Source of the DNA: an uncultured Lachnospiraceae bacterium
GTDB taxonomy: Bacteria > Bacillota > Clostridia > Lachnospirales > Lachnospiraceae
Reading direction: 5' to 3'
NCBI GenBank assembly: GCA_902763335.1
Contig: CACWRR010000004.1
Span: 1-64,000, forward strand
DNA: 64,000 nt
The stretch's first letter is position 1. The number at the start of each line of letters is the position of its first letter. The notes under the pieces are model-generated. The model did not search any database. It was not told the DNA's origin and was given only the letters and a program-made list of their open reading frames with translations. Of this stretch, positions 1 through 64,000 are shown piece by piece. Both the position numbers and the translations under genes were made by a program.

Positions 1-123
1 AATTCTTTCGAATCAATGTTGTTCTCTGAAATTCATTTCGAATTTTCAGGGATGGTTTCTTTCGCTGTTTAGTTATCAATGTTCATGTTCTTCGTTGTTC
101 CTTTTGTCAGTAGCAACTTAAGT

Positions 124-152
124 AGTTTACCACATTTTCAAATCTTTGTCAA
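124..152 (-). promoter_or_regulatory. Tandem promoter 3 of 3 (stable-RNA type)
   Basis: The -35 TTGACA (147-152) and -10 TAAACT (124-129) are 17 bases apart on the minus strand, 93 bases beyond promoter 2. The remaining 123 bases to the window edge contain no minus-strand ORF and would be the untranslated leader of whatever is transcribed, inferred here to be a 16S rRNA. Confidence 0.72.
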
Positions 153-216
153 CAACTTTTTTACTTTTTTGAAAGTTTTTATTTTCAACTTGTTGCTTTT
201 CTTAAGCAGCTCGTAT

Positions 217-245
217 ATTTTATCACTTTCATTTTCCTTTGTCAA
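217..245 (-). promoter_or_regulatory. Tandem promoter 2 of 3 (stable-RNA type)
   Basis: The -35 TTGACA (240-245) and -10 TAAAAT (217-222) are separated by 17 bases, read on the minus strand. It lies 84 bases downstream of the first promoter. The bases after each -10 are alike (a CTTAAG-type motif), so the three look like diverged copies of one promoter unit. Confidence 0.75.
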
Positions 246-300
246 GGACTTTTTTATTTTTATTTTTTGTCGTTTTTTGTTTCTCACAAGCGACTTAAAT

Positions 301-329
301 AGTCTATCACTCTGCTATCCATTTGTCAA
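301..329 (-). promoter_or_regulatory. Tandem promoter 1 of 3 (stable-RNA type)
   Basis: Reading leftward, a perfect -35 TTGACA (324-329) is followed after exactly 17 bases by a -10 TAGACT (301-306). It is the first of three equally built promoters that fire off the left edge. No coding sequence lies between them and position 1. That arrangement is typical of rRNA operon promoters, but the downstream gene is outside the window. Confidence 0.7.
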
Positions 330-365
330 CACTTTTTTTCATTTTTTTTATTTTATTTTTCAGAG

Positions 366-396
366 ATTACAAAACGCCCTGATTTTCTCAGAGCGT
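366..396 (-). terminator. Rho-independent terminator of radA
   Basis: A 9-bp stem (374-382 with 388-396, one G-U pair) with a 5-base loop is followed on the minus strand by TTTT. The stem begins inside the last codons of radA and includes its TGA stop. It separates radA from the tandem promoters. Confidence 0.7.
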
Positions 397-1761
397 CTTT
401 ATTTCCCTTATAACATCCTGTATGTTATTTACCCCTACAACTTCTATATCTTTTACCTTTTTAATCTCTTCCATAGAAGCAAAAGGAATAATGCATTTTT
501 TAAATCCCAGTTTTGCAGCTTCCTGTACTCTCTGCATAGCCATGCTTACTGCCCTGACCTCACCTGACAGACCTATTTCGCCAAATGCAACAACATCTGA
601 TCCTATTATCTCATCTCTGTATCCAGATATAATTGATACAGCAATTCCCAGATCTAATGCCGGCTCTGTTATTCTGAGACCTCCTGCGATATTTGTATAA
701 ACATCATACTCATATAATTTTAATCCTGCCTTTTTTTCTAATACCGCTAATATAAGATTAACTCTGTTATAATCAGTTCCTACAGTTGTTCTGCGCGGAA
801 TACCAAAATTTGTTTTACAGAGTAATGACTGTATTTCCAATAAAATAGGTCTTGTTCCTTCCACCGAACAGGATGTGACCGTCCCTGAAGCATCAACCGG
901 CCTGCCTTTAAGCATGTATTCTGATGGATTTTCAACCTCTCTCAGCCCATCATTCTGCATCTCAAATACACCTATTTCGTTCGTTGAACCGAATCGGTTT
1001 TTTACACCCCTTAAGATTCTGTACGAAGCATGCCTGTCACCTTCAAAATACAAAACAGTATCAACCATATGTTCAAGTACTCTAGGGCCTGCAACAACCC
1101 CTTCTTTGGTCACATGTCCTACTATAAATACAGATATTCCATATCCTTTTGCCATCTGCATAAGTATATTTGTCGATTCTCTTACCTGGCTCACACTTCC
1201 TGCCGACGATGTAACATTATCGCATACCATTGTCTGGATAGAATCTATTACTATAACATCCGGTTTCACTTCACTCACTATTTCCTTAATATTATCAAGA
1301 TTTGTTTCACATAGCAGTAAAAATGTGCTGTCTATATCGCCTATTCTCTGCGCCCTTAATTTTACTTGTTTTAGCGATTCCTCACCTGATATATATAATA
1401 CTTTCTTTTTTATTTTATTAACTATATTCCTGCACATCTGCAAAAGCAGTGTTGATTTGCCTATTCCGGGATCTCCGCCGACAAGAACCAGACCTCCTTC
1501 AACAATTCCGCCTCCGAGTACCCTGTCAAGTTCATCTATCCCCGTACTTATTCTCTCCTCATCCTGCAAAGAAATATCTGCCAATCCTACCGGTTTATTA
1601 GTTCCCCTATTTATAGAAATTCCGGTCGGGCTTTTTTTATTCCCGACCGGCTCTTCTACAAAACTATTCCATTCCTTACATCCCGGACACTGTCCGAGCC
1701 ATTTAGCAGATTCATAGCCACATTCCTTGCAGAAAAACATTGTATCTCTGCTTTTAGCCAT
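388..1761 (-). CDS. radA: DNA repair protein RadA
   Basis: RadA is a RecA-like ATPase that helps process recombination intermediates and promotes branch migration. The N-terminus has a four-cysteine zinc finger (CKECG...CPGC), followed by a Walker A (GGDPGIGKST, about residue 95), the RadA-specific KNRFG motif (about residue 255) and a C-terminal Lon-like domain. At 457 residues it is of normal family length. I chose the ATG at 1761 (MAKSRDT) because an AAAGG element sits at proper distance before it; an upstream ATG at 1779 overlaps that element. The gene follows a small conserved gene by 26 bases, so the two are probably cotranscribed. Confidence 0.95.
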   Translation of the reverse strand: MAKSRDTMFFCKECGYESAKWLGQCPGCKEWNSFVEEPVGNKKSPTGISINRGTNKPVGLADISLQDEERISTGIDELDRVLGGGIVEGGLVLVGGDPGIGKSTLLLQMCRNIVNKIKKKVLYISGEESLKQVKLRAQRIGDIDSTFLLLCETNLDNIKEIVSEVKPDVIVIDSIQTMVCDNVTSSAGSVSQVRESTNILMQMAKGYGISVFIVGHVTKEGVVAGPRVLEHMVDTVLYFEGDRHASYRILRGVKNRFGSTNEIGVFEMQNDGLREVENPSEYMLKGRPVDASGTVTSCSVEGTRPILLEIQSLLCKTNFGIPRRTTVGTDYNRVNLILAVLEKKAGLKLYEYDVYTNIAGGLRITEPALDLGIAVSIISGYRDEIIGSDVVAFGEIGLSGEVRAVSMAMQRVQEAAKLGFKKCIIPFASMEEIKKVKDIEVVGVNNIQDVIREIKTL

Positions 1762-1787
1762 AATCCCAAAACCTTTCAAATTAATTA

Positions 1788-2198
1788 TTAGAGTTTCTTT
1801 ATCTTAACGCTTACAGGTTTTCCACCAAGTTCAACGCTCAATACAAGCTTACCGCCAAGATTTGCTCTCATTTTGCCTACATTTAAATCATCAATGAGAA
1901 CCTTATACTCTGCTCCGTCTTCTGCCTCAACCGTAACCTGGGCATCCTCCGGTCCTTCAACTGTAAACGACATCTCATCATCATTCTCATTAAAGTCATT
2001 AACTGCTGTTCCAGGCACTGATTCATATACAAACATTCCGTTTCTTTCAAGCTTTGTAATTTCCTTGAATGTTTTTACCTTGTAAAGGTCACCCTTATGT
2101 TCAAAGTCAGGTAATTTTGCTTTCTCATCAAGCTCATAATTACCAAAACTGATATTTCCATTAGCCTCCGCTTTTAATAATTCTTTAACTACTGCCAT
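1788..2198 (-). CDS. Conserved 136-residue protein of unknown function
   Basis: I do not know a function. The product is acidic, has no membrane segment or signal peptide, and its second half looks like a small beta-sandwich (alternating hydrophobic strands ending in KPVSVKIKKL). From memory, similar proteins are widespread in Lachnospiraceae and are sometimes labelled 'endosialidase' in databases, but nothing in this sequence supports an enzyme of that kind: it is far too short and lacks sialidase motifs. A good ribosome site (GGAGG) precedes the ATG. It sits just upstream of radA and downstream of clpC. Confidence 0.7.
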   Translation of the reverse strand: MAVVKELLKAEANGNISFGNYELDEKAKLPDFEHKGDLYKVKTFKEITKLERNGMFVYESVPGTAVNDFNENDDEMSFTVEGPEDAQVTVEAEDGAEYKVLIDDLNVGKMRANLGGKLVLSVELGGKPVSVKIKKL

Positions 2199-2293
2199 TG
2201 TTAATCCTCCTAGTATATCACCTTTTTAATCTTTCAGAATAAATGTTATATTAATTATACAACATAAAGTGTCATTTGGCTACTTTATATTCA

Positions 2294-4747
2294 CTAAGAC
2301 ACAGAAATTTTAAAGCTTTTTTCAGCAACAGATACCGTAACCTTATTTCCGCCTGTTGCACGTCCACTCAGTATTTCTTCAGCCACCCTGTCTTCTATCT
2401 CTGTCTGTATTTTTCTTCTGAGCGGTCTTGCACCATATTTATTGTCATATGCCTCATCAACAATTTTAGTCTTTGCGGCTGCTGTAATGACAAGTTCAAT
2501 ATCAAGCTGCTCTTTTGCCCTGATTATAACATCCTTAAGCATAATGGTAACTATCTTCTTCATCTCATCCTTTGTAAGCGGATGGAATACCTGTATTTCA
2601 TCTATTCTGTTTATGAATTCAGGCTTGAATAACTGTTTAACTTCTTCCATTACACCCTTCTTCATTTTTTCATAATCAGCTTTTTCATCATTTTGTGTTG
2701 CAAATCCTAAATGTTTAGGCTCTATTATCTTCTGGGCACCTACATTTGAAGTCATGATAATTATTGTATTTTTGAAATCAACTTTTCGTCCGTTATTGTC
2801 AGTTATATGACCTTCGTCTAATATCTGAAGTAAAATATTAAATACATCCGGATGTGCCTTTTCTATTTCATCAAACAAAACAACTGAGTATGGTTTTCTT
2901 CTTACCTGTTCACTCAACTGACCTCCTTCATCATAACCTACGTATCCCGGAGGTGAACCTATCATTTTAGAAACACTGTGTTTCTCCATATACTCTGACA
3001 TATCAACACGTATTATTGACTTTTCACTTCCAAAAACTGTTTCTGCCAATGCTTTTGACAGTTCTGTTTTTCCAACTCCGGTAGGTCCAAGGAATAAAAA
3101 CGAGCCGATAGGCCGTTTAGGGTCTTTCAATCCTACTCTTCCACGTCGAACCGCTTTAGAAACCGCCTCTACAGCCTCCTGCTGTCCTACTACACGTTTA
3201 TGAAGTTCATCTTCAAGCTTACACAGTCTTGCCATTTCTTTTTCTTCAACCCGTTTTACAGGGATATTAGTCCATTCTGCAATTACCTGCGCTATTTCTG
3301 CTTCTGTAACTGATGATTTAGGTTTATCTGTATCATTGTTCTTATCCTTTAATTTGGCAAGCTTCTCCTCTTTTTTCATCTGTGTTTTCTTTATTTCTGA
3401 AGCAAGCTCATATTTTTCGCCACGTATGGCACTTTCTTTTTCTTCTGCAAGCTTTGCTATTTCTTTTTCAAGCTTTTGTACTTTTGTATCCTGCGGTATA
3501 TCATTCAATCTGACTTTTGATGCTGCCTCATCAAGAACATCAATGGCTTTATCAGGCAGATATCTGTCATTAATGTATCTTACAGATAATTTCACTGCTG
3601 CCTCTATAGCACTATCTTCTATACGCACACCGTGATGCTCTTCATACTTTTCCTTCAATCCTTTAAGTATGCTGACTGTATCTTCCTCTCCCGGCTCTTC
3701 CACAGTTACCTGCTGAAATCTTCTTGCAAGTGCAGCATCCTTCTCAAAGTGCTTTCTATACTCATCTATAGTTGTAGCACCTATAACCTGCAATTCTCCC
3801 CTTGCAAGTGCCGGTTTAAGAATGTTGGCTGCATCCAATGAGCCTTCTGCCCCTCCTGCACCTATAAGTGTATGAATTTCATCTATAAAAAGGATTATAT
3901 CTCCATCGTTTTTTGCTTCCTGAATAACCCTTTTTATCCTCTCTTCAAACTCTCCTCTGTATTTTGAACCTGCAACCATAGCCGCAATATCCAGTGTCAT
4001 TATTCTCTTATTTTTTATTATTTCAGGAACTCTTCCTTCCTCAATAAGAGCTGCCATTCCTTCAACTATAGCCGTTTTACCTACTCCCGGCTCACCGACA
4101 AGACACGGATTGTTCTTTGTTCTTCTGCACAAAATCTGAATAAGTCTAGTCATCTCTTTTTCCCTGCCAATCACCGGATCCATCTGACCATTTTTAACCA
4201 GATCATTTAAATTTGTAGTATACTGTGAAAGAACACCCTGTCTGCTCTTTGCAGAATTATTCGCCACTACTTTTCCGTTCTGGAAATCTTCGCGATATTG
4301 ATTCACATCCAGTCCCATAGCCTGAATAAGTTCTGCATACAATTTCTGTACATTTACATTTAATGTATTTATCAGCCTTGCCGCAACACTGTCCTGTTCC
4401 CTGATTATTGCAACAAGAATATGCTCTGTTCCGACTTTGTCATCATGAAAACGTTTAGCTTCACTACAGCTGTTTTCCAATATTATCTTAGCCTTAGGTG
4501 TCATTCCTTCCGGTTCAGCAACACTGACTGCCTTAAGCGGTGTTATAAAACTGTCTATCATCTCTAACACCTTGTCCAGCGTTATTCCAAATTTTCTTAA
4601 TACAATAGATGCCGTACAGTCTTCCACGCTTACCAGTCCTGCCAGAATGTGTTCTGTTCCTACATGACTGTGTTTTTGCTGTTTTGCAATTTTCTCAGCG
4701 GCCTGTACAGCCTCCTTTGATTTGTCTGTAAAATGATTATCTAACAA
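2294..4747 (-). CDS. clpC: ATP-dependent Clp protease ATP-binding subunit ClpC
   Basis: ClpC is a Hsp100 unfoldase that feeds damaged or regulatory proteins to ClpP. The order is: two Clp N-repeats (residues 1-145), first AAA domain with GEPGVGKT, a UVR-type coiled middle segment (about 410-470), second AAA domain with GPTGVGKT, and a C-terminal D2-small domain. The likely start is a TTG at 4747 ([10 protein letters not shown]), because the GGAGG ribosome site lies 8 bases before it; the longer reading from a TTG at 4762 would place that site inside the coding region. The gene follows a GntR regulator by about 20 bases. The usual ctsR-mcsA-mcsB companions are absent here. Confidence 0.95.
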
Positions 4748-4767
4748 ACTTCCATCCTCCAAATAAA

Positions 4768-5142
4768 TTATTGATTTTTATATTCACTAAAAATTTCTTC
4801 AACTGCCTGATGAATTTCATCAACTGAAATATTTTTACATATAGCTTTTGCAATCACCATCTTCATCTCGCAGCGCATCTCTCTTATAGCCTGGATTTTA
4901 TCAGCATCAGGTGCAACCACGGCACCGTGTCTCCTGTCCAGTTTTACTATTCCCTCCTGCCTCAAAACAGAATACGCCTTATTAACCGTATGCATATTTA
5001 TACCTATATTATCAGCTAACTGTCTGACAGATGGCAGTGCATCGCCCTCACGTATTCTTTCCATTGCTATCGCAACTATTATTTGATTTCTAAGCTGCAT
5101 ATATATAGCTTCATCGCTGTTGAAATCTATCGTTATCAGCAT
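4768..5142 (-). CDS. GntR-family transcriptional regulator (YtrA-like)
   Basis: This is a short (124 residues) DNA-binding regulator. Residues about 10-75 form a winged helix with the GntR signature (SVRQLADNIGINMHTVNKAY). The remaining ~45 residues form a small helical tail, as in the YtrA subgroup, which lacks a large ligand domain. The ATG at 5142 is chosen because GGAGAG lies 9 bases upstream; an in-frame start at 5190 has no such site. It immediately precedes clpC and probably autoregulates this operon. YtrA-type regulators often control ABC transporters, so pairing with clpC is unusual. Confidence 0.85.
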   Translation of the reverse strand: MLITIDFNSDEAIYMQLRNQIIVAIAMERIREGDALPSVRQLADNIGINMHTVNKAYSVLRQEGIVKLDRRHGAVVAPDADKIQAIREMRCEMKMVIAKAICKNISVDEIHQAVEEIFSEYKNQ

Positions 5143-5217
5143 TTTACACCACTCTCCATTCCATAGCGGTCTGTTTACCAGTTCAGGCAAACGTTTATCG
5201 TTATATCTGTTATACTA

Positions 5218-5246
5218 ATACTATCACAGTTCTCATATTAATGCAA
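5218..5246 (-). promoter_or_regulatory. Promoter of the GntR-clpC operon
   Basis: On the minus strand TTGCAT (5241-5246) and TAGTAT (5218-5223) are spaced by 17 bases. Just downstream, repeated TATAAC elements (about 5198-5217) could serve as the operator of the GntR protein. The operator is an inference. Confidence 0.5.
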
Positions 5247-5265
5247 ACATAAATATCCATATACT

Positions 5266-5306
5266 AAAAGGAACCTTTGATTATTTTCTCTCAAAAGTTC
5301 CTTTTT
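5266..5306 (-). terminator. Terminator after the purine/cohesin operon
   Basis: An inverted repeat with arms near 5267-5280 and 5291-5305 (AAAGGAAC core) is followed by TTTT on the minus strand. It ends transcription of the pur cluster and its last gene before the GntR-clpC promoter. Confidence 0.65.
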
Positions 5307-5309
5307 AAT

Positions 5310-7067
5310 TTATTTATCTTCTGATTCAATATCTACAAACACTATATCCATATCAGAATCATCCTTCTCATTATCTGATTCATCTGCTTTATCAGTTTCT
5401 TTTGTGTCACTGTCAATGTTTTCAGGTTCTTTTTTCTGTTCCTGATCAGCACTTTCAGCGGTTTGGGAATTTTCCAGTATTTCATTCACGTCATTTGCCA
5501 ATGTTTCAGGTTTTATTTCATTAGCCTGAATTGCCATATCAAGTTTTAATTCTTTAGGCGGTTCATTTGCATTTTCCGGCTCGTCGGCATTATTTTCCTC
5601 ATCATATGTTTCTTCTGTCATCTGTCTTAATTTTTTTATTTTAGAAAGTAATACTGAAACATATATAATAAGTGCCAGACATAATACAGTAAAACCGATA
5701 ACTATCTCAAGCTTAACAAAATCATCATCAGCAGATTTTTTCTTAAGTTCGTCATAGTCAGCCTGCAATCCCTGATCTGTTGATTCACCCTTTGTAGAAG
5801 TAACAAATCTTAAAAAGCTGTTTTCTTCCGTGTCGTAAACGTAAAAACCTTTATTTCCACTCTGGCTGATTGCATATACAAGATAAAATCCTGACCCTGA
5901 TTTGTATATTCCACCCTGCCATGCAACAGTGTCTATTCCGTTAATCTGCACTGTCGTCTCGCTGTATCCTTCAGGAACCGAAACTCCACTGTCTGGTGTC
6001 AGAAGTATAAAGTCATTTTCTTCCACAACATATTTATTATATAACGAAAATGTATCTGTGCCTGAATTGTATACAAACAATGCTGAATTTGTACCATTTT
6101 CGTCATCAGCAAGGCACATAAGTATAACATTTCCATTATATCCGGATAATGCAGTCAGCTGCTTGTCCTCATAAGAAATACCACACTGGTTAAACCCTTC
6201 CGGTATACCTACGGCATCAAAATTCTGAATCACATATCTTCCGATTTTCTGGGAAAAATATGGTGTTTTATCTTCCGGAACAGGCAGTAACCCATTATCA
6301 TTCGTCGCTGTATTTTCTGTAGTGCTGCCGCCTTTTATAGTATATATTTTATACTCTTTATTCTGACCGTCAGCAGATGTTACACGAATGGTTGTCAGAT
6401 TTTCACCTGCATCAAGCTTGACACCGGATATCTTTGTTTTTGCAGACGGATCTGATGTAGTAACTGCTACTGCAAGTTTTTTTACATTTTCACCTACTTC
6501 TGCCTTATATTCCAAAACATCCGCTGAAAAATCCGGTGTAATGGATACATTTAAATTGTTACCATCATCGTCAACTGCTGCAACGGATAACGATGTAAGA
6601 TTGTTATCTCCCGATGCTCCGCTTCCTACTGTTACGGTCCCTGTACCACCGGCAATTTCCATTAACACGGCACTCATATCCATAACACTACTGCTTGCAG
6701 CCTGCACTGCAATCTCAGAACTTCCTTCACTTATAGCCTTAAATACCAGTTCCTTTGTAACAGTATTCGACTGTGTTAAATCTGAATTTAAAACCTGTAA
6801 AACACCGCTTCCGCCATTGTCAGCACCACTTACATATTCAAGCACTTTGCTGTTATATGTTATTCTTAAGTCGAACGCACCTATATTCTGGTCTGATGTA
6901 ACATCAATATTTACCTTAACTTCTTCACCATTTGACACATTCTGTGATGATACGGAAATATTTGCTGTTGCTCCATATGCACATACGTTCCACATTAACA
7001 TGATACATATTGTAGCAACCACTGCCGCCAGATATGTACTTATGGACTTCTCTTTATTTATTATCAT
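5310..7067 (-). CDS. Membrane-anchored cohesin-like / cadherin-like beta-sandwich protein
   Basis: This looks like a surface-exposed protein. An N-terminal hydrophobic segment (about 10-32) acts as signal peptide or anchor. Residues about 33-148 resemble a cohesin domain (ISVSSQNVSNGEEVKVNIDV, then GAFDLRITYNSKVLEYV). Residues about 155-245 resemble the cadherin-like beta-sandwich family PF12733 (YKAEVGENVKKLAVAV...NKEYKIY). A membrane helix at about 450-475 is followed by a basic stop-transfer patch and a very acidic ~100-residue cytoplasmic tail. No dockerin is seen in the window, so a cellulosome role is not implied. It starts only 2 bases after the purD stop, with GAGG inside the purD end, so it is translationally coupled to purine synthesis genes. 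Function unknown. Confidence 0.8.
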   Translation of the reverse strand: MIINKEKSISTYLAAVVATICIMLMWNVCAYGATANISVSSQNVSNGEEVKVNIDVTSDQNIGAFDLRITYNSKVLEYVSGADNGGSGVLQVLNSDLTQSNTVTKELVFKAISEGSSEIAVQAASSSVMDMSAVLMEIAGGTGTVTVGSGASGDNNLTSLSVAAVDDDGNNLNVSITPDFSADVLEYKAEVGENVKKLAVAVTTSDPSAKTKISGVKLDAGENLTTIRVTSADGQNKEYKIYTIKGGSTTENTATNDNGLLPVPEDKTPYFSQKIGRYVIQNFDAVGIPEGFNQCGISYEDKQLTALSGYNGNVILMCLADDENGTNSALFVYNSGTDTFSLYNKYVVEENDFILLTPDSGVSVPEGYSETTVQINGIDTVAWQGGIYKSGSGFYLVYAISQSGNKGFYVYDTEENSFLRFVTSTKGESTDQGLQADYDELKKKSADDDFVKLEIVIGFTVLCLALIIYVSVLLSKIKKLRQMTEETYDEENNADEPENANEPPKELKLDMAIQANEIKPETLANDVNEILENSQTAESADQEQKKEPENIDSDTKETDKADESDNEKDDSDMDIVFVDIESEDK

Positions 7068-7069
7068 TT

Positions 7070-8341
7070 TTAAACCTCATCTATAGCTTTACCAATATCA
7101 TTTCTCATATACTTGTTGGCAAAATCTATCCATTTAGTAGCTTCATACGCATTAGCACGCGCTTCTTTAAGAGTATCTCCCTTAGCTGTAACGCCAAGTA
7201 CTCTTCCTCCGTTTGTAACTATCTTTCCATCCTCAAATCTGCTTCCTGCATGAAATACATAGTAGCCGTCTTTTGATTTGAAGTTTTCCAGTCCCTTTAT
7301 CTCATATCCTTTTTCATAATGTCCAGGATATCCGTCAGATGCCAGAACAACACAAACTGCTGCATTATCCTCAAACTCAAGCTCTATTTCATCAAGTCTG
7401 CCATCTATGCATGCCTCGAAAATATCTACTATATCATTTTTCATTCTAGGAAGAACAACCTGAGTTTCAGGATCGCCAAATCTTGCATTATACTCTAATA
7501 CCTTCGGTCCCTTATCAGTAAGCATCAGTCCAAAGAATATAACTCCCTTGAACTCTCTTCCTTCTTCACGCATTGCATCAACCGTTTTCTGGTATATGTT
7601 CTCTCTACAGAATGCATCAACTTCCTCAGTGTAGAATGGACTTGGTGAAAATGTTCCCATTCCCCCTGTGTTAAGTCCTTTATCTCCATCTTTTGCACGT
7701 TTATGATCCTGTGCAGATGTCATTATCTTTATTGTCTTTCCATCAACAAATGATAACACTGAAACTTCTCTTCCCGTCATAAATTCCTCTACAACGATTC
7801 TGTTTCCTGCCGAACCAAACTGCTTATCAAGCATAAGTGTTTTTACACCGTCTTTAGCTTCATCCTTTGTATTACATATAAGCACACCTTTACCAAGGGC
7901 AAGTCCGTCTGCTTTTAACACAATAGGAAACTCTGCTGTCTCAAGATATGCCAGTGCATCCTCAGCACTGTCAAATGTTTCATACGCCGCTGTAGGTATA
8001 TTGTATTTTTTCATTAAATCCTTAGAAAATGCTTTTGATCCTTCAAGAATAGCTGCATTTTTTCTTGGACCGAATGCTCTTAACCCTGCCTGTTCAAAAG
8101 CATCTACCGCACCTGCTGCTAAAGGATCATCAGGTGCAACAACCGTAAGATCTATCTGTTTTTCTTTAGCAAAATTAACAAGTTTATCAAATTCCATTAC
8201 TCCTATATCCACACATTCTGCAAGTTCTGCTATTCCTGCATTTCCCGGTGCACAATATAGTTTATCCACTTTATCACTTTGGCTTATTTTCCACGCAAGA
8301 GCATGTTCTCTTCCGCCACCGCCTACTAATAAAATCTTCAT
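7070..8341 (-). CDS. purD: Phosphoribosylamine--glycine ligase
   Basis: PurD (GARS) joins phosphoribosylamine to glycine using ATP, the second step of de novo purine synthesis. The protein starts MKILLVGGGGREHALAW, the family's N-terminal signature, has an ATP-grasp fold (LKADGLALGKGV near residue 140) and the RFGDPETQ motif near residue 290. Its length of 423 is normal. It follows purN by 38 bases and is the last purine enzyme of the operon. Confidence 0.97.
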   Translation of the reverse strand: MKILLVGGGGREHALAWKISQSDKVDKLYCAPGNAGIAELAECVDIGVMEFDKLVNFAKEKQIDLTVVAPDDPLAAGAVDAFEQAGLRAFGPRKNAAILEGSKAFSKDLMKKYNIPTAAYETFDSAEDALAYLETAEFPIVLKADGLALGKGVLICNTKDEAKDGVKTLMLDKQFGSAGNRIVVEEFMTGREVSVLSFVDGKTIKIMTSAQDHKRAKDGDKGLNTGGMGTFSPSPFYTEEVDAFCRENIYQKTVDAMREEGREFKGVIFFGLMLTDKGPKVLEYNARFGDPETQVVLPRMKNDIVDIFEACIDGRLDEIELEFEDNAAVCVVLASDGYPGHYEKGYEIKGLENFKSKDGYYVFHAGSRFEDGKIVTNGGRVLGVTAKGDTLKEARANAYEATKWIDFANKYMRNDIGKAIDEV

Positions 8342-8379
8342 TTAACAGTATCCTTTCTATTTATAATATCCGTGGGCGT

Positions 8380-9006
8380 CTACCCTGCAATTCTGACTTT
8401 TCCGTCTTCAACCTTAACTTTTCCATTAGCAATCAGATTAATCGCCTCAGGCATAATAATCCATTCAGCCTGCTCCATAACTCTCTTCTGAAGCACCTCC
8501 GGCGTATCATCATATAACACTTCAACCGCTTTCTGAATGATAATCGGACCTGTGTCTGTTCCTTCATCCACAAAATGAACCGTAGCTCCCGTAAGTTTAA
8601 CGCCTCTTTCAAGAACCTTTTCATGAACATGAAGTCCATAGTAACCCTTTCCGCAAAATGAAGGTATCAGTGCAGGATGAATATTTATTATTTTATTTCT
8701 GTACTTCTGAATAAGTTCAGCCGGAAGTACAACCATACATCCGGCAAGTACAATAAGGTCAAGATTGTACTCATCAAGTTTTTTTATAAGTGCTTTATTA
8801 AACAGGCTTCTGTCATCAAAATCTTTAGGTGAAATGCACACTGCCTCTATATTGTTATTTTTAGCCCGTTCTAACGCATAGGCATTTTTATTATTGCTTA
8901 TAACAACTTCTATAGATGTGTTTGTTATTTTTCCTGAATTAAGTGCATCTATTATTGCCTGAAGATTCGTTCCTCCGCCTGATACAAGAACACCAACTCT
9001 TAACAT
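8380..9006 (-). CDS. purN: Phosphoribosylglycinamide formyltransferase
   Basis: PurN transfers a formyl group from 10-formyl-tetrahydrofolate to GAR. It shows the GGTNLQAI loop at the N-terminus, the IHPALIPSF catalytic region with the essential histidine (about residue 108), and the H[12 protein letters not shown] motif (about 137-149). Its start overlaps the end of purM by 7 bases, which indicates translational coupling. Confidence 0.96.
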
Positions 9007-10025
9007 AAAGTTACTCCTTTTTCTCCTGCCTCAACATTACCAATAATATATGGTGTTTCACCTGCTGCCTTAATTGCATTTACAGCATTATCAACATCTG
9101 AAGGATCAAGTGCAAGCACCATTCCGATACCCATGTTGAATGTGTTATACATCATTTCTTCTTCTATATCACCATCTGTTGAAAGCATCTTAAAGATAGG
9201 CGGAACCTCATAACTTTTCTTATTTACAACTGCTCTTACACCATCATGAAGCATACGCGGAATATTTTCATAGAATCCGCCTCCTGTTATATGGCTGCAT
9301 CCCTTAATATTTACGCCTGCATCCTTAACACTCTTTAATGCCCTAACATATATCTTTGTCGGCTCAATAAGTGTCTCTCCGAGTGTTCTTCCGAGTGATT
9401 CATAATGTGTTGCAAGTGCCTCTCCGTTCATCTTAAATACCTGACGCACAAGAGAAAATCCATTACTGTGTACACCTGATGATGCTATACCAACCAGCAC
9501 ATCTCCGGCTTTAATATCCTTGCCTGTTATAAGATTTTTCTCATCTACCACACCTACTGCAAATCCTGCAAGGTCATATTCATCTACAGGATAAAATCCC
9601 GGCATCTCTGCTGTTTCTCCACCGATAAGTGCTGCTCCTGACTGTTTACATCCCTCGGCAACACCACTTACTATAGTGGCTATCTTTTCCGGTTCATTTT
9701 TTCCACAGGCTATGTAATCAAGGAAAAACAAAGGTTCTCCACCTGCACATGCTATATCATTTACGCACATGGCAACACAGTCAATTCCGACTGTATCATG
9801 CTTATCCATTAAAAATGCAAGCTTAAGCTTTGTTCCTACACCATCAGTTCCTGATACTAATGTCGGTTTTTCCATATTTTTAAATGCATTCATTGAAAAT
9901 GCTCCTGAAAAACCACCTATGTTGGTGAGTACCTCCGGTCTCATAGTAGCCTTAACATGCTCTTTCATAAGCTCGACTGACTTATAACCTGCTTCAATAT
10001 CGACTCCTGCTTTCTTATAATCCAT
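9000..10025 (-). CDS. purM: Phosphoribosylformylglycinamidine cyclo-ligase
   Basis: PurM (AIR synthetase) closes the imidazole ring with ATP. The N-terminus [19 protein letters not shown] and the internal [10 protein letters not shown] motif (about residue 60) are diagnostic; [11 protein letters not shown] (about 135) and [11 protein letters not shown] (about 245) are also intact. Its length of 341 is typical. It lies between purE and purN in the cluster. The later genes purH, purF and purL are not in this window. Confidence 0.97.
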
Positions 10026-10058
10026 CTCTATATACCTCTTTCTATTTATTAATAATAT

Positions 10059-10571
10059 TTACATCTGTTTAATGTACTCTTCGCAGCCTAATTTGTCTAA
10101 TTTCTCTGCTTTTTCAGTTACTTTATCCTTAAGACCTTTTTTATAGTCTTTCAATTTCTTTAATAATTCTTTGTCAGATACAGCAAGAATCTTTGCAGCC
10201 AGTATTCCCGCATTTGCAGCACCATCTATAGCAACTGTTGCAACCGGTATTCCCGATGGCATCTGCACAATTGAATATAATGAATCAACTCCACCGACCG
10301 ATTTTGTATAAATAGGAACGCCTATTACAGGAAGGTCAAATATTGCAGCACACATTCCCGGTAAATGAGCAGCACCGCCGGCTCCGGCAATGATTACCTC
10401 TATCCCTCTCTCTTCAGCTTTTGAAGCATAATCATAGAACACATCCGGCATTCTATGTGCTGAAATGATAGTCATTTCATATTCAATTCCAAATTCTTCA
10501 AGCATATCTGACGCTTTTTTCATAACCTTTAAATCAGAATCGCTTCCCATAATTATTCCTACTTTAGCCAT
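10059..10571 (-). CDS. purE: N5-carboxyaminoimidazole ribonucleotide mutase (class I PurE)
   Basis: PurE moves the carboxyl group of N5-CAIR to give CAIR. The GSDSDLKVM start, the SAHRMPD motif (about residue 41) and the GAGGAAHLPGM loop (about 71) are intact and mark a class I enzyme. Class I enzymes normally need PurK, which is not present in the window. It is the first purine gene of the leftward cluster; a good ribosome site (AAAGGAG) precedes it. Confidence 0.96.
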   Translation of the reverse strand: MAKVGIIMGSDSDLKVMKKASDMLEEFGIEYEMTIISAHRMPDVFYDYASKAEERGIEVIIAGAGGAAHLPGMCAAIFDLPVIGVPIYTKSVGGVDSLYSIVQMPSGIPVATVAIDGAANAGILAAKILAVSDKELLKKLKDYKKGLKDKVTEKAEKLDKLGCEEYIKQM

Positions 10572-10645
10572 TATAATTGTCTCCTTTTTATGTATATTTT
10601 CAGTCAGTTTTTTTTATATTCATAACTGACACATTAACAAAATTT

Positions 10646-10954
10646 TCAGATTCCAATAGCAATCATTCCACATATTGAAATCCATACAATACCGCATATT
10701 ATTGTGCCAAGCCATGAAAGAAAATAAAACTTATCCTCTTCCTTAAAGCTTGATAAACCTATCAAAAGTCCAACGGTAGAACATAAAAACGCCAATGTCC
10801 CGAATATTCCGACTGTTGTTCCACCATTTCCCTTTGCCTTAAATGAGATATATAGTCCATATATAACCAAAGCAGCTGCCAGTATTCCTAACAAACTCGC
10901 AACTTTTCCGCCTAATGTATTATGTTTATCCGTAAATTTATATTTATGTCTCAT
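10646..10954 (-). CDS. Small three-helix membrane protein (DUF6142-like)
   Basis: A 102-residue protein starting with a short basic stretch (RHKYKFTDKH), followed by three or four hydrophobic helices at about 18-36, 46-66 and 76-100. It resembles DUF6142 membrane proteins from memory; no function is known to me. Its ATG overlaps the stop of the vanZ-like gene by one base (TAATG), so the two are translationally coupled. It is the last gene of the run starting at pyrE, 74 bases before purE. Confidence 0.75.
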   Translation of the reverse strand: MRHKYKFTDKHNTLGGKVASLLGILAAALVIYGLYISFKAKGNGGTTVGIFGTLAFLCSTVGLLIGLSSFKEEDKFYFLSWLGTIICGIVWISICGMIAIGI

Positions 10955-11424
10955 TAACGCTGTCTCCCGTGTATTGCTCTGCCAGTTATATATATAAGAT
11001 AGCCCACAAAACCACCAAGTGTATTCAATATTATATCATCAACATCAAATACACCAATTTTTGTATACAACTGAATAATCTCAATCATTGAACTAAAAAC
11101 AAAAGTTAAAATAACAGTATTAATAATACCTGTATGCTTATTTCTCAACATAGGGAAAAATAGTCCAAACGGCACAAATGCCACAACATTTCCCGCCAGA
11201 TTGAGCCATGCTTTGTAATTAGATAAATCATTAAGTATCAGTGTCATAAATCTGTTTATCTCAACAAACGGTGTAATGTTATATCTGTATTCCTCACTTC
11301 CGGAAACTCTTCCGAAATTTTCGGCAAAAAACATAACATAAACAACCAGTATGAGATAAATACTAAAAATGCAACGACTTACCAGAATGTTTCGCTTATT
11401 TGTATTTTCCCTCTCTTTATCCAT
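10954..11424 (-). CDS. VanZ-family membrane protein
   Basis: VanZ-like proteins are small integral membrane proteins; the founder gives low-level teicoplanin resistance, but most family members have no known role. The 156 residues contain about four membrane helices (about 12-32, 65-85, 95-115, 125-145). The VanZ core is visible as NLAGNVVAFVPFGLFFPML and VFDVDDIILNTLGGFVGYLI. It is coupled to the genes on both sides: 1 base separates it from the 50-residue ORF upstream, and its stop overlaps the next start. Confidence 0.88.
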   Translation of the reverse strand: MDKERENTNKRNILVSRCIFSIYLILVVYVMFFAENFGRVSGSEEYRYNITPFVEINRFMTLILNDLSNYKAWLNLAGNVVAFVPFGLFFPMLRNKHTGIINTVILTFVFSSMIEIIQLYTKIGVFDVDDIILNTLGGFVGYLIYITGRAIHGRQR

Positions 11425-11425
11425 A

Positions 11426-11578
11426 TTAAAACATTATATCAGCTTTCGCTTTTAACATTTTAGCTCCATTTACTATAGTAAGTATTCCGAGTGTAACACC
11501 GCCGACTATGGCTAATATTCCAAGTGCTATACTGGTACCGCCTACATGTTTCATTGACTTATATAATTTTTCGTTCAT
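11426..11578 (-). CDS. Small membrane protein of 50 residues
   Basis: A short ORF that simple length filters miss. It reads MNEKLYKSMKHVGG, then a single long hydrophobic helix (residues 15-37, rich in G, I, L and V) and a basic tail (KMLKAKADIMF). A strong AAAGGAG lies 7 bases before the ATG. The stop is 1 base from the vanZ-like start, and pyrE ends 20 bases upstream, so it sits tightly inside an operon. The glycine-rich helix suggests a small membrane regulator or structural peptide; no function can be assigned. Confidence 0.75.
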   Translation of the reverse strand: MNEKLYKSMKHVGGTSIALGILAIVGGVTLGILTIVNGAKMLKAKADIMF

Positions 11579-11598
11579 GACATATCTCCTTTACATAC

Positions 11599-12273
11599 CT
11601 ATTTCACACCATACTGCTCATAATAATTATCTATAGCTTTCTTAAGTTCATCATCAATAATTACTTTTCCTTTGTATTCTTTATTGTAAAGATGTTCGAC
11701 AACCTCAGCCATGGTTACTATTGCTGTTGTCTCAAGTCCATACTTCTCATGTATTTCATCAAGAGCACTCTTCTCTCCCTGTCCGCGTTCCATTCTGTCA
11801 ACTGACACAACAAGGCCTTTAACATCAACGTCACCCTGTGCCCTGATAATAGGTAATGTCTCATTTATGGATGTTCCTGCCGTGGTAACATCTTCTATAA
11901 TGATAACTTTATCCCCGTCAGATATCGGACTTCCAAGTAGGATTCCCGTGTCACCGTGATCTTTAACTTCTTTTCTGTTTGAACAATATTTCACGTCTTT
12001 GCCATATATACTGCTTATCTGCATAGAAGTTGCAACAGAAAGCGGAATTCCTTTGTATGCAGGTCCAAATAAAATATCAAAATCTGTACCAAATTTATCA
12101 TTGATTGCTTTTGCGTAATATTCTCCAAGTTTATTTAACTGTGCTCCTGTACGGTAAAATCCCGTGTTTACAAAAAATGGAGTTTTTCTTCCGCTTTTTG
12201 TAACAAAATCTCCAAATTTAAGTACTCCACAATCAACCATAAACTCAATAAACTCTTTTTTGTACTGTTCCAT
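11599..12273 (-). CDS. pyrE: Orotate phosphoribosyltransferase
   Basis: PyrE converts orotate and PRPP to OMP. The PRPP-binding motif VIIIEDVTTAGTSI is clear (about residues 122-135), and FGPAYKGIPLSVA (about 64-76) marks the catalytic region. At 224 residues it is of usual length. It is separated from pyrD by 92 bases that hold a good promoter, so it may be expressed both with the pyr operon and independently. Three small membrane genes follow it. Confidence 0.96.
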   Translation of the reverse strand: MEQYKKEFIEFMVDCGVLKFGDFVTKSGRKTPFFVNTGFYRTGAQLNKLGEYYAKAINDKFGTDFDILFGPAYKGIPLSVATSMQISSIYGKDVKYCSNRKEVKDHGDTGILLGSPISDGDKVIIIEDVTTAGTSINETLPIIRAQGDVDVKGLVVSVDRMERGQGEKSALDEIHEKYGLETTAIVTMAEVVEHLYNKEYKGKVIIDDELKKAIDNYYEQYGVK

Positions 12274-12318
12274 CTCAATTAACCTCCATAAACTGGCTAT
12301 TTTCCATTTTGCATTTAA

Positions 12319-12347
12319 ATTTTAACATAAAGAATAGTTATTTTCAA
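12319..12347 (-). promoter_or_regulatory. Promoter upstream of pyrE
   Basis: On the minus strand TTGAAA (12342-12347) and TAAAAT (12319-12324) are separated by 17 bases, in the 92-base gap between pyrD and pyrE. It implies a separate transcript for pyrE and the small membrane genes. Confidence 0.6.
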
Positions 12348-12365
12348 TCAGTTTAACTATAGGTA

Positions 12366-13268
12366 CTATTTTACTTTACCTATTATTTCTTTTATGTCGT
12401 TGATACCGTGTCTTTCCATATAATCCTCGATACCGTTTATAATATCAACTGTAGCATTAGGATTATAGAAGTTAGCTGTTCCTACGGATACCGCCGTTGC
12501 TCCCGCAAGAATAAATTCAATGGCATCCTCTGCCGTTGATATTCCGCCCATGCCTATAACAGGAATCTTAACCGCATTGGCTGCCTGATAAACCATTCTG
12601 AGCGCCACCGGTTTTACCGCCGGACCTGACATTCCTCCAGTCTTATTTGCCAGTGCAAATGTCTGCCTCTCAATATCTATCTTCATTCCCGTAAGAGTGT
12701 TTATAAGTGAAATGACATCTGCGCCACCTGCCTCAGCAGCTTTTGCCATAACCGTGATGTCCGTCACATTAGGACTCAACTTCATTATTACAGGCTGTTT
12801 TGCTTTTTTCTTTATCTCTTTTGTTATGTGTTCAACTGATTTTTCATTTTGTCCGAATGCGATTCCACCTTCTTTGACATTAGGACATGAAATATTTATC
12901 TCCAGCATATCAACTTTCTCATCACCCAGACGTTCAACGACATCAAGATAATCCTCAAGTGTTCTTCCACATACATTAACGATTACTTTTGTATCATATT
13001 TTTCAAGAAACGGCAAATCTCTCTTTACGAATGTATCTATACCGGGATTTTGAAGTCCTATGGCATTCAACATTCCACCGTAAGTTTCTGCCACTCTCGG
13101 TACCGGATTGCCTTCCCACGGAACATTAGCAACTCCTTTTGTGACAACCGCTCCCAATCTGTTTAAATCTACAAACTCACTGTATTCCATTCCCGAACCA
13201 AATGTTCCTGAAGCAGTCATTACCGGATTTTTGAGTTCTACACCGGCAAGATTTACTTTTGTATTCAT
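12366..13268 (-). CDS. pyrD: Dihydroorotate dehydrogenase B, catalytic subunit
   Basis: PyrDB oxidises dihydroorotate to orotate with FMN. The 300 residues start NTKVNLAGVELKNPVMTASGTFGSG (family signature, split here by the FMN loop) and carry NISCPNVKEGG (about 125), with the cysteine of the class-1B active site at about 130. The gene for its iron-sulfur partner pyrK overlaps its start by one base, as expected for the NAD-linked PyrDB-PyrK heterotetramer. Confidence 0.96.
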   Translation of the reverse strand: MNTKVNLAGVELKNPVMTASGTFGSGMEYSEFVDLNRLGAVVTKGVANVPWEGNPVPRVAETYGGMLNAIGLQNPGIDTFVKRDLPFLEKYDTKVIVNVCGRTLEDYLDVVERLGDEKVDMLEINISCPNVKEGGIAFGQNEKSVEHITKEIKKKAKQPVIMKLSPNVTDITVMAKAAEAGGADVISLINTLTGMKIDIERQTFALANKTGGMSGPAVKPVALRMVYQAANAVKIPVIGMGGISTAEDAIEFILAGATAVSVGTANFYNPNATVDIINGIEDYMERHGINDIKEIIGKVK

Positions 13269-14050
13269 TATAACTGCACCTCCCTGTAATCAAATACCGG
13301 ACCATCTACACATACTCTCTTATTATTAACCTGTGAGTGTGAGTCCTTTTCTTTTGTTTTACAGACGCATCCGAGACATGCACCTATACCGCACGCCATT
13401 CTTTCCTCCAGGGAAATCTGTGCCTCTATATTATTTGCTGCCGCAAATTCACTTACAGCCTTAAGCATCGGTTTCGGTCCGCATGAATACAGCACTTCCG
13501 CATGCAGTCCGTACTCTCTTATGGCATCCATGACATTTCCGCGGGCTCCACACGAGCCATCCTCTGTAGCTACATATACTTTACAGTATTTTTCCAGCTC
13601 CTCTGTTAAGAATAACTGATTATTTCTATATCCTGCCACAGCTGTTATATCATTCACACCTCTTGCCTTTAATTCTTTTGCAAGTTCTACCATAGGCGGT
13701 ATTCCTATTCCACCTGCTATAAGCATGGCTGAATTGTTTTTCAGTGTATAGCCGTTTCCAATCGGTCCCAGCACCTCTATTTTATTCATGCTTCTGAGAC
13801 TGCTAAATTCTTTTGTACCTTTTCCAACAACTCTGTATACAAGCCTTAATGCGGTTTTTTCTGCATTAATCTCGCATATGCTTATCGGACGCGGCAAAAG
13901 CTTTGAACCGTCTGCGCAGTATAATGATACAAACTGTCCCGGAACAGCGTTTGTCGCTATTTTGTCAGTTTTAATCCACATTCCGAATATTCCATCACTA
14001 AGTTCTTCCTGACAGATAACTTCAGCAATTTCCTTATATTTCTCACTCAT
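13268..14050 (-). CDS. pyrK: Dihydroorotate dehydrogenase B, electron transfer subunit
   Basis: PyrK carries FAD and a [2Fe-2S] cluster and passes electrons from PyrD to NAD. The FAD-binding LLPRPISICEI motif lies near residue 52, the NAD-binding AGGIGIPPMVELAKEL near 112, and the cluster cysteines CGIGACLGCVC near 221, with one more before GPVFD. I prefer the ATG at 14050 (MSEKYKE) since the AAGGAA site is too close to the ATG at 14056. Its end overlaps the pyrD start. Confidence 0.95.
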   Translation of the reverse strand: MSEKYKEIAEVICQEELSDGIFGMWIKTDKIATNAVPGQFVSLYCADGSKLLPRPISICEINAEKTALRLVYRVVGKGTKEFSSLRSMNKIEVLGPIGNGYTLKNNSAMLIAGGIGIPPMVELAKELKARGVNDITAVAGYRNNQLFLTEELEKYCKVYVATEDGSCGARGNVMDAIREYGLHAEVLYSCGPKPMLKAVSEFAAANNIEAQISLEERMACGIGACLGCVCKTKEKDSHSQVNNKRVCVDGPVFDYREVQL

Positions 14051-14070
14051 ATCCATTTCCTTCCCGTATC

Positions 14071-14994
14071 TTAGTGACCAAGTGCTCCGTTTATATCCTC
14101 AATCATGTCTATAACTGCCTGTCTTGAAGCATCTGCAAAGTTTGCCTCTCCGAAGTTTGCATATTTCTCCTGCTTGTATGCGGCAATTATTCCTCTTGAT
14201 GAATTAACTATGGCTCCAAGTCCGTCTTCATTGAAATATGGCTTTAAGTCTTCTGCTTTTCCACCCTGTGCTCCATATCCCGGCACAAGAATAAAACTCT
14301 TTGGCATAATCTTTCTGAGAACTTTTCCCATCTCCGGATATGTTGCTCCGACAACCGCACCTATATAACTGTACTTATCTCCCATGTGTTCTTCTCCCCA
14401 TTTTGCCACATGTTCACCGACTATTTCATAAAGTGGTCTTCCGTCTATCAGTTTATCCTGAAATTCTCCACTGGACTTATTAGATGTTTTTACAAGAATA
14501 AATAAACCTTTCTTTTCTTCCTTGCACACATCTATAAAAGGTTTTATTCCATCTGTTCCAAGATACGGATTAACTGTAACAAAATCCTCATCAAACAATG
14601 AATACTGCTTTGTTCCTACAGTAACTTTTCCTAAATGTCCTGTTGCATACGCTGCCGATGTTGTTCCTATATCTCCTCTTTTTATATCTCCGATAACAAC
14701 GAGTCCCTTTTCTTTACAGTAGTCAACTGTTCTCTTAAAAACTTTAAGTCCTTCAATTCCAAACTGCTCATACATTGCAATCTGTGGTTTTACTGACGGT
14801 ATAAGATCATAAGTAGCATCCACAATTGCCTTATTATACTGCCATATGGCTTCTGCTGCTCCTTCAAGAGTCTCTCCAAACTCACTGTATGCTTTTTTTT
14901 GTACATGTTCAGGTATATAATTAAGCATCGGATCAAGTCCTACAACTATAGGTGCATTTTTCTGTGTTATCTCTTTTATAAGTTTATTTATCAT
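14071..14994 (-). CDS. pyrF: Orotidine 5'-phosphate decarboxylase (type 2)
   Basis: PyrF removes CO2 from OMP to give UMP. Its length (307) and motifs (VVGLDPML near residue 17; VIGDIKRGDIGTTS near 100, containing the catalytic Lys-Asp array; LVPGYGAQGG near 240) fit the longer type 2 subfamily rather than the ~240-residue bacterial type 1. A good GGAGG precedes the ATG. It lies between pyrC and pyrK in the operon. Confidence 0.95.
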   Translation of the reverse strand: MINKLIKEITQKNAPIVVGLDPMLNYIPEHVQKKAYSEFGETLEGAAEAIWQYNKAIVDATYDLIPSVKPQIAMYEQFGIEGLKVFKRTVDYCKEKGLVVIGDIKRGDIGTTSAAYATGHLGKVTVGTKQYSLFDEDFVTVNPYLGTDGIKPFIDVCKEEKKGLFILVKTSNKSSGEFQDKLIDGRPLYEIVGEHVAKWGEEHMGDKYSYIGAVVGATYPEMGKVLRKIMPKSFILVPGYGAQGGKAEDLKPYFNEDGLGAIVNSSRGIIAAYKQEKYANFGEANFADASRQAVIDMIEDINGALGH

Positions 14995-15013
14995 TTTTTA
15001 ATCCTCCATCTGA

Positions 15014-16297
15014 TTAATTTTCATTATCTTTATACACAATTTTTCCACTGCATATCGTATATTTAACTCTGCCCTTTACCTTTTTACCATTAAAAGGTGT
15101 ATTCTTACCCTTAGATTCAAAGGTATTTACATCTATTTCGTATTCACTGTCAGGGTCGAATATAACAATGTCTGCTGTCTTTCCGACATTTAATGTTCCC
15201 TTGTCTATCCCTATAACCTTAGCCGGATTGTAACTCATTCTTTCAACCATTCCCATCGGTGTAAGGTATCCTTTGTCAACAAGTTCAGTCATAGTAAGTG
15301 CCGCTGAAGTTTCAAGTCCGACGATTCCAAATGGCGATGATTTAAATCCGCCCGACTTTTCTTCCGCACTGTGAGGTGCATGGTCTGTTGAAATAACTTC
15401 CATTATCCCCGCTTTTATTCCTTCTTTTAATATTTCCATATCCTCTCTTGAACGAAGCGGCGGATTCATTTTATAATTTCCATCATCCCCGGTAATGTCC
15501 TCATCACACAGTGTAAAGTGATGCGGGCAAACCTCAGCAGTTACATCAACACCGTCTTTTTTGGCTTCTTCAACCATTCTTACGCTGTCCTTTGTTGAAC
15601 AGTGACACAGATGAAGTTTTGCACCGGTTTCTTTCGCAAGCATTATATCACGAATCGCGATTATATCCTCTACGGCATTTGATATGCCGTTTAATCCCAA
15701 CTCATCGGATTTATTTCCCATATTCATAACTCCGCCCTGCACAAGATTTATATCTTCACAGTGTGCCATAACAGGCATGCCACATGCTGCAGCTTCTCTC
15801 ATGGCAATCCTGTATACACCTGAATCCATTACTGACTTACCGTCTTCACTTATTCCACATGCTCCGGCTTCTTTCATTCCCTTTATGTCAGTTACTTCTT
15901 TTCCCTGCATTCCGATTGTCACTGAGCCTATAGGAAGTACATTTATAACACATTCATTTTTTATTCTCTCTACAAGTGTCCTTATTTTTTCCGGAGTATC
16001 TGTCACCGGCTTTGTATTCGGCATAGGACATATAGTTGTAAATCCTCCGTGTGCAGCAGCCTTTGCTCCTGTGCTCAGAGTTTCCTTGTATTCAAGTCCC
16101 GGATCTCTTAAATGCACATGGAGATCGATAAGTCCCGGCATAACATAACATCCCGACGCATCAATAACATCACATTCCTTATTAATATCTTTTCCTTTTT
16201 CCACTATCATTCCATCACTGATAAGAATATCCCCTGTAAAATCCTCATTTTCCGCAGGATTTAAAATTCTTCCGTTTTTTATAAGTAAATCCACCAT
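15014..16297 (-). CDS. pyrC: Dihydroorotase (class I)
   Basis: PyrC closes carbamoyl aspartate to dihydroorotate. It is an amidohydrolase with the metal site HVHLRDPG (about residue 60), a class I feature, plus AHCEDINL (about 178), LHLCHCST (about 231) and STDHAPH (about 304). The length of 427 is typical. It is the first pyrimidine enzyme of the operon, 8 bases after the HD-GYP-like gene. The preceding pathway genes pyrB and carAB are not in the window. Confidence 0.96.
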   Translation of the reverse strand: MVDLLIKNGRILNPAENEDFTGDILISDGMIVEKGKDINKECDVIDASGCYVMPGLIDLHVHLRDPGLEYKETLSTGAKAAAHGGFTTICPMPNTKPVTDTPEKIRTLVERIKNECVINVLPIGSVTIGMQGKEVTDIKGMKEAGACGISEDGKSVMDSGVYRIAMREAAACGMPVMAHCEDINLVQGGVMNMGNKSDELGLNGISNAVEDIIAIRDIMLAKETGAKLHLCHCSTKDSVRMVEEAKKDGVDVTAEVCPHHFTLCDEDITGDDGNYKMNPPLRSREDMEILKEGIKAGIMEVISTDHAPHSAEEKSGGFKSSPFGIVGLETSAALTMTELVDKGYLTPMGMVERMSYNPAKVIGIDKGTLNVGKTADIVIFDPDSEYEIDVNTFESKGKNTPFNGKKVKGRVKYTICSGKIVYKDNEN

Positions 16298-16305
16298 TTG
16301 CCTCC

Positions 16306-17421
16306 TTATTTTTTCTTTTTTTCTAACATCTCACTGTACTTTTTTAACAGTTCTTTATCTATTACCGTTCTGTTATCCATGGTTTTCATAATATCTTTTA
16401 TATGATATCCGTCATCATCGCCGGTTCTTGCTAACTCATGAATCTCATTATGCGAGAAATCAAGCACATCCGGTTTTAATACATTATCTATATTTATTCT
16501 TAATACCAGTCCTTTTTCACCATTGTTGAATTCCACACATGTTCCCGGAACCACAATATTTATTCCTGATATCATTGAATTGACAATTTCTTCATCATAA
16601 ATATCCGTGTGACTCTTAAAATATTTGATTGCATATATTTCAGAGGCGGGCGGCTCATCAAGTTTCATTGCCGTCATTCTGTCATAGGCATCAGCCACCA
16701 TAATTATTTTTGTTCCAAAAAACAGCCTCTTATCTTCTTCATTCTTTGCCTGTTTATCAAAATAAAGTTCTCTCTGCACCTGACCGACTATTCTTTTTAC
16801 GCCTATAGGCATTTTATAGCTGTAGTCAAGCAGCTCATATCCTTTTCTTATAGCCTTTTTTATTTCATCCTTTTCACTATCATCAGGATTTTCTTTGCTT
16901 ATAAGATTTTCATCCAGATAAAGCTTTCCTATATCATAAATAAGTGCGGCATATACCATCTCTTTTTGTTCATCACCGTGTATATTCAGAACATTTGTAA
17001 TGATGGCTGTAAGTATGGCAACATTCAGTGAATGTTTATAAACGTAATCAGACTTACTTCTCAAATTCTGCATGAAATTAACTCTGACATATAATCTTCC
17101 ATAATTCTTTACGATAGAATCAATAAGTCTGTTTATGCCCTTAGGTTCTTTCTTCTTTATCATAAGCTGCATGTCATCTTTAAGGCTTAATACCGACATC
17201 GTCTGGAATCTTTCAAACTCAACATCTTCCTCTGTCATCGGCGGTACCGGTTCTGCCGGTTCAAGTATGTATAATCCTATCAATTCAAAATTCTTAACGC
17301 TTGCGATTCCCTGCTCAGTCAACTTGGTGTTTCTCTCATAAAGCATTACACCTTTTTTATTATAAATCGGCTTTGCCAGTCTCATCCCACATTTTAATTC
17401 ATCTGTCTTTACAAAAATCAT
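16306..17421 (-). CDS. Degenerate HD-GYP-like protein heading the pyr operon
   Basis: The 371 residues contain an N-terminal ~90-residue region (VKTDELKCGMRLAKPIYN), common in HD-GYP proteins, and an HD-GYP-like domain at about 110-290. HD-GYP enzymes hydrolyse c-di-GMP using a metal-binding His-Asp pair. Here the first histidine (YKH, residue 130) is present, but the HD pair reads YD (Tyr162-Asp163, in YDIGK), so normal metal binding is unlikely. A GYP-like RKGYELLDYS remains. It starts with GGAGG six bases before ATG and is followed 8 bases later by pyrC. It may be a c-di-GMP or nucleotide sensor rather than an enzyme. Confidence 0.8.
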   Translation of the reverse strand: MIFVKTDELKCGMRLAKPIYNKKGVMLYERNTKLTEQGIASVKNFELIGLYILEPAEPVPPMTEEDVEFERFQTMSVLSLKDDMQLMIKKKEPKGINRLIDSIVKNYGRLYVRVNFMQNLRSKSDYVYKHSLNVAILTAIITNVLNIHGDEQKEMVYAALIYDIGKLYLDENLISKENPDDSEKDEIKKAIRKGYELLDYSYKMPIGVKRIVGQVQRELYFDKQAKNEEDKRLFFGTKIIMVADAYDRMTAMKLDEPPASEIYAIKYFKSHTDIYDEEIVNSMISGINIVVPGTCVEFNNGEKGLVLRINIDNVLKPDVLDFSHNEIHELARTGDDDGYHIKDIMKTMDNRTVIDKELLKKYSEMLEKKKK

Positions 17422-17459
17422 CTGTATCCTCCGAACTTTATCTATTCACAGTCTAAAAT

Positions 17460-17489
17460 ATTATACCACGGTTATATTATTTTAAACAA
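17460..17489 (-). promoter_or_regulatory. Promoter of the pyr operon
   Basis: A -10 of TATAAT (17460-17465, minus strand) stands 18 bases from TTGTTT (17484-17489), about 40 bases before the first gene. I saw no PyrR-type attenuator hairpin in the short leader (17422-17455). Confidence 0.55.
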
Positions 17490-17526
17490 CAACAAAATGC
17501 AGACGGCATTTTCACTGCGTCTGCAT
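17486..17526 (-). terminator. Terminator of degV
   Basis: A 9-bp perfect stem (17497-17505 with 17518-17526, ATGCAGACG arms) lies just after the degV stop and is followed on the minus strand by TTTTGTTGTTGTTT. Confidence 0.75.
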
Positions 17527-17535
17527 CTTATTGTA

Positions 17536-18396
17536 CTATATTTTTTTAGAACATGCTATTGCAAGCGCTCCAGGACCTATATGACACGAAACACTGAGAG
17601 ATAACGGATCAATATGAATATCAAATCCCGGAAACTCCTCAAGAATTTCTTCCTTAAACTTTTCTGCTTCAATTTCATTTTGTGTATGTGCAACTTCAAG
17701 CCATATATTGTCCGGATTTATTCCACCGAATCTCTTTTCCATATCACTCTTCATTGCCTTAATCATAACACTTTTAGCCTGTTTAACAGACCTGACTTTT
17801 GCAAATGCATCCAATTTTTCACCCTGTATCTGTAACACAGGTTTTATTCTTAATATTTCACCAAACGCTGCTGCCGCCGGTGTTATTCTTCCACCTTTTT
17901 TAAGATACTTAAGCGTATCAACCATTATATATATGCTGGAATCAAATTTCACATTAACGAGAAATTCCTTTATCTGTTCAGCATTCATCCCTCTGCCTGC
18001 AAGCTCCATTGCATCAAGTACAGACTGTCTTTGTGTAACAGAAATTCTCTGGTTATCAACCACCTGTACTCTGCCATCATAATCCTGTGCAAGCATTGCC
18101 GCTGTCTGACATGAACCGCTGAGTCCGCTAGACATTGGTATATGCACAATAGAATCATATTCCTTAAGAATATTATCCCACAGTCCCGTCACTTCTCCGG
18201 GTGCCGGCTGTGATGTAGATATATCTGCATTTTCTGCCATCTTTTTATAAAATTCTTCCACAGAAAGATTTATGCCCTCATAAAAGGTTTCTCCGTTTAT
18301 CATAAAAGGCATGGGAACAACAAATACTCCCAACTGTTCTGCCTGTTTTTGTGTTATTCCGCTGTTACTGTCTGTAACTATAGCTATTTTTTCCAA
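17536..18396 (-). CDS. DegV-family fatty-acid-binding protein
   Basis: DegV proteins bind fatty acids, and in Gram-positives (as FakB) present them to the fatty acid kinase FakA. This 286-residue protein begins EKIAIVTDSNSGI and carries the DISTSQPAPGEV motif (about 57-68), with the Thr/Ser lipid-binding residues, and PMSSGLSGSCQTA (about 90). The start is a TTG at 18396 with AAAGGAG eight bases before it. No fakA is nearby. The gene lies directly downstream of rnpB. Confidence 0.92.
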   Translation of the reverse strand: MEKIAIVTDSNSGITQKQAEQLGVFVVPMPFMINGETFYEGINLSVEEFYKKMAENADISTSQPAPGEVTGLWDNILKEYDSIVHIPMSSGLSGSCQTAAMLAQDYDGRVQVVDNQRISVTQRQSVLDAMELAGRGMNAEQIKEFLVNVKFDSSIYIMVDTLKYLKKGGRITPAAAAFGEILRIKPVLQIQGEKLDAFAKVRSVKQAKSVMIKAMKSDMEKRFGGINPDNIWLEVAHTQNEIEAEKFKEEILEEFPGFDIHIDPLSLSVSCHIGPGALAIACSKKI

Positions 18397-18436
18397 ATGT
18401 CTGTCTCCTTTTGTTCGAAGTCTAGCGTCTATACAT

Positions 18437-18783
18437 TGTCAAGCAGGACCGTAAGCCGGGTTATGTTTCGATAATCATCTATCTAGCCTTATCGTTGCCG
18501 ATAAGATCAAGCGACCTACCCGAAAGCTGGCGGGCCACCATATGCTTTCTATTCAGTCTTGCTTCGGATGGGGTTTACATATGCCCCGGCTGTTACCAGC
18601 CGGGCGGTAGTCTCTTAAACTGCCCTTCCACCCTTACCATCATAAGCTGGCGGTATATTTCTGTTGCACTATCCTTAGAGTCGCCTCCACCGGACGTTAT
18701 CCGGCATCCTGCCCTGTGAAGCCCGGACTTTCCTCACCTGCGTCCTTTCGGCAATAGCAGCTGCGATTATCCGTCCTACTTAA
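18437..18783 (-). ncRNA. rnpB: RNase P RNA (bacterial class A-like)
   Basis: The catalytic RNA of RNase P, which trims tRNA 5' leaders. On the minus strand it shows the conserved GAGGAAAGTCCGGGCT core near its 5' end (about 18719-18738), a central GCAACAG (about 18660) and a 3' region with pairing complement (GACCGTAAGCC... read on plus) closing the P1-like helix near 18437-18455. The ~345-base length and layout fit class A, the usual type in Clostridia, rather than the Bacillus class B. Ends are approximate to a few bases. Confidence 0.93.
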
Positions 18784-18795
18784 CAATCTTTTAAA

Positions 18796-18824
18796 AATTT
18801 ATCATGTTTTCAGTTATTTGTAAA
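18796..18824 (-). promoter_or_regulatory. Promoter of rnpB
   Basis: TTTACA (18819-18824) and TAAATT (18796-18801), 17 bases apart on the minus strand, lie just upstream of the RNase P RNA and just after the previous gene's stop. Confidence 0.6.
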
Positions 18825-18831
18825 CACATTT

Positions 18832-20493
18832 TTATACATTGAAACAGCTTCCGCCTATAAATTCTCTTAATAATGAATTGTTAGGAATATTTCTGCTGTC
18901 CACACCGAGAAAATAATCGAGGAACTTAAGCAGTCTTTTAGCCTCTATATATTCCGGTTCATCAGGAGATATACCAAACAATATAGGCTCTGCATACTGT
19001 TTTAACACTGCAAGTTCATAAATAAGTGCAGAATTAAACATTACATCAGCCTCCTCCTGATATGGGAAAATATAGCTCTCCTCCCCATTTCTCACAGACT
19101 GCCATCTTGCTATGGTTTCTTTAGCTGATGTGCCTCTGTTTCTCGCATCTCTTACCATTCTTCTTATGAGTCTTCCATCAGTTGACGGGATTCTGTTATG
19201 CTCATCGATATTCAACTGTGTAAGGGCGCTTATATATATCTTATACTTGCTTTCCTTTGACAGCGAATATGAAAATTTATCATTAAGACCATGTATACCT
19301 TCTATGACAAGAATATCGTCTTTTCCAAATTTCATTGTTCTTCCATTATATTCTCTTTTTCCGGTAATGAAGTTATATGTAGGCATATTAACTTCCACAC
19401 CTTTTTCAAGATTCTTCATGTCTTCATTAAACTGTTCAACATCCAGAGCCTCAAGAATTTCAAAGTTGTAATTTCCATTCTCATCTCTCGGCGAAAATTC
19501 TCTGTCAAGAAAATAATCATCGGCTGCTATTGTATGAGGCGTCAGTCCGTTTACCCTGAGCTGCACCGCAAGTCTGTGTGAAAATGAAGTTTTACCCGAA
19601 GATGACGGTCCTGCTATCATTACAAACTTCCTGTCACTCTTAGCTATCTCTGATGCTATTTCTGCTATTTTCTTCTCCTGCAGTGCCTCCTGAACTAAAA
19701 TGATATCGCTGATTTTTCCCCTTGATATCTGTTCATTTAACGCTCCGACAGTACTCACATCCAGCATCTCGCTCCATTTTGATGATTCCTTTAATACATT
19801 AAAGAGTTTATTCTGCGGTTCAAACTTTTCAAGATTGTTTGCATTTTCCTTTACCGGAAGCTGTATAACAAATCCTTCATCATATTTATACAGTTTGAAA
19901 TTTTTAATATAGCCCGTACTCGGAACCATATATCCGTAATAATAATCCTCAAAATTCTTTAAGCTATACACATTTACATTTGAAGCTCTTCTGAATTTAA
20001 AAAGTTTTTCCTTATCAAACATTTTATGGCGTTCAAACATTGATACGGCACTGCCCACACTGATACTCCTCTTGTTAATCGGAATATCTTCAAGAACAAT
20101 CTGTCTCATCTTTTCTTCAACTCTCTCAAGCAGTTCTTCCGTAATCTCAACATTTCCCCTGACAGTACAATAATACCCCTTGCTAACTGAAAATTCCAAA
20201 GTCAGTTTTTCAATATTCTCACTTCCGGCAACATCATAAAACGCTTTCATCATAATAAGTGTTGCACTTCTTCTATATGTTTCTATTCCCGGAGCCGTAG
20301 CCGTTGTGACAAACTCTATCGTGCAGTCTCCGGTCACACGTTTAAATAACTCTGTCAGTTTACCGTCCTTCATTACCAGCACTATTTCATTTTCATAAAT
20401 GTGCTGATATTCCCTTGCGATATCCTTGAACGTTATACCGTCATGGTATTCTCTCACTTCATTTCCAATTTTAACATTATATACTTCTGCCAT
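18832..20493 (-). CDS. TGS/threonyl-tRNA-synthetase-like N-terminus fused to uridine-kinase-like domain
   Basis: Residues about 1-65 resemble a TGS domain, and 65-220 resemble the editing-type second domain of threonyl-tRNA synthetase. Residues 285-480 form a P-loop kinase of the phosphoribulokinase/uridine kinase family, with IAGPSSSGKTSFSHRL and the DDYF motif; VIEGIHGLND follows. The same architecture is annotated in many Clostridia as uridine kinase. The substrate is not proven, and the fused tRNA-synthetase-like part hints at RNA or ribosome-linked regulation. The ATG follows GGAGG inside the trmK end. It precedes the rnpB promoter. Confidence 0.88.
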   Translation of the reverse strand: MAEVYNVKIGNEVREYHDGITFKDIAREYQHIYENEIVLVMKDGKLTELFKRVTGDCTIEFVTTATAPGIETYRRSATLIMMKAFYDVAGSENIEKLTLEFSVSKGYYCTVRGNVEITEELLERVEEKMRQIVLEDIPINKRSISVGSAVSMFERHKMFDKEKLFKFRRASNVNVYSLKNFEDYYYGYMVPSTGYIKNFKLYKYDEGFVIQLPVKENANNLEKFEPQNKLFNVLKESSKWSEMLDVSTVGALNEQISRGKISDIILVQEALQEKKIAEIASEIAKSDRKFVMIAGPSSSGKTSFSHRLAVQLRVNGLTPHTIAADDYFLDREFSPRDENGNYNFEILEALDVEQFNEDMKNLEKGVEVNMPTYNFITGKREYNGRTMKFGKDDILVIEGIHGLNDKFSYSLSKESKYKIYISALTQLNIDEHNRIPSTDGRLIRRMVRDARNRGTSAKETIARWQSVRNGEESYIFPYQEEADVMFNSALIYELAVLKQYAEPILFGISPDEPEYIEAKRLLKFLDYFLGVDSRNIPNNSLLREFIGGSCFNV

Positions 20494-20495
20494 AC

Positions 20496-21212
20496 TTAAC
20501 CTCCATTCCGCATCCGGTCAAACGCTTTTGAAATAACATCAAGCTTCTGTCTGATTCCTTCAAGCTTCTCATCATCTTCACCATTCTCTGCTGATATTCT
20601 GTTATATATTACTTTATATTTTTCCTGTTCTTTTAAAAGATAATCCGATAACACATCATCCTTTTTTTCTAACAGAATCTTACCGTACTTCACTTCCTCT
20701 TCACTATAGCTCTGAGATTTGCCGTGAACAGCTTTCAATATGTTATAATATTTGCCATCATCAATGACCATATCCTCATCTGTTATATTATAATTATTGT
20801 TAATAAGATATATTCTGACTAATTCAATATCAGAATGTGGAGATAATATAAGTGTATCCACATTTTCAAGAACACCTGCTCCATTTTCCAGTATCCTGAT
20901 AGTCAGTTTTCCACCCATCCCCGCTATAATAACAGTATCCGCTTCTCCTTCTTTCAGTTTATCCAGACCATCTGACAGCCTGACACTTACCTTATCGGCT
21001 ACACCCATTTTTATTATATTCTGCTGTGCCCTGTCAAGCGGTCCTTCATTTACATCCATCGCTACTGCCGATTCTGCCACTCCGTTAAGTGCAAGATATA
21101 TCGGCACATATCCATGATCTGTACCTACATCTGCCACTCTGCTTCCTTTATCAACTTTTGATGCAATTTTTACTAACCTATCAGACATATTTAAATATTG
21201 TTTTTTTTCCAT
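20496..21212 (-). CDS. trmK: tRNA (adenine22-N1)-methyltransferase TrmK
   Basis: TrmK methylates N1 of A22 in tRNA using S-adenosylmethionine. The SAM site VADVGTDHGYVPIYLA (about 28) is clear, as is IIAGMGG (about 95) and the SPHSD motif (about 124). The ATG at 21212 (MEKKQYLNMSDRL) is the simplest start; a GTG at 21227 overlapping the rpoD stop (TAGTG) is an alternative that adds five residues. Its position right after rpoD is conserved in many Firmicutes. Confidence 0.93.
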   Translation of the reverse strand: MEKKQYLNMSDRLVKIASKVDKGSRVADVGTDHGYVPIYLALNGVAESAVAMDVNEGPLDRAQQNIIKMGVADKVSVRLSDGLDKLKEGEADTVIIAGMGGKLTIRILENGAGVLENVDTLILSPHSDIELVRIYLINNNYNITDEDMVIDDGKYYNILKAVHGKSQSYSEEEVKYGKILLEKKDDVLSDYLLKEQEKYKVIYNRISAENGEDDEKLEGIRQKLDVISKAFDRMRNGG

Positions 21213-21226
21213 AATCAATTTCCACA

Positions 21227-22336
21227 CTATTCAAGATAATCTCTTAATTTTTTACTCCTGCTCGGATGTCTTAATTTTCTCAGTGCCTTTGCTTCTATCT
21301 GTCTTATACGCTCTCTTGTAACATTGAACTCTTTTCCAACTTCCTCCAATGTTCTCGCCTTTCCGTCTTCAAGCCCGAATCGTAACTTAAGCACTTTCTG
21401 TTCCCTGTCAGTAAGCGTTCCAATCACTTCTGCTAACTGCTCTCTCATAAGAACAAGTGCTGCTGCCTCAGCAGGTGTAAGTACATTGTTATCTTCGATA
21501 AAATCACCCAGATGACTTTCCTCTTCTTCTCCTACCGGAACCTCAAGTGAAACCGGCTCCTGTGCAATTTTTAATATATCTCTTATTTTTTCAACAGGCA
21601 TGTCCATCTTCTCTGCTATCTCTTCATAAGTAGGCTCCCGTCCTATCTCCTGAAGTAATTGTCTCGACACTCTTATAACCTTATTTATCGTCTCAACCAT
21701 ATGCACAGGAATTCTAATAGTTCTTGCCTGATCCGCTAAAGATCTTGTTATAGCCTGCCTGATCCACCATGTTGCATATGTACTGAACTTATATCCTTTT
21801 CTATAATCAAATTTCTCAACCGCCTTAATAAGTCCGAGATTTCCCTCCTGTATAAGATCAAGAAACAGCATTCCTCTTCCCACATACTTCTTGGCAATGC
21901 TGACAACAAGTCTCAGGTTTGCCTCTATAAGCTGCTTTTTGGCCTCCTCATCTCCCATCTCTATACGCTGCGCCAGTGAAATCTCCTGCTCTGCGGTAAG
22001 AAGCGGAACTTTTCCAATATCCTTTAGATACATTCTTACAGGATCCTCAACATTAACCCCTTCCGGTACAGACAGATCTATATTCTCCACATCCACTTCC
22101 TCAACATTGTCAAGTACTATATCCTCATCTGTCACCTCATCAGGATTGTCAATCCTTAGTACATCTATCCCCGCTTTTTCAAGTTCTTCTAAAACTTTAT
22201 CCTCCTGATCATCATCAAGGGCATTGTCTTTGAAATATGAAAATATTTCTTTATATTCAATCACCCCTCTTTTGTTCTTCGCGTCTGTTATAATCTGCTG
22301 TATTATTTCCTCAAAATTGCTATTGTTCTTTTCCAT
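21227..22336 (-). CDS. rpoD: RNA polymerase primary sigma factor (SigA/RpoD)
   Basis: This is the housekeeping sigma factor. It contains a short region 1.1 (residues 10-60), region 1.2 ([16 protein letters not shown], about 97), region 2 with the highly conserved [21 protein letters not shown] (split by the -10 recognition helix), region 3, and region 4 ending [18 protein letters not shown]. The length of 369 is usual for Clostridia. The dnaG-rpoD-trmK order is the classic Firmicute arrangement. Confidence 0.98.
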
Positions 22337-22370
22337 AGGTTATGACCCCATCCTTCCTGCCACAAGCACG

Positions 22371-24134
22371 TCAGGAAAGCGAAATATACATGTTCTGCAT
22401 TTTCGCCTGTTCCCTTATTATTTTTTGCAGTGTTGCCACATCCGTTGCATTGCGACTTGCATATTCTAAACTATTCTTCTTTACTCTTCGTATCGTTTCA
22501 TTAAACGCTTTCTCTTTCTCCTGTGCAGTCATCTTTTCGCCAAGTGTGGCATGGAACAAAGCTGCTGCCTCTTTTTGTTCATCTTCACTCTCAAAGCTGT
22601 TTAATATTCTGGCCGGATTTACATTTCCTTCCTCTAGTTGTTCGAACAGCATTTTCGCAACTTTTTTATAAAACCCGTCAATAAAATCCTCTTCACTAAT
22701 CAGCTCTTTTATCTTTCCATATATATCTGTATCTTCAATAAGCCATGTAAGCAGTATTCTCTGGGAACGTTTCATTCCATCCTCAGCCCTTTCTGCATTG
22801 TTCTGCTTTTTCGGTAACTGCTCACCCGTATTTTCCTTTTCTCCCGTATAAACCAGCGACTGCCTGTAGACAAGTTTATTCATGGTGTCTTTCGGAATCA
22901 TAAATTCATCACAGACCGTTTCAATATATATATTTCTTTCCACCTCATCATTAAATGTAAGAAGTTTCTCGGCAACCTTTTCATAAAATCTTGCCCTCTC
23001 ATCAGGATTTCTGATTTCATAATCCGACTGCATCATTCTGATTTCATATATAAATGCATTCTCCGCATCCTGAATCCTTTTTTCAAATTCATCATTGCCA
23101 AGATTTTTTATAAATTCATCCGGATCTTTATAAGGTCTCATATTAATAACCCTGACTGCTATTCCCGCATTTCTGAGTATCGGAATAGCCCTCAGTGCCG
23201 CCTTAACTCCTGCGCCGTCACTGTCAAATGTCACAAGAACATTTTCGGTATATCTTTTTATAAGTGCTGCATGCTGATGTGTAAATGCTGTACCCAGTGC
23301 CGCAACAGCATTATCAAATCCGGCCTGATGAAGTGCTATTACATCCATATATCCTTCACATAATATAAAATTCTTCCGCCTGCTGATTCTGGCAAAATTC
23401 AATCCATACAGGTTACGGCTCTTATCGAATACTCTTGTCTCCGGCGAATTAATATATTTTGGTTTCTCATCTCCAAGAACTCTTCCGCCAAATCCGATGA
23501 CTCTGTTTCCATTATCCATAATCGGATACATGACTCTGTTCCAAAATGCATCATACACACCCTGCTCCCTGTATTTAAACAGCCCTGTTTCTTTTAAAAC
23601 ATCATCTGAGTAGCCTTTATGTTTCAAATATCGGTATAATGAATCACTGTATTTTGGTGAATATCCAAGCCCGAACTTTACTATAGTTTCATCCCTAAGT
23701 CCTCTGCTTTTGAAATAGCCATATCCCTGCGCACCCTGTTCACTTCGCAACTGGTGATAGAAATACATGGCTGCGTCCTTATTCGCCCGGAGAATAGTAC
23801 TTTTAATTTCATTATTTTTCTTTTCTTCTTCGCTGTATTCAAGCTCAGGCAGCTTCACTCCCGCCTTGTCCGCCAGTGCCTTTACCGCCTCCTGAAATGT
23901 ATCATTCTCATATCGCATCAGAAATGTAAAAACATTTCCGCCTTCACCGCATCCAAAGCAATAATACATCTGTTTTCCCGGAGATACCGAAAACGAAGGT
24001 GATTTTTCATTATGAAAAGGACAAAGTCCAAAATATGAACTTCCTTTTTTTTGTAACTTGACATATCCCGATATAACATCCACAATATCATTTCTCTGTC
24101 GTATCTCTTCAATCAATTCTTCCGGATATCTCAT
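22371..24134 (-). CDS. dnaG: DNA primase
   Basis: DnaG makes RNA primers for replication. It has an N-terminal CHC2 zinc finger (CPFHNEKSPSF...CFGCG, about 38-65), a TOPRIM catalytic domain with the LCEGYMDVIALHQAG motif (about 260) and a TFDSDGAG motif (about 305), and a C-terminal DnaB-interaction region (470-587). The length of 587 is normal. It lies 34 bases before rpoD in the same direction. Confidence 0.97.
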   Translation of the reverse strand: MRYPEELIEEIRQRNDIVDVISGYVKLQKKGSSYFGLCPFHNEKSPSFSVSPGKQMYYCFGCGEGGNVFTFLMRYENDTFQEAVKALADKAGVKLPELEYSEEEKKNNEIKSTILRANKDAAMYFYHQLRSEQGAQGYGYFKSRGLRDETIVKFGLGYSPKYSDSLYRYLKHKGYSDDVLKETGLFKYREQGVYDAFWNRVMYPIMDNGNRVIGFGGRVLGDEKPKYINSPETRVFDKSRNLYGLNFARISRRKNFILCEGYMDVIALHQAGFDNAVAALGTAFTHQHAALIKRYTENVLVTFDSDGAGVKAALRAIPILRNAGIAVRVINMRPYKDPDEFIKNLGNDEFEKRIQDAENAFIYEIRMMQSDYEIRNPDERARFYEKVAEKLLTFNDEVERNIYIETVCDEFMIPKDTMNKLVYRQSLVYTGEKENTGEQLPKKQNNAERAEDGMKRSQRILLTWLIEDTDIYGKIKELISEEDFIDGFYKKVAKMLFEQLEEGNVNPARILNSFESEDEQKEAAALFHATLGEKMTAQEKEKAFNETIRRVKKNSLEYASRNATDVATLQKIIREQAKMQNMYISLS

Positions 24135-24170
24135 TATGCCTCATACCTTTCTCTGTATTACACAATCCCG

Positions 24171-25181
24171 TCATTCAACTTTCCAAAATGATGGAATAAA
24201 TAATTCTCTGAACTTCTCAACCGAATACTGATCCGTCATTCCTGCTATGTAATCGCACACAACTCTGCCTTTCTTTTCATTTTCATATGATATCATATAT
24301 ATATATTCTTCAGGAAGCTTTTCAATATGTTCCACATAATACTCATATAACATCTTTATCATGCTCTTTGCTTTTTCTTCCTGTCCTTTAGCAACCGGAT
24401 TGGAATACACATTCTTAATCATAAACTTTCTCAGACCAAACATAGCTTCTTCTATTTCTTTTGACATCAGAATATCCGGTTCACCCGAACTGTTATCTAT
24501 TATATCATGTATCATTGTACTGAGTCGCATATTTTTCGACTTTCCAAGAACATCTGTATATTCAGCCGGCAAATCTTCCTCTTTTAATATTCTGCCGCGA
24601 ATGGCATCATCTATATCATGATTTATATACGCAATCTTATCGGCAAGCCTTACCACCTTACCCTCCATGGTGGCAGGATTTCCGCTTGTTCTGTGATTTT
24701 TTATTCCATCCCGCACTTCCTTTGTAAGATTAAGCCCTTTTCCCTTCTTTTCCAGTTTTTCAACCACTCTGATACTCTGCATGTAATGACTGAATCCATC
24801 CTCGCACACACTGTCAAGTGCCCTTTCTCCGGCATGCCCGAACGGTGTGTGTCCCAAATCATGTCCAAGTGCTATAGCCTCAGTTAAATCTTCATTTAAC
24901 CGCAGTGCTTTTGATATGGTTCTCGATATCTGCGATACCTCAAGTGTATGTGTAAGCCTTGTTCTGTAATGGTCTCCCGCCGGTGCGAGAAATACCTGTG
25001 TCTTATGTTTAAGCCTTCTGAATGCCTTCGAATGTAATATTCTGTCCCTGTCACGCTGATAGCATGTGCGCACGCTACATTCTTCTTCATAGACATCCCT
25101 TCCGGCAGAATTCACGCTGAGAGACGCATATCTGCTCAGATATCTGATTTCTTCATTTTCCAGTTCTTCGCGTACAGACAT
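24171..25181 (-). CDS. dgt: Deoxyguanosinetriphosphate triphosphohydrolase-like protein (dGTPase)
   Basis: An HD-domain dNTP triphosphohydrolase, which removes triphosphate from dNTPs. The sequence shows DRDRILHSKAFRRLKHKTQV (about 45), RTRLTHTLEVSQISR (about 74) and the metal site ALGHDLGHTPFGHAGE (about 106). At 336 residues it is of the shorter Firmicute type. It lies between dnaG and deoD. The exact nucleotide specificity cannot be read from sequence. Confidence 0.93.
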   Translation of the reverse strand: MSVREELENEEIRYLSRYASLSVNSAGRDVYEEECSVRTCYQRDRDRILHSKAFRRLKHKTQVFLAPAGDHYRTRLTHTLEVSQISRTISKALRLNEDLTEAIALGHDLGHTPFGHAGERALDSVCEDGFSHYMQSIRVVEKLEKKGKGLNLTKEVRDGIKNHRTSGNPATMEGKVVRLADKIAYINHDIDDAIRGRILKEEDLPAEYTDVLGKSKNMRLSTMIHDIIDNSSGEPDILMSKEIEEAMFGLRKFMIKNVYSNPVAKGQEEKAKSMIKMLYEYYVEHIEKLPEEYIYMISYENEKKGRVVCDYIAGMTDQYSVEKFRELFIPSFWKVE

Positions 25182-25200
25182 TCAGCTCACCATACCTTTC

Positions 25201-25926
25201 TTACATCTCTTCTGCTGCAACGGCAGTTTCCAATGCCAGCTCCATCATTTTGGTAAATGATTTCTGTCTCTCCTGCGCAGTTGTCTCCTCATGGGTAACA
25301 AACGAATCGGATATGGTTAATATGCAGGCTGCATTTTTTCCAAGAACCGCAGCATTATGAAACAGTGCAAAACTCTCCATCTCTACTGCCACACATCCCT
25401 TTTCTTTATAAAGCTTTTCATAATAAGGAGTCTTATCTTCCCTGTAAAAAACATCTGATGAATGAACACATGCCTTAATAATCGGAATATTATTCTTTTT
25501 TGATGTTTCTTCTATTATTTTATTTAAATCCGGTGACGGATATGTCTTATCGGATTCATAACCGTTCTGTACCTTTGCAAAGCTGGATTCTGAATACGCT
25601 TCTGTTACCAGAACGACATCGTACACATTAGCCTCGCTGCTATACGAACCTGCAGAACCTATTCTTATAATATTATTCACTCCGTATTGTGAATACAGTT
25701 CATATGAATATATACCGATTGACGGCATACCCATTCCCGAACCCATCACCGATATCTTTCTGCCCTTATATTCTCCCGTATATCCAAACATATTTCTGAC
25801 TCCGTTAAATATTACCTGATTATCTAAATAATTGTCCGCTATATATTTCGCTCTCAACGGATCTCCCGGCATGAGTACCGTAGTTGCAATACTTCCTTTT
25901 TCTGCTTCGTTATGTGGTGTAGCCAT
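25201..25926 (-). CDS. deoD: Purine nucleoside phosphorylase (DeoD type)
   Basis: DeoD splits purine nucleosides with phosphate. It begins ATPHNEAEKG, contains MPGDPLRAKYIAD (about 19), GSGMGMPSIGIYSYEL (about 62) and the ribose-binding VAVEMESFALF (about 178), and keeps the catalytic Asp in SDSF (about 205). The length of 241 is of hexameric type. An AGGAGG precedes the ATG. It is downstream of a palindromic terminator and the tRNA-Leu gene, so it has its own signal or reads through. Confidence 0.96.
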   Translation of the reverse strand: MATPHNEAEKGSIATTVLMPGDPLRAKYIADNYLDNQVIFNGVRNMFGYTGEYKGRKISVMGSGMGMPSIGIYSYELYSQYGVNNIIRIGSAGSYSSEANVYDVVLVTEAYSESSFAKVQNGYESDKTYPSPDLNKIIEETSKKNNIPIIKACVHSSDVFYREDKTPYYEKLYKEKGCVAVEMESFALFHNAAVLGKNAACILTISDSFVTHEETTAQERQKSFTKMMELALETAVAAEEM

Positions 25927-25970
25927 ATGAAACCCTCCTTTTTGAATAATGTTTCATTTTTTATTATGCA

Positions 25971-26002
25971 AAAAAAAGGCACTGCATATGCAGTACCTTT
26001 TT
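25971..26002. terminator. Bidirectional-looking palindromic terminator
   Basis: AGGCACTGCATATGCAGTACCT (centred at 25987) is a near-perfect palindrome flanked by A-run and T-run, so it can end transcription in either direction. It lies between the tRNA-Leu(CAG) and deoD and most likely ends the tRNA transcript. Confidence 0.7.
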
Positions 26003-26066
26003 GTCTCTCCAAGTCTGCATAACCATGTGCATAGCACAAAAGCACGCATAACCTTGCTATGATAAG

Positions 26067-26150
26067 TGCAGGAAAAGGGACTTGAACCCTCATGATATTG
26101 CTATCACATGGACCTGAACCATGCGCGTCTGCCAATTCCGCCATTCCTGC
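26067..26150 (-). tRNA. tRNA-Leu (anticodon CAG)
   Basis: A class II tRNA with an acceptor stem GCAGGAA / TTCCTGC, D-arm GCGGAATTGGCAGACGC, anticodon stem CATGG / CCATG with loop TTCAGGT (anticodon CAG, reads CUG), a variable arm and a T-arm GGGTTCAAGTCCC. The 3' CCA is not encoded. Its own promoter lies just upstream. Confidence 0.93.
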
Positions 26151-26170
26151 ATTTTGCACTCACATACAAT

Positions 26171-26199
26171 ATTATATTATATCCGTTTAATATAGTCAA
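26171..26199 (-). promoter_or_regulatory. Promoter of tRNA-Leu(CAG)
   Basis: TTGACT (26194-26199) and TATAAT (26171-26176), 17 bases apart on the minus strand, precede the tRNA by about 20 bases. Confidence 0.75.
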
Positions 26200-26266
26200 A
26201 TACTTTTTAGGTTTTTATCGTTTTTTATCTTGTTAAAAATTTTTTTAAATTTTTTTCAAAAAACGT

Positions 26267-26295
26267 TTGACAATGTTTTATATATATGGTATTAT
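26267..26295 (+). promoter_or_regulatory. Promoter of the tRNA-Leu(AAG)/tRNA-Asn pair
   Basis: A perfect TTGACA (26267-26272) and TATTAT (26290-26295) with 17-base spacing lie 40 bases before the first tRNA. It faces away from the tRNA-Leu(CAG) promoter, giving a divergent tRNA region. Confidence 0.8.
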
Positions 26296-26334
26296 ATCAC
26301 TCGTGGTCAGTAAGTACTACAAAACATAATAAAT

Positions 26335-26419
26335 GCGGAAGTGCTGGAATTGGCAGACAGGCCAGACTAAGGATCTGGTGATCACTGCGATCGTGAGGGT
26401 TCAAGTCCCTTCTTCCGCA
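26335..26419 (+). tRNA. tRNA-Leu (anticodon AAG)
   Basis: A class II tRNA: acceptor GCGGAAG / CTTCCGC, D-arm CTGGAATTGGCAGACAG, anticodon stem CCAGA / TCTGG with loop CTAAGGA (anticodon AAG, reads CUU), variable arm and T-arm GGGTTCAAGTCCC. The discriminator base is A and CCA is not encoded. Confidence 0.93.
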
Positions 26420-26429
26420 TCTTTTTTAT

Positions 26430-26501
26430 TCCTCGATAGCTCAATGGTAGAGCACACGGCTGTTAACCGTGGGGTTGTTGGTTCGAGCCCAACTCGGGGA
26501 G
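26430..26501 (+). tRNA. tRNA-Asn (anticodon GTT)
   Basis: Acceptor TCCTCGA pairs with TCGGGGA, D-arm GCTCAATGGTAGAGC, anticodon stem CACGG / CCGTG with loop CTGTTAA (anticodon GTT), and T-arm GTTGGTTCGAGCCCAAC. The discriminator is G, as usual for tRNA-Asn. It follows tRNA-Leu(AAG) by 10 bases. Confidence 0.93.
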
Positions 26502-26521
26502 CTTTTTTTATTTTCTTTTTA

Positions 26522-26553
26522 GACACGCTTCTCTCCTATGGCGTGTTTTTTTG
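26522..26553 (+). terminator. Terminator of the tRNA-Leu/tRNA-Asn transcript
   Basis: ACACGC (26523-26528) pairs with GCGTGT (26541-26546), followed by seven T residues on the plus strand. Confidence 0.8.
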
Positions 26554-26582
26554 TATTATAAGAATCTTTTTATAAACAATGC

Positions 26583-26613
26583 AAAACCCCGGCACATATT
26601 TGATATGTACCGG
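26583..26613 (-). terminator. Terminator of the esterase gene
   Basis: A stem CCGGtACATAT / ATATGTgCCGG with one mismatch (26589-26599 with 26603-26613) is followed by GGTTTTGC on the minus strand. Confidence 0.65.
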
Positions 26614-26658
26614 AGTCAAATCTCATTACTATTATCTATTATTTATATTCTCTCCTCA

Positions 26659-28056
26659 TCAGAACCATCTGTTGTTCGTATACGCAGCCATTACATATCC
26701 AACCTGCTTCCCTACTATGTTATAAGCCTGCTGTTTATAATGTATTCCATCACCTTTTAAAAGTCCCTGTTCCAAAAAGTATTCTGCTGCTCCTGACGCA
26801 ACCGTGCAATATGGATAATTCATGCTCAAATCCCTCTGTGCATATGAAACATTTCCATGTGTTGAATTTACAGACGGACCTACCAGTGATATAAAACACA
26901 TCTCCAATCCAAAATCTGTTCTAAATCCCTCGACAATACTCTTAACTCCCTCTTCATACTTTTCTATATCCGTATTAGAATCCGACTCTCCCTGACACCA
27001 CACCATATATATGTGTTTTATATTATAGCCGTTCTCTCTGAGATATTCCAGACACGAACTGAGTCTTTCTTCTGTATCATTATATATCGGTGTTCCCGGC
27101 AAAAATTTTGCGAGCGCCGTAGATGACTGGCTTGCTGAAACTCCAACTATCGGAATACCTGTATTTTCAAAGTATGTCTTGCACACCATCGAAACCATAC
27201 CACCACTCTTACGAGGGATGCCGTTAGGATAAACATCATTGATGCCATCTGTCCTGTTTTCATTAACACCAAACGGTTCTTCGAGATAATATAAATTTCC
27301 CGGATCTGTCACAGCTCTGTATTCAAATGCTACATTTTTCTCTAACACCGGAGCAAGTCTTTTATTTTCTCCTCTGCCCGCCATATTAGACTGTCCCGAA
27401 AACAGAACAACCGTAACATCCATATTGTTTCTGCACATATTTGACAGGTTTCCGTATCTTCTTTTTCCTGAAATTTTCTTGTATGGTGCAACTTTATAAT
27501 ATGCTACTTCAGAAGTCATATCGCTGTCTAATTTATACGAATCTGATTTTATACCGTCTTTCACACAATTATACGTTCCATTATACGAATCTGATTTCCA
27601 CAGGCTGTATGTACATGTTTCATCGTAATTACTCCATTTGAAATACAAATCCCCGGAAACATTTTCTATTGACAGCTCATTGTCCGTTTCACTTTGTTTA
27701 ACCTTAATTATATTCGTCCATTCGCCATATTTTCTTTTTCCGTTACTGCAGAGCTTTGTCGACCTTATTCTGTAATAATAAGTTTTTCCTTCATTGGCAC
27801 TTCTGTCAATAAACGAAGCATCCGTTATATCCTTTGCCACACATTTATATTTACCGTTCCATCTGTCTGATCTGTACACTCTGTATGTACCGTTTTTAGC
27901 TTTATCCCATTTTATAACAGGAACATTTATCATCTCTACTTCCGGATTTGCAGGTATCTCAATATTTTTATCTATTGCATAAACATTCTGAGTATGCACT
28001 GCACACAATGTAATAACAGCTGCCATAATAACGCCACATAATAATTTTTTCTTCAT
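26659..28056 (-). CDS. Secreted SASA/DUF303-type carbohydrate esterase with Fn3-like repeats
   Basis: It has a signal peptide (residues 1-27, MKKKLLCGVIMAAVITLC core), then two fibronectin-type-III-like segments (about 40-125 and 130-205, each with a YxYRIRS or YYKVAPY strand) and a C-terminal SGNH-type hydrolase domain. The domain starts VVLFSGQSNMAGRG (Ser in GQSN, about 222), with MVWCQGESDSN (about 355) and GDGIHYKQQAYN (His about 445), which match the sialic-acid/acetylxylan esterase group (CE6-like). It would deacetylate polysaccharides outside the cell. No sorting signal or dockerin is seen, so it is likely released. Confidence 0.85.
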   Translation of the reverse strand: MKKKLLCGVIMAAVITLCAVHTQNVYAIDKNIEIPANPEVEMINVPVIKWDKAKNGTYRVYRSDRWNGKYKCVAKDITDASFIDRSANEGKTYYYRIRSTKLCSNGKRKYGEWTNIIKVKQSETDNELSIENVSGDLYFKWSNYDETCTYSLWKSDSYNGTYNCVKDGIKSDSYKLDSDMTSEVAYYKVAPYKKISGKRRYGNLSNMCRNNMDVTVVLFSGQSNMAGRGENKRLAPVLEKNVAFEYRAVTDPGNLYYLEEPFGVNENRTDGINDVYPNGIPRKSGGMVSMVCKTYFENTGIPIVGVSASQSSTALAKFLPGTPIYNDTEERLSSCLEYLRENGYNIKHIYMVWCQGESDSNTDIEKYEEGVKSIVEGFRTDFGLEMCFISLVGPSVNSTHGNVSYAQRDLSMNYPYCTVASGAAEYFLEQGLLKGDGIHYKQQAYNIVGKQVGYVMAAYTNNRWF

Positions 28057-28102
28057 ACAATCTCCATTTCCCGCTTATTAAATCTTATTGCCTACATAAA
28101 TT

Positions 28103-28132
28103 AAAAGGCTGCATACACATGTATACAACCTT
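28103..28132 (-). terminator. Terminator of the infC-rpmI-rplT operon
   Basis: An inverted repeat (AAGG-TGTATACA arms, about 28104-28132) just after rplT is followed by TTTTAATTT on the minus strand. Confidence 0.65.
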
Positions 28133-28150
28133 ATTATCCGCTAAATCTGA

Positions 28151-28507
28151 TTAAGCAATTTTGCTCTTTGCAAGCTCTGCAAGTTTTGCAAAACCATCTG
28201 CATCATTGATTGCCATATCAGATAACATTTTTCTGTTTACTTCTACTCCAGCAAGTTTTAATCCATACATAAATTTGCTGTATGAAAGTCCGTTGATTCT
28301 TGCTGCTGCATTAATTCTTGCAATCCATAACTGTCTGAACTGTCTCTTTCTCTGCTTTCTGCCTGCGTATGAGCTTGTTAATGCTCTCATAACTGACTGT
28401 TTAGCAACTCTATACTGTTTTGATCTGGCTCCTCTGTAACCTTTAGCCAGTTTTAATACTCTGTTATGTTTCTTCTTAGCGTTCATTCCGCCTTTAATTC
28501 TTGCCAT
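28151..28507 (-). CDS. rplT: 50S ribosomal protein L20
   Basis: L20 is an early-assembly protein of the large subunit and also represses its own operon in Firmicutes. The N-terminal basic extension ([20 protein letters not shown]) and the globular part ([21 protein letters not shown]) are characteristic, and 118 residues is the normal length. It is the last gene of infC-rpmI-rplT. Confidence 0.98.
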
Positions 28508-28536
28508 TTCAGTTTTCCTCCTATATTATTCTATTC

Positions 28537-28734
28537 CTATAAATAAGGTAATATTTTCTTCATGTTCTTGATATTTGTTGAATCTGTCATAGCAGCCTTT
28601 CTAAGATTTCTCTTTCTCTTAGTAGACTTCTTTGTCAATATATGGCTCTTGTAAGCCTTCATTCTCTTTAATTTTCCTGTACCTGTTTTTTTGAAACGCT
28701 TTGCTGCTGCTCTGCTTGTTTTCATTTTTGGCAT
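28537..28734 (-). CDS. rpmI: 50S ribosomal protein L35
   Basis: A 65-residue highly basic protein starting [20 protein letters not shown], typical of L35. An AAGGAGG stands before the ATG, and it sits between infC and rplT as in most bacteria. Confidence 0.98.
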
Positions 28735-28777
28735 TATTTTTTCCTCCTTAAGATTAAATATCTATTTTAACTGTAGC

Positions 28778-29284
28778 TTAACGCTTTTCTGTTAAAAACA
28801 TCTGCATATTTCTGCCCTCTAATTTGGCAGGTTTATCTATAACTGCAATATCTGATAACATCTCTGCAAAATCATCAAGCACATGCTTACTGCTTGATAT
28901 ATGAGCCATCTCTCTTCCTCTGAATCTGAGAGTAACTTTAACCTTATCTCCTTTTTCAAGGAACTTTCTGGCCATATTTGCTTTAGTTTTCAAATCATTT
29001 GCCTCAATATTAGGTGACAATCTGACTTCCTTTATGTCTATTGTCTTCTGCTTTTTCTTGGCATCTCTTTCTTTTCTTGCCTGCTCATAACGATATTTTC
29101 CATAATCAATTATCTTGCATACCGGTGGTTTTGCCGTAGGTGCAATCTTAACAAGATCAAGCTGTGCTTCCTTTGCAAGCTTATATGCATCCTTTGCAGA
29201 CATGATTCCTAACTGTTCTCCGTCTTCTCCAATTACTCGTACTTCCCTGTCCCTTATCTGTTCGTTAATCATTAAATCACTAAT
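28778..29284 (-). CDS. infC: Translation initiation factor IF-3 (probable AUU start)
   Basis: IF-3 checks the start codon and keeps the subunits apart. Both domains are present: INEQIRDREVRVIGEDGEQL at the N-terminus and RFRGREMAH (about 115) in the C-domain. The best start is an ATT at 29284: GGAGGTG (29292-29298) lies exactly 7 bases before it, whereas the first ATG (29272) is 19 bases from that site. Non-AUG starts at infC are known in E. coli and Bacillus, where they allow IF-3 to limit its own synthesis. That gives 168 residues. A long upstream extension to 29380 would overlap the leader terminator and is rejected. Confidence 0.93.
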   Translation of the reverse strand: MSDLMINEQIRDREVRVIGEDGEQLGIMSAKDAYKLAKEAQLDLVKIAPTAKPPVCKIIDYGKYRYEQARKERDAKKKQKTIDIKEVRLSPNIEANDLKTKANMARKFLEKGDKVKVTLRFRGREMAHISSSKHVLDDFAEMLSDIAVIDKPAKLEGRNMQMFLTEKR

Positions 29285-29475
29285 GGCAGTGCACCTCCAA
29301 TATTTCATATCAAATAACTCAGTCTGTCCTGATGTGAATACCACAAAAAAGGTGGATAAACATCTTATCCACCTAAACATATCAAAATCAAATAAATTCT
29401 GTACGCATATTAACCAACGGTCATCTACATATATGCCGTGGTGAGAGTGGATACTCTGCTTTTATTTTCACAACA
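29285..29475 (-). promoter_or_regulatory. infC leader RNA (probable L20-type attenuator)
   Basis: The ~190-base 5' leader holds a strong intrinsic terminator (29345-29373) before the infC ribosome site, and further structure upstream (29400-29460). In Bacillus the infC-rpmI-rplT leader is controlled by L20 binding that favours such a terminator; the same is inferred here. I could not verify the L20-binding pseudoknot. Confidence 0.65.
29345..29373 (-). terminator. Leader attenuator terminator of infC operon
   Basis: GGTGGATAA / TTATCCACC is a perfect 9-bp stem with a 5-base loop (29351-29359 with 29365-29373), followed by TTTTTT on the minus strand. It lies between the promoter and infC, so it must be conditional. 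Confidence 0.8.
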
Positions 29476-29480
29476 TGCAT

Positions 29481-29509
29481 ATCTTACCATTAATCACCTG
29501 CAATGTCAA
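29481..29509 (-). promoter_or_regulatory. Promoter of the infC operon
   Basis: TTGACA (29504-29509) and TAAGAT (29481-29486) with a 17-base spacer on the minus strand. The -35 lies immediately beyond the stop of the DUF1540 gene. Confidence 0.75.
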
Positions 29510-29512
29510 CAA

Positions 29513-29830
29513 TTATTTATAAAAACTTGCGCACATAGTCTCGCTACAGCATTTTGCATTACATCCTTCTATCTCTACATGACCTGCTGTACAATTTTTA
29601 TTGTCATTGTAAGTGCATTTTTCGGCTTCACAGGCTATACCTGTTTTCCTTTCGGGTTCACTGCTGCACTTACAGGTATTAGAATACGTGTCTGTTCCCT
29701 CTTTAAAACTTCCACAGGCTGTGGATGTCTTATCTTCTGCTGCATTTCCCTCTACATTTATCTGTTCCTTGCAGCACATTCTGTCCTTGTTATAGTTACA
29801 GTTAGTTACGGTGCAGTTTAATATTGGCAT
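29513..29830 (-). CDS. DUF1540 domain protein, two cysteine-rich repeats
   Basis: A 105-residue cysteine-rich cytoplasmic protein with two DUF1540 copies: residues 4-40 (NCTVTNCNYNKDRMCC...ACGSF) and 66-103 (GIACEAEKCTYNDNKNCTA...MCASF). Each has the C-x3-C-x6-C-type spacing that suggests metal (zinc or iron) binding. It is common in Clostridia, and no function has been proven. GGAGG precedes the ATG. It lies just upstream of the infC promoter but has its own stop before it. Confidence 0.88.
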   Translation of the reverse strand: MPILNCTVTNCNYNKDRMCCKEQINVEGNAAEDKTSTACGSFKEGTDTYSNTCKCSSEPERKTGIACEAEKCTYNDNKNCTAGHVEIEGCNAKCCSETMCASFYK

Positions 29831-30031
29831 ATTTCCTCCATTCCGCCGATACCGGCTTGTTTTATTTTACACTTAATATATTCCGCAGTTTTTCTCTTTT
29901 TATTCCCGTATTTATCTGCATAATTTTTCATCCACAATTTAAATTTGACAATTATATTTATGAGGTATTATCATATAAATAACTATCAGATTCACAATTA
30001 ACATTTAAATTATTTAAGGATTGGAGATTAT

Positions 30032-30787
30032 ATGACATTTTCAAAAAAATTTATTTATATATTTTTATTATCATCTTTTATATTTTTATTATTGCTTATA
30101 TTTTATTTTAAACCAACATCTAACACGGAGGTAACCATGAAAAAATTACAGACCGAAACTAAGGAGACGCAGACCGAAACAGCATATACGGAAAACACTT
30201 TACCTGAACCTGAATTTTATCAGGAAGCCATTTCCGAAAATCTCAAAGAAACTATGACAGGTAAATCATATACCCCAAATGACAACATTACCTTTGATAA
30301 CCTGAGACATGTTGTTGTCTCTTATATTGATTTTGACGGAAATACCCGGTCAGGTGAACTGGTGGTAAATGAAGCTGTGGCAGATGATGTCGTGGAAATT
30401 TTTAAAGAATTGTATGAAGCCGCATATCCAATAGAAAAGATACGGTTAATAGACGAATATAACGGTGATGATGACGAATCCATGGGTGATAATAATTCAT
30501 CCTGCTTTAACTACCGCACCATCGATGGCCAGACAACACTGTCTGACCACAGTTACGGTCTTGCAATAGACATAAATCCCCTTTATAACCCTTATGTAAG
30601 AACCGGTATGGGGGAGAGAAATGTCCTGCCCGTAAACGGACAGGTATATGCTGACAGAACTTCTGACTTTCCGCATAAAATAACCCACGATGATGTATGT
30701 TATCAGATATTTACAAAGCACGGCTGGTTATGGGGCGGTGACTGGGACAGTCCTGTTGACTATCAGCATTTTTACCGTGAACTATAA
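30032..30787 (+). CDS. M15-family D-alanyl-D-alanine carboxypeptidase-like protein
   Basis: A membrane-anchored (residues 7-27) peptidoglycan peptidase of the VanY/M15 type. The catalytic domain (about 100-251) keeps the metal ligands: SDHSYGLAIDINPLYNPY (SxHxxGxAxD) and the last histidine in DYQHFYREL, with a W-GGDWDSP loop. It probably trims stem peptides or cross-links in the wall. GGAG lies 5 bases before the ATG. Its stop overlaps the stop of the opposite MATE gene by 6 bases. Confidence 0.88.
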   Translation: MTFSKKFIYIFLLSSFIFLLLLIFYFKPTSNTEVTMKKLQTETKETQTETAYTENTLPEPEFYQEAISENLKETMTGKSYTPNDNITFDNLRHVVVSYIDFDGNTRSGELVVNEAVADDVVEIFKELYEAAYPIEKIRLIDEYNGDDDESMGDNNSSCFNYRTIDGQTTLSDHSYGLAIDINPLYNPYVRTGMGERNVLPVNGQVYADRTSDFPHKITHDDVCYQIFTKHGWLWGGDWDSPVDYQHFYREL

Positions 30788-32131
30788 TTTGCTTTTCACC
30801 TTTTTTATACATATCGTATAACACACAATGTAAGCACATATTGTTATTACCCACGTTACTGGATACGAGATGTAAAGTGTAGTCAGTGTATGATGTGCCT
30901 TGAAAATAGTATAAATCCATACTATTCTCAGGCCGCATGCACCTATAAGAGAAATTATCATAGGCATTACAGAATATCCCATTCCTCTGACACTTCCTGC
31001 AAACACATCCATAATTCCACATGTAAAATATGTAAGACATATAACTCTCATTCTCATAAGTCCATAGTGTATAACTTCCATATCAGATGAATATATATGT
31101 AATAACGTATTTCCTGCAAAATACGCACCAAATCCCAATATGATTCCTAACATTGATACAAGTCCGATGCATATAAGAAGTATCTTTCCTACACGTTCAA
31201 TCTTCTTTCCACCTATATTCTGACTTGTAAAGCTTATGGCAGTCTGATTATAGGAGTTCATGGATATGTATATAAATCCCTCTATGTTACTTGCCGCAGT
31301 ATTACCCGCCATGGCAATACTTCCAAAGGAATTAATTGATGACTGTATAAGCACATTTGATAACGCAAACACAACTCCCTGCATTCCTGCCGGTATGCCC
31401 ACAAACATTATCTCTTTTAACTTACTTCCGGTAAGCCTAAGTTCTGATAAATTTATACCATATGAACCATCCTCTTTTATAAGGCACCTTACTACCATTG
31501 CTGCTGAAATATACTGTGCAACTACTGTGGCTATTCCGACACCGGCAACACCCATTCCAAAACAGATTACCGAAATAAGATTAAGACATACATTAACGCT
31601 GCCTGAAAGTATCAGATAATACAGTGGTCTTTTCGTATCCCCGATAGCTCTCAAGACGGCACTTCCAAAGTTATACAGCATCATCGCCGGCATGCCAAGG
31701 AAATATATCTTTAAGTATAGTGCCGACTTTCCAAGAACATCCTCCGGTGAATCCATCAGTTTAAGTAACGGCGTAGCAAGTATAATTCCTATTATGACAA
31801 GTATTATTCCGCTGATAACTGCCGTTAATATTGCCGTATGAACAGTCTCACTTACATCCTTTTCTTTCCCTGCACCATAGTATTTGGCCGTTATAACATT
31901 AGCTCCGACTGAAAGACCAACGAAAAGATTTATTATCAGATTTATAAGTGCCGTTGTAGAGCCAACGGCAGCTAACGATTCTTTTCCGGCATATCTGCCT
32001 ACAACAATAATATCTGTCGCATTGAACAATAACTGAAGTATGCCTGATGCCATGACCGGAATCGTAAATATCAATATTTTCTTAAGCAATGGTCCACTGC
32101 ACATGTCCATCTCATATTTCTTTTGTTTCAT
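30782..32131 (-). CDS. MATE-family multidrug/sodium antiporter
   Basis: A 449-residue protein with about twelve membrane helices. The N-terminal half begins LLKKILIFTIPVMASGILQLLFNATD (family signature, split by the first helix) and continues VVGRYAGKESLAAVGST. The family exports cationic drugs or metabolites using Na+ or H+. The substrate is unknown. Its start overlaps the end of the aminopeptidase gene by 20 bases, so the two are translationally linked. Confidence 0.93.
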   Translation of the reverse strand: MKQKKYEMDMCSGPLLKKILIFTIPVMASGILQLLFNATDIIVVGRYAGKESLAAVGSTTALINLIINLFVGLSVGANVITAKYYGAGKEKDVSETVHTAILTAVISGIILVIIGIILATPLLKLMDSPEDVLGKSALYLKIYFLGMPAMMLYNFGSAVLRAIGDTKRPLYYLILSGSVNVCLNLISVICFGMGVAGVGIATVVAQYISAAMVVRCLIKEDGSYGINLSELRLTGSKLKEIMFVGIPAGMQGVVFALSNVLIQSSINSFGSIAMAGNTAASNIEGFIYISMNSYNQTAISFTSQNIGGKKIERVGKILLICIGLVSMLGIILGFGAYFAGNTLLHIYSSDMEVIHYGLMRMRVICLTYFTCGIMDVFAGSVRGMGYSVMPMIISLIGACGLRIVWIYTIFKAHHTLTTLYISYPVTWVITICAYIVCYTICIKKVKSKL

Positions 32132-33914
32132 TTTTCAACCATTCCCTTTCATCCTCCTCCATATAAGATGATATTGTTTCATAAACTTTACTATGATATG
32201 CATTTAACAGGTATCTGTCATCCTGATTCAATGCAGAAACATCTATAGATTCTCTGTCAAACGGTACCATTGTAAGAACATCAAATCTCATAAACTGACC
32301 ATAGTAATTTTTCTCATCTTTTACGCACATAAGAAGATTTTCCAGACGTATTCCGTATTTTCCTTCTATATATACCCCCGGTTCATCTGATGTTATCATG
32401 CCCTCCTCAAGAACAGCATCCTGGCTGTTTATCTGCATAGGATTTATTTTCCACCTGAAACTGTTTGGCGATTCATGTACATTAAGAAGATATCCGACAC
32501 CATGTCCCGTTCCGTGTTTGAAATCAAGTCCCATCTTCCATAATGGCTCTCTTGCTATATAATCCAGATTTGCCCCTCTGCATCCATACATGAACTTTGC
32601 ATCCGCAAGTCTGAGATTGCCTTTAAGAACTGCCGTATAATGATTTTTCATCTCGGAAGATATGTTACCAACAGAAATTGTTCTCGTCATATCCGTTGTT
32701 CCCTCAAGATAATGTCCGCCGGCATCAAGTAAGAGAAATCCGTCCTTTGTAATAAGCTTATCACTGTCTTCATCCGGTTCATAGTGTACTATTGCACCAT
32801 TTGTTCCATATGCGGATATTGTTGCGAAACTCGGTTCAATATAACTGTCAATGTCTCTTCTGATATCATCAAGCTTATTTACAACATCCATCTCGGTTAT
32901 ATTCATATTATTTACATTTTTCTTTAACCAGTATATAAGTTTTGTCACAGCCACACCGTCTTTTATGTGTGAAATGCGTTCATTATCCATCTCAGCTTTA
33001 TTTTTAACCGCTTTCATCTGCATTACAGGACTTATAAAATTCTTTATCTTAACCTCTGATGTTATATTTCTGACAACCATGGTATTTGCCTTTGACATAT
33101 CTGTCATATAGCATTTTCCCGGCTCTAATACCTTAACATAATCATATATTTCATCATACTCTCTTACGAAAATCCTGCATTTGTTAAGCTCATTTTCTAT
33201 CTCATCGCTCACTGCATTTTTATTCACAAACAGATATGAATTTTCATCTTCTGATGTTTCCAGAATCAGATATGAAAGTGCAACCGGATTATAGTCAATA
33301 TCATTTGCCCTTATATTCAAAAGCCATGCAATCTCATCAAGTGCTGTTATTATTATTCCGTCCGATTTATTATTTTTAAGAATATTTCTTAATTCTTCTA
33401 TCTTCTCTTCTCTTGATTTTCCTGCATATTTTATTCCCAACTGCCAAATTCCCGTACAATTTCTCTCCGGTCTGTCATCCCATATATCTCCTACCAGATC
33501 GACATCGTAAACAATCTTTATATTTTTACCTGATAATCTTTTTTCAATATTTGATGTTGCAGCAGCACTCACCGTTCTTCCGTCAAATGCCAGTGTCTGT
33601 CCTTCAAGCATGTTACTACTTAAATACTGCATGATATCCGGCACACCCTGCTCTCCCATTTTGTATAATTTTATCCCGCTGCCTGAAAGCTCAGCCTCAG
33701 CCTGTATAAAATATCTTCCATCAGTCCACAATCCTGCCTCGTCTGCAGTAATTATCATTCTTCCTGCCGAACCGGTAAATCCCGACAGATATTCCCTGCA
33801 TTTAAAATAGTCCCCCACATACTCTGAACCGTGAAAATCATCGGTCATAACCATATATGCATCTATATTCTCTTCTTTCATTCTTTTTTGAATTTCTAAT
33901 ATCTGTTTTCGCAC
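32112..33914 (-). CDS. Aminopeptidase P family protein (Xaa-Pro aminopeptidase)
   Basis: A M24B metallopeptidase that removes the N-terminal residue before proline. It has two creatinase-like N-domains (1-300) and a C-terminal pita-bread domain with the metal ligands LLLDAGGHYLEGTTDMTRT (two Asp, about 415), GHGVGYLLNVHESP (His, about 485) and SDEPGVYIEGKYGIRLEN (Glu pair, about 530-545). The start is taken as GTG at 33914 (MRKQILEIQ), with GGAGG six bases before it; the ATG at 33932 precedes that site. About 600 residues is normal for the long eukaryote-like subfamily. Confidence 0.93.
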   Translation of the reverse strand: MRKQILEIQKRMKEENIDAYMVMTDDFHGSEYVGDYFKCREYLSGFTGSAGRMIITADEAGLWTDGRYFIQAEAELSGSGIKLYKMGEQGVPDIMQYLSSNMLEGQTLAFDGRTVSAAATSNIEKRLSGKNIKIVYDVDLVGDIWDDRPERNCTGIWQLGIKYAGKSREEKIEELRNILKNNKSDGIIITALDEIAWLLNIRANDIDYNPVALSYLILETSEDENSYLFVNKNAVSDEIENELNKCRIFVREYDEIYDYVKVLEPGKCYMTDMSKANTMVVRNITSEVKIKNFISPVMQMKAVKNKAEMDNERISHIKDGVAVTKLIYWLKKNVNNMNITEMDVVNKLDDIRRDIDSYIEPSFATISAYGTNGAIVHYEPDEDSDKLITKDGFLLLDAGGHYLEGTTDMTRTISVGNISSEMKNHYTAVLKGNLRLADAKFMYGCRGANLDYIAREPLWKMGLDFKHGTGHGVGYLLNVHESPNSFRWKINPMQINSQDAVLEEGMITSDEPGVYIEGKYGIRLENLLMCVKDEKNYYGQFMRFDVLTMVPFDRESIDVSALNQDDRYLLNAYHSKVYETISSYMEEDEREWLKNETKEI

Positions 33915-33984
33915 AATAATCCTCCATTCCAATACTTTTTCATTGCATCATACATATTCATCCTCTATAATATATCTTAGTTTA

Positions 33985-34192
33985 AGGCTTTTGCAAAACA
34001 CTGTAACATTTGCTTTGTGTTGTGCAGATTTACAGGCTGAATAAGCGACATTCTGAGGCGGCCGGTACTTAACGGCTGAATATTATGCAGACGCTTATGT
34101 ACCGCTGCCAGCCGAAGATAGTGAAAACATGTGCGCGTTGCAGCCTGTAAATCTGTACACACATATATAATTAAAGAGTTTCGCAAAAGCCT
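33985..34192. repeat. Palindromic MITE-like element / structured RNA
   Basis: The 310-base gap between two genes holds nested inverted repeats and no credible gene. Outer arms are 33985-34002 and 34175-34192 (AGGCTTTTGC core, 16 of 18 matching). Inside, 34022-34039 pairs with 34141-34158 (17 of 18, GATTTACAGGCTG core) and can extend outward through a TGTGT/ACACA with one bulge. A third pair, ATAAGCG 34041-34047 with CGCTTAT 34092-34098, and a CGGCTG/CAGCCG pair (about 34073-34114) complete a branched structure. This is typical of a small non-autonomous transposable element, or of a structured RNA. No target-site duplication was recognised. Confidence 0.6.
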
Positions 34193-34224
34193 GAATCATG
34201 CATATTACGAAAGGAGCATATACA

Positions 34225-34491
34225 ATGAAATATTTTGTAATATATCTTATTATCATGAATCTTGCCGGTTTTGCAAGTATGGGCATTGATAAATATAAAG
34301 CAAGACACCATAAATGGCGTATTCCGGAAAAGACTCTTTTTCTCATAGCAGCCATCGGCGGATCAGCAGGCTCTATAGCCGGTATGCAGACATTCCGCCA
34401 CAAAACTAAACATACAGTTTTTATTATAGGCATGCCACTTATTTTTATCATTCATATTGCACTTTTTATTTTTCTCAAATATTATATTTAG
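34225..34491 (+). CDS. DUF1294 membrane protein
   Basis: An 88-residue protein with helices at about 3-20, 38-58 and 67-85. The family core MGIDKYKA followed by WRIPEKTLFLIAAIGGSAGS is clear; GMQTFRHKTKH ends the conserved part. Function unknown. The ATG at 34225 is selected because AAAGGAG lies 8 bases before it; the ATG at 34198 lies inside the end of the palindromic element. Its stop overlaps that of the opposite Nudix gene by 4 bases. Confidence 0.88.
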   Translation: MKYFVIYLIIMNLAGFASMGIDKYKARHHKWRIPEKTLFLIAAIGGSAGSIAGMQTFRHKTKHTVFIIGMPLIFIIHIALFIFLKYYI

Positions 34492-35051
34492 CCCTGTCTG
34501 CTCCACAGGTAACAATACGCCTGTGTTCTTCCGGCAAATATACACTCAGAAAGAAGTTTTTTAACTTCTTTTTTTGTATACCATCCGGCTTTTATCTCCT
34601 CATATTCTGAATCGCTTTTTGTTATGTTTCCCTTTGCTTTGCCAACTATACATACATTTTTTTCATTACTGAATCCAACTGCACTGTAACTCTCACCAAT
34701 ATGGTCATCTATACAGATAAGTTCCAGTCCGGTCTCCTCCTTAAGTTCCCGCTTCGCACTCTCATCAGGTGTTTCCCCTTCATCTATAAGTCCTGCCGGA
34801 AAATTATACACCCATTCTCCTGCTGCCAGCCTGTACTCCCTATTTAACAGAATCCTTTCTCCATCAATCGAATGTATAACAAGAACGACCGCATCTACCT
34901 TTCCATTATTCAGGTCATCTTTTGTTTTTATATCATGGTTCCTGCTTATCATTTCATATACTTTTAAATGATTATTTTCAGTGTTATATGTAAGGTCATA
35001 TCTCGTTATATATTTTCCCTCATGCACCTTTTCAATTTTTTTCAAATCCAT
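34488..35051 (-). CDS. Nudix hydrolase (ADP-ribose pyrophosphatase-like)
   Basis: The Nudix box is intact (GETPDESAKRELKEETGLEL, about 88-107), with the upstream GLIDEG typical of ADP-sugar pyrophosphatases. The ~187 residues fit that group, which splits ADP-ribose and related sugars. I prefer the ATG at 35051 (MDLKKIEKV); an ATG at 35075 sits almost on top of a GAGG. It lies just after the terminator of the glmS operon. Confidence 0.87.
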   Translation of the reverse strand: MDLKKIEKVHEGKYITRYDLTYNTENNHLKVYEMISRNHDIKTKDDLNNGKVDAVVLVIHSIDGERILLNREYRLAAGEWVYNFPAGLIDEGETPDESAKRELKEETGLELICIDDHIGESYSAVGFSNEKNVCIVGKAKGNITKSDSEYEEIKAGWYTKKEVKKLLSECIFAGRTQAYCYLWSRQG

Positions 35052-35082
35052 AATTTCCCAGTTCCTTTTCAACATTTACCTC

Positions 35083-35113
35083 AAAAAAGTGCCACATAAC
35101 GCGGCACTTTTTC
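35083..35113 (-). terminator. Terminator of the glmS operon
   Basis: AAGTGCC / GGCACTT with the loop ACATAACGC (about 35088-35110) directly follows the beta-helix protein gene and is followed by TTTTTT on the minus strand. The other side also has a T-run. Confidence 0.75.
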
Positions 35114-35116
35114 GTT

Positions 35117-35782
35117 TTATATTTTAGATACTATTTCGTTTTTATTTTTGTAAATCGAACCTTCAGGTACATAACCTCTGACCATAGAAAGCGGATATAC
35201 ATTTGTATTTTTTCCTATAACGGTTCCCGGATTCATTACCGAATTACATCCAACCTCGACACAGTCACCAAGTATAGCTCCAAATTTCTTCATGCCTGTT
35301 TCTACTTTTTCTCCATCTACATTTACCGTTACCAGTGATTTGTCAGACTTAAGGTTTGAAGTAATGGAACCTGCTCCCATATGCGATTTAAAACCAAGAA
35401 CTGAATTTCCAACATAATTGTAATGTGGAACCTGAACCTTATCAAAAAGCAATGTACATTTAAGCTCTGTGGAATTTCCCACAACTGCACCTTTACCTAC
35501 AATCGCGTTACCTCTGACAAATGCACAGTGTCTTACCTCTGCATCCTCATCTATTATAAGTGGTCCATTCAGACTGGCAGTAGGTGCAACCTTTGCCGAT
35601 TTGGCAATCCATATGTTGTCTCCCTTTTGCTCAAATTTATCTTTAGGAAGTTTTGGCCCGATTTCCATTATAAAATCTTCCAATGTGTTAAAAACTTCCC
35701 ACGGATATTCAAGTCTCTCCAGTAATTCTTTTGCAATTGTATTATTTAAATCAAATAAATTAGATATTTTTAAAACGTCCAT
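35117..35782 (-). CDS. Left-handed beta-helix (LbH) nucleotidyltransferase-like protein
   Basis: A 221-residue protein dominated by hexapeptide repeats (for example ASLNGPLIIDEDAEVRH and NAIVGKGAVVGNST, about 65-210), a left-handed beta-helix like the acetyltransferase half of GlmU. The N-terminal ~50 residues are helical and lack a pyrophosphorylase motif. It follows glmS by 11 bases, so a role in UDP-GlcNAc supply, such as acetylation of glucosamine-1-phosphate, is a reasonable inference, not proven. The start ATG (MDVLKIS) follows AGGAG by 8 bases. Confidence 0.8.
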   Translation of the reverse strand: MDVLKISNLFDLNNTIAKELLERLEYPWEVFNTLEDFIMEIGPKLPKDKFEQKGDNIWIAKSAKVAPTASLNGPLIIDEDAEVRHCAFVRGNAIVGKGAVVGNSTELKCTLLFDKVQVPHYNYVGNSVLGFKSHMGAGSITSNLKSDKSLVTVNVDGEKVETGMKKFGAILGDCVEVGCNSVMNPGTVIGKNTNVYPLSMVRGYVPEGSIYKNKNEIVSKI

Positions 35783-35793
35783 ATTCAACACTC

Positions 35794-37614
35794 CTATTCA
35801 ACCGTTACAGATTTTGCAAGATTTCTCGGTTTATCTACATCACAGCCTTTAAGTACTGCTGTGTAATATGCAATATACTGCATAGGAACAAGCGCTAACA
35901 TTGGCATCATAATATCATCCATGTTAGGAAGTGTAACGAGATGATTTGCCACAGCCTTATCATCTTCTGTTCCCTCTCTGCATATCATGGTTACCTTTGC
36001 TCCTCTTGCCTTAACCTCTTTAATATTACTCAATGTTTTCTCAAAAAGGTCGCTCTGCGTCGCAATGGCAATAACCGGCATATCGTCTGTTACAAGAGAT
36101 ATTGTTCCGTGCTTTAACTCTCCTGCCGCATATGATTCAGAGTGAATATAAGATATTTCCTTTAATTTAAGTGAGCCTTCCATACTGAGCGCATAGTCAA
36201 GTCCTCTTCCGATATATAACAGACTTTCTGCATTTATAAGTCTTGATGCTATAAACTGGCATCTTTCCTTAAGCACAAGAATATCCTGGATTTTATCAGG
36301 GACCTTCTGAAGTTCTGCCGTAAGCTCCATACATTTTTCCTTTGAAATGGCACCTTTCGCATATGCAAGTTCAAACGCAAGAAGATACATTACGGAAAGC
36401 TGTACTGCGTATGCTTTAGTAGATGCTACTGATATTTCAGGACCTGCATGAGTATATACTACCACATCTGATTCTCTCGCTATCGAAGAACCCTTAACAT
36501 TTACAACCGACATGGTTGTGGCTCCTTTTTCTTTTGCCAGTTTCAAAGCTGCCAGAGTATCTGCCGTCTCTCCTGACTGTGAAATAAGTATTACTAAATC
36601 TTTATCTGTTATTATCGGATTCCTGTATCTGAATTCCGACGCAATATCAACCGTAACTTCTATTCCCGCAATTCTTTCTATAACATATTTTCCGATAAGT
36701 CCGGCATGCATGGCTGTTCCGCAGGCAACTATATAAATACGGTTATAATCCCTAAGCATCTCCTTAGTCATACCACTCTCTTCAAGATAAGGCATTCCCT
36801 CAGATATTCTCGGTGCTATTGTAGTTCTTATTGCCGTAGGCTGTTCATTTATCTCCTTTAGCATGAAATGTTCATATCCGCCCTTTTCAGCTGCATCAAG
36901 ATCCCAGTCTGCCACATTTACTTCCTTCTTTACAGGATTTTTGTGAATATCACATACATCAACCCCGTTAACAGAAAGTGTTGCTATCTCGTTTGGTTCA
37001 AGAAGATAATAATTTCTTGTATATTTAAGTATAGCCGGTACATCGGATGCTATAAAGTTGCCATCCTCACCCAGTCCTATTATAAGCGGACTGTCCTTTC
37101 TGACTGCATATACTTTATCAGGAAAATCCCTGAAAAGTATTCCCATGGCATAAGAACCTCTTATTTCTTTTATTACATGGGCTATGGCATCCACCGGATT
37201 TCCCTCATAATAATAATCTAAAAGTTTGGCAACCGTCTCTGTATCCGTCTCACTTACAAAACTATAACCCTGATCTATGAGAAATTCTTTGATTTCCCTG
37301 TAATTTTCAATAATTCCGTTGTGAACTATGGACACTCTCTTATTTCCATGTGGATGTGAATTTATATCCGACGGTTCTCCATGTGTAGCCCATCTTGTAT
37401 GTCCGATACCACATGTTCCATGAGGTTTTCCTTCCTCTCCCATCTTTTTTTCAAGGTCTGCAAGTCTTCCTTTAGACTTTTTTACCTCTATCTGTCCATC
37501 ACACATTACCGCTATACCGGCAGAATCATAACCTCTGTATTCCAGTTTCGATAATCCGTCTATAAGTAAATCCACACAGTCATTTTTGCCTGTATAACCA
37601 ACTATTCCGCACAT
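35794..37614 (-). CDS. glmS: Glutamine--fructose-6-phosphate aminotransferase (isomerizing)
   Basis: GlmS makes glucosamine-6-phosphate, the entry to amino-sugar and wall synthesis. It starts MCGIVGYTG with the catalytic Cys2, has the glutaminase HTRWATHGEPS motif (about 71), two SIS domains (about 285 and 455) and the C-terminus DKPRNLAKSVTVE, all diagnostic. The length of 606 is normal. Only 26 bases separate it from topB, leaving no room for the glmS ribozyme found upstream in many Bacilli. Confidence 0.98.
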   Translation of the reverse strand: MCGIVGYTGKNDCVDLLIDGLSKLEYRGYDSAGIAVMCDGQIEVKKSKGRLADLEKKMGEEGKPHGTCGIGHTRWATHGEPSDINSHPHGNKRVSIVHNGIIENYREIKEFLIDQGYSFVSETDTETVAKLLDYYYEGNPVDAIAHVIKEIRGSYAMGILFRDFPDKVYAVRKDSPLIIGLGEDGNFIASDVPAILKYTRNYYLLEPNEIATLSVNGVDVCDIHKNPVKKEVNVADWDLDAAEKGGYEHFMLKEINEQPTAIRTTIAPRISEGMPYLEESGMTKEMLRDYNRIYIVACGTAMHAGLIGKYVIERIAGIEVTVDIASEFRYRNPIITDKDLVILISQSGETADTLAALKLAKEKGATTMSVVNVKGSSIARESDVVVYTHAGPEISVASTKAYAVQLSVMYLLAFELAYAKGAISKEKCMELTAELQKVPDKIQDILVLKERCQFIASRLINAESLLYIGRGLDYALSMEGSLKLKEISYIHSESYAAGELKHGTISLVTDDMPVIAIATQSDLFEKTLSNIKEVKARGAKVTMICREGTEDDKAVANHLVTLPNMDDIMMPMLALVPMQYIAYYTAVLKGCDVDKPRNLAKSVTVE

Positions 37615-37640
37615 ATAAATCCTCCATTTCGAATATGCAA

Positions 37641-39665
37641 TTATTTATAATTCTTTGATACCATGTCATATTTTTCCCGTAATTGTGCCTGATTCTGCAT
37701 TACAATTACATTTCTGGTACGTCTGGCAACAAACACCGCCAGCTTATTCATATATTCCTGCGATGTAATAGTTCCCTCTGCAACGTAGGTTAAACCCTTC
37801 TCCCAGCTTGCCGTAAGTTCAGGATTAAGCAGTTGTCCTATAGATGAATCCACAACTTCATACACCATCTCACCTTTCTGGGTCGGTGTAATTACCTGGG
37901 TTTTCCTGTTCAGCGCAATGTATTTTATATTAACAAGCTTTTTTAATATTTCTGCCCTTGTGGCACTTGTACCAATGCCGCTTCCCTTTATCTGCGCCCT
38001 TAACTCTTCATCTTCAATAAGCTGTCCGGCATTCTCCATCGCTAAAATCATTGAACCTGAATTGTATCTCTTTGGCGGAGAAGTCTCTCCGTCTTTGATT
38101 GCAAAATCATTACAGATAAGTGTATCACCTTTTTTTATTTTTTTCAACACATCAGATGACACACTGCCACCATTTCCCTGGGAATCATTATCATTATCCA
38201 CTTTCTTTTTTGAAAATGAATAATTAGTAACCTTTAAATAGCCTTCTTTTAACAGGTATTTTGCTGATGCAACAAAGTTTTCTGTATATTTTTTTTCTGA
38301 CTTTTCTGTAGCCTTTGATAATTTCAGCACACATTTCTGGTATTCTGCAGGAGGATAGAATATAGCTATAAACCTTCTGCATATAACCTCATACACTTTA
38401 ACCGAAACAGAACTAAGCTTTCCTATTCCTCCGATTCCCTGTCCCGTAGGAATAATTGCATAATGATCCGTTATCTGTTTATCATTCACATATCTGGTTG
38501 ATGAAATCTTTTTCCAAGCATCACCCGCCAGTATCTCCGCAGCATACTCCTTAAGTCCGGGAATATTATTAAGCCCCGATATATTTCTGTTTATCTGCTT
38601 TGCAACTGCAGTTGACAACACTCTGGCATCCGTTCTCGGATATGTTACCAGCTTATTTTCATACAGTTCCTGAACAATCTTTAAAGTTTCATCCGGACTT
38701 ATTTTAAATAGTTTAGAACATTCATTCTGCAGTTCCGCAAGGTTGAAGAGAAGCGGGGGATTTTTTTTCTCTTTCTTTCTCTCTATGCTATCTACATTAA
38801 ACAACGGCGGTTTTTCTCTGCTGCAGCTCTCTATCAGTTCTTCAGCCTTTTCTCTTTTTAAGAATCCACTGTCTTTATATACATATGGTGTGCCAAAATA
38901 TGCAGACTCTTCACTCACTCTCCATTCAGCCTCAACTTCTCCTTCATTTCCGTCTTTTATGCCAAATCTGCCTGATACCTTGTAAAACGGTGTCTTTACA
39001 AATGCACGTATCTCCCGTTCCCTTCTGACAACCATTCCAAGAACACAGGTCATAACTCTTCCGACAGATATTACTGTTCTGTCCTCTCTTAAATAATTTG
39101 ATATGCTTCTTCCATATTTAAGTGTCAGGGCTCTTGAAAAATTTATACCCATAAGATAGTCTTCTTTTGCCCTCAGATATGCTGCATCTGATAAGTTATC
39201 ATATTCAGACAGATCTTTAGCTTCCCTGATTCCTCTTAAAATCTCTTCCTCTGTCTGTGAGTCTATCCATACTCTTTTTCTTTTCTTGCCCTTAACACCT
39301 GCCATCTGCTCAACCAGTCTGTAAATATATTCTCCTTCACGTCCCGAATCGGTACAGACATATATGGTATCCACATCTTCTCTTGTAAGTAACCGCTTCA
39401 CTATTTCAAACTGCTTTTTCACTCCGTTTATAACTTCGTACTTGAAATCAACTGGAAGAAACGGTAACGTTTCTAATGACCATTTCTTAAATTTTTCATC
39501 GTATTTTTCCGGATAACTCATAGTTATAAGATGACCTACACACCATGTCACTATTGCATCTTCTGATTCTATGTATCCGTCCTGCCTTCTTCCATTAAGC
39601 TTCAATGCTTTGGAAAATTCCTGTGCAACACTTGGCTTTTCCGCTATATATACTGATTTTGCCAT
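37641..39665 (-). CDS. topB: DNA topoisomerase III (type IA)
   Basis: A type IA topoisomerase that decatenates and unlinks single strands. It has the TOPRIM start SVYIAEKPSVAQEFSKAL, the DSGREGEYI motif (about 105) and the active tyrosine in LVTYPRTDARVL (about 340), and ends in a region without zinc fingers, as expected for topB. The ATG at 39665 follows GAGG by about 7 bases; the earlier TTG reading is rejected. It follows the GGDEF-EAL gene tightly. Confidence 0.95.
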   Translation of the reverse strand: MAKSVYIAEKPSVAQEFSKALKLNGRRQDGYIESEDAIVTWCVGHLITMSYPEKYDEKFKKWSLETLPFLPVDFKYEVINGVKKQFEIVKRLLTREDVDTIYVCTDSGREGEYIYRLVEQMAGVKGKKRKRVWIDSQTEEEILRGIREAKDLSEYDNLSDAAYLRAKEDYLMGINFSRALTLKYGRSISNYLREDRTVISVGRVMTCVLGMVVRREREIRAFVKTPFYKVSGRFGIKDGNEGEVEAEWRVSEESAYFGTPYVYKDSGFLKREKAEELIESCSREKPPLFNVDSIERKKEKKNPPLLFNLAELQNECSKLFKISPDETLKIVQELYENKLVTYPRTDARVLSTAVAKQINRNISGLNNIPGLKEYAAEILAGDAWKKISSTRYVNDKQITDHYAIIPTGQGIGGIGKLSSVSVKVYEVICRRFIAIFYPPAEYQKCVLKLSKATEKSEKKYTENFVASAKYLLKEGYLKVTNYSFSKKKVDNDNDSQGNGGSVSSDVLKKIKKGDTLICNDFAIKDGETSPPKRYNSGSMILAMENAGQLIEDEELRAQIKGSGIGTSATRAEILKKLVNIKYIALNRKTQVITPTQKGEMVYEVVDSSIGQLLNPELTASWEKGLTYVAEGTITSQEYMNKLAVFVARRTRNVIVMQNQAQLREKYDMVSKNYK

Positions 39666-39673
39666 TTTATTCC

Positions 39674-41365
39674 TCAATATTTTTCATTAATTTTGCTAAT
39701 CAGTGTCTTGATTTTATCTGCACTCATTGGTTTTCCCAAATAAAATCCCTGAATATTATCGCAATTCATTTTCTTTAAATACTCGTACTGTTCCTTTGTC
39801 TCGACACCTTCAGCCACCGTTTCAAGTCCGAGCTTTTTCACCATCTTTATCACTGCATCAGTGATTATTCCCGTAGACGGGTCCGTAAGCATTGTATCCA
39901 CAAATGCCTTATCTATCTTTAACGTATCTATAGGAATATCCTTCAAATATGAAAGAGATGAGTATCCTGTTCCAAAGTCATCAAGCGATATCTTAAATCC
40001 TCTCTTCCTCAATCTCGAAAGTACATCAATGGTTTTATCAAAGTTTTCAATGAAAACTGACTCTGTTATCTCAATCTCTATATCTGACGGTAAAACATTT
40101 TTGCTGTTTACATACTCTATTAAAATATCAGAGAAATTATTCTCCTTTAACTGAATGGCTGAAATGTTAATAGACATCATGCCATTATAACCATAATTCA
40201 TCTTCCAGTCAACAAAATCATCCAATGCCTGACGTATTACCCACTGGCCTATATCTACTATACAACCGTTTTTCTCGGCCATCGGTATAAAATCTCCCGG
40301 ATTTATCAGTTCATCTTCGCTTACTTTCCATCTGATAAGTGCCTCAACACCTCTCAATTCATTTTTATCAGCATAATACTGAGGCTGATAATATAATACA
40401 AAATCAAGCTTTTCTACTGCTGCCTTTAATTTTTTCTCAAGTTTGACATTCTTTAAGAATTTTCTTAACATCGATTCTTCAAACACGCTTACCGAATTTT
40501 TGCCGTTTTTCTTTACATTGTACATGGCTATATCCGCACATTTTATCAAATCGTTAGCATTAAGTCCTCCAACAGGATATGTAGCGATTCCGGCACTTAT
40601 GGTAACATATATGTCACTACACTCCTTGATTTTAAAAGGTGACATGAGTTTCATTTTCAAATCATTGTATATTTCCATTATCTCATCTTCACCGGATGCA
40701 TCATATAATGCAATGGCAAATTCATCATTGCTGAATCTTCCGATTTTTACAGTCGGTGACGAATACTCAAGAAGCAGCTTCGCAAACATGATAAGAAGCT
40801 CATCACCTTTTTCATATCCTACAGTATCATTGATAAAATTGTAGTTATCAATATCTATGTACATGACCTGAATTCTGTTAAATCCACCATTTATAGCCTT
40901 TAATATTTCTTTATCCAGACGCTTAATAAAATAATTTCTGTTATAAACACCTGTATCGGCGTCAAAATATGCCATGTACTCTAATTCAATCTGTTTTTCC
41001 TTATCAGAGGTTATATCATGAAAAAAACAGAATTTTTCAACAAGCACTCCGTCCTTATCGTATCTGTTGGTTCCTGAATGTGAAATCCATGTTTTCCCAT
41101 CACCTATCCTATATTCTATCTCATAATTTTTCTCCTGCTTTCCAAGAATCCTCTCTATCTTATCCACAAATTTTTTTCGGTCATCCTCGTACACCAGATT
41201 AAGAAAACCGCTCTCATCGTTTTCCATTCCTTTTTCTATGCCGAAAATCTCTCTCCACCTTGCAGATGCAATAACATATCCGCTCTCATAATTAACATAT
41301 CTGAATCCCTCATTTGAATCACTGGATATAAATTCATATAATCCGTTATTATTACCTGTTCCCAT
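39674..41365 (-). CDS. PAS-GGDEF-EAL c-di-GMP signalling protein (degenerate GGDEF)
   Basis: A cytoplasmic signalling protein: a PAS-like domain (about 10-120), a GGDEF-type domain (about 130-290) and an EAL domain (about 300-555). In the GGDEF domain the signature reads SNDEF (in GRFSNDEFAI), so cyclase activity is doubtful. The EAL domain keeps GVEALIRWK, the loop-6 DDFGTGYSSLSYLK and ETVAEGVET, which predict active c-di-GMP phosphodiesterase. The start ATG at 41365 (MGTGNNNG) follows AAAGG by 8 bases; a longer reading to 41404 overlaps the upstream gene. It sits in a run with a two-component system and polyphosphate-type genes. Confidence 0.9.
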   Translation of the reverse strand: MGTGNNNGLYEFISSDSNEGFRYVNYESGYVIASARWREIFGIEKGMENDESGFLNLVYEDDRKKFVDKIERILGKQEKNYEIEYRIGDGKTWISHSGTNRYDKDGVLVEKFCFFHDITSDKEKQIELEYMAYFDADTGVYNRNYFIKRLDKEILKAINGGFNRIQVMYIDIDNYNFINDTVGYEKGDELLIMFAKLLLEYSSPTVKIGRFSNDEFAIALYDASGEDEIMEIYNDLKMKLMSPFKIKECSDIYVTISAGIATYPVGGLNANDLIKCADIAMYNVKKNGKNSVSVFEESMLRKFLKNVKLEKKLKAAVEKLDFVLYYQPQYYADKNELRGVEALIRWKVSEDELINPGDFIPMAEKNGCIVDIGQWVIRQALDDFVDWKMNYGYNGMMSINISAIQLKENNFSDILIEYVNSKNVLPSDIEIEITESVFIENFDKTIDVLSRLRKRGFKISLDDFGTGYSSLSYLKDIPIDTLKIDKAFVDTMLTDPSTGIITDAVIKMVKKLGLETVAEGVETKEQYEYLKKMNCDNIQGFYLGKPMSADKIKTLISKINEKY

Positions 41366-41381
41366 AGACTCAACCTTTCCC

Positions 41382-41990
41382 TTAATCCATAGCTGCCTGT
41401 TCATCTAATGTATTACTGTATGGAGGAAGGAAATTTGTAATAAAATATTCAGCTTCCTCCATGTTCATACTTTTAACCGCATTTAATGTAGATTCCTGTG
41501 CACTTATAAAATCTGTATTTCCCATATTCTTTTCCTCTATACACTTTATAAGTGCCGAAATCTTGTCGGCAGCTTTTACATACCTGTACAACTCTTTATT
41601 ATTTTCATTTTCATTATATATTTCTTTATAACACTCTCTCAATCCGTCAGGAAGTGCTGTCAAAAGTTTATTGACCGCTGCAGTTTCAACATTTTTATAC
41701 GCCTCTTCTATTCCCGGCTCAAAATATTTTACCGGTGTAGGCATGTCTCCCGTAATTATTTCCGAAGTGTCATGAAACATCGCCATCACCGCTACCTTAT
41801 CCGCATCAATATTTTTTCCAAAATATGTGTTTCCGATAACTACAAGACCATGTGCTATTACCGCAGTCTCGAAGCTATGCTCCGCTATATTTTCCGTTAT
41901 CGTGTTACGCATAAGTCCCCAACGGTTTATAAATTTCATTCTTGAAATCATTGCATAAAAGTTTTTATCATTTTTCTTTTCCATATTCAT
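41382..41990 (-). CDS. HD-domain 5'-nucleotidase (YfbR-like)
   Basis: A 202-residue HD hydrolase resembling YfbR, a deoxyribonucleoside 5'-monophosphatase. It shows NIAEHSFETAVIAH (about 27-40) and AMFHDTSEIITGDMPTPVK (about 66-84), the characteristic HD_3 motif with the DMPTPVK tail. The specificity for dNMP is inferred from the family. The start could be M1 or M3 (MEKKND). It lies between the DUF4956 gene and the GGDEF-EAL gene. Confidence 0.88.
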   Translation of the reverse strand: MNMEKKNDKNFYAMISRMKFINRWGLMRNTITENIAEHSFETAVIAHGLVVIGNTYFGKNIDADKVAVMAMFHDTSEIITGDMPTPVKYFEPGIEEAYKNVETAAVNKLLTALPDGLRECYKEIYNENENNKELYRYVKAADKISALIKCIEEKNMGNTDFISAQESTLNAVKSMNMEEAEYFITNFLPPYSNTLDEQAAMD

Positions 41991-41996
41991 CCCACA

Positions 41997-42689
41997 CTAT
42001 AACATTTCATCAGCCGTTTCATCTCTGCATATTACTATATTCAGATTACCGTTTCTGCATCTGATCTCATCTATAAATGCCTTCTCATCTGCATCGCTCT
42101 TCATCCTGATGGTATATGTAAGTTCATAAAGTGAACCCATATTTGTCGTTCTCACCTTATCAAGTCTCACGCTTTTTGAATACTGTTCAAAAAGATCATC
42201 AAACGCTCCCTGATAGTTCATATTCTCCGGTATCATAATTCTTAATATTTTTGTTTCGGTTCTGACTGAACCATAACCTGTTCTTCTCAATATAAAATAT
42301 ACTGCACCTATAATAACTGTACACATAATTGCAAAATTGATATATCCGAGTCCTGCTGCAAGTCCCACTGACATTGCAAAAAACACACTTGATATATCCT
42401 TTGAATTTCCCGGAAGACTTCTGAATCTTACGAGTGCAAAAGCCCCTGCTATTGAAAATGCTCTGGCTATATTGCTGCCTACAAGCATAATAACAACTGC
42501 CACCACTGCCGGTAAAATCACAAGTGAAAATGCAAAATTTGCTGAACATTTTTTATCCTTATCACTGTATATGTAAATAAGGCTGATAACTAACCCCAGA
42601 ACCAGTGCAACAAGAATCGAAATCACTGCCGTCTGATATGACACTGACACTCCCTGGTCTGCTGTTGCTGAAAATACTGTATCTAACAT
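41997..42689 (-). CDS. DUF4956 membrane protein
   Basis: A 230-residue protein with four or five membrane helices in the first 135 residues (including the strongly conserved AFSIAGAFALVRFRSLPGN) and a soluble C-terminal ~90-residue domain. DUF4956 proteins are usually next to VTC-domain proteins, as here, and are thought to act with them in polyphosphate formation or transport. Its ATG overlaps the stop of the VTC gene by 7 bases, which shows translational coupling. Confidence 0.9.
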   Translation of the reverse strand: MLDTVFSATADQGVSVSYQTAVISILVALVLGLVISLIYIYSDKDKKCSANFAFSLVILPAVVAVVIMLVGSNIARAFSIAGAFALVRFRSLPGNSKDISSVFFAMSVGLAAGLGYINFAIMCTVIIGAVYFILRRTGYGSVRTETKILRIMIPENMNYQGAFDDLFEQYSKSVRLDKVRTTNMGSLYELTYTIRMKSDADEKAFIDEIRCRNGNLNIVICRDETADEML

Positions 42690-43426
42690 AGTATGTCCTC
42701 CTGTTTTTTCATTTTTTTCTTTATATAATTTGTATACTCAGTCCCATACTTTGAAAATGAGGTTCTGAATAAACCATTCTCATTTAAAATATTAATAAGC
42801 CACAGCGGATATGAATTAACTACTTTTATCTCCATAAGCCACTTATCATTATCAAGAAGATATTCTCCCGTATCATCACTGTCAAGCCTCAGATTCTCTC
42901 TTCTTGTTCTGATATTTTTATCAAATGTTATTCTGAGTTCAGGATTATCCTTGCAGAATAATGCCGCCCTGTCATAAGCAAGAAACAGCTTTGGAACTGT
43001 CTTATAATGTTTCATAAAATATTCCAGTTCGTTCATAACCTGCCTGTTCATATAATCCTCATATGCCGGCTGCTCGTATGTTGATGCAAACTCATACGCC
43101 TCATCAAGCTTTAACACTGTACGCCTTTTATTGACAACACCCTTGTATTTTTTCTTAATCTCTAAGAATACCTTGGTATCGTGCTCTGCCCTTCCATAAC
43201 TTCTCAGCCTTAATTTTTCTTTATATACTGGTTTTTCTATCGACTTTCTTATAAGTTCATCCGTATCCGTATCATAATATATATTACAGATTGTATAGAA
43301 TCCGCCCTCTGCACTGAAGCCGTCTTCATACATGTATTCTTTCAACTGTTCCCTTAGCTTTATATATGTTTCATTATTGATCATATATTTATGCTCAACC
43401 CTGCTGAATACTTCTATCGCTGCCAT
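42683..43426 (-). CDS. VTC-domain protein (polyphosphate polymerase-like)
   Basis: Matches the catalytic domain of yeast Vtc4, which makes polyphosphate from ATP inside a tunnel lined by basic residues. Those are visible here: EHKYMIN (about 11), KEKLRLRSYG (about 70), FLEIKKKYKG followed by NKRRT (about 87-102), and WLMEIKVVNSYPLW near the C-terminus (about 200). The bacterial enzyme activity is inferred. It is cytoplasmic and coupled to DUF4956; it lies downstream of a two-component system, which may control it. Confidence 0.9.
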   Translation of the reverse strand: MAAIEVFSRVEHKYMINNETYIKLREQLKEYMYEDGFSAEGGFYTICNIYYDTDTDELIRKSIEKPVYKEKLRLRSYGRAEHDTKVFLEIKKKYKGVVNKRRTVLKLDEAYEFASTYEQPAYEDYMNRQVMNELEYFMKHYKTVPKLFLAYDRAALFCKDNPELRITFDKNIRTRRENLRLDSDDTGEYLLDNDKWLMEIKVVNSYPLWLINILNENGLFRTSFSKYGTEYTNYIKKKMKKQEDILC

Positions 43427-43448
43427 ACACTTTACCTTTCATGTATCA

Positions 43449-44906
43449 TTATAAATTTTCCTGTCGCAGAATCTTTGTCTCAAACCAGAATGTACTTCCC
43501 ATTCCCACAGTACTTCTTACTCCATATTTCATATTATGCATTTTTAAGACCTCTTTTGCAATCGAAAGTCCCATTCCTGTTCCTACAATATTCCGCTTTC
43601 CACCTGCTCTATAATATCTTCTCCATACATTTTCCTGTTCACTCTCAGGTATTCCTTCACCCGTATCTTCAACTTCTATCCTTACCACATCACCATTTAC
43701 AATCTGTCTTACAAACACGCATCCGTCATTTCCGGTGTAATTTATGGCGTTTCCAATCAGATTGTACACAACCTGATATATCTTATATTCATCTGCCTCT
43801 ACATATATCTGCCTGTCATATTCAAACGAAACCATGTATCCATATGGCTCAACCATCTTACATATCCTGCCAACTACTGAACTTATACTCGCAGTGATAT
43901 CATACTCATCACTCTCAAGTTCATTCACTCCGGCACTTATTCTTGATGCATCAAGCAGCTCGTTTACAAGTGTGGTAAGCCTGGTGGTTTCATCTATAAT
44001 AACCTGAATATTCTCAGGTGTATTTTCACCGGGTATATCCCTCATTACCTCTGCATATCCTGCTATCATGGTAAGGGGTGTTCTCAAATCATGGGATACG
44101 TTTGCTATAAGTTCTCTTTGGAGTACATCTATTCTTGCCAGTTTTACCGCTGCATGATTAAGCGTATCCGACAATCCGGCTATCTCCTTATAATCTCTTC
44201 CTTCAAACGAAACATCATAATTACCCTCTGCAAGTTCATTTGCAGTCACACTTATATTGACTAATGACTTTGTAACTCTCCTTGATATGATAAATGACAG
44301 ACAAAATGACAGTATAACCATAATAACCGACACATATACAAGCTGCACCCTCAGAGTATGAACCGTGGCCTTTACCGGTGTAATGGCTGATTCCATAAGA
44401 ACCATGACTTTCCCATTATTACCAGATTTCACGATATTTGAAAATAACACGCTCTCCATGCCTGTTTCAGATGATGCATCAGCAGACCCGCTATAATCCA
44501 CAGTGACATCCATATCAATATTTTTATCCATAACATTCATTTCATAACAGTTGTTATACTTTTCTGTTTTTTCATATAATTTTCTTATATCTGTTACAGA
44601 AAGTGTATGTATGTTACAGCCTCTTGTATCTCTTGATGAATATAAAGTCTCTCCACTGTCATTAACAATCATTATGCATATGTCGTATTCGTCAGCCAGT
44701 TTATTAATTCTGGCTGAAATATTATTGTCATCAATATTTTTCAATATTTTATTCCGGACAGTACCAAGATCATCTTTTCGTATTTTTTTATAAAAGCTGT
44801 CAAGATAAACAGTCTGTAAAAACCACAAAATAACAAGAAGCAATGCGTTAAATAAAATCAGATACCCAAAGAGACTCCATTTAATACTCAGTTTTTCACG
44901 CTTCAA
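43449..44906 (-). CDS. Sensor histidine kinase
   Basis: A membrane sensor kinase of 485 residues. Two membrane helices (about 12-32 and 185-205) flank a ~150-residue extracellular sensor domain. Then come HAMP (about 205-257), the dimerisation domain with VSHDLRTPLTMIAGYAEVM (His about 269), and the ATPase domain with NLIGNAINYTG, VEDTGEGIPE and GMGLSIAKEVLKMH. It starts at a TTG (44906) in the end of its response regulator gene, overlapping by 11 bases. The signal is unknown. Confidence 0.93.
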   Translation of the reverse strand: MKREKLSIKWSLFGYLILFNALLLVILWFLQTVYLDSFYKKIRKDDLGTVRNKILKNIDDNNISARINKLADEYDICIMIVNDSGETLYSSRDTRGCNIHTLSVTDIRKLYEKTEKYNNCYEMNVMDKNIDMDVTVDYSGSADASSETGMESVLFSNIVKSGNNGKVMVLMESAITPVKATVHTLRVQLVYVSVIMVILSFCLSFIISRRVTKSLVNISVTANELAEGNYDVSFEGRDYKEIAGLSDTLNHAAVKLARIDVLQRELIANVSHDLRTPLTMIAGYAEVMRDIPGENTPENIQVIIDETTRLTTLVNELLDASRISAGVNELESDEYDITASISSVVGRICKMVEPYGYMVSFEYDRQIYVEADEYKIYQVVYNLIGNAINYTGNDGCVFVRQIVNGDVVRIEVEDTGEGIPESEQENVWRRYYRAGGKRNIVGTGMGLSIAKEVLKMHNMKYGVRSTVGMGSTFWFETKILRQENL

Positions 44907-45564
44907 ATCTGTATCCGACTCCTCTTAATGTTACGAGAAATTTTCTGTATTCTCCCAGATTATTTCTCAAAAGCTTTATATGTGTATCAAGTGTTCTGTC
45001 ATCTCCAAAATAATCGTATCCCCATACATCATTTATTAATCTGCTTCTTGTGAGTGCTATTCCTCTGTTTTTAACAAAATACTGTAAAAGTTCATATTCT
45101 TTCGGAGTCATGCTTACTGCTTTACCGTCTATGGTCACAACCCGTCCCGTAAAATCAATTTTCAGCCCTTCACGCTCATATATTTCATGTACATTCTCAT
45201 CCGGTTTGTTTCTTGAAATAACTGCTCTTATTCTCATCATAAGCTCTCTCGGTGAAAACGGCTTAACAACATAATCATCAATCCCCATCTCAAATCCGTG
45301 TATTTTATCGTATTCTTCTCCTCTTGCCGATAAAATAATTATCGGGGTCTTTTTTTCTTCCCTGATCTTTTTACATACCGTAAATCCATCCATCTCCGGC
45401 ATCATAATATCAAGTATTATAAGGTCAAATTCCTCATTTTTACATTTTTGAATGGCTTCAACACCATTTGCTGCCTCTTCCATTTTAAATCCCTCAAATT
45501 CCCCATATTTTCTGATAAGTGTTCTTATCTTTTCTTCGTCATCCACAACTAAAATGTTATACAT
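44896..45564 (-). CDS. OmpR-family response regulator
   Basis: A 222-residue regulator with a receiver domain (phosphorylated Asp in LIILDIMMPEMDG, about residue 52, and the K in VVKPFSPREL, about 101) and a winged-helix output domain (about 125-222, ending VRGVGYRFEA-like). It forms a pair with the overlapping kinase. The VTC and DUF4956 genes follow in the same direction, so they are candidate targets. Confidence 0.94.
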   Translation of the reverse strand: MYNILVVDDEEKIRTLIRKYGEFEGFKMEEAANGVEAIQKCKNEEFDLIILDIMMPEMDGFTVCKKIREEKKTPIIILSARGEEYDKIHGFEMGIDDYVVKPFSPRELMMRIRAVISRNKPDENVHEIYEREGLKIDFTGRVVTIDGKAVSMTPKEYELLQYFVKNRGIALTRSRLINDVWGYDYFGDDRTLDTHIKLLRNNLGEYRKFLVTLRGVGYRFEA

Positions 45565-45632
45565 GATTCCGCTCCTCTTTCATATTTTTTACACGATACA
45601 ACAATTTATAATAGAACTTTTTACTATTTTTA

Positions 45633-45661
45633 TTGAAAAAATCTACAAAATACTATACAAT
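45633..45661 (+). promoter_or_regulatory. Promoter of the CheY/CheX-like pair
   Basis: TTGAAA (45633-45638) and TACAAT (45656-45661) with a 17-base spacer, about 55 bases before the first ATG. It is divergent from the two-component operon. Confidence 0.6.
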
Positions 45662-45715
45662 ATATACATAATATTAATAACAAATTTATTATATCCGCGA
45701 AAGGGGACAATGTCA

Positions 45716-46099
45716 ATGAATATTAAAGATATGAAAGTATTAGTATGCGACGACTCAATACTGTCGCGAAAGAAACTAAAAGACTGCATCATAGCTATCG
45801 GTTGCTCTGAAGTATATGAAGCAGCAGACGGTGAAGAAGCAGTAACAAGATTCAAAGAATATCATCCAGACTTAGTTTTTATGGATATCGTAATGCCAAA
45901 AAAAGATGGTATTGCAGCCGTAACTGAAATACTTGAGGAAGACAAAAATGCCAAAGTCGTAATGGCATCTTCTGTCGGAACACAGTCATTTTTAAAGGAT
46001 GCCATCAAAGCCGGTGCCTACGACTTCCTTCAGAAGCCTTTAGACCCTGAACAGGTTAAACGTATAATCAACAATATTTCATCACAAGGGGGTAACTAA
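45716..46099 (+). CDS. Stand-alone CheY-like receiver protein
   Basis: A 127-residue single receiver domain. The acidic pair is Asp12-Asp13, the phospho-acceptor is Asp57 (VFMDIVMPKKDG), and the conserved Ser and Lys (MASSVGT; FLQKPLD) are present. There is no output domain. AAAGGGG lies 9 bases before the ATG at 45716; an ATG at 45710 is only 3 bases from it. The next gene, an MshEN/CheX-like protein, begins 2 bases after its stop, so the two are probably a phospho-protein and its phosphatase or partner. No chemotaxis kinase or receptor lies nearby. Confidence 0.92.
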   Translation: MNIKDMKVLVCDDSILSRKKLKDCIIAIGCSEVYEAADGEEAVTRFKEYHPDLVFMDIVMPKKDGIAAVTEILEEDKNAKVVMASSVGTQSFLKDAIKAGAYDFLQKPLDPEQVKRIINNISSQGGN

Positions 46100-46101
46100 T
46101 T

Positions 46102-46986
46102 ATGTTTACACAGTTTTTTGGAAATTACTTATTAAATGAAAATCTTGTTACTCCTGAACAGCTTATAGATGGTCTTCAGGCTAAAAAGAACACAAGGATG
46201 AAACTCGGTGTTCTTGCCATCAATGCCGGATATATGACAGCCGGACAGGTTGAGACCGTACATATGAAACAGAGTACAATGGACAAGCGTTTTGGTGATA
46301 TTGCCGTTGAATGTGGATTTGTTACATCTGAACAGATTGATGAACTGTTAAACCAGCAGCCACAGGGTTATCTTCTTCTCGGTCAGGCATTTGTAGATAA
46401 AGGTTATATGACAAACGCACAGTTTGAGGATGCAATCCGTACATATAAAGAAAAATATTCTTTAACAGATGAAGATTTAAATGAAGGCGAAGACGGAAAA
46501 TCTTCTGTAATGGTAGATTCACTTATCGATCTTTCATCAACATCAAATCCTGATCTATACAAAGAATATATTATTCTCCTTATGAATAATCTTATTCGTT
46601 TTACAGGTGATGATTACACTCCTTTAAAACCTGAATTTAACCTTTCAGACAATTCAGAGCTTTACATAACAGTACAGGGAATAAACAACGGATTTGACGT
46701 TGATACTGCTCTCGTTGCTGATGAGGAAACTCTTATACAGTTTGCAAGCCGTTATGCCGATGAATCATTTACTGAAATGAATGAATATGTTGATGCTTCT
46801 GCATGTGATTTTATGAACCTGCACAACGGACTCTTTACTGTTAATATGTCCAATGAAAAAGAACTTGAATTAAAACTTACACCACCATCTACTAAAAAAG
46901 GTATAAATGCTGATGATCATGGAGATGTTATAGTTTTACCTGTACAGTATCCATTTGGAATCGTAAAATTTGTAATCACAAAATAA
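46102..46986 (+). CDS. MshEN-like / CheX-like protein, partner of CheY
   Basis: The first ~115 residues contain two or three repeats of the form LLNENLVTPEQL, LAINAGYMTAGQV, AVECGFVTSEQIDELL and FVDKGYMTNAQF, resembling the MshEN (type II secretion ATPase N-terminal) module, which binds c-di-GMP in some proteins. After an acidic linker (123-148), residues 150-294 resemble CheC/CheX/FliY phosphatases: Asp236-x2-Asn239 followed after 22 residues by Pro262 matches the ExxN-x22-P consensus, with Asp in place of Glu. It probably dephosphorylates or senses the CheY-like protein. The fusion with an MshEN-like part would connect this to c-di-GMP; that is inference. Confidence 0.8.
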   Translation: MFTQFFGNYLLNENLVTPEQLIDGLQAKKNTRMKLGVLAINAGYMTAGQVETVHMKQSTMDKRFGDIAVECGFVTSEQIDELLNQQPQGYLLLGQAFVDKGYMTNAQFEDAIRTYKEKYSLTDEDLNEGEDGKSSVMVDSLIDLSSTSNPDLYKEYIILLMNNLIRFTGDDYTPLKPEFNLSDNSELYITVQGINNGFDVDTALVADEETLIQFASRYADESFTEMNEYVDASACDFMNLHNGLFTVNMSNEKELELKLTPPSTKKGINADDHGDVIVLPVQYPFGIVKFVITK

Positions 46987-46996
46987 GCAATATAAC

Positions 46997-47044
46997 AAAA
47001 AACAGTACATATCGGTCATAAATCCTGATATGTACTGTTTTTTT
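46997..47044. terminator. Strong terminator between convergent genes
   Basis: AACAGTACATATC (47001-47013) pairs perfectly with GATATGTACTGTT (47027-47039), flanked by A-run and T-run. It ends the CheY/CheX pair on plus and the methyltransferase gene on minus. Confidence 0.85.
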
Positions 47045-47045
47045 A

Positions 47046-48203
47046 TTATTTTTTATGTTTTTCAAGCTCCACTACTGTCTCTACACCTACAGTCATCGGA
47101 AACATATCGACCGGTACTGCTCTCTTCATACTGTAACCTCGTTTTGTAATATAGGAAAGATCTCTTGCCAATGTTTCCGGTTCACAGGATACATATACAA
47201 CCTTCTCCGGCGACATTTCTATGACAGAATCCATAAACTCTTCCGTACTGCCTGCCCTCGGCGGGTCCATAAAGACAACATCGCATTTTTCACCTTCTGC
47301 TGCCATATCTTTCATAAATTTTCCCGCATCCGCTTTAATAAATCTTACATTATCGGCTTTGTTCTGCTTTTTATTAATAATCGCATCCTTTATAGCATCT
47401 CCGTTAAGTTCTACACCGACAACTTCCTTTGCATAATCTGCCACCACTATACTTATGGTTCCTATACCGCAATATGCATCTATAACTTTCTCACTTCCTG
47501 TCAGCTTTGCATACTCTATTGCTTTTTTATACAAAATTTCCGTTTGAACCGAATTTACCTGATAAAATGATTTTGGTGATATTCTGAACCGTTTTCCGCA
47601 TAATTCATCTTCTATATATCCTTTTCCATACAGGACAATATTTCTTTCTCCAAGAACCATACTTGTTCTTTTATCATTTATATTCTGAACAATCGTTGTT
47701 ATCTCCGGATGCTGTCTTCTAAGTTCTCTGATAAAGTTATTTTTTGAAGGAAAAATATTGTTTCCCGTAACAAGTACAACGAGTATCTGTCCCGTCAGAT
47801 GTGCAGTTCTGATAAGCACATGTCTTAAAAAACCGTATCCCGTATCCTCATCATACGCCTTAAGCTTAAATGACTTTAACATTTTTCTTATTGTAACAAT
47901 TATCTCGTCTGACTTCTCATTTTCAAGATAGCAGTTGTCAAGATTTACAACTCTGTGGCTTTTTTTCTCATATATTCCCGATATAATATTTCCTTTTCTG
48001 TCATGTGAAAATGCTGCATGAATTTTATTTCTATAATTATACGGATTGTCCATGCCTATTATTTTATCCACTTTTCCATATTTTGAAATAAGCTTTTCAA
48101 CACGCCTTTGTTTTTCTGCAAGCTGCTTATCGTAGTCAAGGTCAAGCAGCTGACATCCGCCGCATTTTTTTGTGACCGGACATTTTATACTTTTATCTGT
48201 CAT
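47046..48203 (-). CDS. rlmD: 23S rRNA (uracil-C5)-methyltransferase (RlmD/RlmCD-like)
   Basis: A TrmA-family RNA m5U methyltransferase. Iron-sulfur cluster cysteines stand at the N-terminus (CPVTKKCGGC, with a later NLDNC). The SAM site is VIDAYCGIGTISIVVA (about 240), DPPRAGS (about 317) follows, and VYVSCEPETLARDL (about 340) holds the catalytic cysteine. The 385 residues lack an N-terminal TRAM domain seen in many relatives. The exact site (U1939 or U747) cannot be fixed from sequence. Confidence 0.88.
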   Translation of the reverse strand: MTDKSIKCPVTKKCGGCQLLDLDYDKQLAEKQRRVEKLISKYGKVDKIIGMDNPYNYRNKIHAAFSHDRKGNIISGIYEKKSHRVVNLDNCYLENEKSDEIIVTIRKMLKSFKLKAYDEDTGYGFLRHVLIRTAHLTGQILVVLVTGNNIFPSKNNFIRELRRQHPEITTIVQNINDKRTSMVLGERNIVLYGKGYIEDELCGKRFRISPKSFYQVNSVQTEILYKKAIEYAKLTGSEKVIDAYCGIGTISIVVADYAKEVVGVELNGDAIKDAIINKKQNKADNVRFIKADAGKFMKDMAAEGEKCDVVFMDPPRAGSTEEFMDSVIEMSPEKVVYVSCEPETLARDLSYITKRGYSMKRAVPVDMFPMTVGVETVVELEKHKK

Positions 48204-48240
48204 CTCTAATCTCCGTTTCTAAATAATTTATAACATTAAT

Positions 48241-49497
48241 TTATCTGGTTTTTCTATTTACATACATAGCCTTATATTTTGAGTACACTATGGTCTGGTC
48301 ATGATACAGTCCGTAGTATCCTGACATCAGATAGCTGACGGCAATCGCCACCATAAAATATCCGACTCCCCTGTACCCAAACAATTCAAAGCTTATGAGA
48401 AGTGATGTTATGGGACAATTTGTAACTCCGCAAAATAAAGCAATCATACCGACTGCCGCACACAGTGATGGAGAAATTCCAAGTATGTGTCCTGCTATAC
48501 ACCCAAAAGTGGCACCTATAAAAAATGACGGCACTATCTCTCCACCTTTAAATCCTGCTTCAAGCGTAAGTGCGGTAAGAATCATTTTTAATAAAAATGC
48601 AAACGGATTCACCTCACCTGCTATCGCTCTCTCTATTACAGGTATGCCGGCTCCCATATAATCGTCAGTTCCTAATATTAACATTATAAGCGCTATAGCT
48701 GCTCCTGCAACTATAATTCTCACATAAGGGTTTTCTAAATATTTCCGGTATAAATCCCCGACTCCATGAAGCATCATACAGAACAATACACTAAGTGCCG
48801 CACATGCTAACGATATAATAATAATTTTAACACTGTTTTCGAGAGTCATGTCAGGAATATACTTTATCTTAAAGCTCTCCGGATTTATTCCCATGTCTGC
48901 TGCAAAGTTTGATGCAATAAGTGCCGAAAAAGCACAAGGCACTAACGCTGCATAATACATAACCCCAACGCTTACAACTTCCATGGCAAATATCGACGCT
49001 GCCATCGGTGTACCAAAAAGTGCCGAAAACGCTGCACTCATTCCACACATTATAACTACATGCTGATCCTGTTCATCAAGCCCCAGCACATCTGCAATCT
49101 TACTTCCTATACTTCCGCCAAGCTGCAAAGCCGCGCCCTCTCGTCCCGCAGAACCACCAAATAAATGGGTAATAACCGTAGATATAAATATGAGCGGTGC
49201 CATTTTAAATTCAAGCCTGCCATCTGCATGGATGGTTGATAACACCAGATTGGTACCCTTGTTATTTGAATAATTAAATATTTTATATAAAAACACTATA
49301 AAACATCCTGCAAGCGGCAACAAAAATACTATATAACTGTGACTATCCCTGAAATCCGTCACCCATGTAAGGCACATTGAAAACATAATACTGAACAGCC
49401 CGACTATTACTCCTGTTATAACCGCAATGCAAACCCATTTAAGGAACGTTTTAAGGTTTGCAAATATTCTTTTTGCATAGCTTTTTATACTTTCCAT
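48241..49497 (-). CDS. CLC-family chloride/fluoride channel or exchanger
   Basis: A 418-residue protein with about ten to twelve membrane segments. The CLC signature GSAGREGAALQLGG (about residue 115) keeps the gating glutamate (GREG). The first ion-binding loop, GSGIP in classical CLCs, reads KGTNLVL here, which resembles fluoride-specific CLC-F proteins; this assignment is tentative. There are no CBS domains. No fluoride riboswitch (crcB motif) was recognised in the 180 bases upstream. A GGAGG precedes the ATG. Confidence 0.85.
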   Translation of the reverse strand: MESIKSYAKRIFANLKTFLKWVCIAVITGVIVGLFSIMFSMCLTWVTDFRDSHSYIVFLLPLAGCFIVFLYKIFNYSNNKGTNLVLSTIHADGRLEFKMAPLIFISTVITHLFGGSAGREGAALQLGGSIGSKIADVLGLDEQDQHVVIMCGMSAAFSALFGTPMAASIFAMEVVSVGVMYYAALVPCAFSALIASNFAADMGINPESFKIKYIPDMTLENSVKIIIISLACAALSVLFCMMLHGVGDLYRKYLENPYVRIIVAGAAIALIMLILGTDDYMGAGIPVIERAIAGEVNPFAFLLKMILTALTLEAGFKGGEIVPSFFIGATFGCIAGHILGISPSLCAAVGMIALFCGVTNCPITSLLISFELFGYRGVGYFMVAIAVSYLMSGYYGLYHDQTIVYSKYKAMYVNRKTR

Positions 49498-49610
49498 CAG
49501 TATATCCTCCGATACGTGTTCTTCAAAACTTTCTTTTCTATTCTAAAAAAATTTTCACACCCACGTATTTTATCATAATCTGTATAAATATGTCAAAAAA
49601 TTATACACTG

Positions 49611-49653
49611 GAAAATAGCACCATGGTCTAAGAACTTAAGCCATGATGCTATT
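49611..49653 (-). terminator. Terminator after the zinc-ribbon gene pair
   Basis: AATAGCACCATGG (49614-49626) pairs with CCATGATGCTATT (49641-49653) with one mismatch, followed by TTTTCC on the minus strand. Confidence 0.7.
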
Positions 49654-49679
49654 AAAAGACACGATTAATTATATGTAGT

Positions 49680-50735
49680 TTATGATGTTAATTCAGTCAA
49701 TTTTTCTCTTATCTCTTTTATCTTTATCTCTGAGTAATTCTTTCTCTTAAGACCCTCTCCGAAAAACTGACTTTTATTTGCTTCATAAATATCCTTGAAT
49801 TCCTGAAGCTCATCTTTGAGTTCCTGAACTCTCTTTACTTTCTTCTCATACTCTTCGCGCTCACCCGGAGTCATTTCATCTACGTTAAGCTCCTCAAGCT
49901 CATATTCCGGCTCAGATTCTTCAGAAATAACTGCTTCCGGTGTACCCTGTGTATCTAAGGATACTTCAACGCCAAGTTCTACGAGTTTTTCTTTTATCTC
50001 TTTTATCTTTGCTTCTGAATAATTCTTTTTTCTTAAGCCTTCCCCAAGAAATTTATTTTTGTTTGCCTCAAAAATTTCCTCAAATTCAGCAAGCTCATTT
50101 TTAAGCTCCTCAATGCGTTCCTGTTTCTTTTCATTTTCTATCTCTTCAAGGGTCTCTGAAGCAGCAGACACTATAACCTGTCCACTGTTGTCATCTGAAA
50201 GAAAATCATCATCCGCATCGATGCCAATATCCATAGAACCTACAATTGGCGGCGGCATAACAGGTTCATCGTCAAGAAAATCGATATCATCTTCAACTGC
50301 CTTCTCTTCATCTATAGAACTAATCTGTTCTTCCGGCTCTTTATATGTATCTTCACCTACAGTGTCTTCAACTTTCTCAACCTCATCTGTGTCTGTCATG
50401 ATATCGCTCTCATATGTATCTGTAGAATCAGCAAATATATCTGTCTGTGTATTATCCTTTACACTGTCTACAGTCTCCTCAACGACTTCATCAACTTTCT
50501 CTTCTTCAATATGCGATTCTTCCACATCAGCAAATCCTGATACATCCACTGCCGCTACCGGTTCACTTGTGTATGATATTTTATCATCACTGTCATCCTC
50601 CACCGGTGCACCTGAAATCTTATTTATCAATCTCTGTTTTGGATGTTTTATTCCACAAAATTCGCATATGGCAAACTCACCGCTTACATCCATAGTTAAT
50701 GTATTACCACAAATGTCGCATTGCATTACTGCCAT
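49680..50735 (-). CDS. Zinc-ribbon protein with acidic linker and two ~46-residue coiled repeats
   Basis: The N-terminus is a four-cysteine zinc ribbon (QCDICGNTLTMDVSGEFAIC-EFCG, split in the middle), shared with the small gene upstream. A very acidic low-complexity stretch follows (residues ~55-200, rich in D and E). The C-terminal half has two near-identical repeats (about 205-255 and 300-350; ELKNELAEFEEIFEANKNKF and ELKDELQEFKDIYEANKSQF, each ending KNYSE-KIKEI-EKL), probably helical hairpins. No known family is recognised. The start ATG at 50735 follows AGGAGG by 9 bases. Confidence 0.8.
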   Translation of the reverse strand: MAVMQCDICGNTLTMDVSGEFAICEFCGIKHPKQRLINKISGAPVEDDSDDKISYTSEPVAAVDVSGFADVEESHIEEEKVDEVVEETVDSVKDNTQTDIFADSTDTYESDIMTDTDEVEKVEDTVGEDTYKEPEEQISSIDEEKAVEDDIDFLDDEPVMPPPIVGSMDIGIDADDDFLSDDNSGQVIVSAASETLEEIENEKKQERIEELKNELAEFEEIFEANKNKFLGEGLRKKNYSEAKIKEIKEKLVELGVEVSLDTQGTPEAVISEESEPEYELEELNVDEMTPGEREEYEKKVKRVQELKDELQEFKDIYEANKSQFFGEGLKRKNYSEIKIKEIREKLTELTS

Positions 50736-50761
50736 CTTATATTTCCTCCTTGTATCCAAAC

Positions 50762-50932
50762 TTAAAATAAACTATCTGTTTTTTTATCATTTTTTACTGC
50801 ACCTGTCTCATCGAGCTTGATTAAAAGTCTCTCTTTTGTATGCTTCATTCCACATACATCACATGTAGCAGCCTCTCCATCCATTTCCATTGTTAAACTT
50901 CCACCGCAAATATCACATTTTAATAATGCCAT
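50762..50932 (-). CDS. Small zinc-ribbon protein (56 residues), paralogue of the next gene
   Basis: A short ORF reading MALLKCDICGGSLTMEMDGE, then AATCDVCGMKHTKERLLIKL and a charged tail ending SLF. The four cysteines form two C-x2-C knuckles of a zinc ribbon. Aligned to the first ~40 residues of the downstream 351-residue protein, most positions match, so it is a duplicate of that domain without the repeats. GGAGG lies 9 bases before the ATG. The gap to the next gene is 26 bases. Function unknown; it could bind nucleic acid or act as a decoy of the larger protein. Confidence 0.8.
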   Translation of the reverse strand: MALLKCDICGGSLTMEMDGEAATCDVCGMKHTKERLLIKLDETGAVKNDKKTDSLF

Positions 50933-51035
50933 TTTCTAATACCTCCAACTTGTAATTTTATATTACTATTTTACAACTTTAATAAATAAAATTCAACAAG
51001 TTTTTCCATTTATTAGATGCAATTTTTATTATTTT

Positions 51036-51082
51036 TTACTAAGATTCAGGTGTCAAAAGGGTGCTACCTTAATCTTACTAAA
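51036..51082 (-). terminator. Terminator of the rlmH-HAD operon
   Basis: A long imperfect stem (TTTAGTAAGATT with AATCTTAGTAAA and an inner AGGT/ACCT) spans 51037-51082 and is followed by AAAAATAAT rather than a pure T-run on the minus strand. The stem includes the stop of the HAD gene. Confidence 0.5.
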
Positions 51083-51740
51083 CAATCGTGATTTTATTTA
51101 TTATATCAAGGATATCTTCCGGATGTACTGCAATATAATCTGCACCTGCCCTGTTAAGTTCCTGAATGTCGCCATAGCCATACAGCACTCCTATGGATTT
51201 TATATTATTCTGTTTTGCCCCATGTATGTCATGCATCCGGTCTCCAACCATAATCACTTCATTATATTCACTCTCCTGTATCCCGATGCTTTCCATTGCA
51301 TATTTTATTATCTCACTCTTCTCTACCATTTTTTCATTCATGGTTGCACCATATACACCACACAAATATCGGTCTAATCCAAAATGTTCTGTTATCATTT
51401 TTGCATATTTTTCCGGCTTTGAGGTTGCAATGGCGGTTTTCATATTCTTTTTGCTAAGTTCTTTTAGAAGTTCCTCCACTCCGGGATACACAACATTCTC
51501 AAATATTCCTTTTTCTTCAAAATATACTCTGTAGAGTCTTAGCCCCTCCTGTGCCTCTTTTTCATTCATGCCTGCATATTTCATCATAGACTGTATTAGC
51601 GGTGGTCCTATGAATTTTTTAAGTGTGCTTTTCTCCAAAGGCGGAATATTCATCTTCTCAAGCGCATATTTAACAGAATTAATTATTCCCGTTCCTGATT
51701 CTGTAATTGTTCCATCAAGATCAAATAAAATGTATTTCAT
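51078..51740 (-). CDS. HAD-family phosphatase (phosphoglycolate phosphatase-like)
   Basis: A 220-residue HAD hydrolase. The nucleophile motif FDLDGTITES is at the N-terminus, the cap lies at about 15-85, motif II ATSKPEKYA is at about 106, and motif IV VGDRMHDIHGAKQN is at about 167, so the catalytic aspartates are intact. The substrate is unknown; the ~220-residue PGP-like group often handles phosphoglycolate or pyrophosphate. It follows rlmH by 29 bases. Confidence 0.88.
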   Translation of the reverse strand: MKYILFDLDGTITESGTGIINSVKYALEKMNIPPLEKSTLKKFIGPPLIQSMMKYAGMNEKEAQEGLRLYRVYFEEKGIFENVVYPGVEELLKELSKKNMKTAIATSKPEKYAKMITEHFGLDRYLCGVYGATMNEKMVEKSEIIKYAMESIGIQESEYNEVIMVGDRMHDIHGAKQNNIKSIGVLYGYGDIQELNRAGADYIAVHPEDILDIINKITIV

Positions 51741-51769
51741 ACGTCATGCTCCTATTCTCCGTGATGTTC

Positions 51770-52249
51770 TTACTTATGATACGGTTCTCCATTCATTATT
51801 CTGAATGCCCTGTATATCTGTTCAAGTAATATCACGCGCATAAGCTGATGCGGAAATGTCATCTTTGAAAAACTCAGCTTTTCATCCGCTCTTGCACTTA
51901 CTGACTTGTGAAGTCCCAATGAACCTCCTATTACAAATACAATATTACTTACACCGTTTACAAACAGCTTCTGCATATCTCCTGAAAGTTCCACTGAATC
52001 TTTCATTTTTCCGTTAATCTCCAATGTTATCACATATGAATCTTCCCTTATATTTTTCAATATCCTTTCAGCCTCGGTCTCCTTTATTTTATCTTCCATA
52101 TTTTCAGAAGCATCATCCGGCGTTTTCTCATCTGCCACTTCTATTATCTCGAGCTTACAATACCTGCCAAGTCTTTTTCTGTACTCATCTATTGCCATGG
52201 TAAAAAACTTTTCTTTTATTTTTCCGACGCATACTACTGTTATCTTCAC
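51770..52249 (-). CDS. rlmH: 23S rRNA (pseudouridine1915-N3)-methyltransferase RlmH
   Basis: RlmH is a small SPOUT-type methyltransferase that modifies pseudouridine 1915 in helix 69 of 23S rRNA. The start is a GTG at 52249 (MKITVVCVGKIKEKFF): GGGAG lies about 7 bases before it and it gives 159 residues, the family length. The knot motif VFVIGGSLGLHKSV (about 100) and the C-terminus YRAFRIMNGEPYHK are diagnostic. An ATG at 52294 would add 15 unlikely residues. Confidence 0.96.
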   Translation of the reverse strand: MKITVVCVGKIKEKFFTMAIDEYRKRLGRYCKLEIIEVADEKTPDDASENMEDKIKETEAERILKNIREDSYVITLEINGKMKDSVELSGDMQKLFVNGVSNIVFVIGGSLGLHKSVSARADEKLSFSKMTFPHQLMRVILLEQIYRAFRIMNGEPYHK

Positions 52250-52285
52250 GCTGCCACTCCCTTCACATTTATTGACATTTTTTGC

Positions 52286-52314
52286 TTGTTTCACATTTAA
52301 TAGTATTATATAAT
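52286..52314 (+). promoter_or_regulatory. Candidate promoter of the 167-residue membrane protein
   Basis: TTGTTT (52286-52291) and TATAAT (52309-52314) with a 17-base spacer lie 45 bases before the ATG. The -35 is weak, and a perfect TTGACA at 52272 has no -10 at good distance. Confidence 0.45.
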
Positions 52315-52358
52315 CTTATAAGCGTCAATAAAATTTTATCCGAAAGGAAGGTTATATT

Positions 52359-52862
52359 ATGTCTGATCAGAATATAAATAATGACAATTCCCATACTAAA
52401 GCATTTGTCAAATCTTCTGAAAAATATGAGGATTTGAACAGTTCAGGAATCACTCTTGTCTTCACGGCAATATTGGGGTACATTTTTATGATATTAAAAA
52501 CTCTCGATGTTGTCCCTCTTCACTTTGAAGGAGTTTCCATATATCTGTTTTATATTGTAATGGGCGGAATGTTCACGGCATTTCTTGTAATAGGTATTCT
52601 TTCTCTTAAGAAAGCCCGCCATGTAAAAGCCGGAATTTCCAAAGAAGAAAATACAGAAGCCGATATCATCAGATATTTCACCGATAATTATTCTTCACAA
52701 TCTATAGACGATGCCATCGGTGCAGCTTCACTCTCTGAAGGCGATCTGTATTATAAAAGATATGATTATCTTAAATCAGATATCAACAGTAAATTCCACG
52801 ATGTAGATGATTCATTTGCCGAACATCTGATAGAAGAAATATACGAAAAGATTTTTGAATAA
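52359..52862 (+). CDS. Small two-helix membrane protein with soluble C-terminal domain
   Basis: A 167-residue protein: a polar N-terminus (1-30), two membrane helices (about 30-50 and 60-85, ending in a KKARHVK stop-transfer), and a ~75-residue cytoplasmic domain rich in acidic and aromatic residues (DIIRYFTDNYSSQSIDDAIG). No family is recognised from memory. AAGGAAGG precedes the ATG. It stands alone on the plus strand between rlmH and the nfn genes, with a strong terminator after it. Confidence 0.75.
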   Translation: MSDQNINNDNSHTKAFVKSSEKYEDLNSSGITLVFTAILGYIFMILKTLDVVPLHFEGVSIYLFYIVMGGMFTAFLVIGILSLKKARHVKAGISKEENTEADIIRYFTDNYSSQSIDDAIGAASLSEGDLYYKRYDYLKSDINSKFHDVDDSFAEHLIEEIYEKIFE

Positions 52863-52866
52863 CTGC

Positions 52867-52903
52867 AAAAAAAACAACTGCAAAAATGCAGTTGTTTTTT
52901 TTT
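52867..52903. terminator. Strong bidirectional terminator
   Basis: AACAACTGCA (52873-52882) pairs perfectly with TGCAGTTGTT (52887-52896), loop AAAA, with long A and T runs on both sides. It serves the small membrane protein and nfnB. Confidence 0.85.
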
Positions 52904-52905
52904 GG

Positions 52906-54288
52906 TTATTTATTAGATAAAAATTCATGTATACCCTTTGCTCCAGCTTTTCCTGCCTCCATGGCAAGAATAACTGTAGCTGCACCTGTAACGGCATCTC
53001 CACCGGCATATACGCCTTCTTTAGTTGTCTTACCTGTCTCGTCAGCAACTATACATTTTCTTCTGTCTGTATCAAGTCCTACAGTTGTTGAAGAAATAAG
53101 AGGGTTAGGTGATGTACCGAGTGACATGATAACTGTATCAACTTCAATATCAAACTCTGAACCGGCTACCTCTACAGGTTTTCTTCTTCCTGATGCATCA
53201 GGCTCACCAAGTTCCATCTTTATACATCTGAGTCCCTTTACCCAACCATTCTCATCAACGAGAACCTCTGTAGGGTTTGTAAGAAGGTCAAATATGATTC
53301 CTTCTTCTTTAGCATGATGAACTTCTTCAGCTCTTGCAGGAAGCTCCGCTTCACTACGTCTGTATACTACATGCACCTCTGCGCCGAGACGCAGTGCTGT
53401 TCTTGCAGCATCCATGGCAACATTACCGCCACCTACTACTGCTACCTTCTTACCGGCAACTATAGGTGTATCGTAATCCTCCTTAAATGCTTTCATAAGG
53501 TTACTTCTTGTAAGATACTCGTTTGCAGAAAATACTCCGTTTGCATTCTCACCAGGGATACCCATAAATCTAGGAAGACCTGCACCTGAACCGATAAATG
53601 CAGCATCAAAACCTTCATCATTTAATAGCTGATCTATTGTTATAGATTTTCCGATAATAACATTTGTCTCTATCTTAACGCCAAGTTTCTTAACGTTCTC
53701 TATCTCGCTCTTTACAACTGTCTCTTTTGGAAGACGGAATTCAGGAATACCATATACAAGCACACCGCCTGCCTCATGAAGTGCCTCAAATATTGTAACA
53801 TCATATCCAAGCTTAGCTAAATCTCCTGCACATGTAAGTCCTGAAGGGCCTGAACCTATAACTGCTACTTTCTTGCCGTTTGGAACTGCAGGTTTCTCCG
53901 GCTCTACTCCGTTTTCTCTTGACCAGTCAGCAACAAATCTCTCGAGCTTACCGATAGAAATCGGCTCACCCTTGATACCACGGATACATTTACCCTCGCA
54001 CTGACTTTCCTGTGGGCAGACACGTCCACATATTGCCGGAAGTGCTGATGATTTACCGATAACTTTGTATGCCTCTTCGATATTTCCATTCTGTACTTCC
54101 TGTATAAATCCCGGAATATTGATTGATACCGGACATCCCTTTACACACTGTGGATTTTTACATTTAAGACATCTCTCAGCCTCTGTTTTTGCTTCTTCTT
54201 CATTATATCCAAGACAAACTTCTTCAAAGTTTGTAGCTCTTACCTTAGGATCCTGTTCTCTTACAGGTACTTTCTTTAATACGTCCAT
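52906..54288 (-). CDS. NfnB-like large subunit (NADPH:ferredoxin oxidoreductase / GltD-like)
   Basis: A 460-residue flavoprotein. The N-terminus carries cysteines for two [4Fe-4S] clusters (CLKCKNPQCVKGCP about 40; CGRVCPQESQCEGKC about 88), an FAD-binding VAVIGSGPSGLTCAG (about 145) and an NADP-binding VAVVGGGNVAMDAARTA (about 287). It matches both glutamate synthase small subunits and NfnB of the electron-bifurcating NfnAB complex. The partner gene directly upstream is a PyrK-like subunit, not a glutamate synthase large subunit, which supports NfnAB (NADH + reduced ferredoxin to NADPH). Confidence 0.88.
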   Translation of the reverse strand: MDVLKKVPVREQDPKVRATNFEEVCLGYNEEEAKTEAERCLKCKNPQCVKGCPVSINIPGFIQEVQNGNIEEAYKVIGKSSALPAICGRVCPQESQCEGKCIRGIKGEPISIGKLERFVADWSRENGVEPEKPAVPNGKKVAVIGSGPSGLTCAGDLAKLGYDVTIFEALHEAGGVLVYGIPEFRLPKETVVKSEIENVKKLGVKIETNVIIGKSITIDQLLNDEGFDAAFIGSGAGLPRFMGIPGENANGVFSANEYLTRSNLMKAFKEDYDTPIVAGKKVAVVGGGNVAMDAARTALRLGAEVHVVYRRSEAELPARAEEVHHAKEEGIIFDLLTNPTEVLVDENGWVKGLRCIKMELGEPDASGRRKPVEVAGSEFDIEVDTVIMSLGTSPNPLISSTTVGLDTDRRKCIVADETGKTTKEGVYAGGDAVTGAATVILAMEAGKAGAKGIHEFLSNK

Positions 54289-54326
54289 TTATGTTTTCTC
54301 CTTTTTTTCAATACAATTCCATATTT

Positions 54327-55208
54327 TTAGCTGCACTGACCACATCCGCCGTGATGTGTATCGCCTTCTTTGAGCTTTAACATGGCTCTGCCTTCCTCTG
54401 TCTTATACATCTGCTGCCTCTTCATAGCCTGATCAAAATCAACCTTATGTCCGTCAAACTCAGGTCCGTCAACACATGCAAACTTTATCTCATCTCCTAC
54501 GGCTACACGACAGGCACCACACATACCCGTACCGTCAACCATGATAGGGTTAAGACTTACGATTGTAGGAATACCAAGTTCTTTAGTGAGAAGTGCTGTA
54601 AACTTCATCATTATCATTGGTCCTATAACAACACATCTGTCATATTTCTTACCCTGATTATTTACAAGTTCCTTTATGGCATCCGTACCCATTCCTTTAA
54701 GACCATATGAACCGTCATCTGTCGCAATAGTTACATTTCCGACTTTTCTCATATCATCCTCAAGAATAATAAGGTCTTTTGTCTTAGCACATATTATAAC
54801 GTCTGCCTCTATTCCATGTTCATGCAGCCACTTAACCTGTGGGTATACAGGAGCTGTTCCAACTCCACCGGCTACAAATAAAATTTTCTCATTTTTTACT
54901 TTTTCAAAATTTTCTTTCTCAACTAACTCTGACGGTACTCCCAATGGTCCCGTAAAGTCTCTGAAGCTGTCTCCCGCCTTTAAAGCAGCCATTTTCTGTG
55001 TAGATGCACCGACTGTCTGGAAAACAATTGTCACTATTCCCTTTTCTCTGTTATAATCGCAGATTGTCAAAGGAATTCTCTCTCCCTTCTCGTCCATCTT
55101 TACGATTACAAACTGTCCCGGAAGACAATATTCTGCAACTCTGGGTGCTTCCACATCCATTAAATAAATGTTAGCAGCTAACTCTTCTGCTTTTAATATC
55201 TTGTACAT
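54327..55208 (-). CDS. NfnA-like small subunit (FAD/[2Fe-2S] oxidoreductase)
   Basis: A 293-residue PyrK-type protein with an FAD domain (IPLTICDYNREKG, about 50), an NAD domain (FVAGGVGTAPVYPQVKWL, about 111) and a C-terminal iron-sulfur site (DGTGMCGACRVAVGDE...FACVDGP, about 225-250). It would accept electrons from NADH and give them to the NfnB-like subunit 38 bases downstream. The same protein is often called sulfide dehydrogenase subunit B. An odd CGQCS tail ends the protein. Confidence 0.88.
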   Translation of the reverse strand: MYKILKAEELAANIYLMDVEAPRVAEYCLPGQFVIVKMDEKGERIPLTICDYNREKGIVTIVFQTVGASTQKMAALKAGDSFRDFTGPLGVPSELVEKENFEKVKNEKILFVAGGVGTAPVYPQVKWLHEHGIEADVIICAKTKDLIILEDDMRKVGNVTIATDDGSYGLKGMGTDAIKELVNNQGKKYDRCVVIGPMIMMKFTALLTKELGIPTIVSLNPIMVDGTGMCGACRVAVGDEIKFACVDGPEFDGHKVDFDQAMKRQQMYKTEEGRAMLKLKEGDTHHGGCGQCS

Positions 55209-55226
55209 AATTCCTCTTTCTCCCTT

Positions 55227-56849
55227 CTATTTTGCAATTTCATATATGCCCCTGTCATTTGTTGTAACACTTACTATTACTCCTGTAACAGTACCCACTC
55301 CGAAGGTTTCCCCTGATGATGCTCTTATAAGATAATATTCATTACCTTCCATTACCTGAACACCTACATAAGAAAACTCAGCTATTCCTCCAGTTGCAGT
55401 GTTTCCCTCACTGTCAATAATAAATCCACTGGAAATTAAATTTGTCTTAAGGCTGTCTAAAGCCTGACTGTATGTGTAAGTTCTATCCACATTAAGCTCA
55501 TATATTTTCTGCGTGACAGAACTAGAAACACCCTGTTCATTAACAACTATTACTGAAAAAACATTTTTTCCAACCGGCATGTCTATAGGACCCGTGTACT
55601 TCTCTGAACCCTGTGTCGGTGTTGACTCATTCTCTCCTAATGTGTAATATGCCGTACATTTTTCAGGCACAAGCACTTCTATCTGTTTTACTGATGTATA
55701 TACTCCGCTGTCCGGTGTTACGGTCGGTGCCGTAAGTGTAGACAGTTTTATCTCAAATTCTTTGGTCACTACCGTGCTTGAGATACCCTTTTCATTTACG
55801 GATATCGCCTTCACCACTGTCGTTCCCTCTTTGTCAATCTGAAAACTGTCCGTGTACTCCGTCGATGCAGTTGTCGGTTCGGTACCGTCGGTTGTGTAAT
55901 ACATCTTATATCCATTGTTATTACTGAGTGTTATATAGATATACTGATCATATGTTCCTGACTCATAATTAAATTCAGGACCGAGAAATGAATACTCTGT
56001 AAGCTGGGAAGCTATGTCTGTTCCTGCCACTGACTTTAACAGTGCATCCATCTCGGATACCATTCCGTTTTTATCATATAAACGCAACAGTTCCTCATAA
56101 TAATCTATATTATCCGGTTCTACATTTATAAGTTCCTTGATAACATCTATCTGCTGCATGTCCATGCCGTCTATCTTCTTGTATGCATCCCATAATGATG
56201 TAAGAACTTTCTTTAGCGAACTCTTGTCACTTGCAAGATCATGTGCCTTTACATACTCATTTACGGCATTGGTATAATCACCATCATTATAATATTTCAT
56301 TCCTTTATCATAGGCAGTCTTAAATGCTGTACTCTTATTACCTGATGTCGGCCAGAATACGGCAACGGCAGCAAGAACTATCACCACAAATATTGCAATT
56401 ATTGCACACGTAACTTTAACCTTAAACATTTTTCTCTCATTACGTGCCATAATCTCTTCTTCATTTAATCTTTTCTTTCTGCTCTTCTTCACCATTTCAG
56501 TTCTGTCAACCGTGTAACCGGATTCATCATCATTATCCTTCATACTCTTCTGTATATTGGCACGATTAATCTCTTCTTCAAGGTCATCATCGAGCTGAAT
56601 GGGTTTAAATCCACTTAATGTGTCATATTTATCTGAATTGTCCTCAAGTCCCGTGTCGTAATAATAAGCACTGTGCGAATTACCTGACTGACTCTCTTCT
56701 TCCTTTATCTCCTCAAGAAGTTCACCTACATTATTTGCCAGTTCTTCTTCTATAATATTCAAATCCGGAACTATCTGTATGGGTGTTCCGCATTTGAGGC
56801 AAAAAGCCTGATTTTCATTACACTCTTCACCACATTTACTGCATTTCAT
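55227..56849 (-). CDS. Zinc-ribbon, single-pass membrane protein with TPR and chitobiase-C-like repeats
   Basis: Residues 1-22 form a zinc ribbon (KCSKCGEECNENQAFCLKCG). A long acidic cytoplasmic stretch follows to about 145, then a membrane helix (about 158-180, VTCAIIAIFVVIVLAAVAVF). Outside, about 190-290 resembles TPR repeats, and about 295-450 holds two copies of the CHB_HEX_C_1-type beta-sandwich (MYYTTDGTEPTTAS...; AYYTLGENESTPTQGS...). The last ~70 residues form another small domain. It is likely a surface or envelope protein. The ATG at 56849 follows AGGAG by 8 bases. It lies 18 bases before nfnA, in the same direction. Confidence 0.82.
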   Translation of the reverse strand: MKCSKCGEECNENQAFCLKCGTPIQIVPDLNIIEEELANNVGELLEEIKEEESQSGNSHSAYYYDTGLEDNSDKYDTLSGFKPIQLDDDLEEEINRANIQKSMKDNDDESGYTVDRTEMVKKSRKKRLNEEEIMARNERKMFKVKVTCAIIAIFVVIVLAAVAVFWPTSGNKSTAFKTAYDKGMKYYNDGDYTNAVNEYVKAHDLASDKSSLKKVLTSLWDAYKKIDGMDMQQIDVIKELINVEPDNIDYYEELLRLYDKNGMVSEMDALLKSVAGTDIASQLTEYSFLGPEFNYESGTYDQYIYITLSNNNGYKMYYTTDGTEPTTASTEYTDSFQIDKEGTTVVKAISVNEKGISSTVVTKEFEIKLSTLTAPTVTPDSGVYTSVKQIEVLVPEKCTAYYTLGENESTPTQGSEKYTGPIDMPVGKNVFSVIVVNEQGVSSSVTQKIYELNVDRTYTYSQALDSLKTNLISSGFIIDSEGNTATGGIAEFSYVGVQVMEGNEYYLIRASSGETFGVGTVTGVIVSVTTNDRGIYEIAK

Positions 56850-56893
56850 ATAAGAATCTCCTATCCGATTAATTTTTTCACCCAAAATAACAC

Positions 56894-56922
56894 ATTATAA
56901 TATATCATAATATGAATTTTAA
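56894..56922 (-). promoter_or_regulatory. Promoter of the zinc-ribbon membrane protein and nfn genes
   Basis: TTAAAA (56917-56922) and TATAAT (56894-56899), 17 bases apart on the minus strand, lie between the preceding terminator and the gene. Confidence 0.5.
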
Positions 56923-56931
56923 CGCAACATA

Positions 56932-56972
56932 AAAAAAGACAGAACCCCAATACCTGAAGTTCTGTCTTTTTT
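56932..56972 (-). terminator. Terminator of the Ig-like repeat gene
   Basis: GACAGAAC (56938-56945) pairs with GTTCTGTC (56959-56966), flanked by runs of A and T, directly after the repeat protein's stop. Confidence 0.8.
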
Positions 56973-56979
56973 CTTATAC

Positions 56980-59900
56980 CTATTTCTTCATTGTTCTTAC
57001 AACAACTGTACAGTAAAGTACTTTTCCATTAACTTTTGCAGCTATAGTTGTTTTACCTGCCATTCTTCCGACAACAGTTCCGTTTTGTGACACAGTTGCC
57101 ACTCTCTTATTATTTGAATACCACTTAATAGTTCCCGTGGCTCCAAATACATCCAGATCATAGCTGTCATACTGCTCTAATGTTATATATGTGGCATTAA
57201 GTGCCAGCACTATTACATCACATGAACTTTCAAGTCCCGTATCTGTAGATATTGCATAAATCGTAGCCAATCCCTGGCCTTTTGATGTTACCACACCGTT
57301 TGAATCAACAGTTGCCACTGATTCATCACTTGAATACCATGCAATACTCTCTGTTGTATTCGACGGTTTTACCCTTACGGATAATCTTCTTGTCTGTCCC
57401 GGAAGCATCGTTACACTTGATGCACTTATCGCAACAGATGTGGCATTTACTGCCGGTTTTACAACTACATCAACTATTCCTCTTATCTCATTTCCATCAG
57501 TGGATTCTGCGTATACACGACAGCTTCCTTTTGATATTGCTGTTATTCCGCCATTTAAGTCTACAGTTGCAACATTTGCATCCGTAGTTTTCCACTGAAC
57601 TCCCGTGTACGTTGCATCAGCAGGATTTACCGTAGCATTAACACTTGCAGACCTTCCCTCTACCAATGTAAGTTTTGAAGGACTTACTACTATGCTTGAG
57701 ACAGGCTTAATCACATTCAGCCCTACACTTGCAGTAACTGTGTTTCTATCCATCGCAATAGCTGTTATAGTTGCATAACCATAGCCTACCGCTGTTACAT
57801 TTCCGCTTTGGTCTACCCTTAACACATTACCATTGCTTGAACTCCACCATACACGTTTATCCGTAGCCGTTGACGGTTTTACCACAGCTTTTAATTTCTT
57901 CGTATATCCGAAGCTTATTTCACCTCTGCTGCCCTGTCCCGTTATTTTTATGCTTTCAACATATTCTCTGACATTTACGGTGCAGTTTCCTACTATGCCA
58001 TTTCTTACGGATTTGCAGCTTATCACGGCTTTTCCGCTTGATACAGCCGTAACCGTACCATTTTCATCTATTTTGGCCACTGATGAATCTGATGTGCTCC
58101 ATTCAACATCCTTAAATGTAGCATCCACCGGTTTGAATATTGGTTTTATTTTTTTAGAATCTCCCTTTGTTATATCTATACTCCTAGGATTAAATGATAT
58201 ACGTCTTAAAGGTTTCTCAACAATCATTGTGTATTTGTCATATAATCCACTTCCGTCAGATGCATACGCATATATTGTGACTTTACCGTATCCTCTTGCC
58301 TTGGCAATTCCTTTTGAATTTACACTCATTATATTCGGATTGCCTGATTTCCATCTTATCTTTGGATTTGTGGCAGTTTCCGGTAATACTTCAGCTTTAA
58401 GCGAGAGCACATCTCCCTTATTTACATATTCCTGTCCGCCTGACATCTTGACAGATGTAACAAATTCCTGAACCGTTACAAGACAACTTGCCGTAAGACC
58501 TCTCTCTTCCGTCTTTGCAACTATCACAGTCTGTCCACCCTTAAGTCCTGTAACAACTCCGTTTTCATCTACAGTTGCCACATCAGGACTGCTTGATGAG
58601 AATATAACATTTCTGTTTTCTGCATCTGCAGGCTTCACATTCGGAGTAAGTGCAAACTGGTCATCCTTCATTATGGTTCTTCTTGTGGCATTTAATGTTA
58701 TACCGGTTATCGCCTGTGTGACAGTAAGCGTACATTTTGCTGTAAGTCCGCTGTCCTCGCTTGTAGCTACTATGGTACATGTTCCCGGTGTAATCGCAGT
58801 TATCATTCCTGTGTTTTCATCCACTGTTGCTATCTCTGCATCAGATGTACTCCACTTTATTACCTTATTGTCAGCATTTGCAGGCAGTGCAGTTGCATTA
58901 AGCCATGCCGTCGCTCCTTTTCTGACTGACAGTTCAGTGTTACTGATGGTAACAAGTGTAACCGGCTGGTATACCTTAACATTACACATTGCTGTTATTC
59001 CACCATCATTTGTTCTTACAAGTACTGTAGCCATACCTGCACTCTTGGCAGTAACAAGACCGTTTCCATCAACAGTGACAACCGATGTATCGCTTGATTC
59101 CCATTTTACGGATTTATCTGATGCATCCACCGGCAATACTTCTGCTGAAAGTCTGAATGTGTCATCTATCTTCATTTTTATGTCTGTATAATCAAGTGTA
59201 ACGCTTGATACAGGTCTGAGTACCTCTATCTGACATGTGGCAATAAATCCACCGTCTTTGGATTTTGCAATAACTGTAGCATCACCCGGTGCCACATATG
59301 TAATAAGTCCCGTATCATCCACCTTCACTATACTTCCGTCTGAAGGAGATGCTGACCATTCTATCTCTGTATTTACACCCGGTCCTGCCGGCATCACTGT
59401 AGCTGTAAGCTGATGTGTACCCGCATTTAAGCTCTCTCTTATCTTAGTTTCGCTAAGTGAAATTCCGGTAACAGGAACTCTTACGCTTACATCACATGAT
59501 GCAACTTTTATTCCATCTTCTGTTATAACCCATATTACGGCATTTCCTCCGCCTACCGCTTTAACAATTCCATTTTCATCTACAGTCGCAACTGAATTAT
59601 CGCTTGATTCCCACTTGACCTTGCGGTTATCAGGAAGCTCCGGTGTAAATGTAATGGTCAGAGGATATGAATCTCCCCTGTCTATCTGTACTGATGTAGG
59701 ATACACGCTTATATCCTGTACAGGTTCCGTAATGGTTATGATACATTTTGCAGTTTTATTTATACCATTGACGGTCTGTGTAGCAGTAACTGTTGCAGTT
59801 CCTTTCTTTAAACCGGTCACTGTAACTGAATACGGATCATCCTTTGATGTTGCTATAGACACTATATTATTGTCTGCCGTTTCCCACTTAACACTTGCAG

Positions 59901-61149
59901 TATTGTCTGTAACAAGTGCCTTGAGTTCAACTGATTCTCCCGCCTGTATGGTTACGTCAGATTTACTGATTGCAAATGCATCTATTACTGTAACAAGTAC
60001 CTGTGCATACTGTGGTGTACTTGTTCCAAATATGTTTTTGTTTACAACTGTTGCATATACGAGGGCACTTCCGCTTCTCTTAGCCGTTATAGTACCGTCC
60101 TGGGTTATTTCTATAACAGATGTATCATTTGAATTCCAGCTTACCTGTCCTGCATATTTATCATCTATATTTGTCTTTAATGTAGCTGTATCTCCAACAT
60201 TTAAGACCGGTGTACTTGTTATGGCAAACGGAACCTCCACATCAACACTTCTTGCCGGATTCGGAAGTTTTCCATACCATGCATCCGTCTTATCTAATGA
60301 CATTACATATACTTTTGTTTTACCTGCACTTATACCGGTGATAGTTCCTTCATTATCCACATCTGCAATATCAGAATTATCACTCTGATAATATATCGAA
60401 GAAGCATTGACTGCATTTGTCAGTAATTTATGCTTTTCCTTATATTCAACAGTCACAGGAATATCTGTCTCTGTTATTCTTGCATTTACTACAACCCTGC
60501 ATGAATCCTTCTGTCCGTCAGAAGACTGCGCCGTTATAGTGGCTGCACCCGCACCTGTAAGTGTAATCACTCCTCCGCCGGTACCTCCATTTGCCACTTT
60601 GGCAACCGTCTCATCAGATGATGTAAATATTACATCGTTCGTAGATGTAGTATAGATATCACTTACGACATCTGAATCCTCATATGGATTCTGTGGCGGA
60701 TTTGTAATCTCAAACTTTACAACTACCTTTCTCTCCGCTTTTGCCGTAAGAGTGGTAACGGTACCGTCACTTCCCGTAATATTCTTTGTATACGTTGCTG
60801 TAACTGTTACGGTTCCGGCACTTACAGGTGTAAGCATAACCTGTGACACGGTATTTCCATTCATACTCTGTGGAGTAATTTTTACAACAGACGGATCTGA
60901 AGACTGCCAGTTTATTACTGAATCTGCATTAAGTTCTTCTGCAGTACCGGCTTCATTGTCTCCGTCAAAAGCACTTGCAGACCATATCTCAGGCTGCGAA
61001 CCTACCTTCCACGTTCCGTCAGTCAGCATATTTCCGGTGATAACCACCTTAAGGCTGTCCGCCGTCGCATACCGGAATACCGCAAATACACCTGCAAATA
61101 TTACAAATAAAGCTAACAATAATTTTTGGTATACTTTTAATTTCTTCAT
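56980..61149 (-). CDS. Secreted protein of ~16 tandem BIG2/Ig-like domains
   Basis: A 1389-residue protein with an N-terminal signal peptide or anchor (about 7-27) and then nearly nothing but Ig-like (bacterial BIG2-type) repeats of ~85 residues; I count about sixteen. Each ends in a recognisable pattern such as WSSSDxSVATVDENGxVTAxxxGxAxIxA. The repeats are diverged, so they are old duplications. No LPXTG, membrane helix or SLH domain is present at the C-terminus. It is likely wall-associated or released, and may mediate adhesion; no ligand is known. The ATG at 61149 follows GAGG by 6 bases. It occupies the position after recJ-apt that relA usually has. Confidence 0.85.
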   Translation of the reverse strand: MKKLKVYQKLLLALFVIFAGVFAVFRYATADSLKVVITGNMLTDGTWKVGSQPEIWSASAFDGDNEAGTAEELNADSVINWQSSDPSVVKITPQSMNGNTVSQVMLTPVSAGTVTVTATYTKNITGSDGTVTTLTAKAERKVVVKFEITNPPQNPYEDSDVVSDIYTTSTNDVIFTSSDETVAKVANGGTGGGVITLTGAGAATITAQSSDGQKDSCRVVVNARITETDIPVTVEYKEKHKLLTNAVNASSIYYQSDNSDIADVDNEGTITGISAGKTKVYVMSLDKTDAWYGKLPNPARSVDVEVPFAITSTPVLNVGDTATLKTNIDDKYAGQVSWNSNDTSVIEITQDGTITAKRSGSALVYATVVNKNIFGTSTPQYAQVLVTVIDAFAISKSDVTIQAGESVELKALVTDNTASVKWETADNNIVSIATSKDDPYSVTVTGLKKGTATVTATQTVNGINKTAKCIITITEPVQDISVYPTSVQIDRGDSYPLTITFTPELPDNRKVKWESSDNSVATVDENGIVKAVGGGNAVIWVITEDGIKVASCDVSVRVPVTGISLSETKIRESLNAGTHQLTATVMPAGPGVNTEIEWSASPSDGSIVKVDDTGLITYVAPGDATVIAKSKDGGFIATCQIEVLRPVSSVTLDYTDIKMKIDDTFRLSAEVLPVDASDKSVKWESSDTSVVTVDGNGLVTAKSAGMATVLVRTNDGGITAMCNVKVYQPVTLVTISNTELSVRKGATAWLNATALPANADNKVIKWSTSDAEIATVDENTGMITAITPGTCTIVATSEDSGLTAKCTLTVTQAITGITLNATRRTIMKDDQFALTPNVKPADAENRNVIFSSSSPDVATVDENGVVTGLKGGQTVIVAKTEERGLTASCLVTVQEFVTSVKMSGGQEYVNKGDVLSLKAEVLPETATNPKIRWKSGNPNIMSVNSKGIAKARGYGKVTIYAYASDGSGLYDKYTMIVEKPLRRISFNPRSIDITKGDSKKIKPIFKPVDATFKDVEWSTSDSSVAKIDENGTVTAVSSGKAVISCKSVRNGIVGNCTVNVREYVESIKITGQGSRGEISFGYTKKLKAVVKPSTATDKRVWWSSSNGNVLRVDQSGNVTAVGYGYATITAIAMDRNTVTASVGLNVIKPVSSIVVSPSKLTLVEGRSASVNATVNPADATYTGVQWKTTDANVATVDLNGGITAISKGSCRVYAESTDGNEIRGIVDVVVKPAVNATSVAISASSVTMLPGQTRRLSVRVKPSNTTESIAWYSSDESVATVDSNGVVTSKGQGLATIYAISTDTGLESSCDVIVLALNATYITLEQYDSYDLDVFGATGTIKWYSNNKRVATVSQNGTVVGRMAGKTTIAAKVNGKVLYCTVVVRTMKK

Positions 61150-61191
61150 AAAAATCCTCATTTCTGAGCGATTTATCGCACACTGTTTTAA

Positions 61192-61716
61192 TTATTTTCC
61201 ATCATACTTTATTACTGAACTTACATTGTAGCCTTCAAGTTTTTCACGTCCTTTAAGACCTGCAAGTTCCATCAGAAAACATATGCCGACAACTTCTCCT
61301 CCAAGTCCTTCAACAAGCTTTATAATAGCTTCAATAGTACCGCCTGTAGCTATAAGATCATCTATTATGACAACTTTCTGTCCCGGCTTTATGGCATCCT
61401 TGTGTATTTCTATTGTTGCTGTTCCATACTCAAGCTCATATTCCATGGAAACAGTCTCACATGGCAGCTTTCCTTTTTTTCTTACAGGAACAAATGCTTT
61501 CTTCATATTGTATGCTATCGGCATACCGAATATAAATCCTCTTGACTCCGGTCCTATCACTATATCAAAGTCAAGATCCTTAACCTTATCCTGCATTAAA
61601 TCTATTGCCAGCTGCAAACCCTCTGCATCCTGTAAAACAGTTGTAACATCCCTGAATATTATACCCTCTTCCGGAAAATCCTTTATACTTCTTACGTAAT
61701 CTTCTATTTTCTTCAT
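61192..61716 (-). CDS. apt: Adenine phosphoribosyltransferase
   Basis: Apt salvages adenine with PRPP to make AMP. It shows DFPEEGIIFRDVT (about 12), the VIGPESRGFIFG motif (about 52) and the PRPP loop VVIIDDLIATGGTIEA (about 119-134). The ATG at 61716 gives the usual ~174 residues and follows GGAGG by about 5 bases; the longer reading to 61746 is unlikely. It is downstream of recJ, as in many Firmicutes. Confidence 0.96.
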   Translation of the reverse strand: MKKIEDYVRSIKDFPEEGIIFRDVTTVLQDAEGLQLAIDLMQDKVKDLDFDIVIGPESRGFIFGMPIAYNMKKAFVPVRKKGKLPCETVSMEYELEYGTATIEIHKDAIKPGQKVVIIDDLIATGGTIEAIIKLVEGLGGEVVGICFLMELAGLKGREKLEGYNVSSVIKYDGK

Positions 61717-61764
61717 TTCTGCCTCCATTATTTCATTTATCATCATTATAACGCTAACTATATA

Positions 61765-63531
61765 TTAGCACAAATACCGCTTTATAACAACTCTAATATT
61801 GTTCCTTCCGCGATATTCATTAATTTCAGGATAGTATAAAACAGACAGATTTATACTGTTCTCATTACCGTTTAACGCCTTTTCAGCTTCCTGCTCCCCA
61901 AAGGCTTCCCCAAGTTCCTTCACAAACTCATCTCCACTCTTAAAAAGTGTGCCTTCCATAGAAAATCCCTCCTCCCCCATAAGATCCATTCTTATAACAT
62001 TTCTGTTCTTTCCAAAGATTTTTATTTTTAGAACCTTTACATTTTTCTGTGCAAAAACAGGTTTTTCATTTCCTTTGCCAAACGGCTCAAGCAGATCAAG
62101 TTCTTTAATCAGCCTGTCTGTTATATAGTTAAATGGCATCGGCACATCTATCCATACTTTTCTGCACAGATCATCCTCTGTTAATGCTGCATTAGTATTA
62201 AGTGTATATCTGAGTTCCTCATATTTATCATCATCAATGGATATGCCCGCAGCCATGGCATGCCCTCCAAACTTCTGAAACAGATGTCTGCATTTTACTA
62301 ACTCCTCAAACATATCGTATTCTTCAATCGACCTGCCTGACCCCTTTAACCCGTCTTTCGCTTTTGTTAGTACAAAAACAGGTTTATTATACTTCTCCCT
62401 GATTCTTCCGGCTATTATTCCGACAATGCTTTCATGACAGTCCTCAAGTTTTATTACAAGCACCCTGTCATTTATCATATCCTTTGTATTTTCTATAACT
62501 TCTACCGCCTCATCAAATCCTTCTTCTGTCATTGCCTTTCTCTCGTCATTCAGCTCCTTAAGCTCTTTTGCAATCTCTTTTGCCTCACTCTCAGATTTTG
62601 TGTATAAAAGTCTGAATGACTTCTTTGCCGTATCAAGTCTTCCTCCGGCATTAAGACACGGTCCCAGTACAAAGCCTATATGATATGAACTTATCTTTTT
62701 TCCTGTAAGTCCTGTCTCCTCGATAAGACTGATTAATCCTCTGTTTGTTGTATGATTTAACATTTTCAAACCTTCAGATGTGATTATTCTGTTTTCATCT
62801 TTAAGCTCCACCACATCTCCTATGGTAGCAATTGCTGCCAGCTCCAGATATTTTTCCCATTCTTCCGGACTTTTTCCGTTTTTTTCAAACAATGCCCAGA
62901 TAAGCTTGTACGCAACACCTGCACCGCACATATCCCTGAACGGATAATTATCATCCTGCTGCTTTGGATTAATAACCGCATCTGCCTTCGGAATAATATA
63001 CTCCGTTTCACCATCATTTTCCACATACAGTATCTCATGATGGTCTGTTACTATTATCTTCATCCCAAGACTTTTGGCATACTCCACCGCCTCAACGGCT
63101 GCTATTCCGTTATCACAGGTTACTATAAGATTCACACCATCATCATATGCCCCCTTTATTATATTTACATTTATACCGTAACCGTCATTTATTCTGTCAG
63201 GAACATCGAAGTCAACATCAGCTCCTATCTCTTCAAGTCCCTGTACCAATATATTTCCGGAGCAGACACCATCTATATCATAATCCCCCACTACCCTTAT
63301 TTTTTCTTTTTCGGCAATGGACTGATTTATGATGGATACTGCCTTTTCAACATCCTTCATAAGCCACGGCGAATATATACCGCTTTTATCACCATAAAGA
63401 TATTTTCTTATACTTTCACTGCCTGTGACATCTCTGTTTCTTATTATTCTTGCTACGACCTTATCAATTCCAAATTCTCTGCTTATATTATCAAAGTCTG
63501 CTTTTTTAGCATATACCTTCCATTTTTCCAT
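61765..63531 (-). CDS. recJ: Single-stranded-DNA-specific exonuclease RecJ
   Basis: RecJ is a 5'-3' single-strand exonuclease in recombination and repair. The DHH motifs are clear: VVGDYDIDGVCSG (about 70-82), CDNGIAAVEAVEYA (about 120), IIVTDHHEI (about 140, DHH) and DHHA1-type GGHAMAAGI (about 415). The start is taken as ATG at 63531 (MEKWKVYAKKAD), preceded by GGAGG at 5 bases; about 588 residues is normal. A terminator separates it from secF. Confidence 0.95.
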   Translation of the reverse strand: MEKWKVYAKKADFDNISREFGIDKVVARIIRNRDVTGSESIRKYLYGDKSGIYSPWLMKDVEKAVSIINQSIAEKEKIRVVGDYDIDGVCSGNILVQGLEEIGADVDFDVPDRINDGYGINVNIIKGAYDDGVNLIVTCDNGIAAVEAVEYAKSLGMKIIVTDHHEILYVENDGETEYIIPKADAVINPKQQDDNYPFRDMCGAGVAYKLIWALFEKNGKSPEEWEKYLELAAIATIGDVVELKDENRIITSEGLKMLNHTTNRGLISLIEETGLTGKKISSYHIGFVLGPCLNAGGRLDTAKKSFRLLYTKSESEAKEIAKELKELNDERKAMTEEGFDEAVEVIENTKDMINDRVLVIKLEDCHESIVGIIAGRIREKYNKPVFVLTKAKDGLKGSGRSIEEYDMFEELVKCRHLFQKFGGHAMAAGISIDDDKYEELRYTLNTNAALTEDDLCRKVWIDVPMPFNYITDRLIKELDLLEPFGKGNEKPVFAQKNVKVLKIKIFGKNRNVIRMDLMGEEGFSMEGTLFKSGDEFVKELGEAFGEQEAEKALNGNENSINLSVLYYPEINEYRGRNNIRVVIKRYLC

Positions 63532-63600
63532 CATTACCTCCATCTCGTATTCACACGGTAATACTTTTATCATAAGCAATTGCGCCGCAAAGCACATTGA

Positions 63601-63640
63601 AAAACAGGCAGAAAGACCTTTACCCGTCCTTCTGCCTGTT
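63601..63640 (-). terminator. Terminator of secF
   Basis: AACAGGCAGAA / TTCTGCCTGTT with an inner GAC/GTC (63603-63616 with 63626-63640) follows the secF stop and is followed by TTTTTC on the minus strand. Confidence 0.75.
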
Positions 63641-63658
63641 ACTATAACCTAATAAATT

Positions 63659-64000
63659 TTATTTCTCATATTTTTTCTTTGACATTACATACCACAGTGA
63701 ACCTGTAATGAATACTGATGAATATCCACCACATACAATACCTACCATAATAGGTAATGCAAACTCACGGATAGATGTAACACCCATTATGAAGAGTACG
63801 AATACCATAACGAATGTTGTAAATGAAGTATATATACTTCTTGTTAATGTCTGAGTTATACTCTTATTAACAATATCCTTAAGATCTATCGCCCTGCTAT
63901 TCTTAACCATTGCAAGGTTCTCTCTTATTCTGTCGAAAATAACGATTGTAGCGTTTATTGAGTAACCAAGTATTGTAAGCATACAAGCTATAAATGTTGT
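63659..64000 (-). CDS. secF: Protein translocase subunit SecF (3' end, continues past the right edge)
   Basis: Only the C-terminal ~113 residues are in the window; the reading frame stays open through position 64000. The signatures LGYSINATIVIFDRIREN and SITQTLTRSIYTSFTTF, and the last two helices, are typical of SecF. SecF works with SecD to drive protein export using the proton or sodium gradient. Whether it is a separate secF or the end of a SecDF fusion cannot be seen here. Confidence 0.92.
   Translation of the reverse strand, partial: TTFIACMLTILGYSINATIVIFDRIRENLAMVKNSRAIDLKDIVNKSITQTLTRSIYTSFTTFVMVFVLFIMGVTSIREFALPIMVGIVCGGYSSVFITGSLWYVMSKKKYEK

Follow-up and report, generated by a model that had tools for sequence, protein, structure and literature searches.

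A CheY-like receiver paired with an MshEN-CheX protein in chemotaxis-bearing Clostridia: a candidate c-di-GMP-linked phospho-switch

The gene pair and its local setting

The window analysed here, 64,000 nucleotides from an uncultured Lachnospiraceae bacterium, carries two open reading frames separated by a gap of only 2 bases, the first encoding a CheY-like receiver and the second a protein in which MshEN-type repeats are joined to a CheX-like domain. The ORF calls returned the coordinates and the 2-base spacing of the first-pass annotation, and the single promoter and single terminator which it had assigned to the pair could both be located. The features of the locus are as follows.

45716..46099, + strand: stand-alone CheY-like receiver ORF, 127 aa (Pfam PF00072, Response_reg, 92 bits)
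46102..46986, + strand: MshEN-CheX protein, 294 aa (profiles, model, structure matches)
45633..45661, + strand: sigma-A-like promoter of the pair, TTGAAA-N17-TACAAT (promoter scan; upstream regions of relatives)
47002..47046, + strand: strong intrinsic terminator, a stem-loop (hairpin 47002-47038) followed by a T run (RNA fold -22.8 kcal/mol, z -8.0)
43449-45564, divergent: unit of a HisKA kinase (43449-44906) and an OmpR regulator
45688-45716, - strand: promoter of the divergent regulator, perfect TTGACA-N17-TATAAT (promoter scan)

A comparison of upstream regions showed the promoter hexamers of the pair to be mostly kept in close relatives, e.g. L031, L032, L034 and L036, and in our reading the terminator also serves the next, convergent gene. 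A sigma-28 promoter tying the pair to the flagellar regulon was considered and rejected, the strict sigma-28 pattern being found in 0 of 115 upstream regions (75 + 40). The promoter of the divergent regulator overlaps the ribosome-binding site and the start of cheY, and where close relatives have retained the regulator the arrangement is similar; as a consequence of this overlap, the divergent unit and the pair may interfere transcriptionally. The earlier remark that no flagellar or receptor genes are adjacent holds at the locus itself, but such genes are present elsewhere in the genome. At positions 41382-43426 an HD-domain protein, a DUF4956-like membrane protein and a VTC-like protein, as we read them, lie in a row which adjoins a GGDEF-EAL protein (39674-41404); parts of this order recur in relatives L031-L041.

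The CheY-like receiver and its partner

The stand-alone receiver possesses the key residues D12, D13, D57, S85 and K107, i.e. the Asp-Asp-Asp-Thr/Ser-Lys set expected of a chemotaxis CheY, and in an alignment of 108 CheYs from such pairs the three aspartates and the lysine are invariant and Thr/Ser is retained. A CheY adjoins the MshEN-CheX protein or is fused to it in about 105 of 111 distinct homologues (adjoining in about 98, fused in seven). Of the 70 homologues in the cheY-first sub-family, 67 have the CheY gene immediately upstream, and two of the three exceptions, L075 and L077, sit at contig edges; in a second, phosphatase-first sub-family it lies directly downstream in 31 of 33. The seven fused homologues are single MshEN-CheX-REC proteins of 432-450 aa, a type that is modelled as one confident body (pLDDT 95.4, pTM 0.90). 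The cheY-first group forms one clade in the tree (100/100), as do the fused proteins (100/99), which are nested within the phosphatase-first group. This gene adjacency, together with the seven natural fusions, gives strong support to the proposal that the CheY-like and MshEN-CheX proteins are partners.

Four loci (L097, 9816-10731; L098, 9047-9918; L106; L107) hold a CheY and a CheX-like protein devoid of the MshEN part. Since the CheX-only protein of L097 and L098 takes the usual place next to a threonine-synthase-like gene (the thrC side), with a CheY of the window type, the putative MshEN sensor is a removable module.

The CheX-like domain and its active site

The C-terminal half of the 294-residue protein comprises the following features.

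46549..46983, + strand: CheX/CheC-fold domain, about residues 150-294 (Foldseek; Pfam CheX sub-threshold)
46807..46887, + strand: active-site helix and proline, D236-x2-N239-x22-P262 (translation, 111 homologues)

An AlphaFold2 model of the protein, built on 103 homologues, reached a mean pLDDT of 95.0 and a pTM of 0.88. In Foldseek its C-terminal half matched solved CheX proteins from Desulfovibrio, Vibrio, Shewanella, Thermotoga and Borrelia with E values of 1.4e-9 to 5e-7 and TM scores (target) of 0.65-0.76, 3hm4, 6vpw, 1xko and 3hzh being among them, followed by FliY and CheC; the Borrelia structure is that of CheX in complex with CheY. The predicted structure thus bears out the CheX-like domain assigned in the first-pass annotation, but the Pfam profile (CheX, PF13690) scores 19.6-21.4 bits, below its gathering value of 27, over the correct homologous position range. 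Weak Pfam matches to the fumarase C-terminus, DUF4388 and others were dismissed as chance or repeat artefacts.

The altered active site proposed earlier reads exactly D236-x2-N239-x22-P262 in the translation. N239 is invariant (111/111 homologues), position 236 is occupied by E in 69, D in 39, including the window protein, and N in 3, and the active-site proline (column P261 of the count) is kept in 105 of the 111. It can be rationalized that Asp at position 236 is chemically plausible for catalysis, because CheX requires ExxN and CheZ requires DxxxQ (PMC3510030). One may still ask whether the domain reads CheY~P rather than erases it, i.e. whether CheY~P binds a CheX-like domain of lost or weak phosphatase activity, the complex then serving at motor or pilus as an effector or a phosphate sink that is tuned by c-di-GMP. 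The window protein has A232 and D236 where the sister sub-families retain D-x3-E-x2-N, phosphatase activity is already supplied by CheC and FliY, and the fact that almost all homologues come with a CheY of their own would suit a sink or effector; the invariant N239 and the acid at position 236 in 108 of 111 homologues, with D and E alternating inside one clade, fit retained catalysis, so that we regard such a readout as rather improbable and retain the phosphatase as the preferred reading.

A lone MshEN-CheX homologue without CheY (L100, 7485-8423) was encountered in G070, a genome without CheW and FliM. A K stands where the proline is otherwise conserved, residue 236 is D, and the gene is likely a decaying or repurposed copy.

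The MshEN repeat array

The N-terminal part of the protein is built from tandem repeats.

46114..46446, + strand: four tandem 24+5-residue MshEN-type repeats, residues 5-28, 34-57, 63-86 and 92-115 (NF053729, column counts, Foldseek)
46201-46359, + strand: repeats 2 and 3, residues 34-86, candidate 24-5-24 c-di-GMP unit (residue conservation)

MshEN is built of two motifs of 24 residues with a 5-residue spacer between them, and carries Arg, Gly and Gln as well as clusters of three Leu (PMC5013675). The NCBIfam profile NF053729 ('c-di-GMP motif, MshE-related'), whose cut-off is 38 bits, scores 76.6 bits over residues 6-113, and the N-terminal part of the predicted model aligns with MshE-c-di-GMP (5htl) over 52 columns at 0.9 Å (29% identity, probability 1.00, E 0.12), in agreement with the MshEN-like fold that had been suspected. 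NF053729 itself scores three overlapping units (repeats 1-2, 2-3 and 3-4, at 35.7-42 bits each), and it is residue conservation that makes repeats 2 and 3 the most probable location of a c-di-GMP site. Only these two repeats show R/K..G..Q in both halves, repeats 1 and 4 being without the Arg/Gln, and residues 34-86 can therefore be described as having the MshEN 24-5-24 build, with R/K, Gly and Gln in place. In the columns of the distinct homologues, K/R34 is found in 101/111, Q57 in 109/111, R/K63 in 103/111 and Q86 in 110/111. The hydrophobic triad of one half-site, leucine in MshE, is V50, H54 and F/I64 in the sub-family of the window (F64 in the window protein) and A50, N54 and F64 in the other. 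Owing to this alteration of the first half-site, proteins of the window's sub-family could differ in their affinity for c-di-GMP or in the base that they prefer.

The altered triad, the Arg/Gln missing from repeats 1 and 4, the CheX-only versions in the thrC-side slot and the precedent of XpsE, a known non-binding MshEN relative (PMC5013675), would also suit a protein-interaction or degenerate module that does not bind c-di-GMP, in which case the pair would be an ordinary CheY-CheX pair. This we consider fairly unlikely: K/R34, G36, Q57, R63, G65 and Q86 rank with the best-conserved positions, which would be unexpected had binding been lost, and a c-di-GMP-responsive array remains the preferred reading of the repeats.

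Occurrence with chemotaxis, flagella and pili

Contig C10 of the same genome carries a complete fla/che operon, whose genes were named by reading the translations, with CheW and FliM confirmed by profiles.

Contig C10, operon genes: flgD, flgE, motA, motB, fliL, fliM, fliY, cheY, fliO-R, flhB, flhA, flhF, flhG
Contig C10, further operon genes: PilZ protein, cheB, cheA, cheW, cheC, cheD, sigma-28-like factor

This operon contradicts the non-motile setting envisaged at first, and a non-motile host was accordingly rejected. Given the full operon with a CheY of its own and 17 GGDEF matches in the genome, the bacterium is probably motile and a user of c-di-GMP, and the CheY of the window is its second. 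The genome also encodes a PilB-type ATPase (G000:C79:61-1770, L136) which, by virtue of its own MshEN motif (74 bits), is a second candidate for a c-di-GMP receptor.

Among 200 genomes of the family scanned, 67 contain a relative of the MshEN-CheX gene at E < 1e-10. CheW is present in 66 of these 67, as expected of a chemotaxis CheY, compared with 46 of the 133 without the gene (p = 6e-21 in a test that ignores phylogeny), and FliM in 61 of the 67. A separate scan of the whole collection supplied further genomes, sampled, mostly Oscillospiraceae and not graded by completeness, with CheW in 23/23 and FliM in 18/23; the gene occurs in 13 of 250 genomes sampled across the whole phylum, spread over at least six other families. 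Flagella accompany the cheY-first type in 25 of 26 genomes, with no enrichment of the pilus ATPase PilB, and the other sub-family has PilB in 34 of 41 genomes (p 1e-7, and 1.7e-4 within CheW+FliM+ genomes, both tests ignoring phylogeny).

CheW without FliM was found in seven family genomes, five of which carry the MshEN-CheX gene. In G040 and G147, both CheW+ and FliM-, the CheY of the pair is the only short stand-alone receiver among the matches listed. The usual fla/che site of G120 (L137) and G068 (L138) is without flagellar genes and retains cheA, cheW, cheC, cheD and a cheY; both genomes lack FliM and have a type IV pilus ATPase, and look like cases in which the chemosensory array has survived the loss of flagella and perhaps steers pili. 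From the near-total co-occurrence with CheW, the CheW+/FliM- carriers, the sole short receiver of G040 and G147 and the che genes kept in G120 and G068, CheA appears the likelier phosphate source for the paired CheY than the divergent kinase. The latter had been put forward as a possible feeder, but one pathway in which the HisKA/OmpR unit joins the pair and phosphorylates its CheY is unlikely as a general scheme: the two units have a common promoter region with the perfect TTGACA-17-TATAAT at 45716-45688, and an orthologous regulator (59-80% identity) adjoins the pair in many Lachnospiraceae that branch at different depths (L002, L007, L014, L022, L024, most of L031-L040, L128), yet L004, L035, L041 and the Oscillospiraceae have the pair and lack the adjoining regulator, the kinase already has an OmpR partner of its own, and CheW is nearly always at hand. 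At best, the neighbourhood speaks for a regulatory link of local reach.

Proposed mechanism

The best explanation, and one that we hold to be reasonably probable, is a c-di-GMP-gated CheY~P phosphatase with a dedicated CheY; the c-di-GMP-linked phospho-switch of the first-pass annotation is kept in this form as the preferred reading. Sequence and models provide the MshEN and CheX folds, the conserved key residues including D-x2-N, the CheY partnership and the restriction to chemotaxis-bearing genomes, and to these we add by inference that c-di-GMP is bound, that the CheX-like domain is an active phosphatase, and that CheA is the kinase and the flagellum the output; any sign of control would likewise be inferred. 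CheA of the cell's chemotaxis array would phosphorylate the paired CheY, the CheX-like domain would dock on CheY~P, and its acid-amide pair (D/E236, N239) would hydrolyse the phosphoryl group. The MshEN repeats would take up c-di-GMP, with the site formed in all likelihood by repeats 2 and 3, and the bound nucleotide would alter phosphatase activity or CheY docking, the sign of this effect not being deducible from sequence. Cellular c-di-GMP would thereby determine how long the signal of the second CheY persists, the flagellar motor being its most probable recipient. Counterpoints are the CheC and FliY already present in the genome as CheY phosphatases, the sub-gathering CheX score, the altered first half-site, Asp/Asn at position 236 and the lack of a sigma-28 promoter.

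A bolder and distinctly more tentative proposal sees a widespread chemotaxis branch of Clostridia with a second, dedicated CheY whose phosphatase would be under direct control of c-di-GMP and would have a modified nucleotide half-site, the two sub-families being tuned to different motility organs, cheY-first to flagella, and phosphatase-first or fused to type IV pili and kept where flagella have been lost.

Relation to known systems

The CheX-CheY pair, known from the Borrelia burgdorferi complex and from Thermotoga maritima CheX (3hzh and 1xko, among the top matches), likewise combines the CheX fold, an acid-x2-Asn helix and a CheY partner; here, in contrast, an MshEN array is fused at the N-terminus, about one homologue in three has Asp instead of Glu, and the genes lie outside the flagellar operon. 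CheC and FliY, both encoded in the same genome, belong with the present protein to one phosphatase superfamily (structure matches 4hyn and 1xkr) but differ in length and symmetry, have no MshEN and are encoded within the fla/che operon. With the MshEN receptors MshE and PilB/PilF the protein has in common the 24-5-24 unit with R/K, Gly and Gln, which fits at 0.9 Å over 52 columns; it departs from them in its four tandem repeats with one complete middle unit, in the altered triad, and in an output consisting of a CheX domain and CheY instead of an ATPase. The c-di-GMP-binding, CheY-like Cle proteins of Caulobacter (PMC5677366) are a known case of c-di-GMP acting on the CheY branch of motor control, as is predicted here; in Cle, however, the CheY-like protein itself binds c-di-GMP via a C-terminal Arg-rich extension, whereas the sensor predicted here resides on the phosphatase.

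Wang et al. 2016 (PMC5013675) list the association of MshEN with CheX without giving it a function. A search of the main texts of open papers yielded no description of the CheY pairing, the three-way fusion, the genome-wide tie to chemotaxis or the two sub-families. To our knowledge, crosstalk between c-di-GMP and chemotaxis in Gram-positive gut bacteria is largely an open field. The natural MshEN-CheX-REC fusion offers a single-chain construct for structure and kinetics. If the proposal is true, c-di-GMP and chemotaxis would be linked directly and compactly, by a sensor that is part of the CheY phosphatase itself, in a way testable with two purified proteins, and the conservation of the pair across chemotaxis-bearing gut clostridia suggests that such a link may directly connect c-di-GMP to the control of movement in these bacteria.
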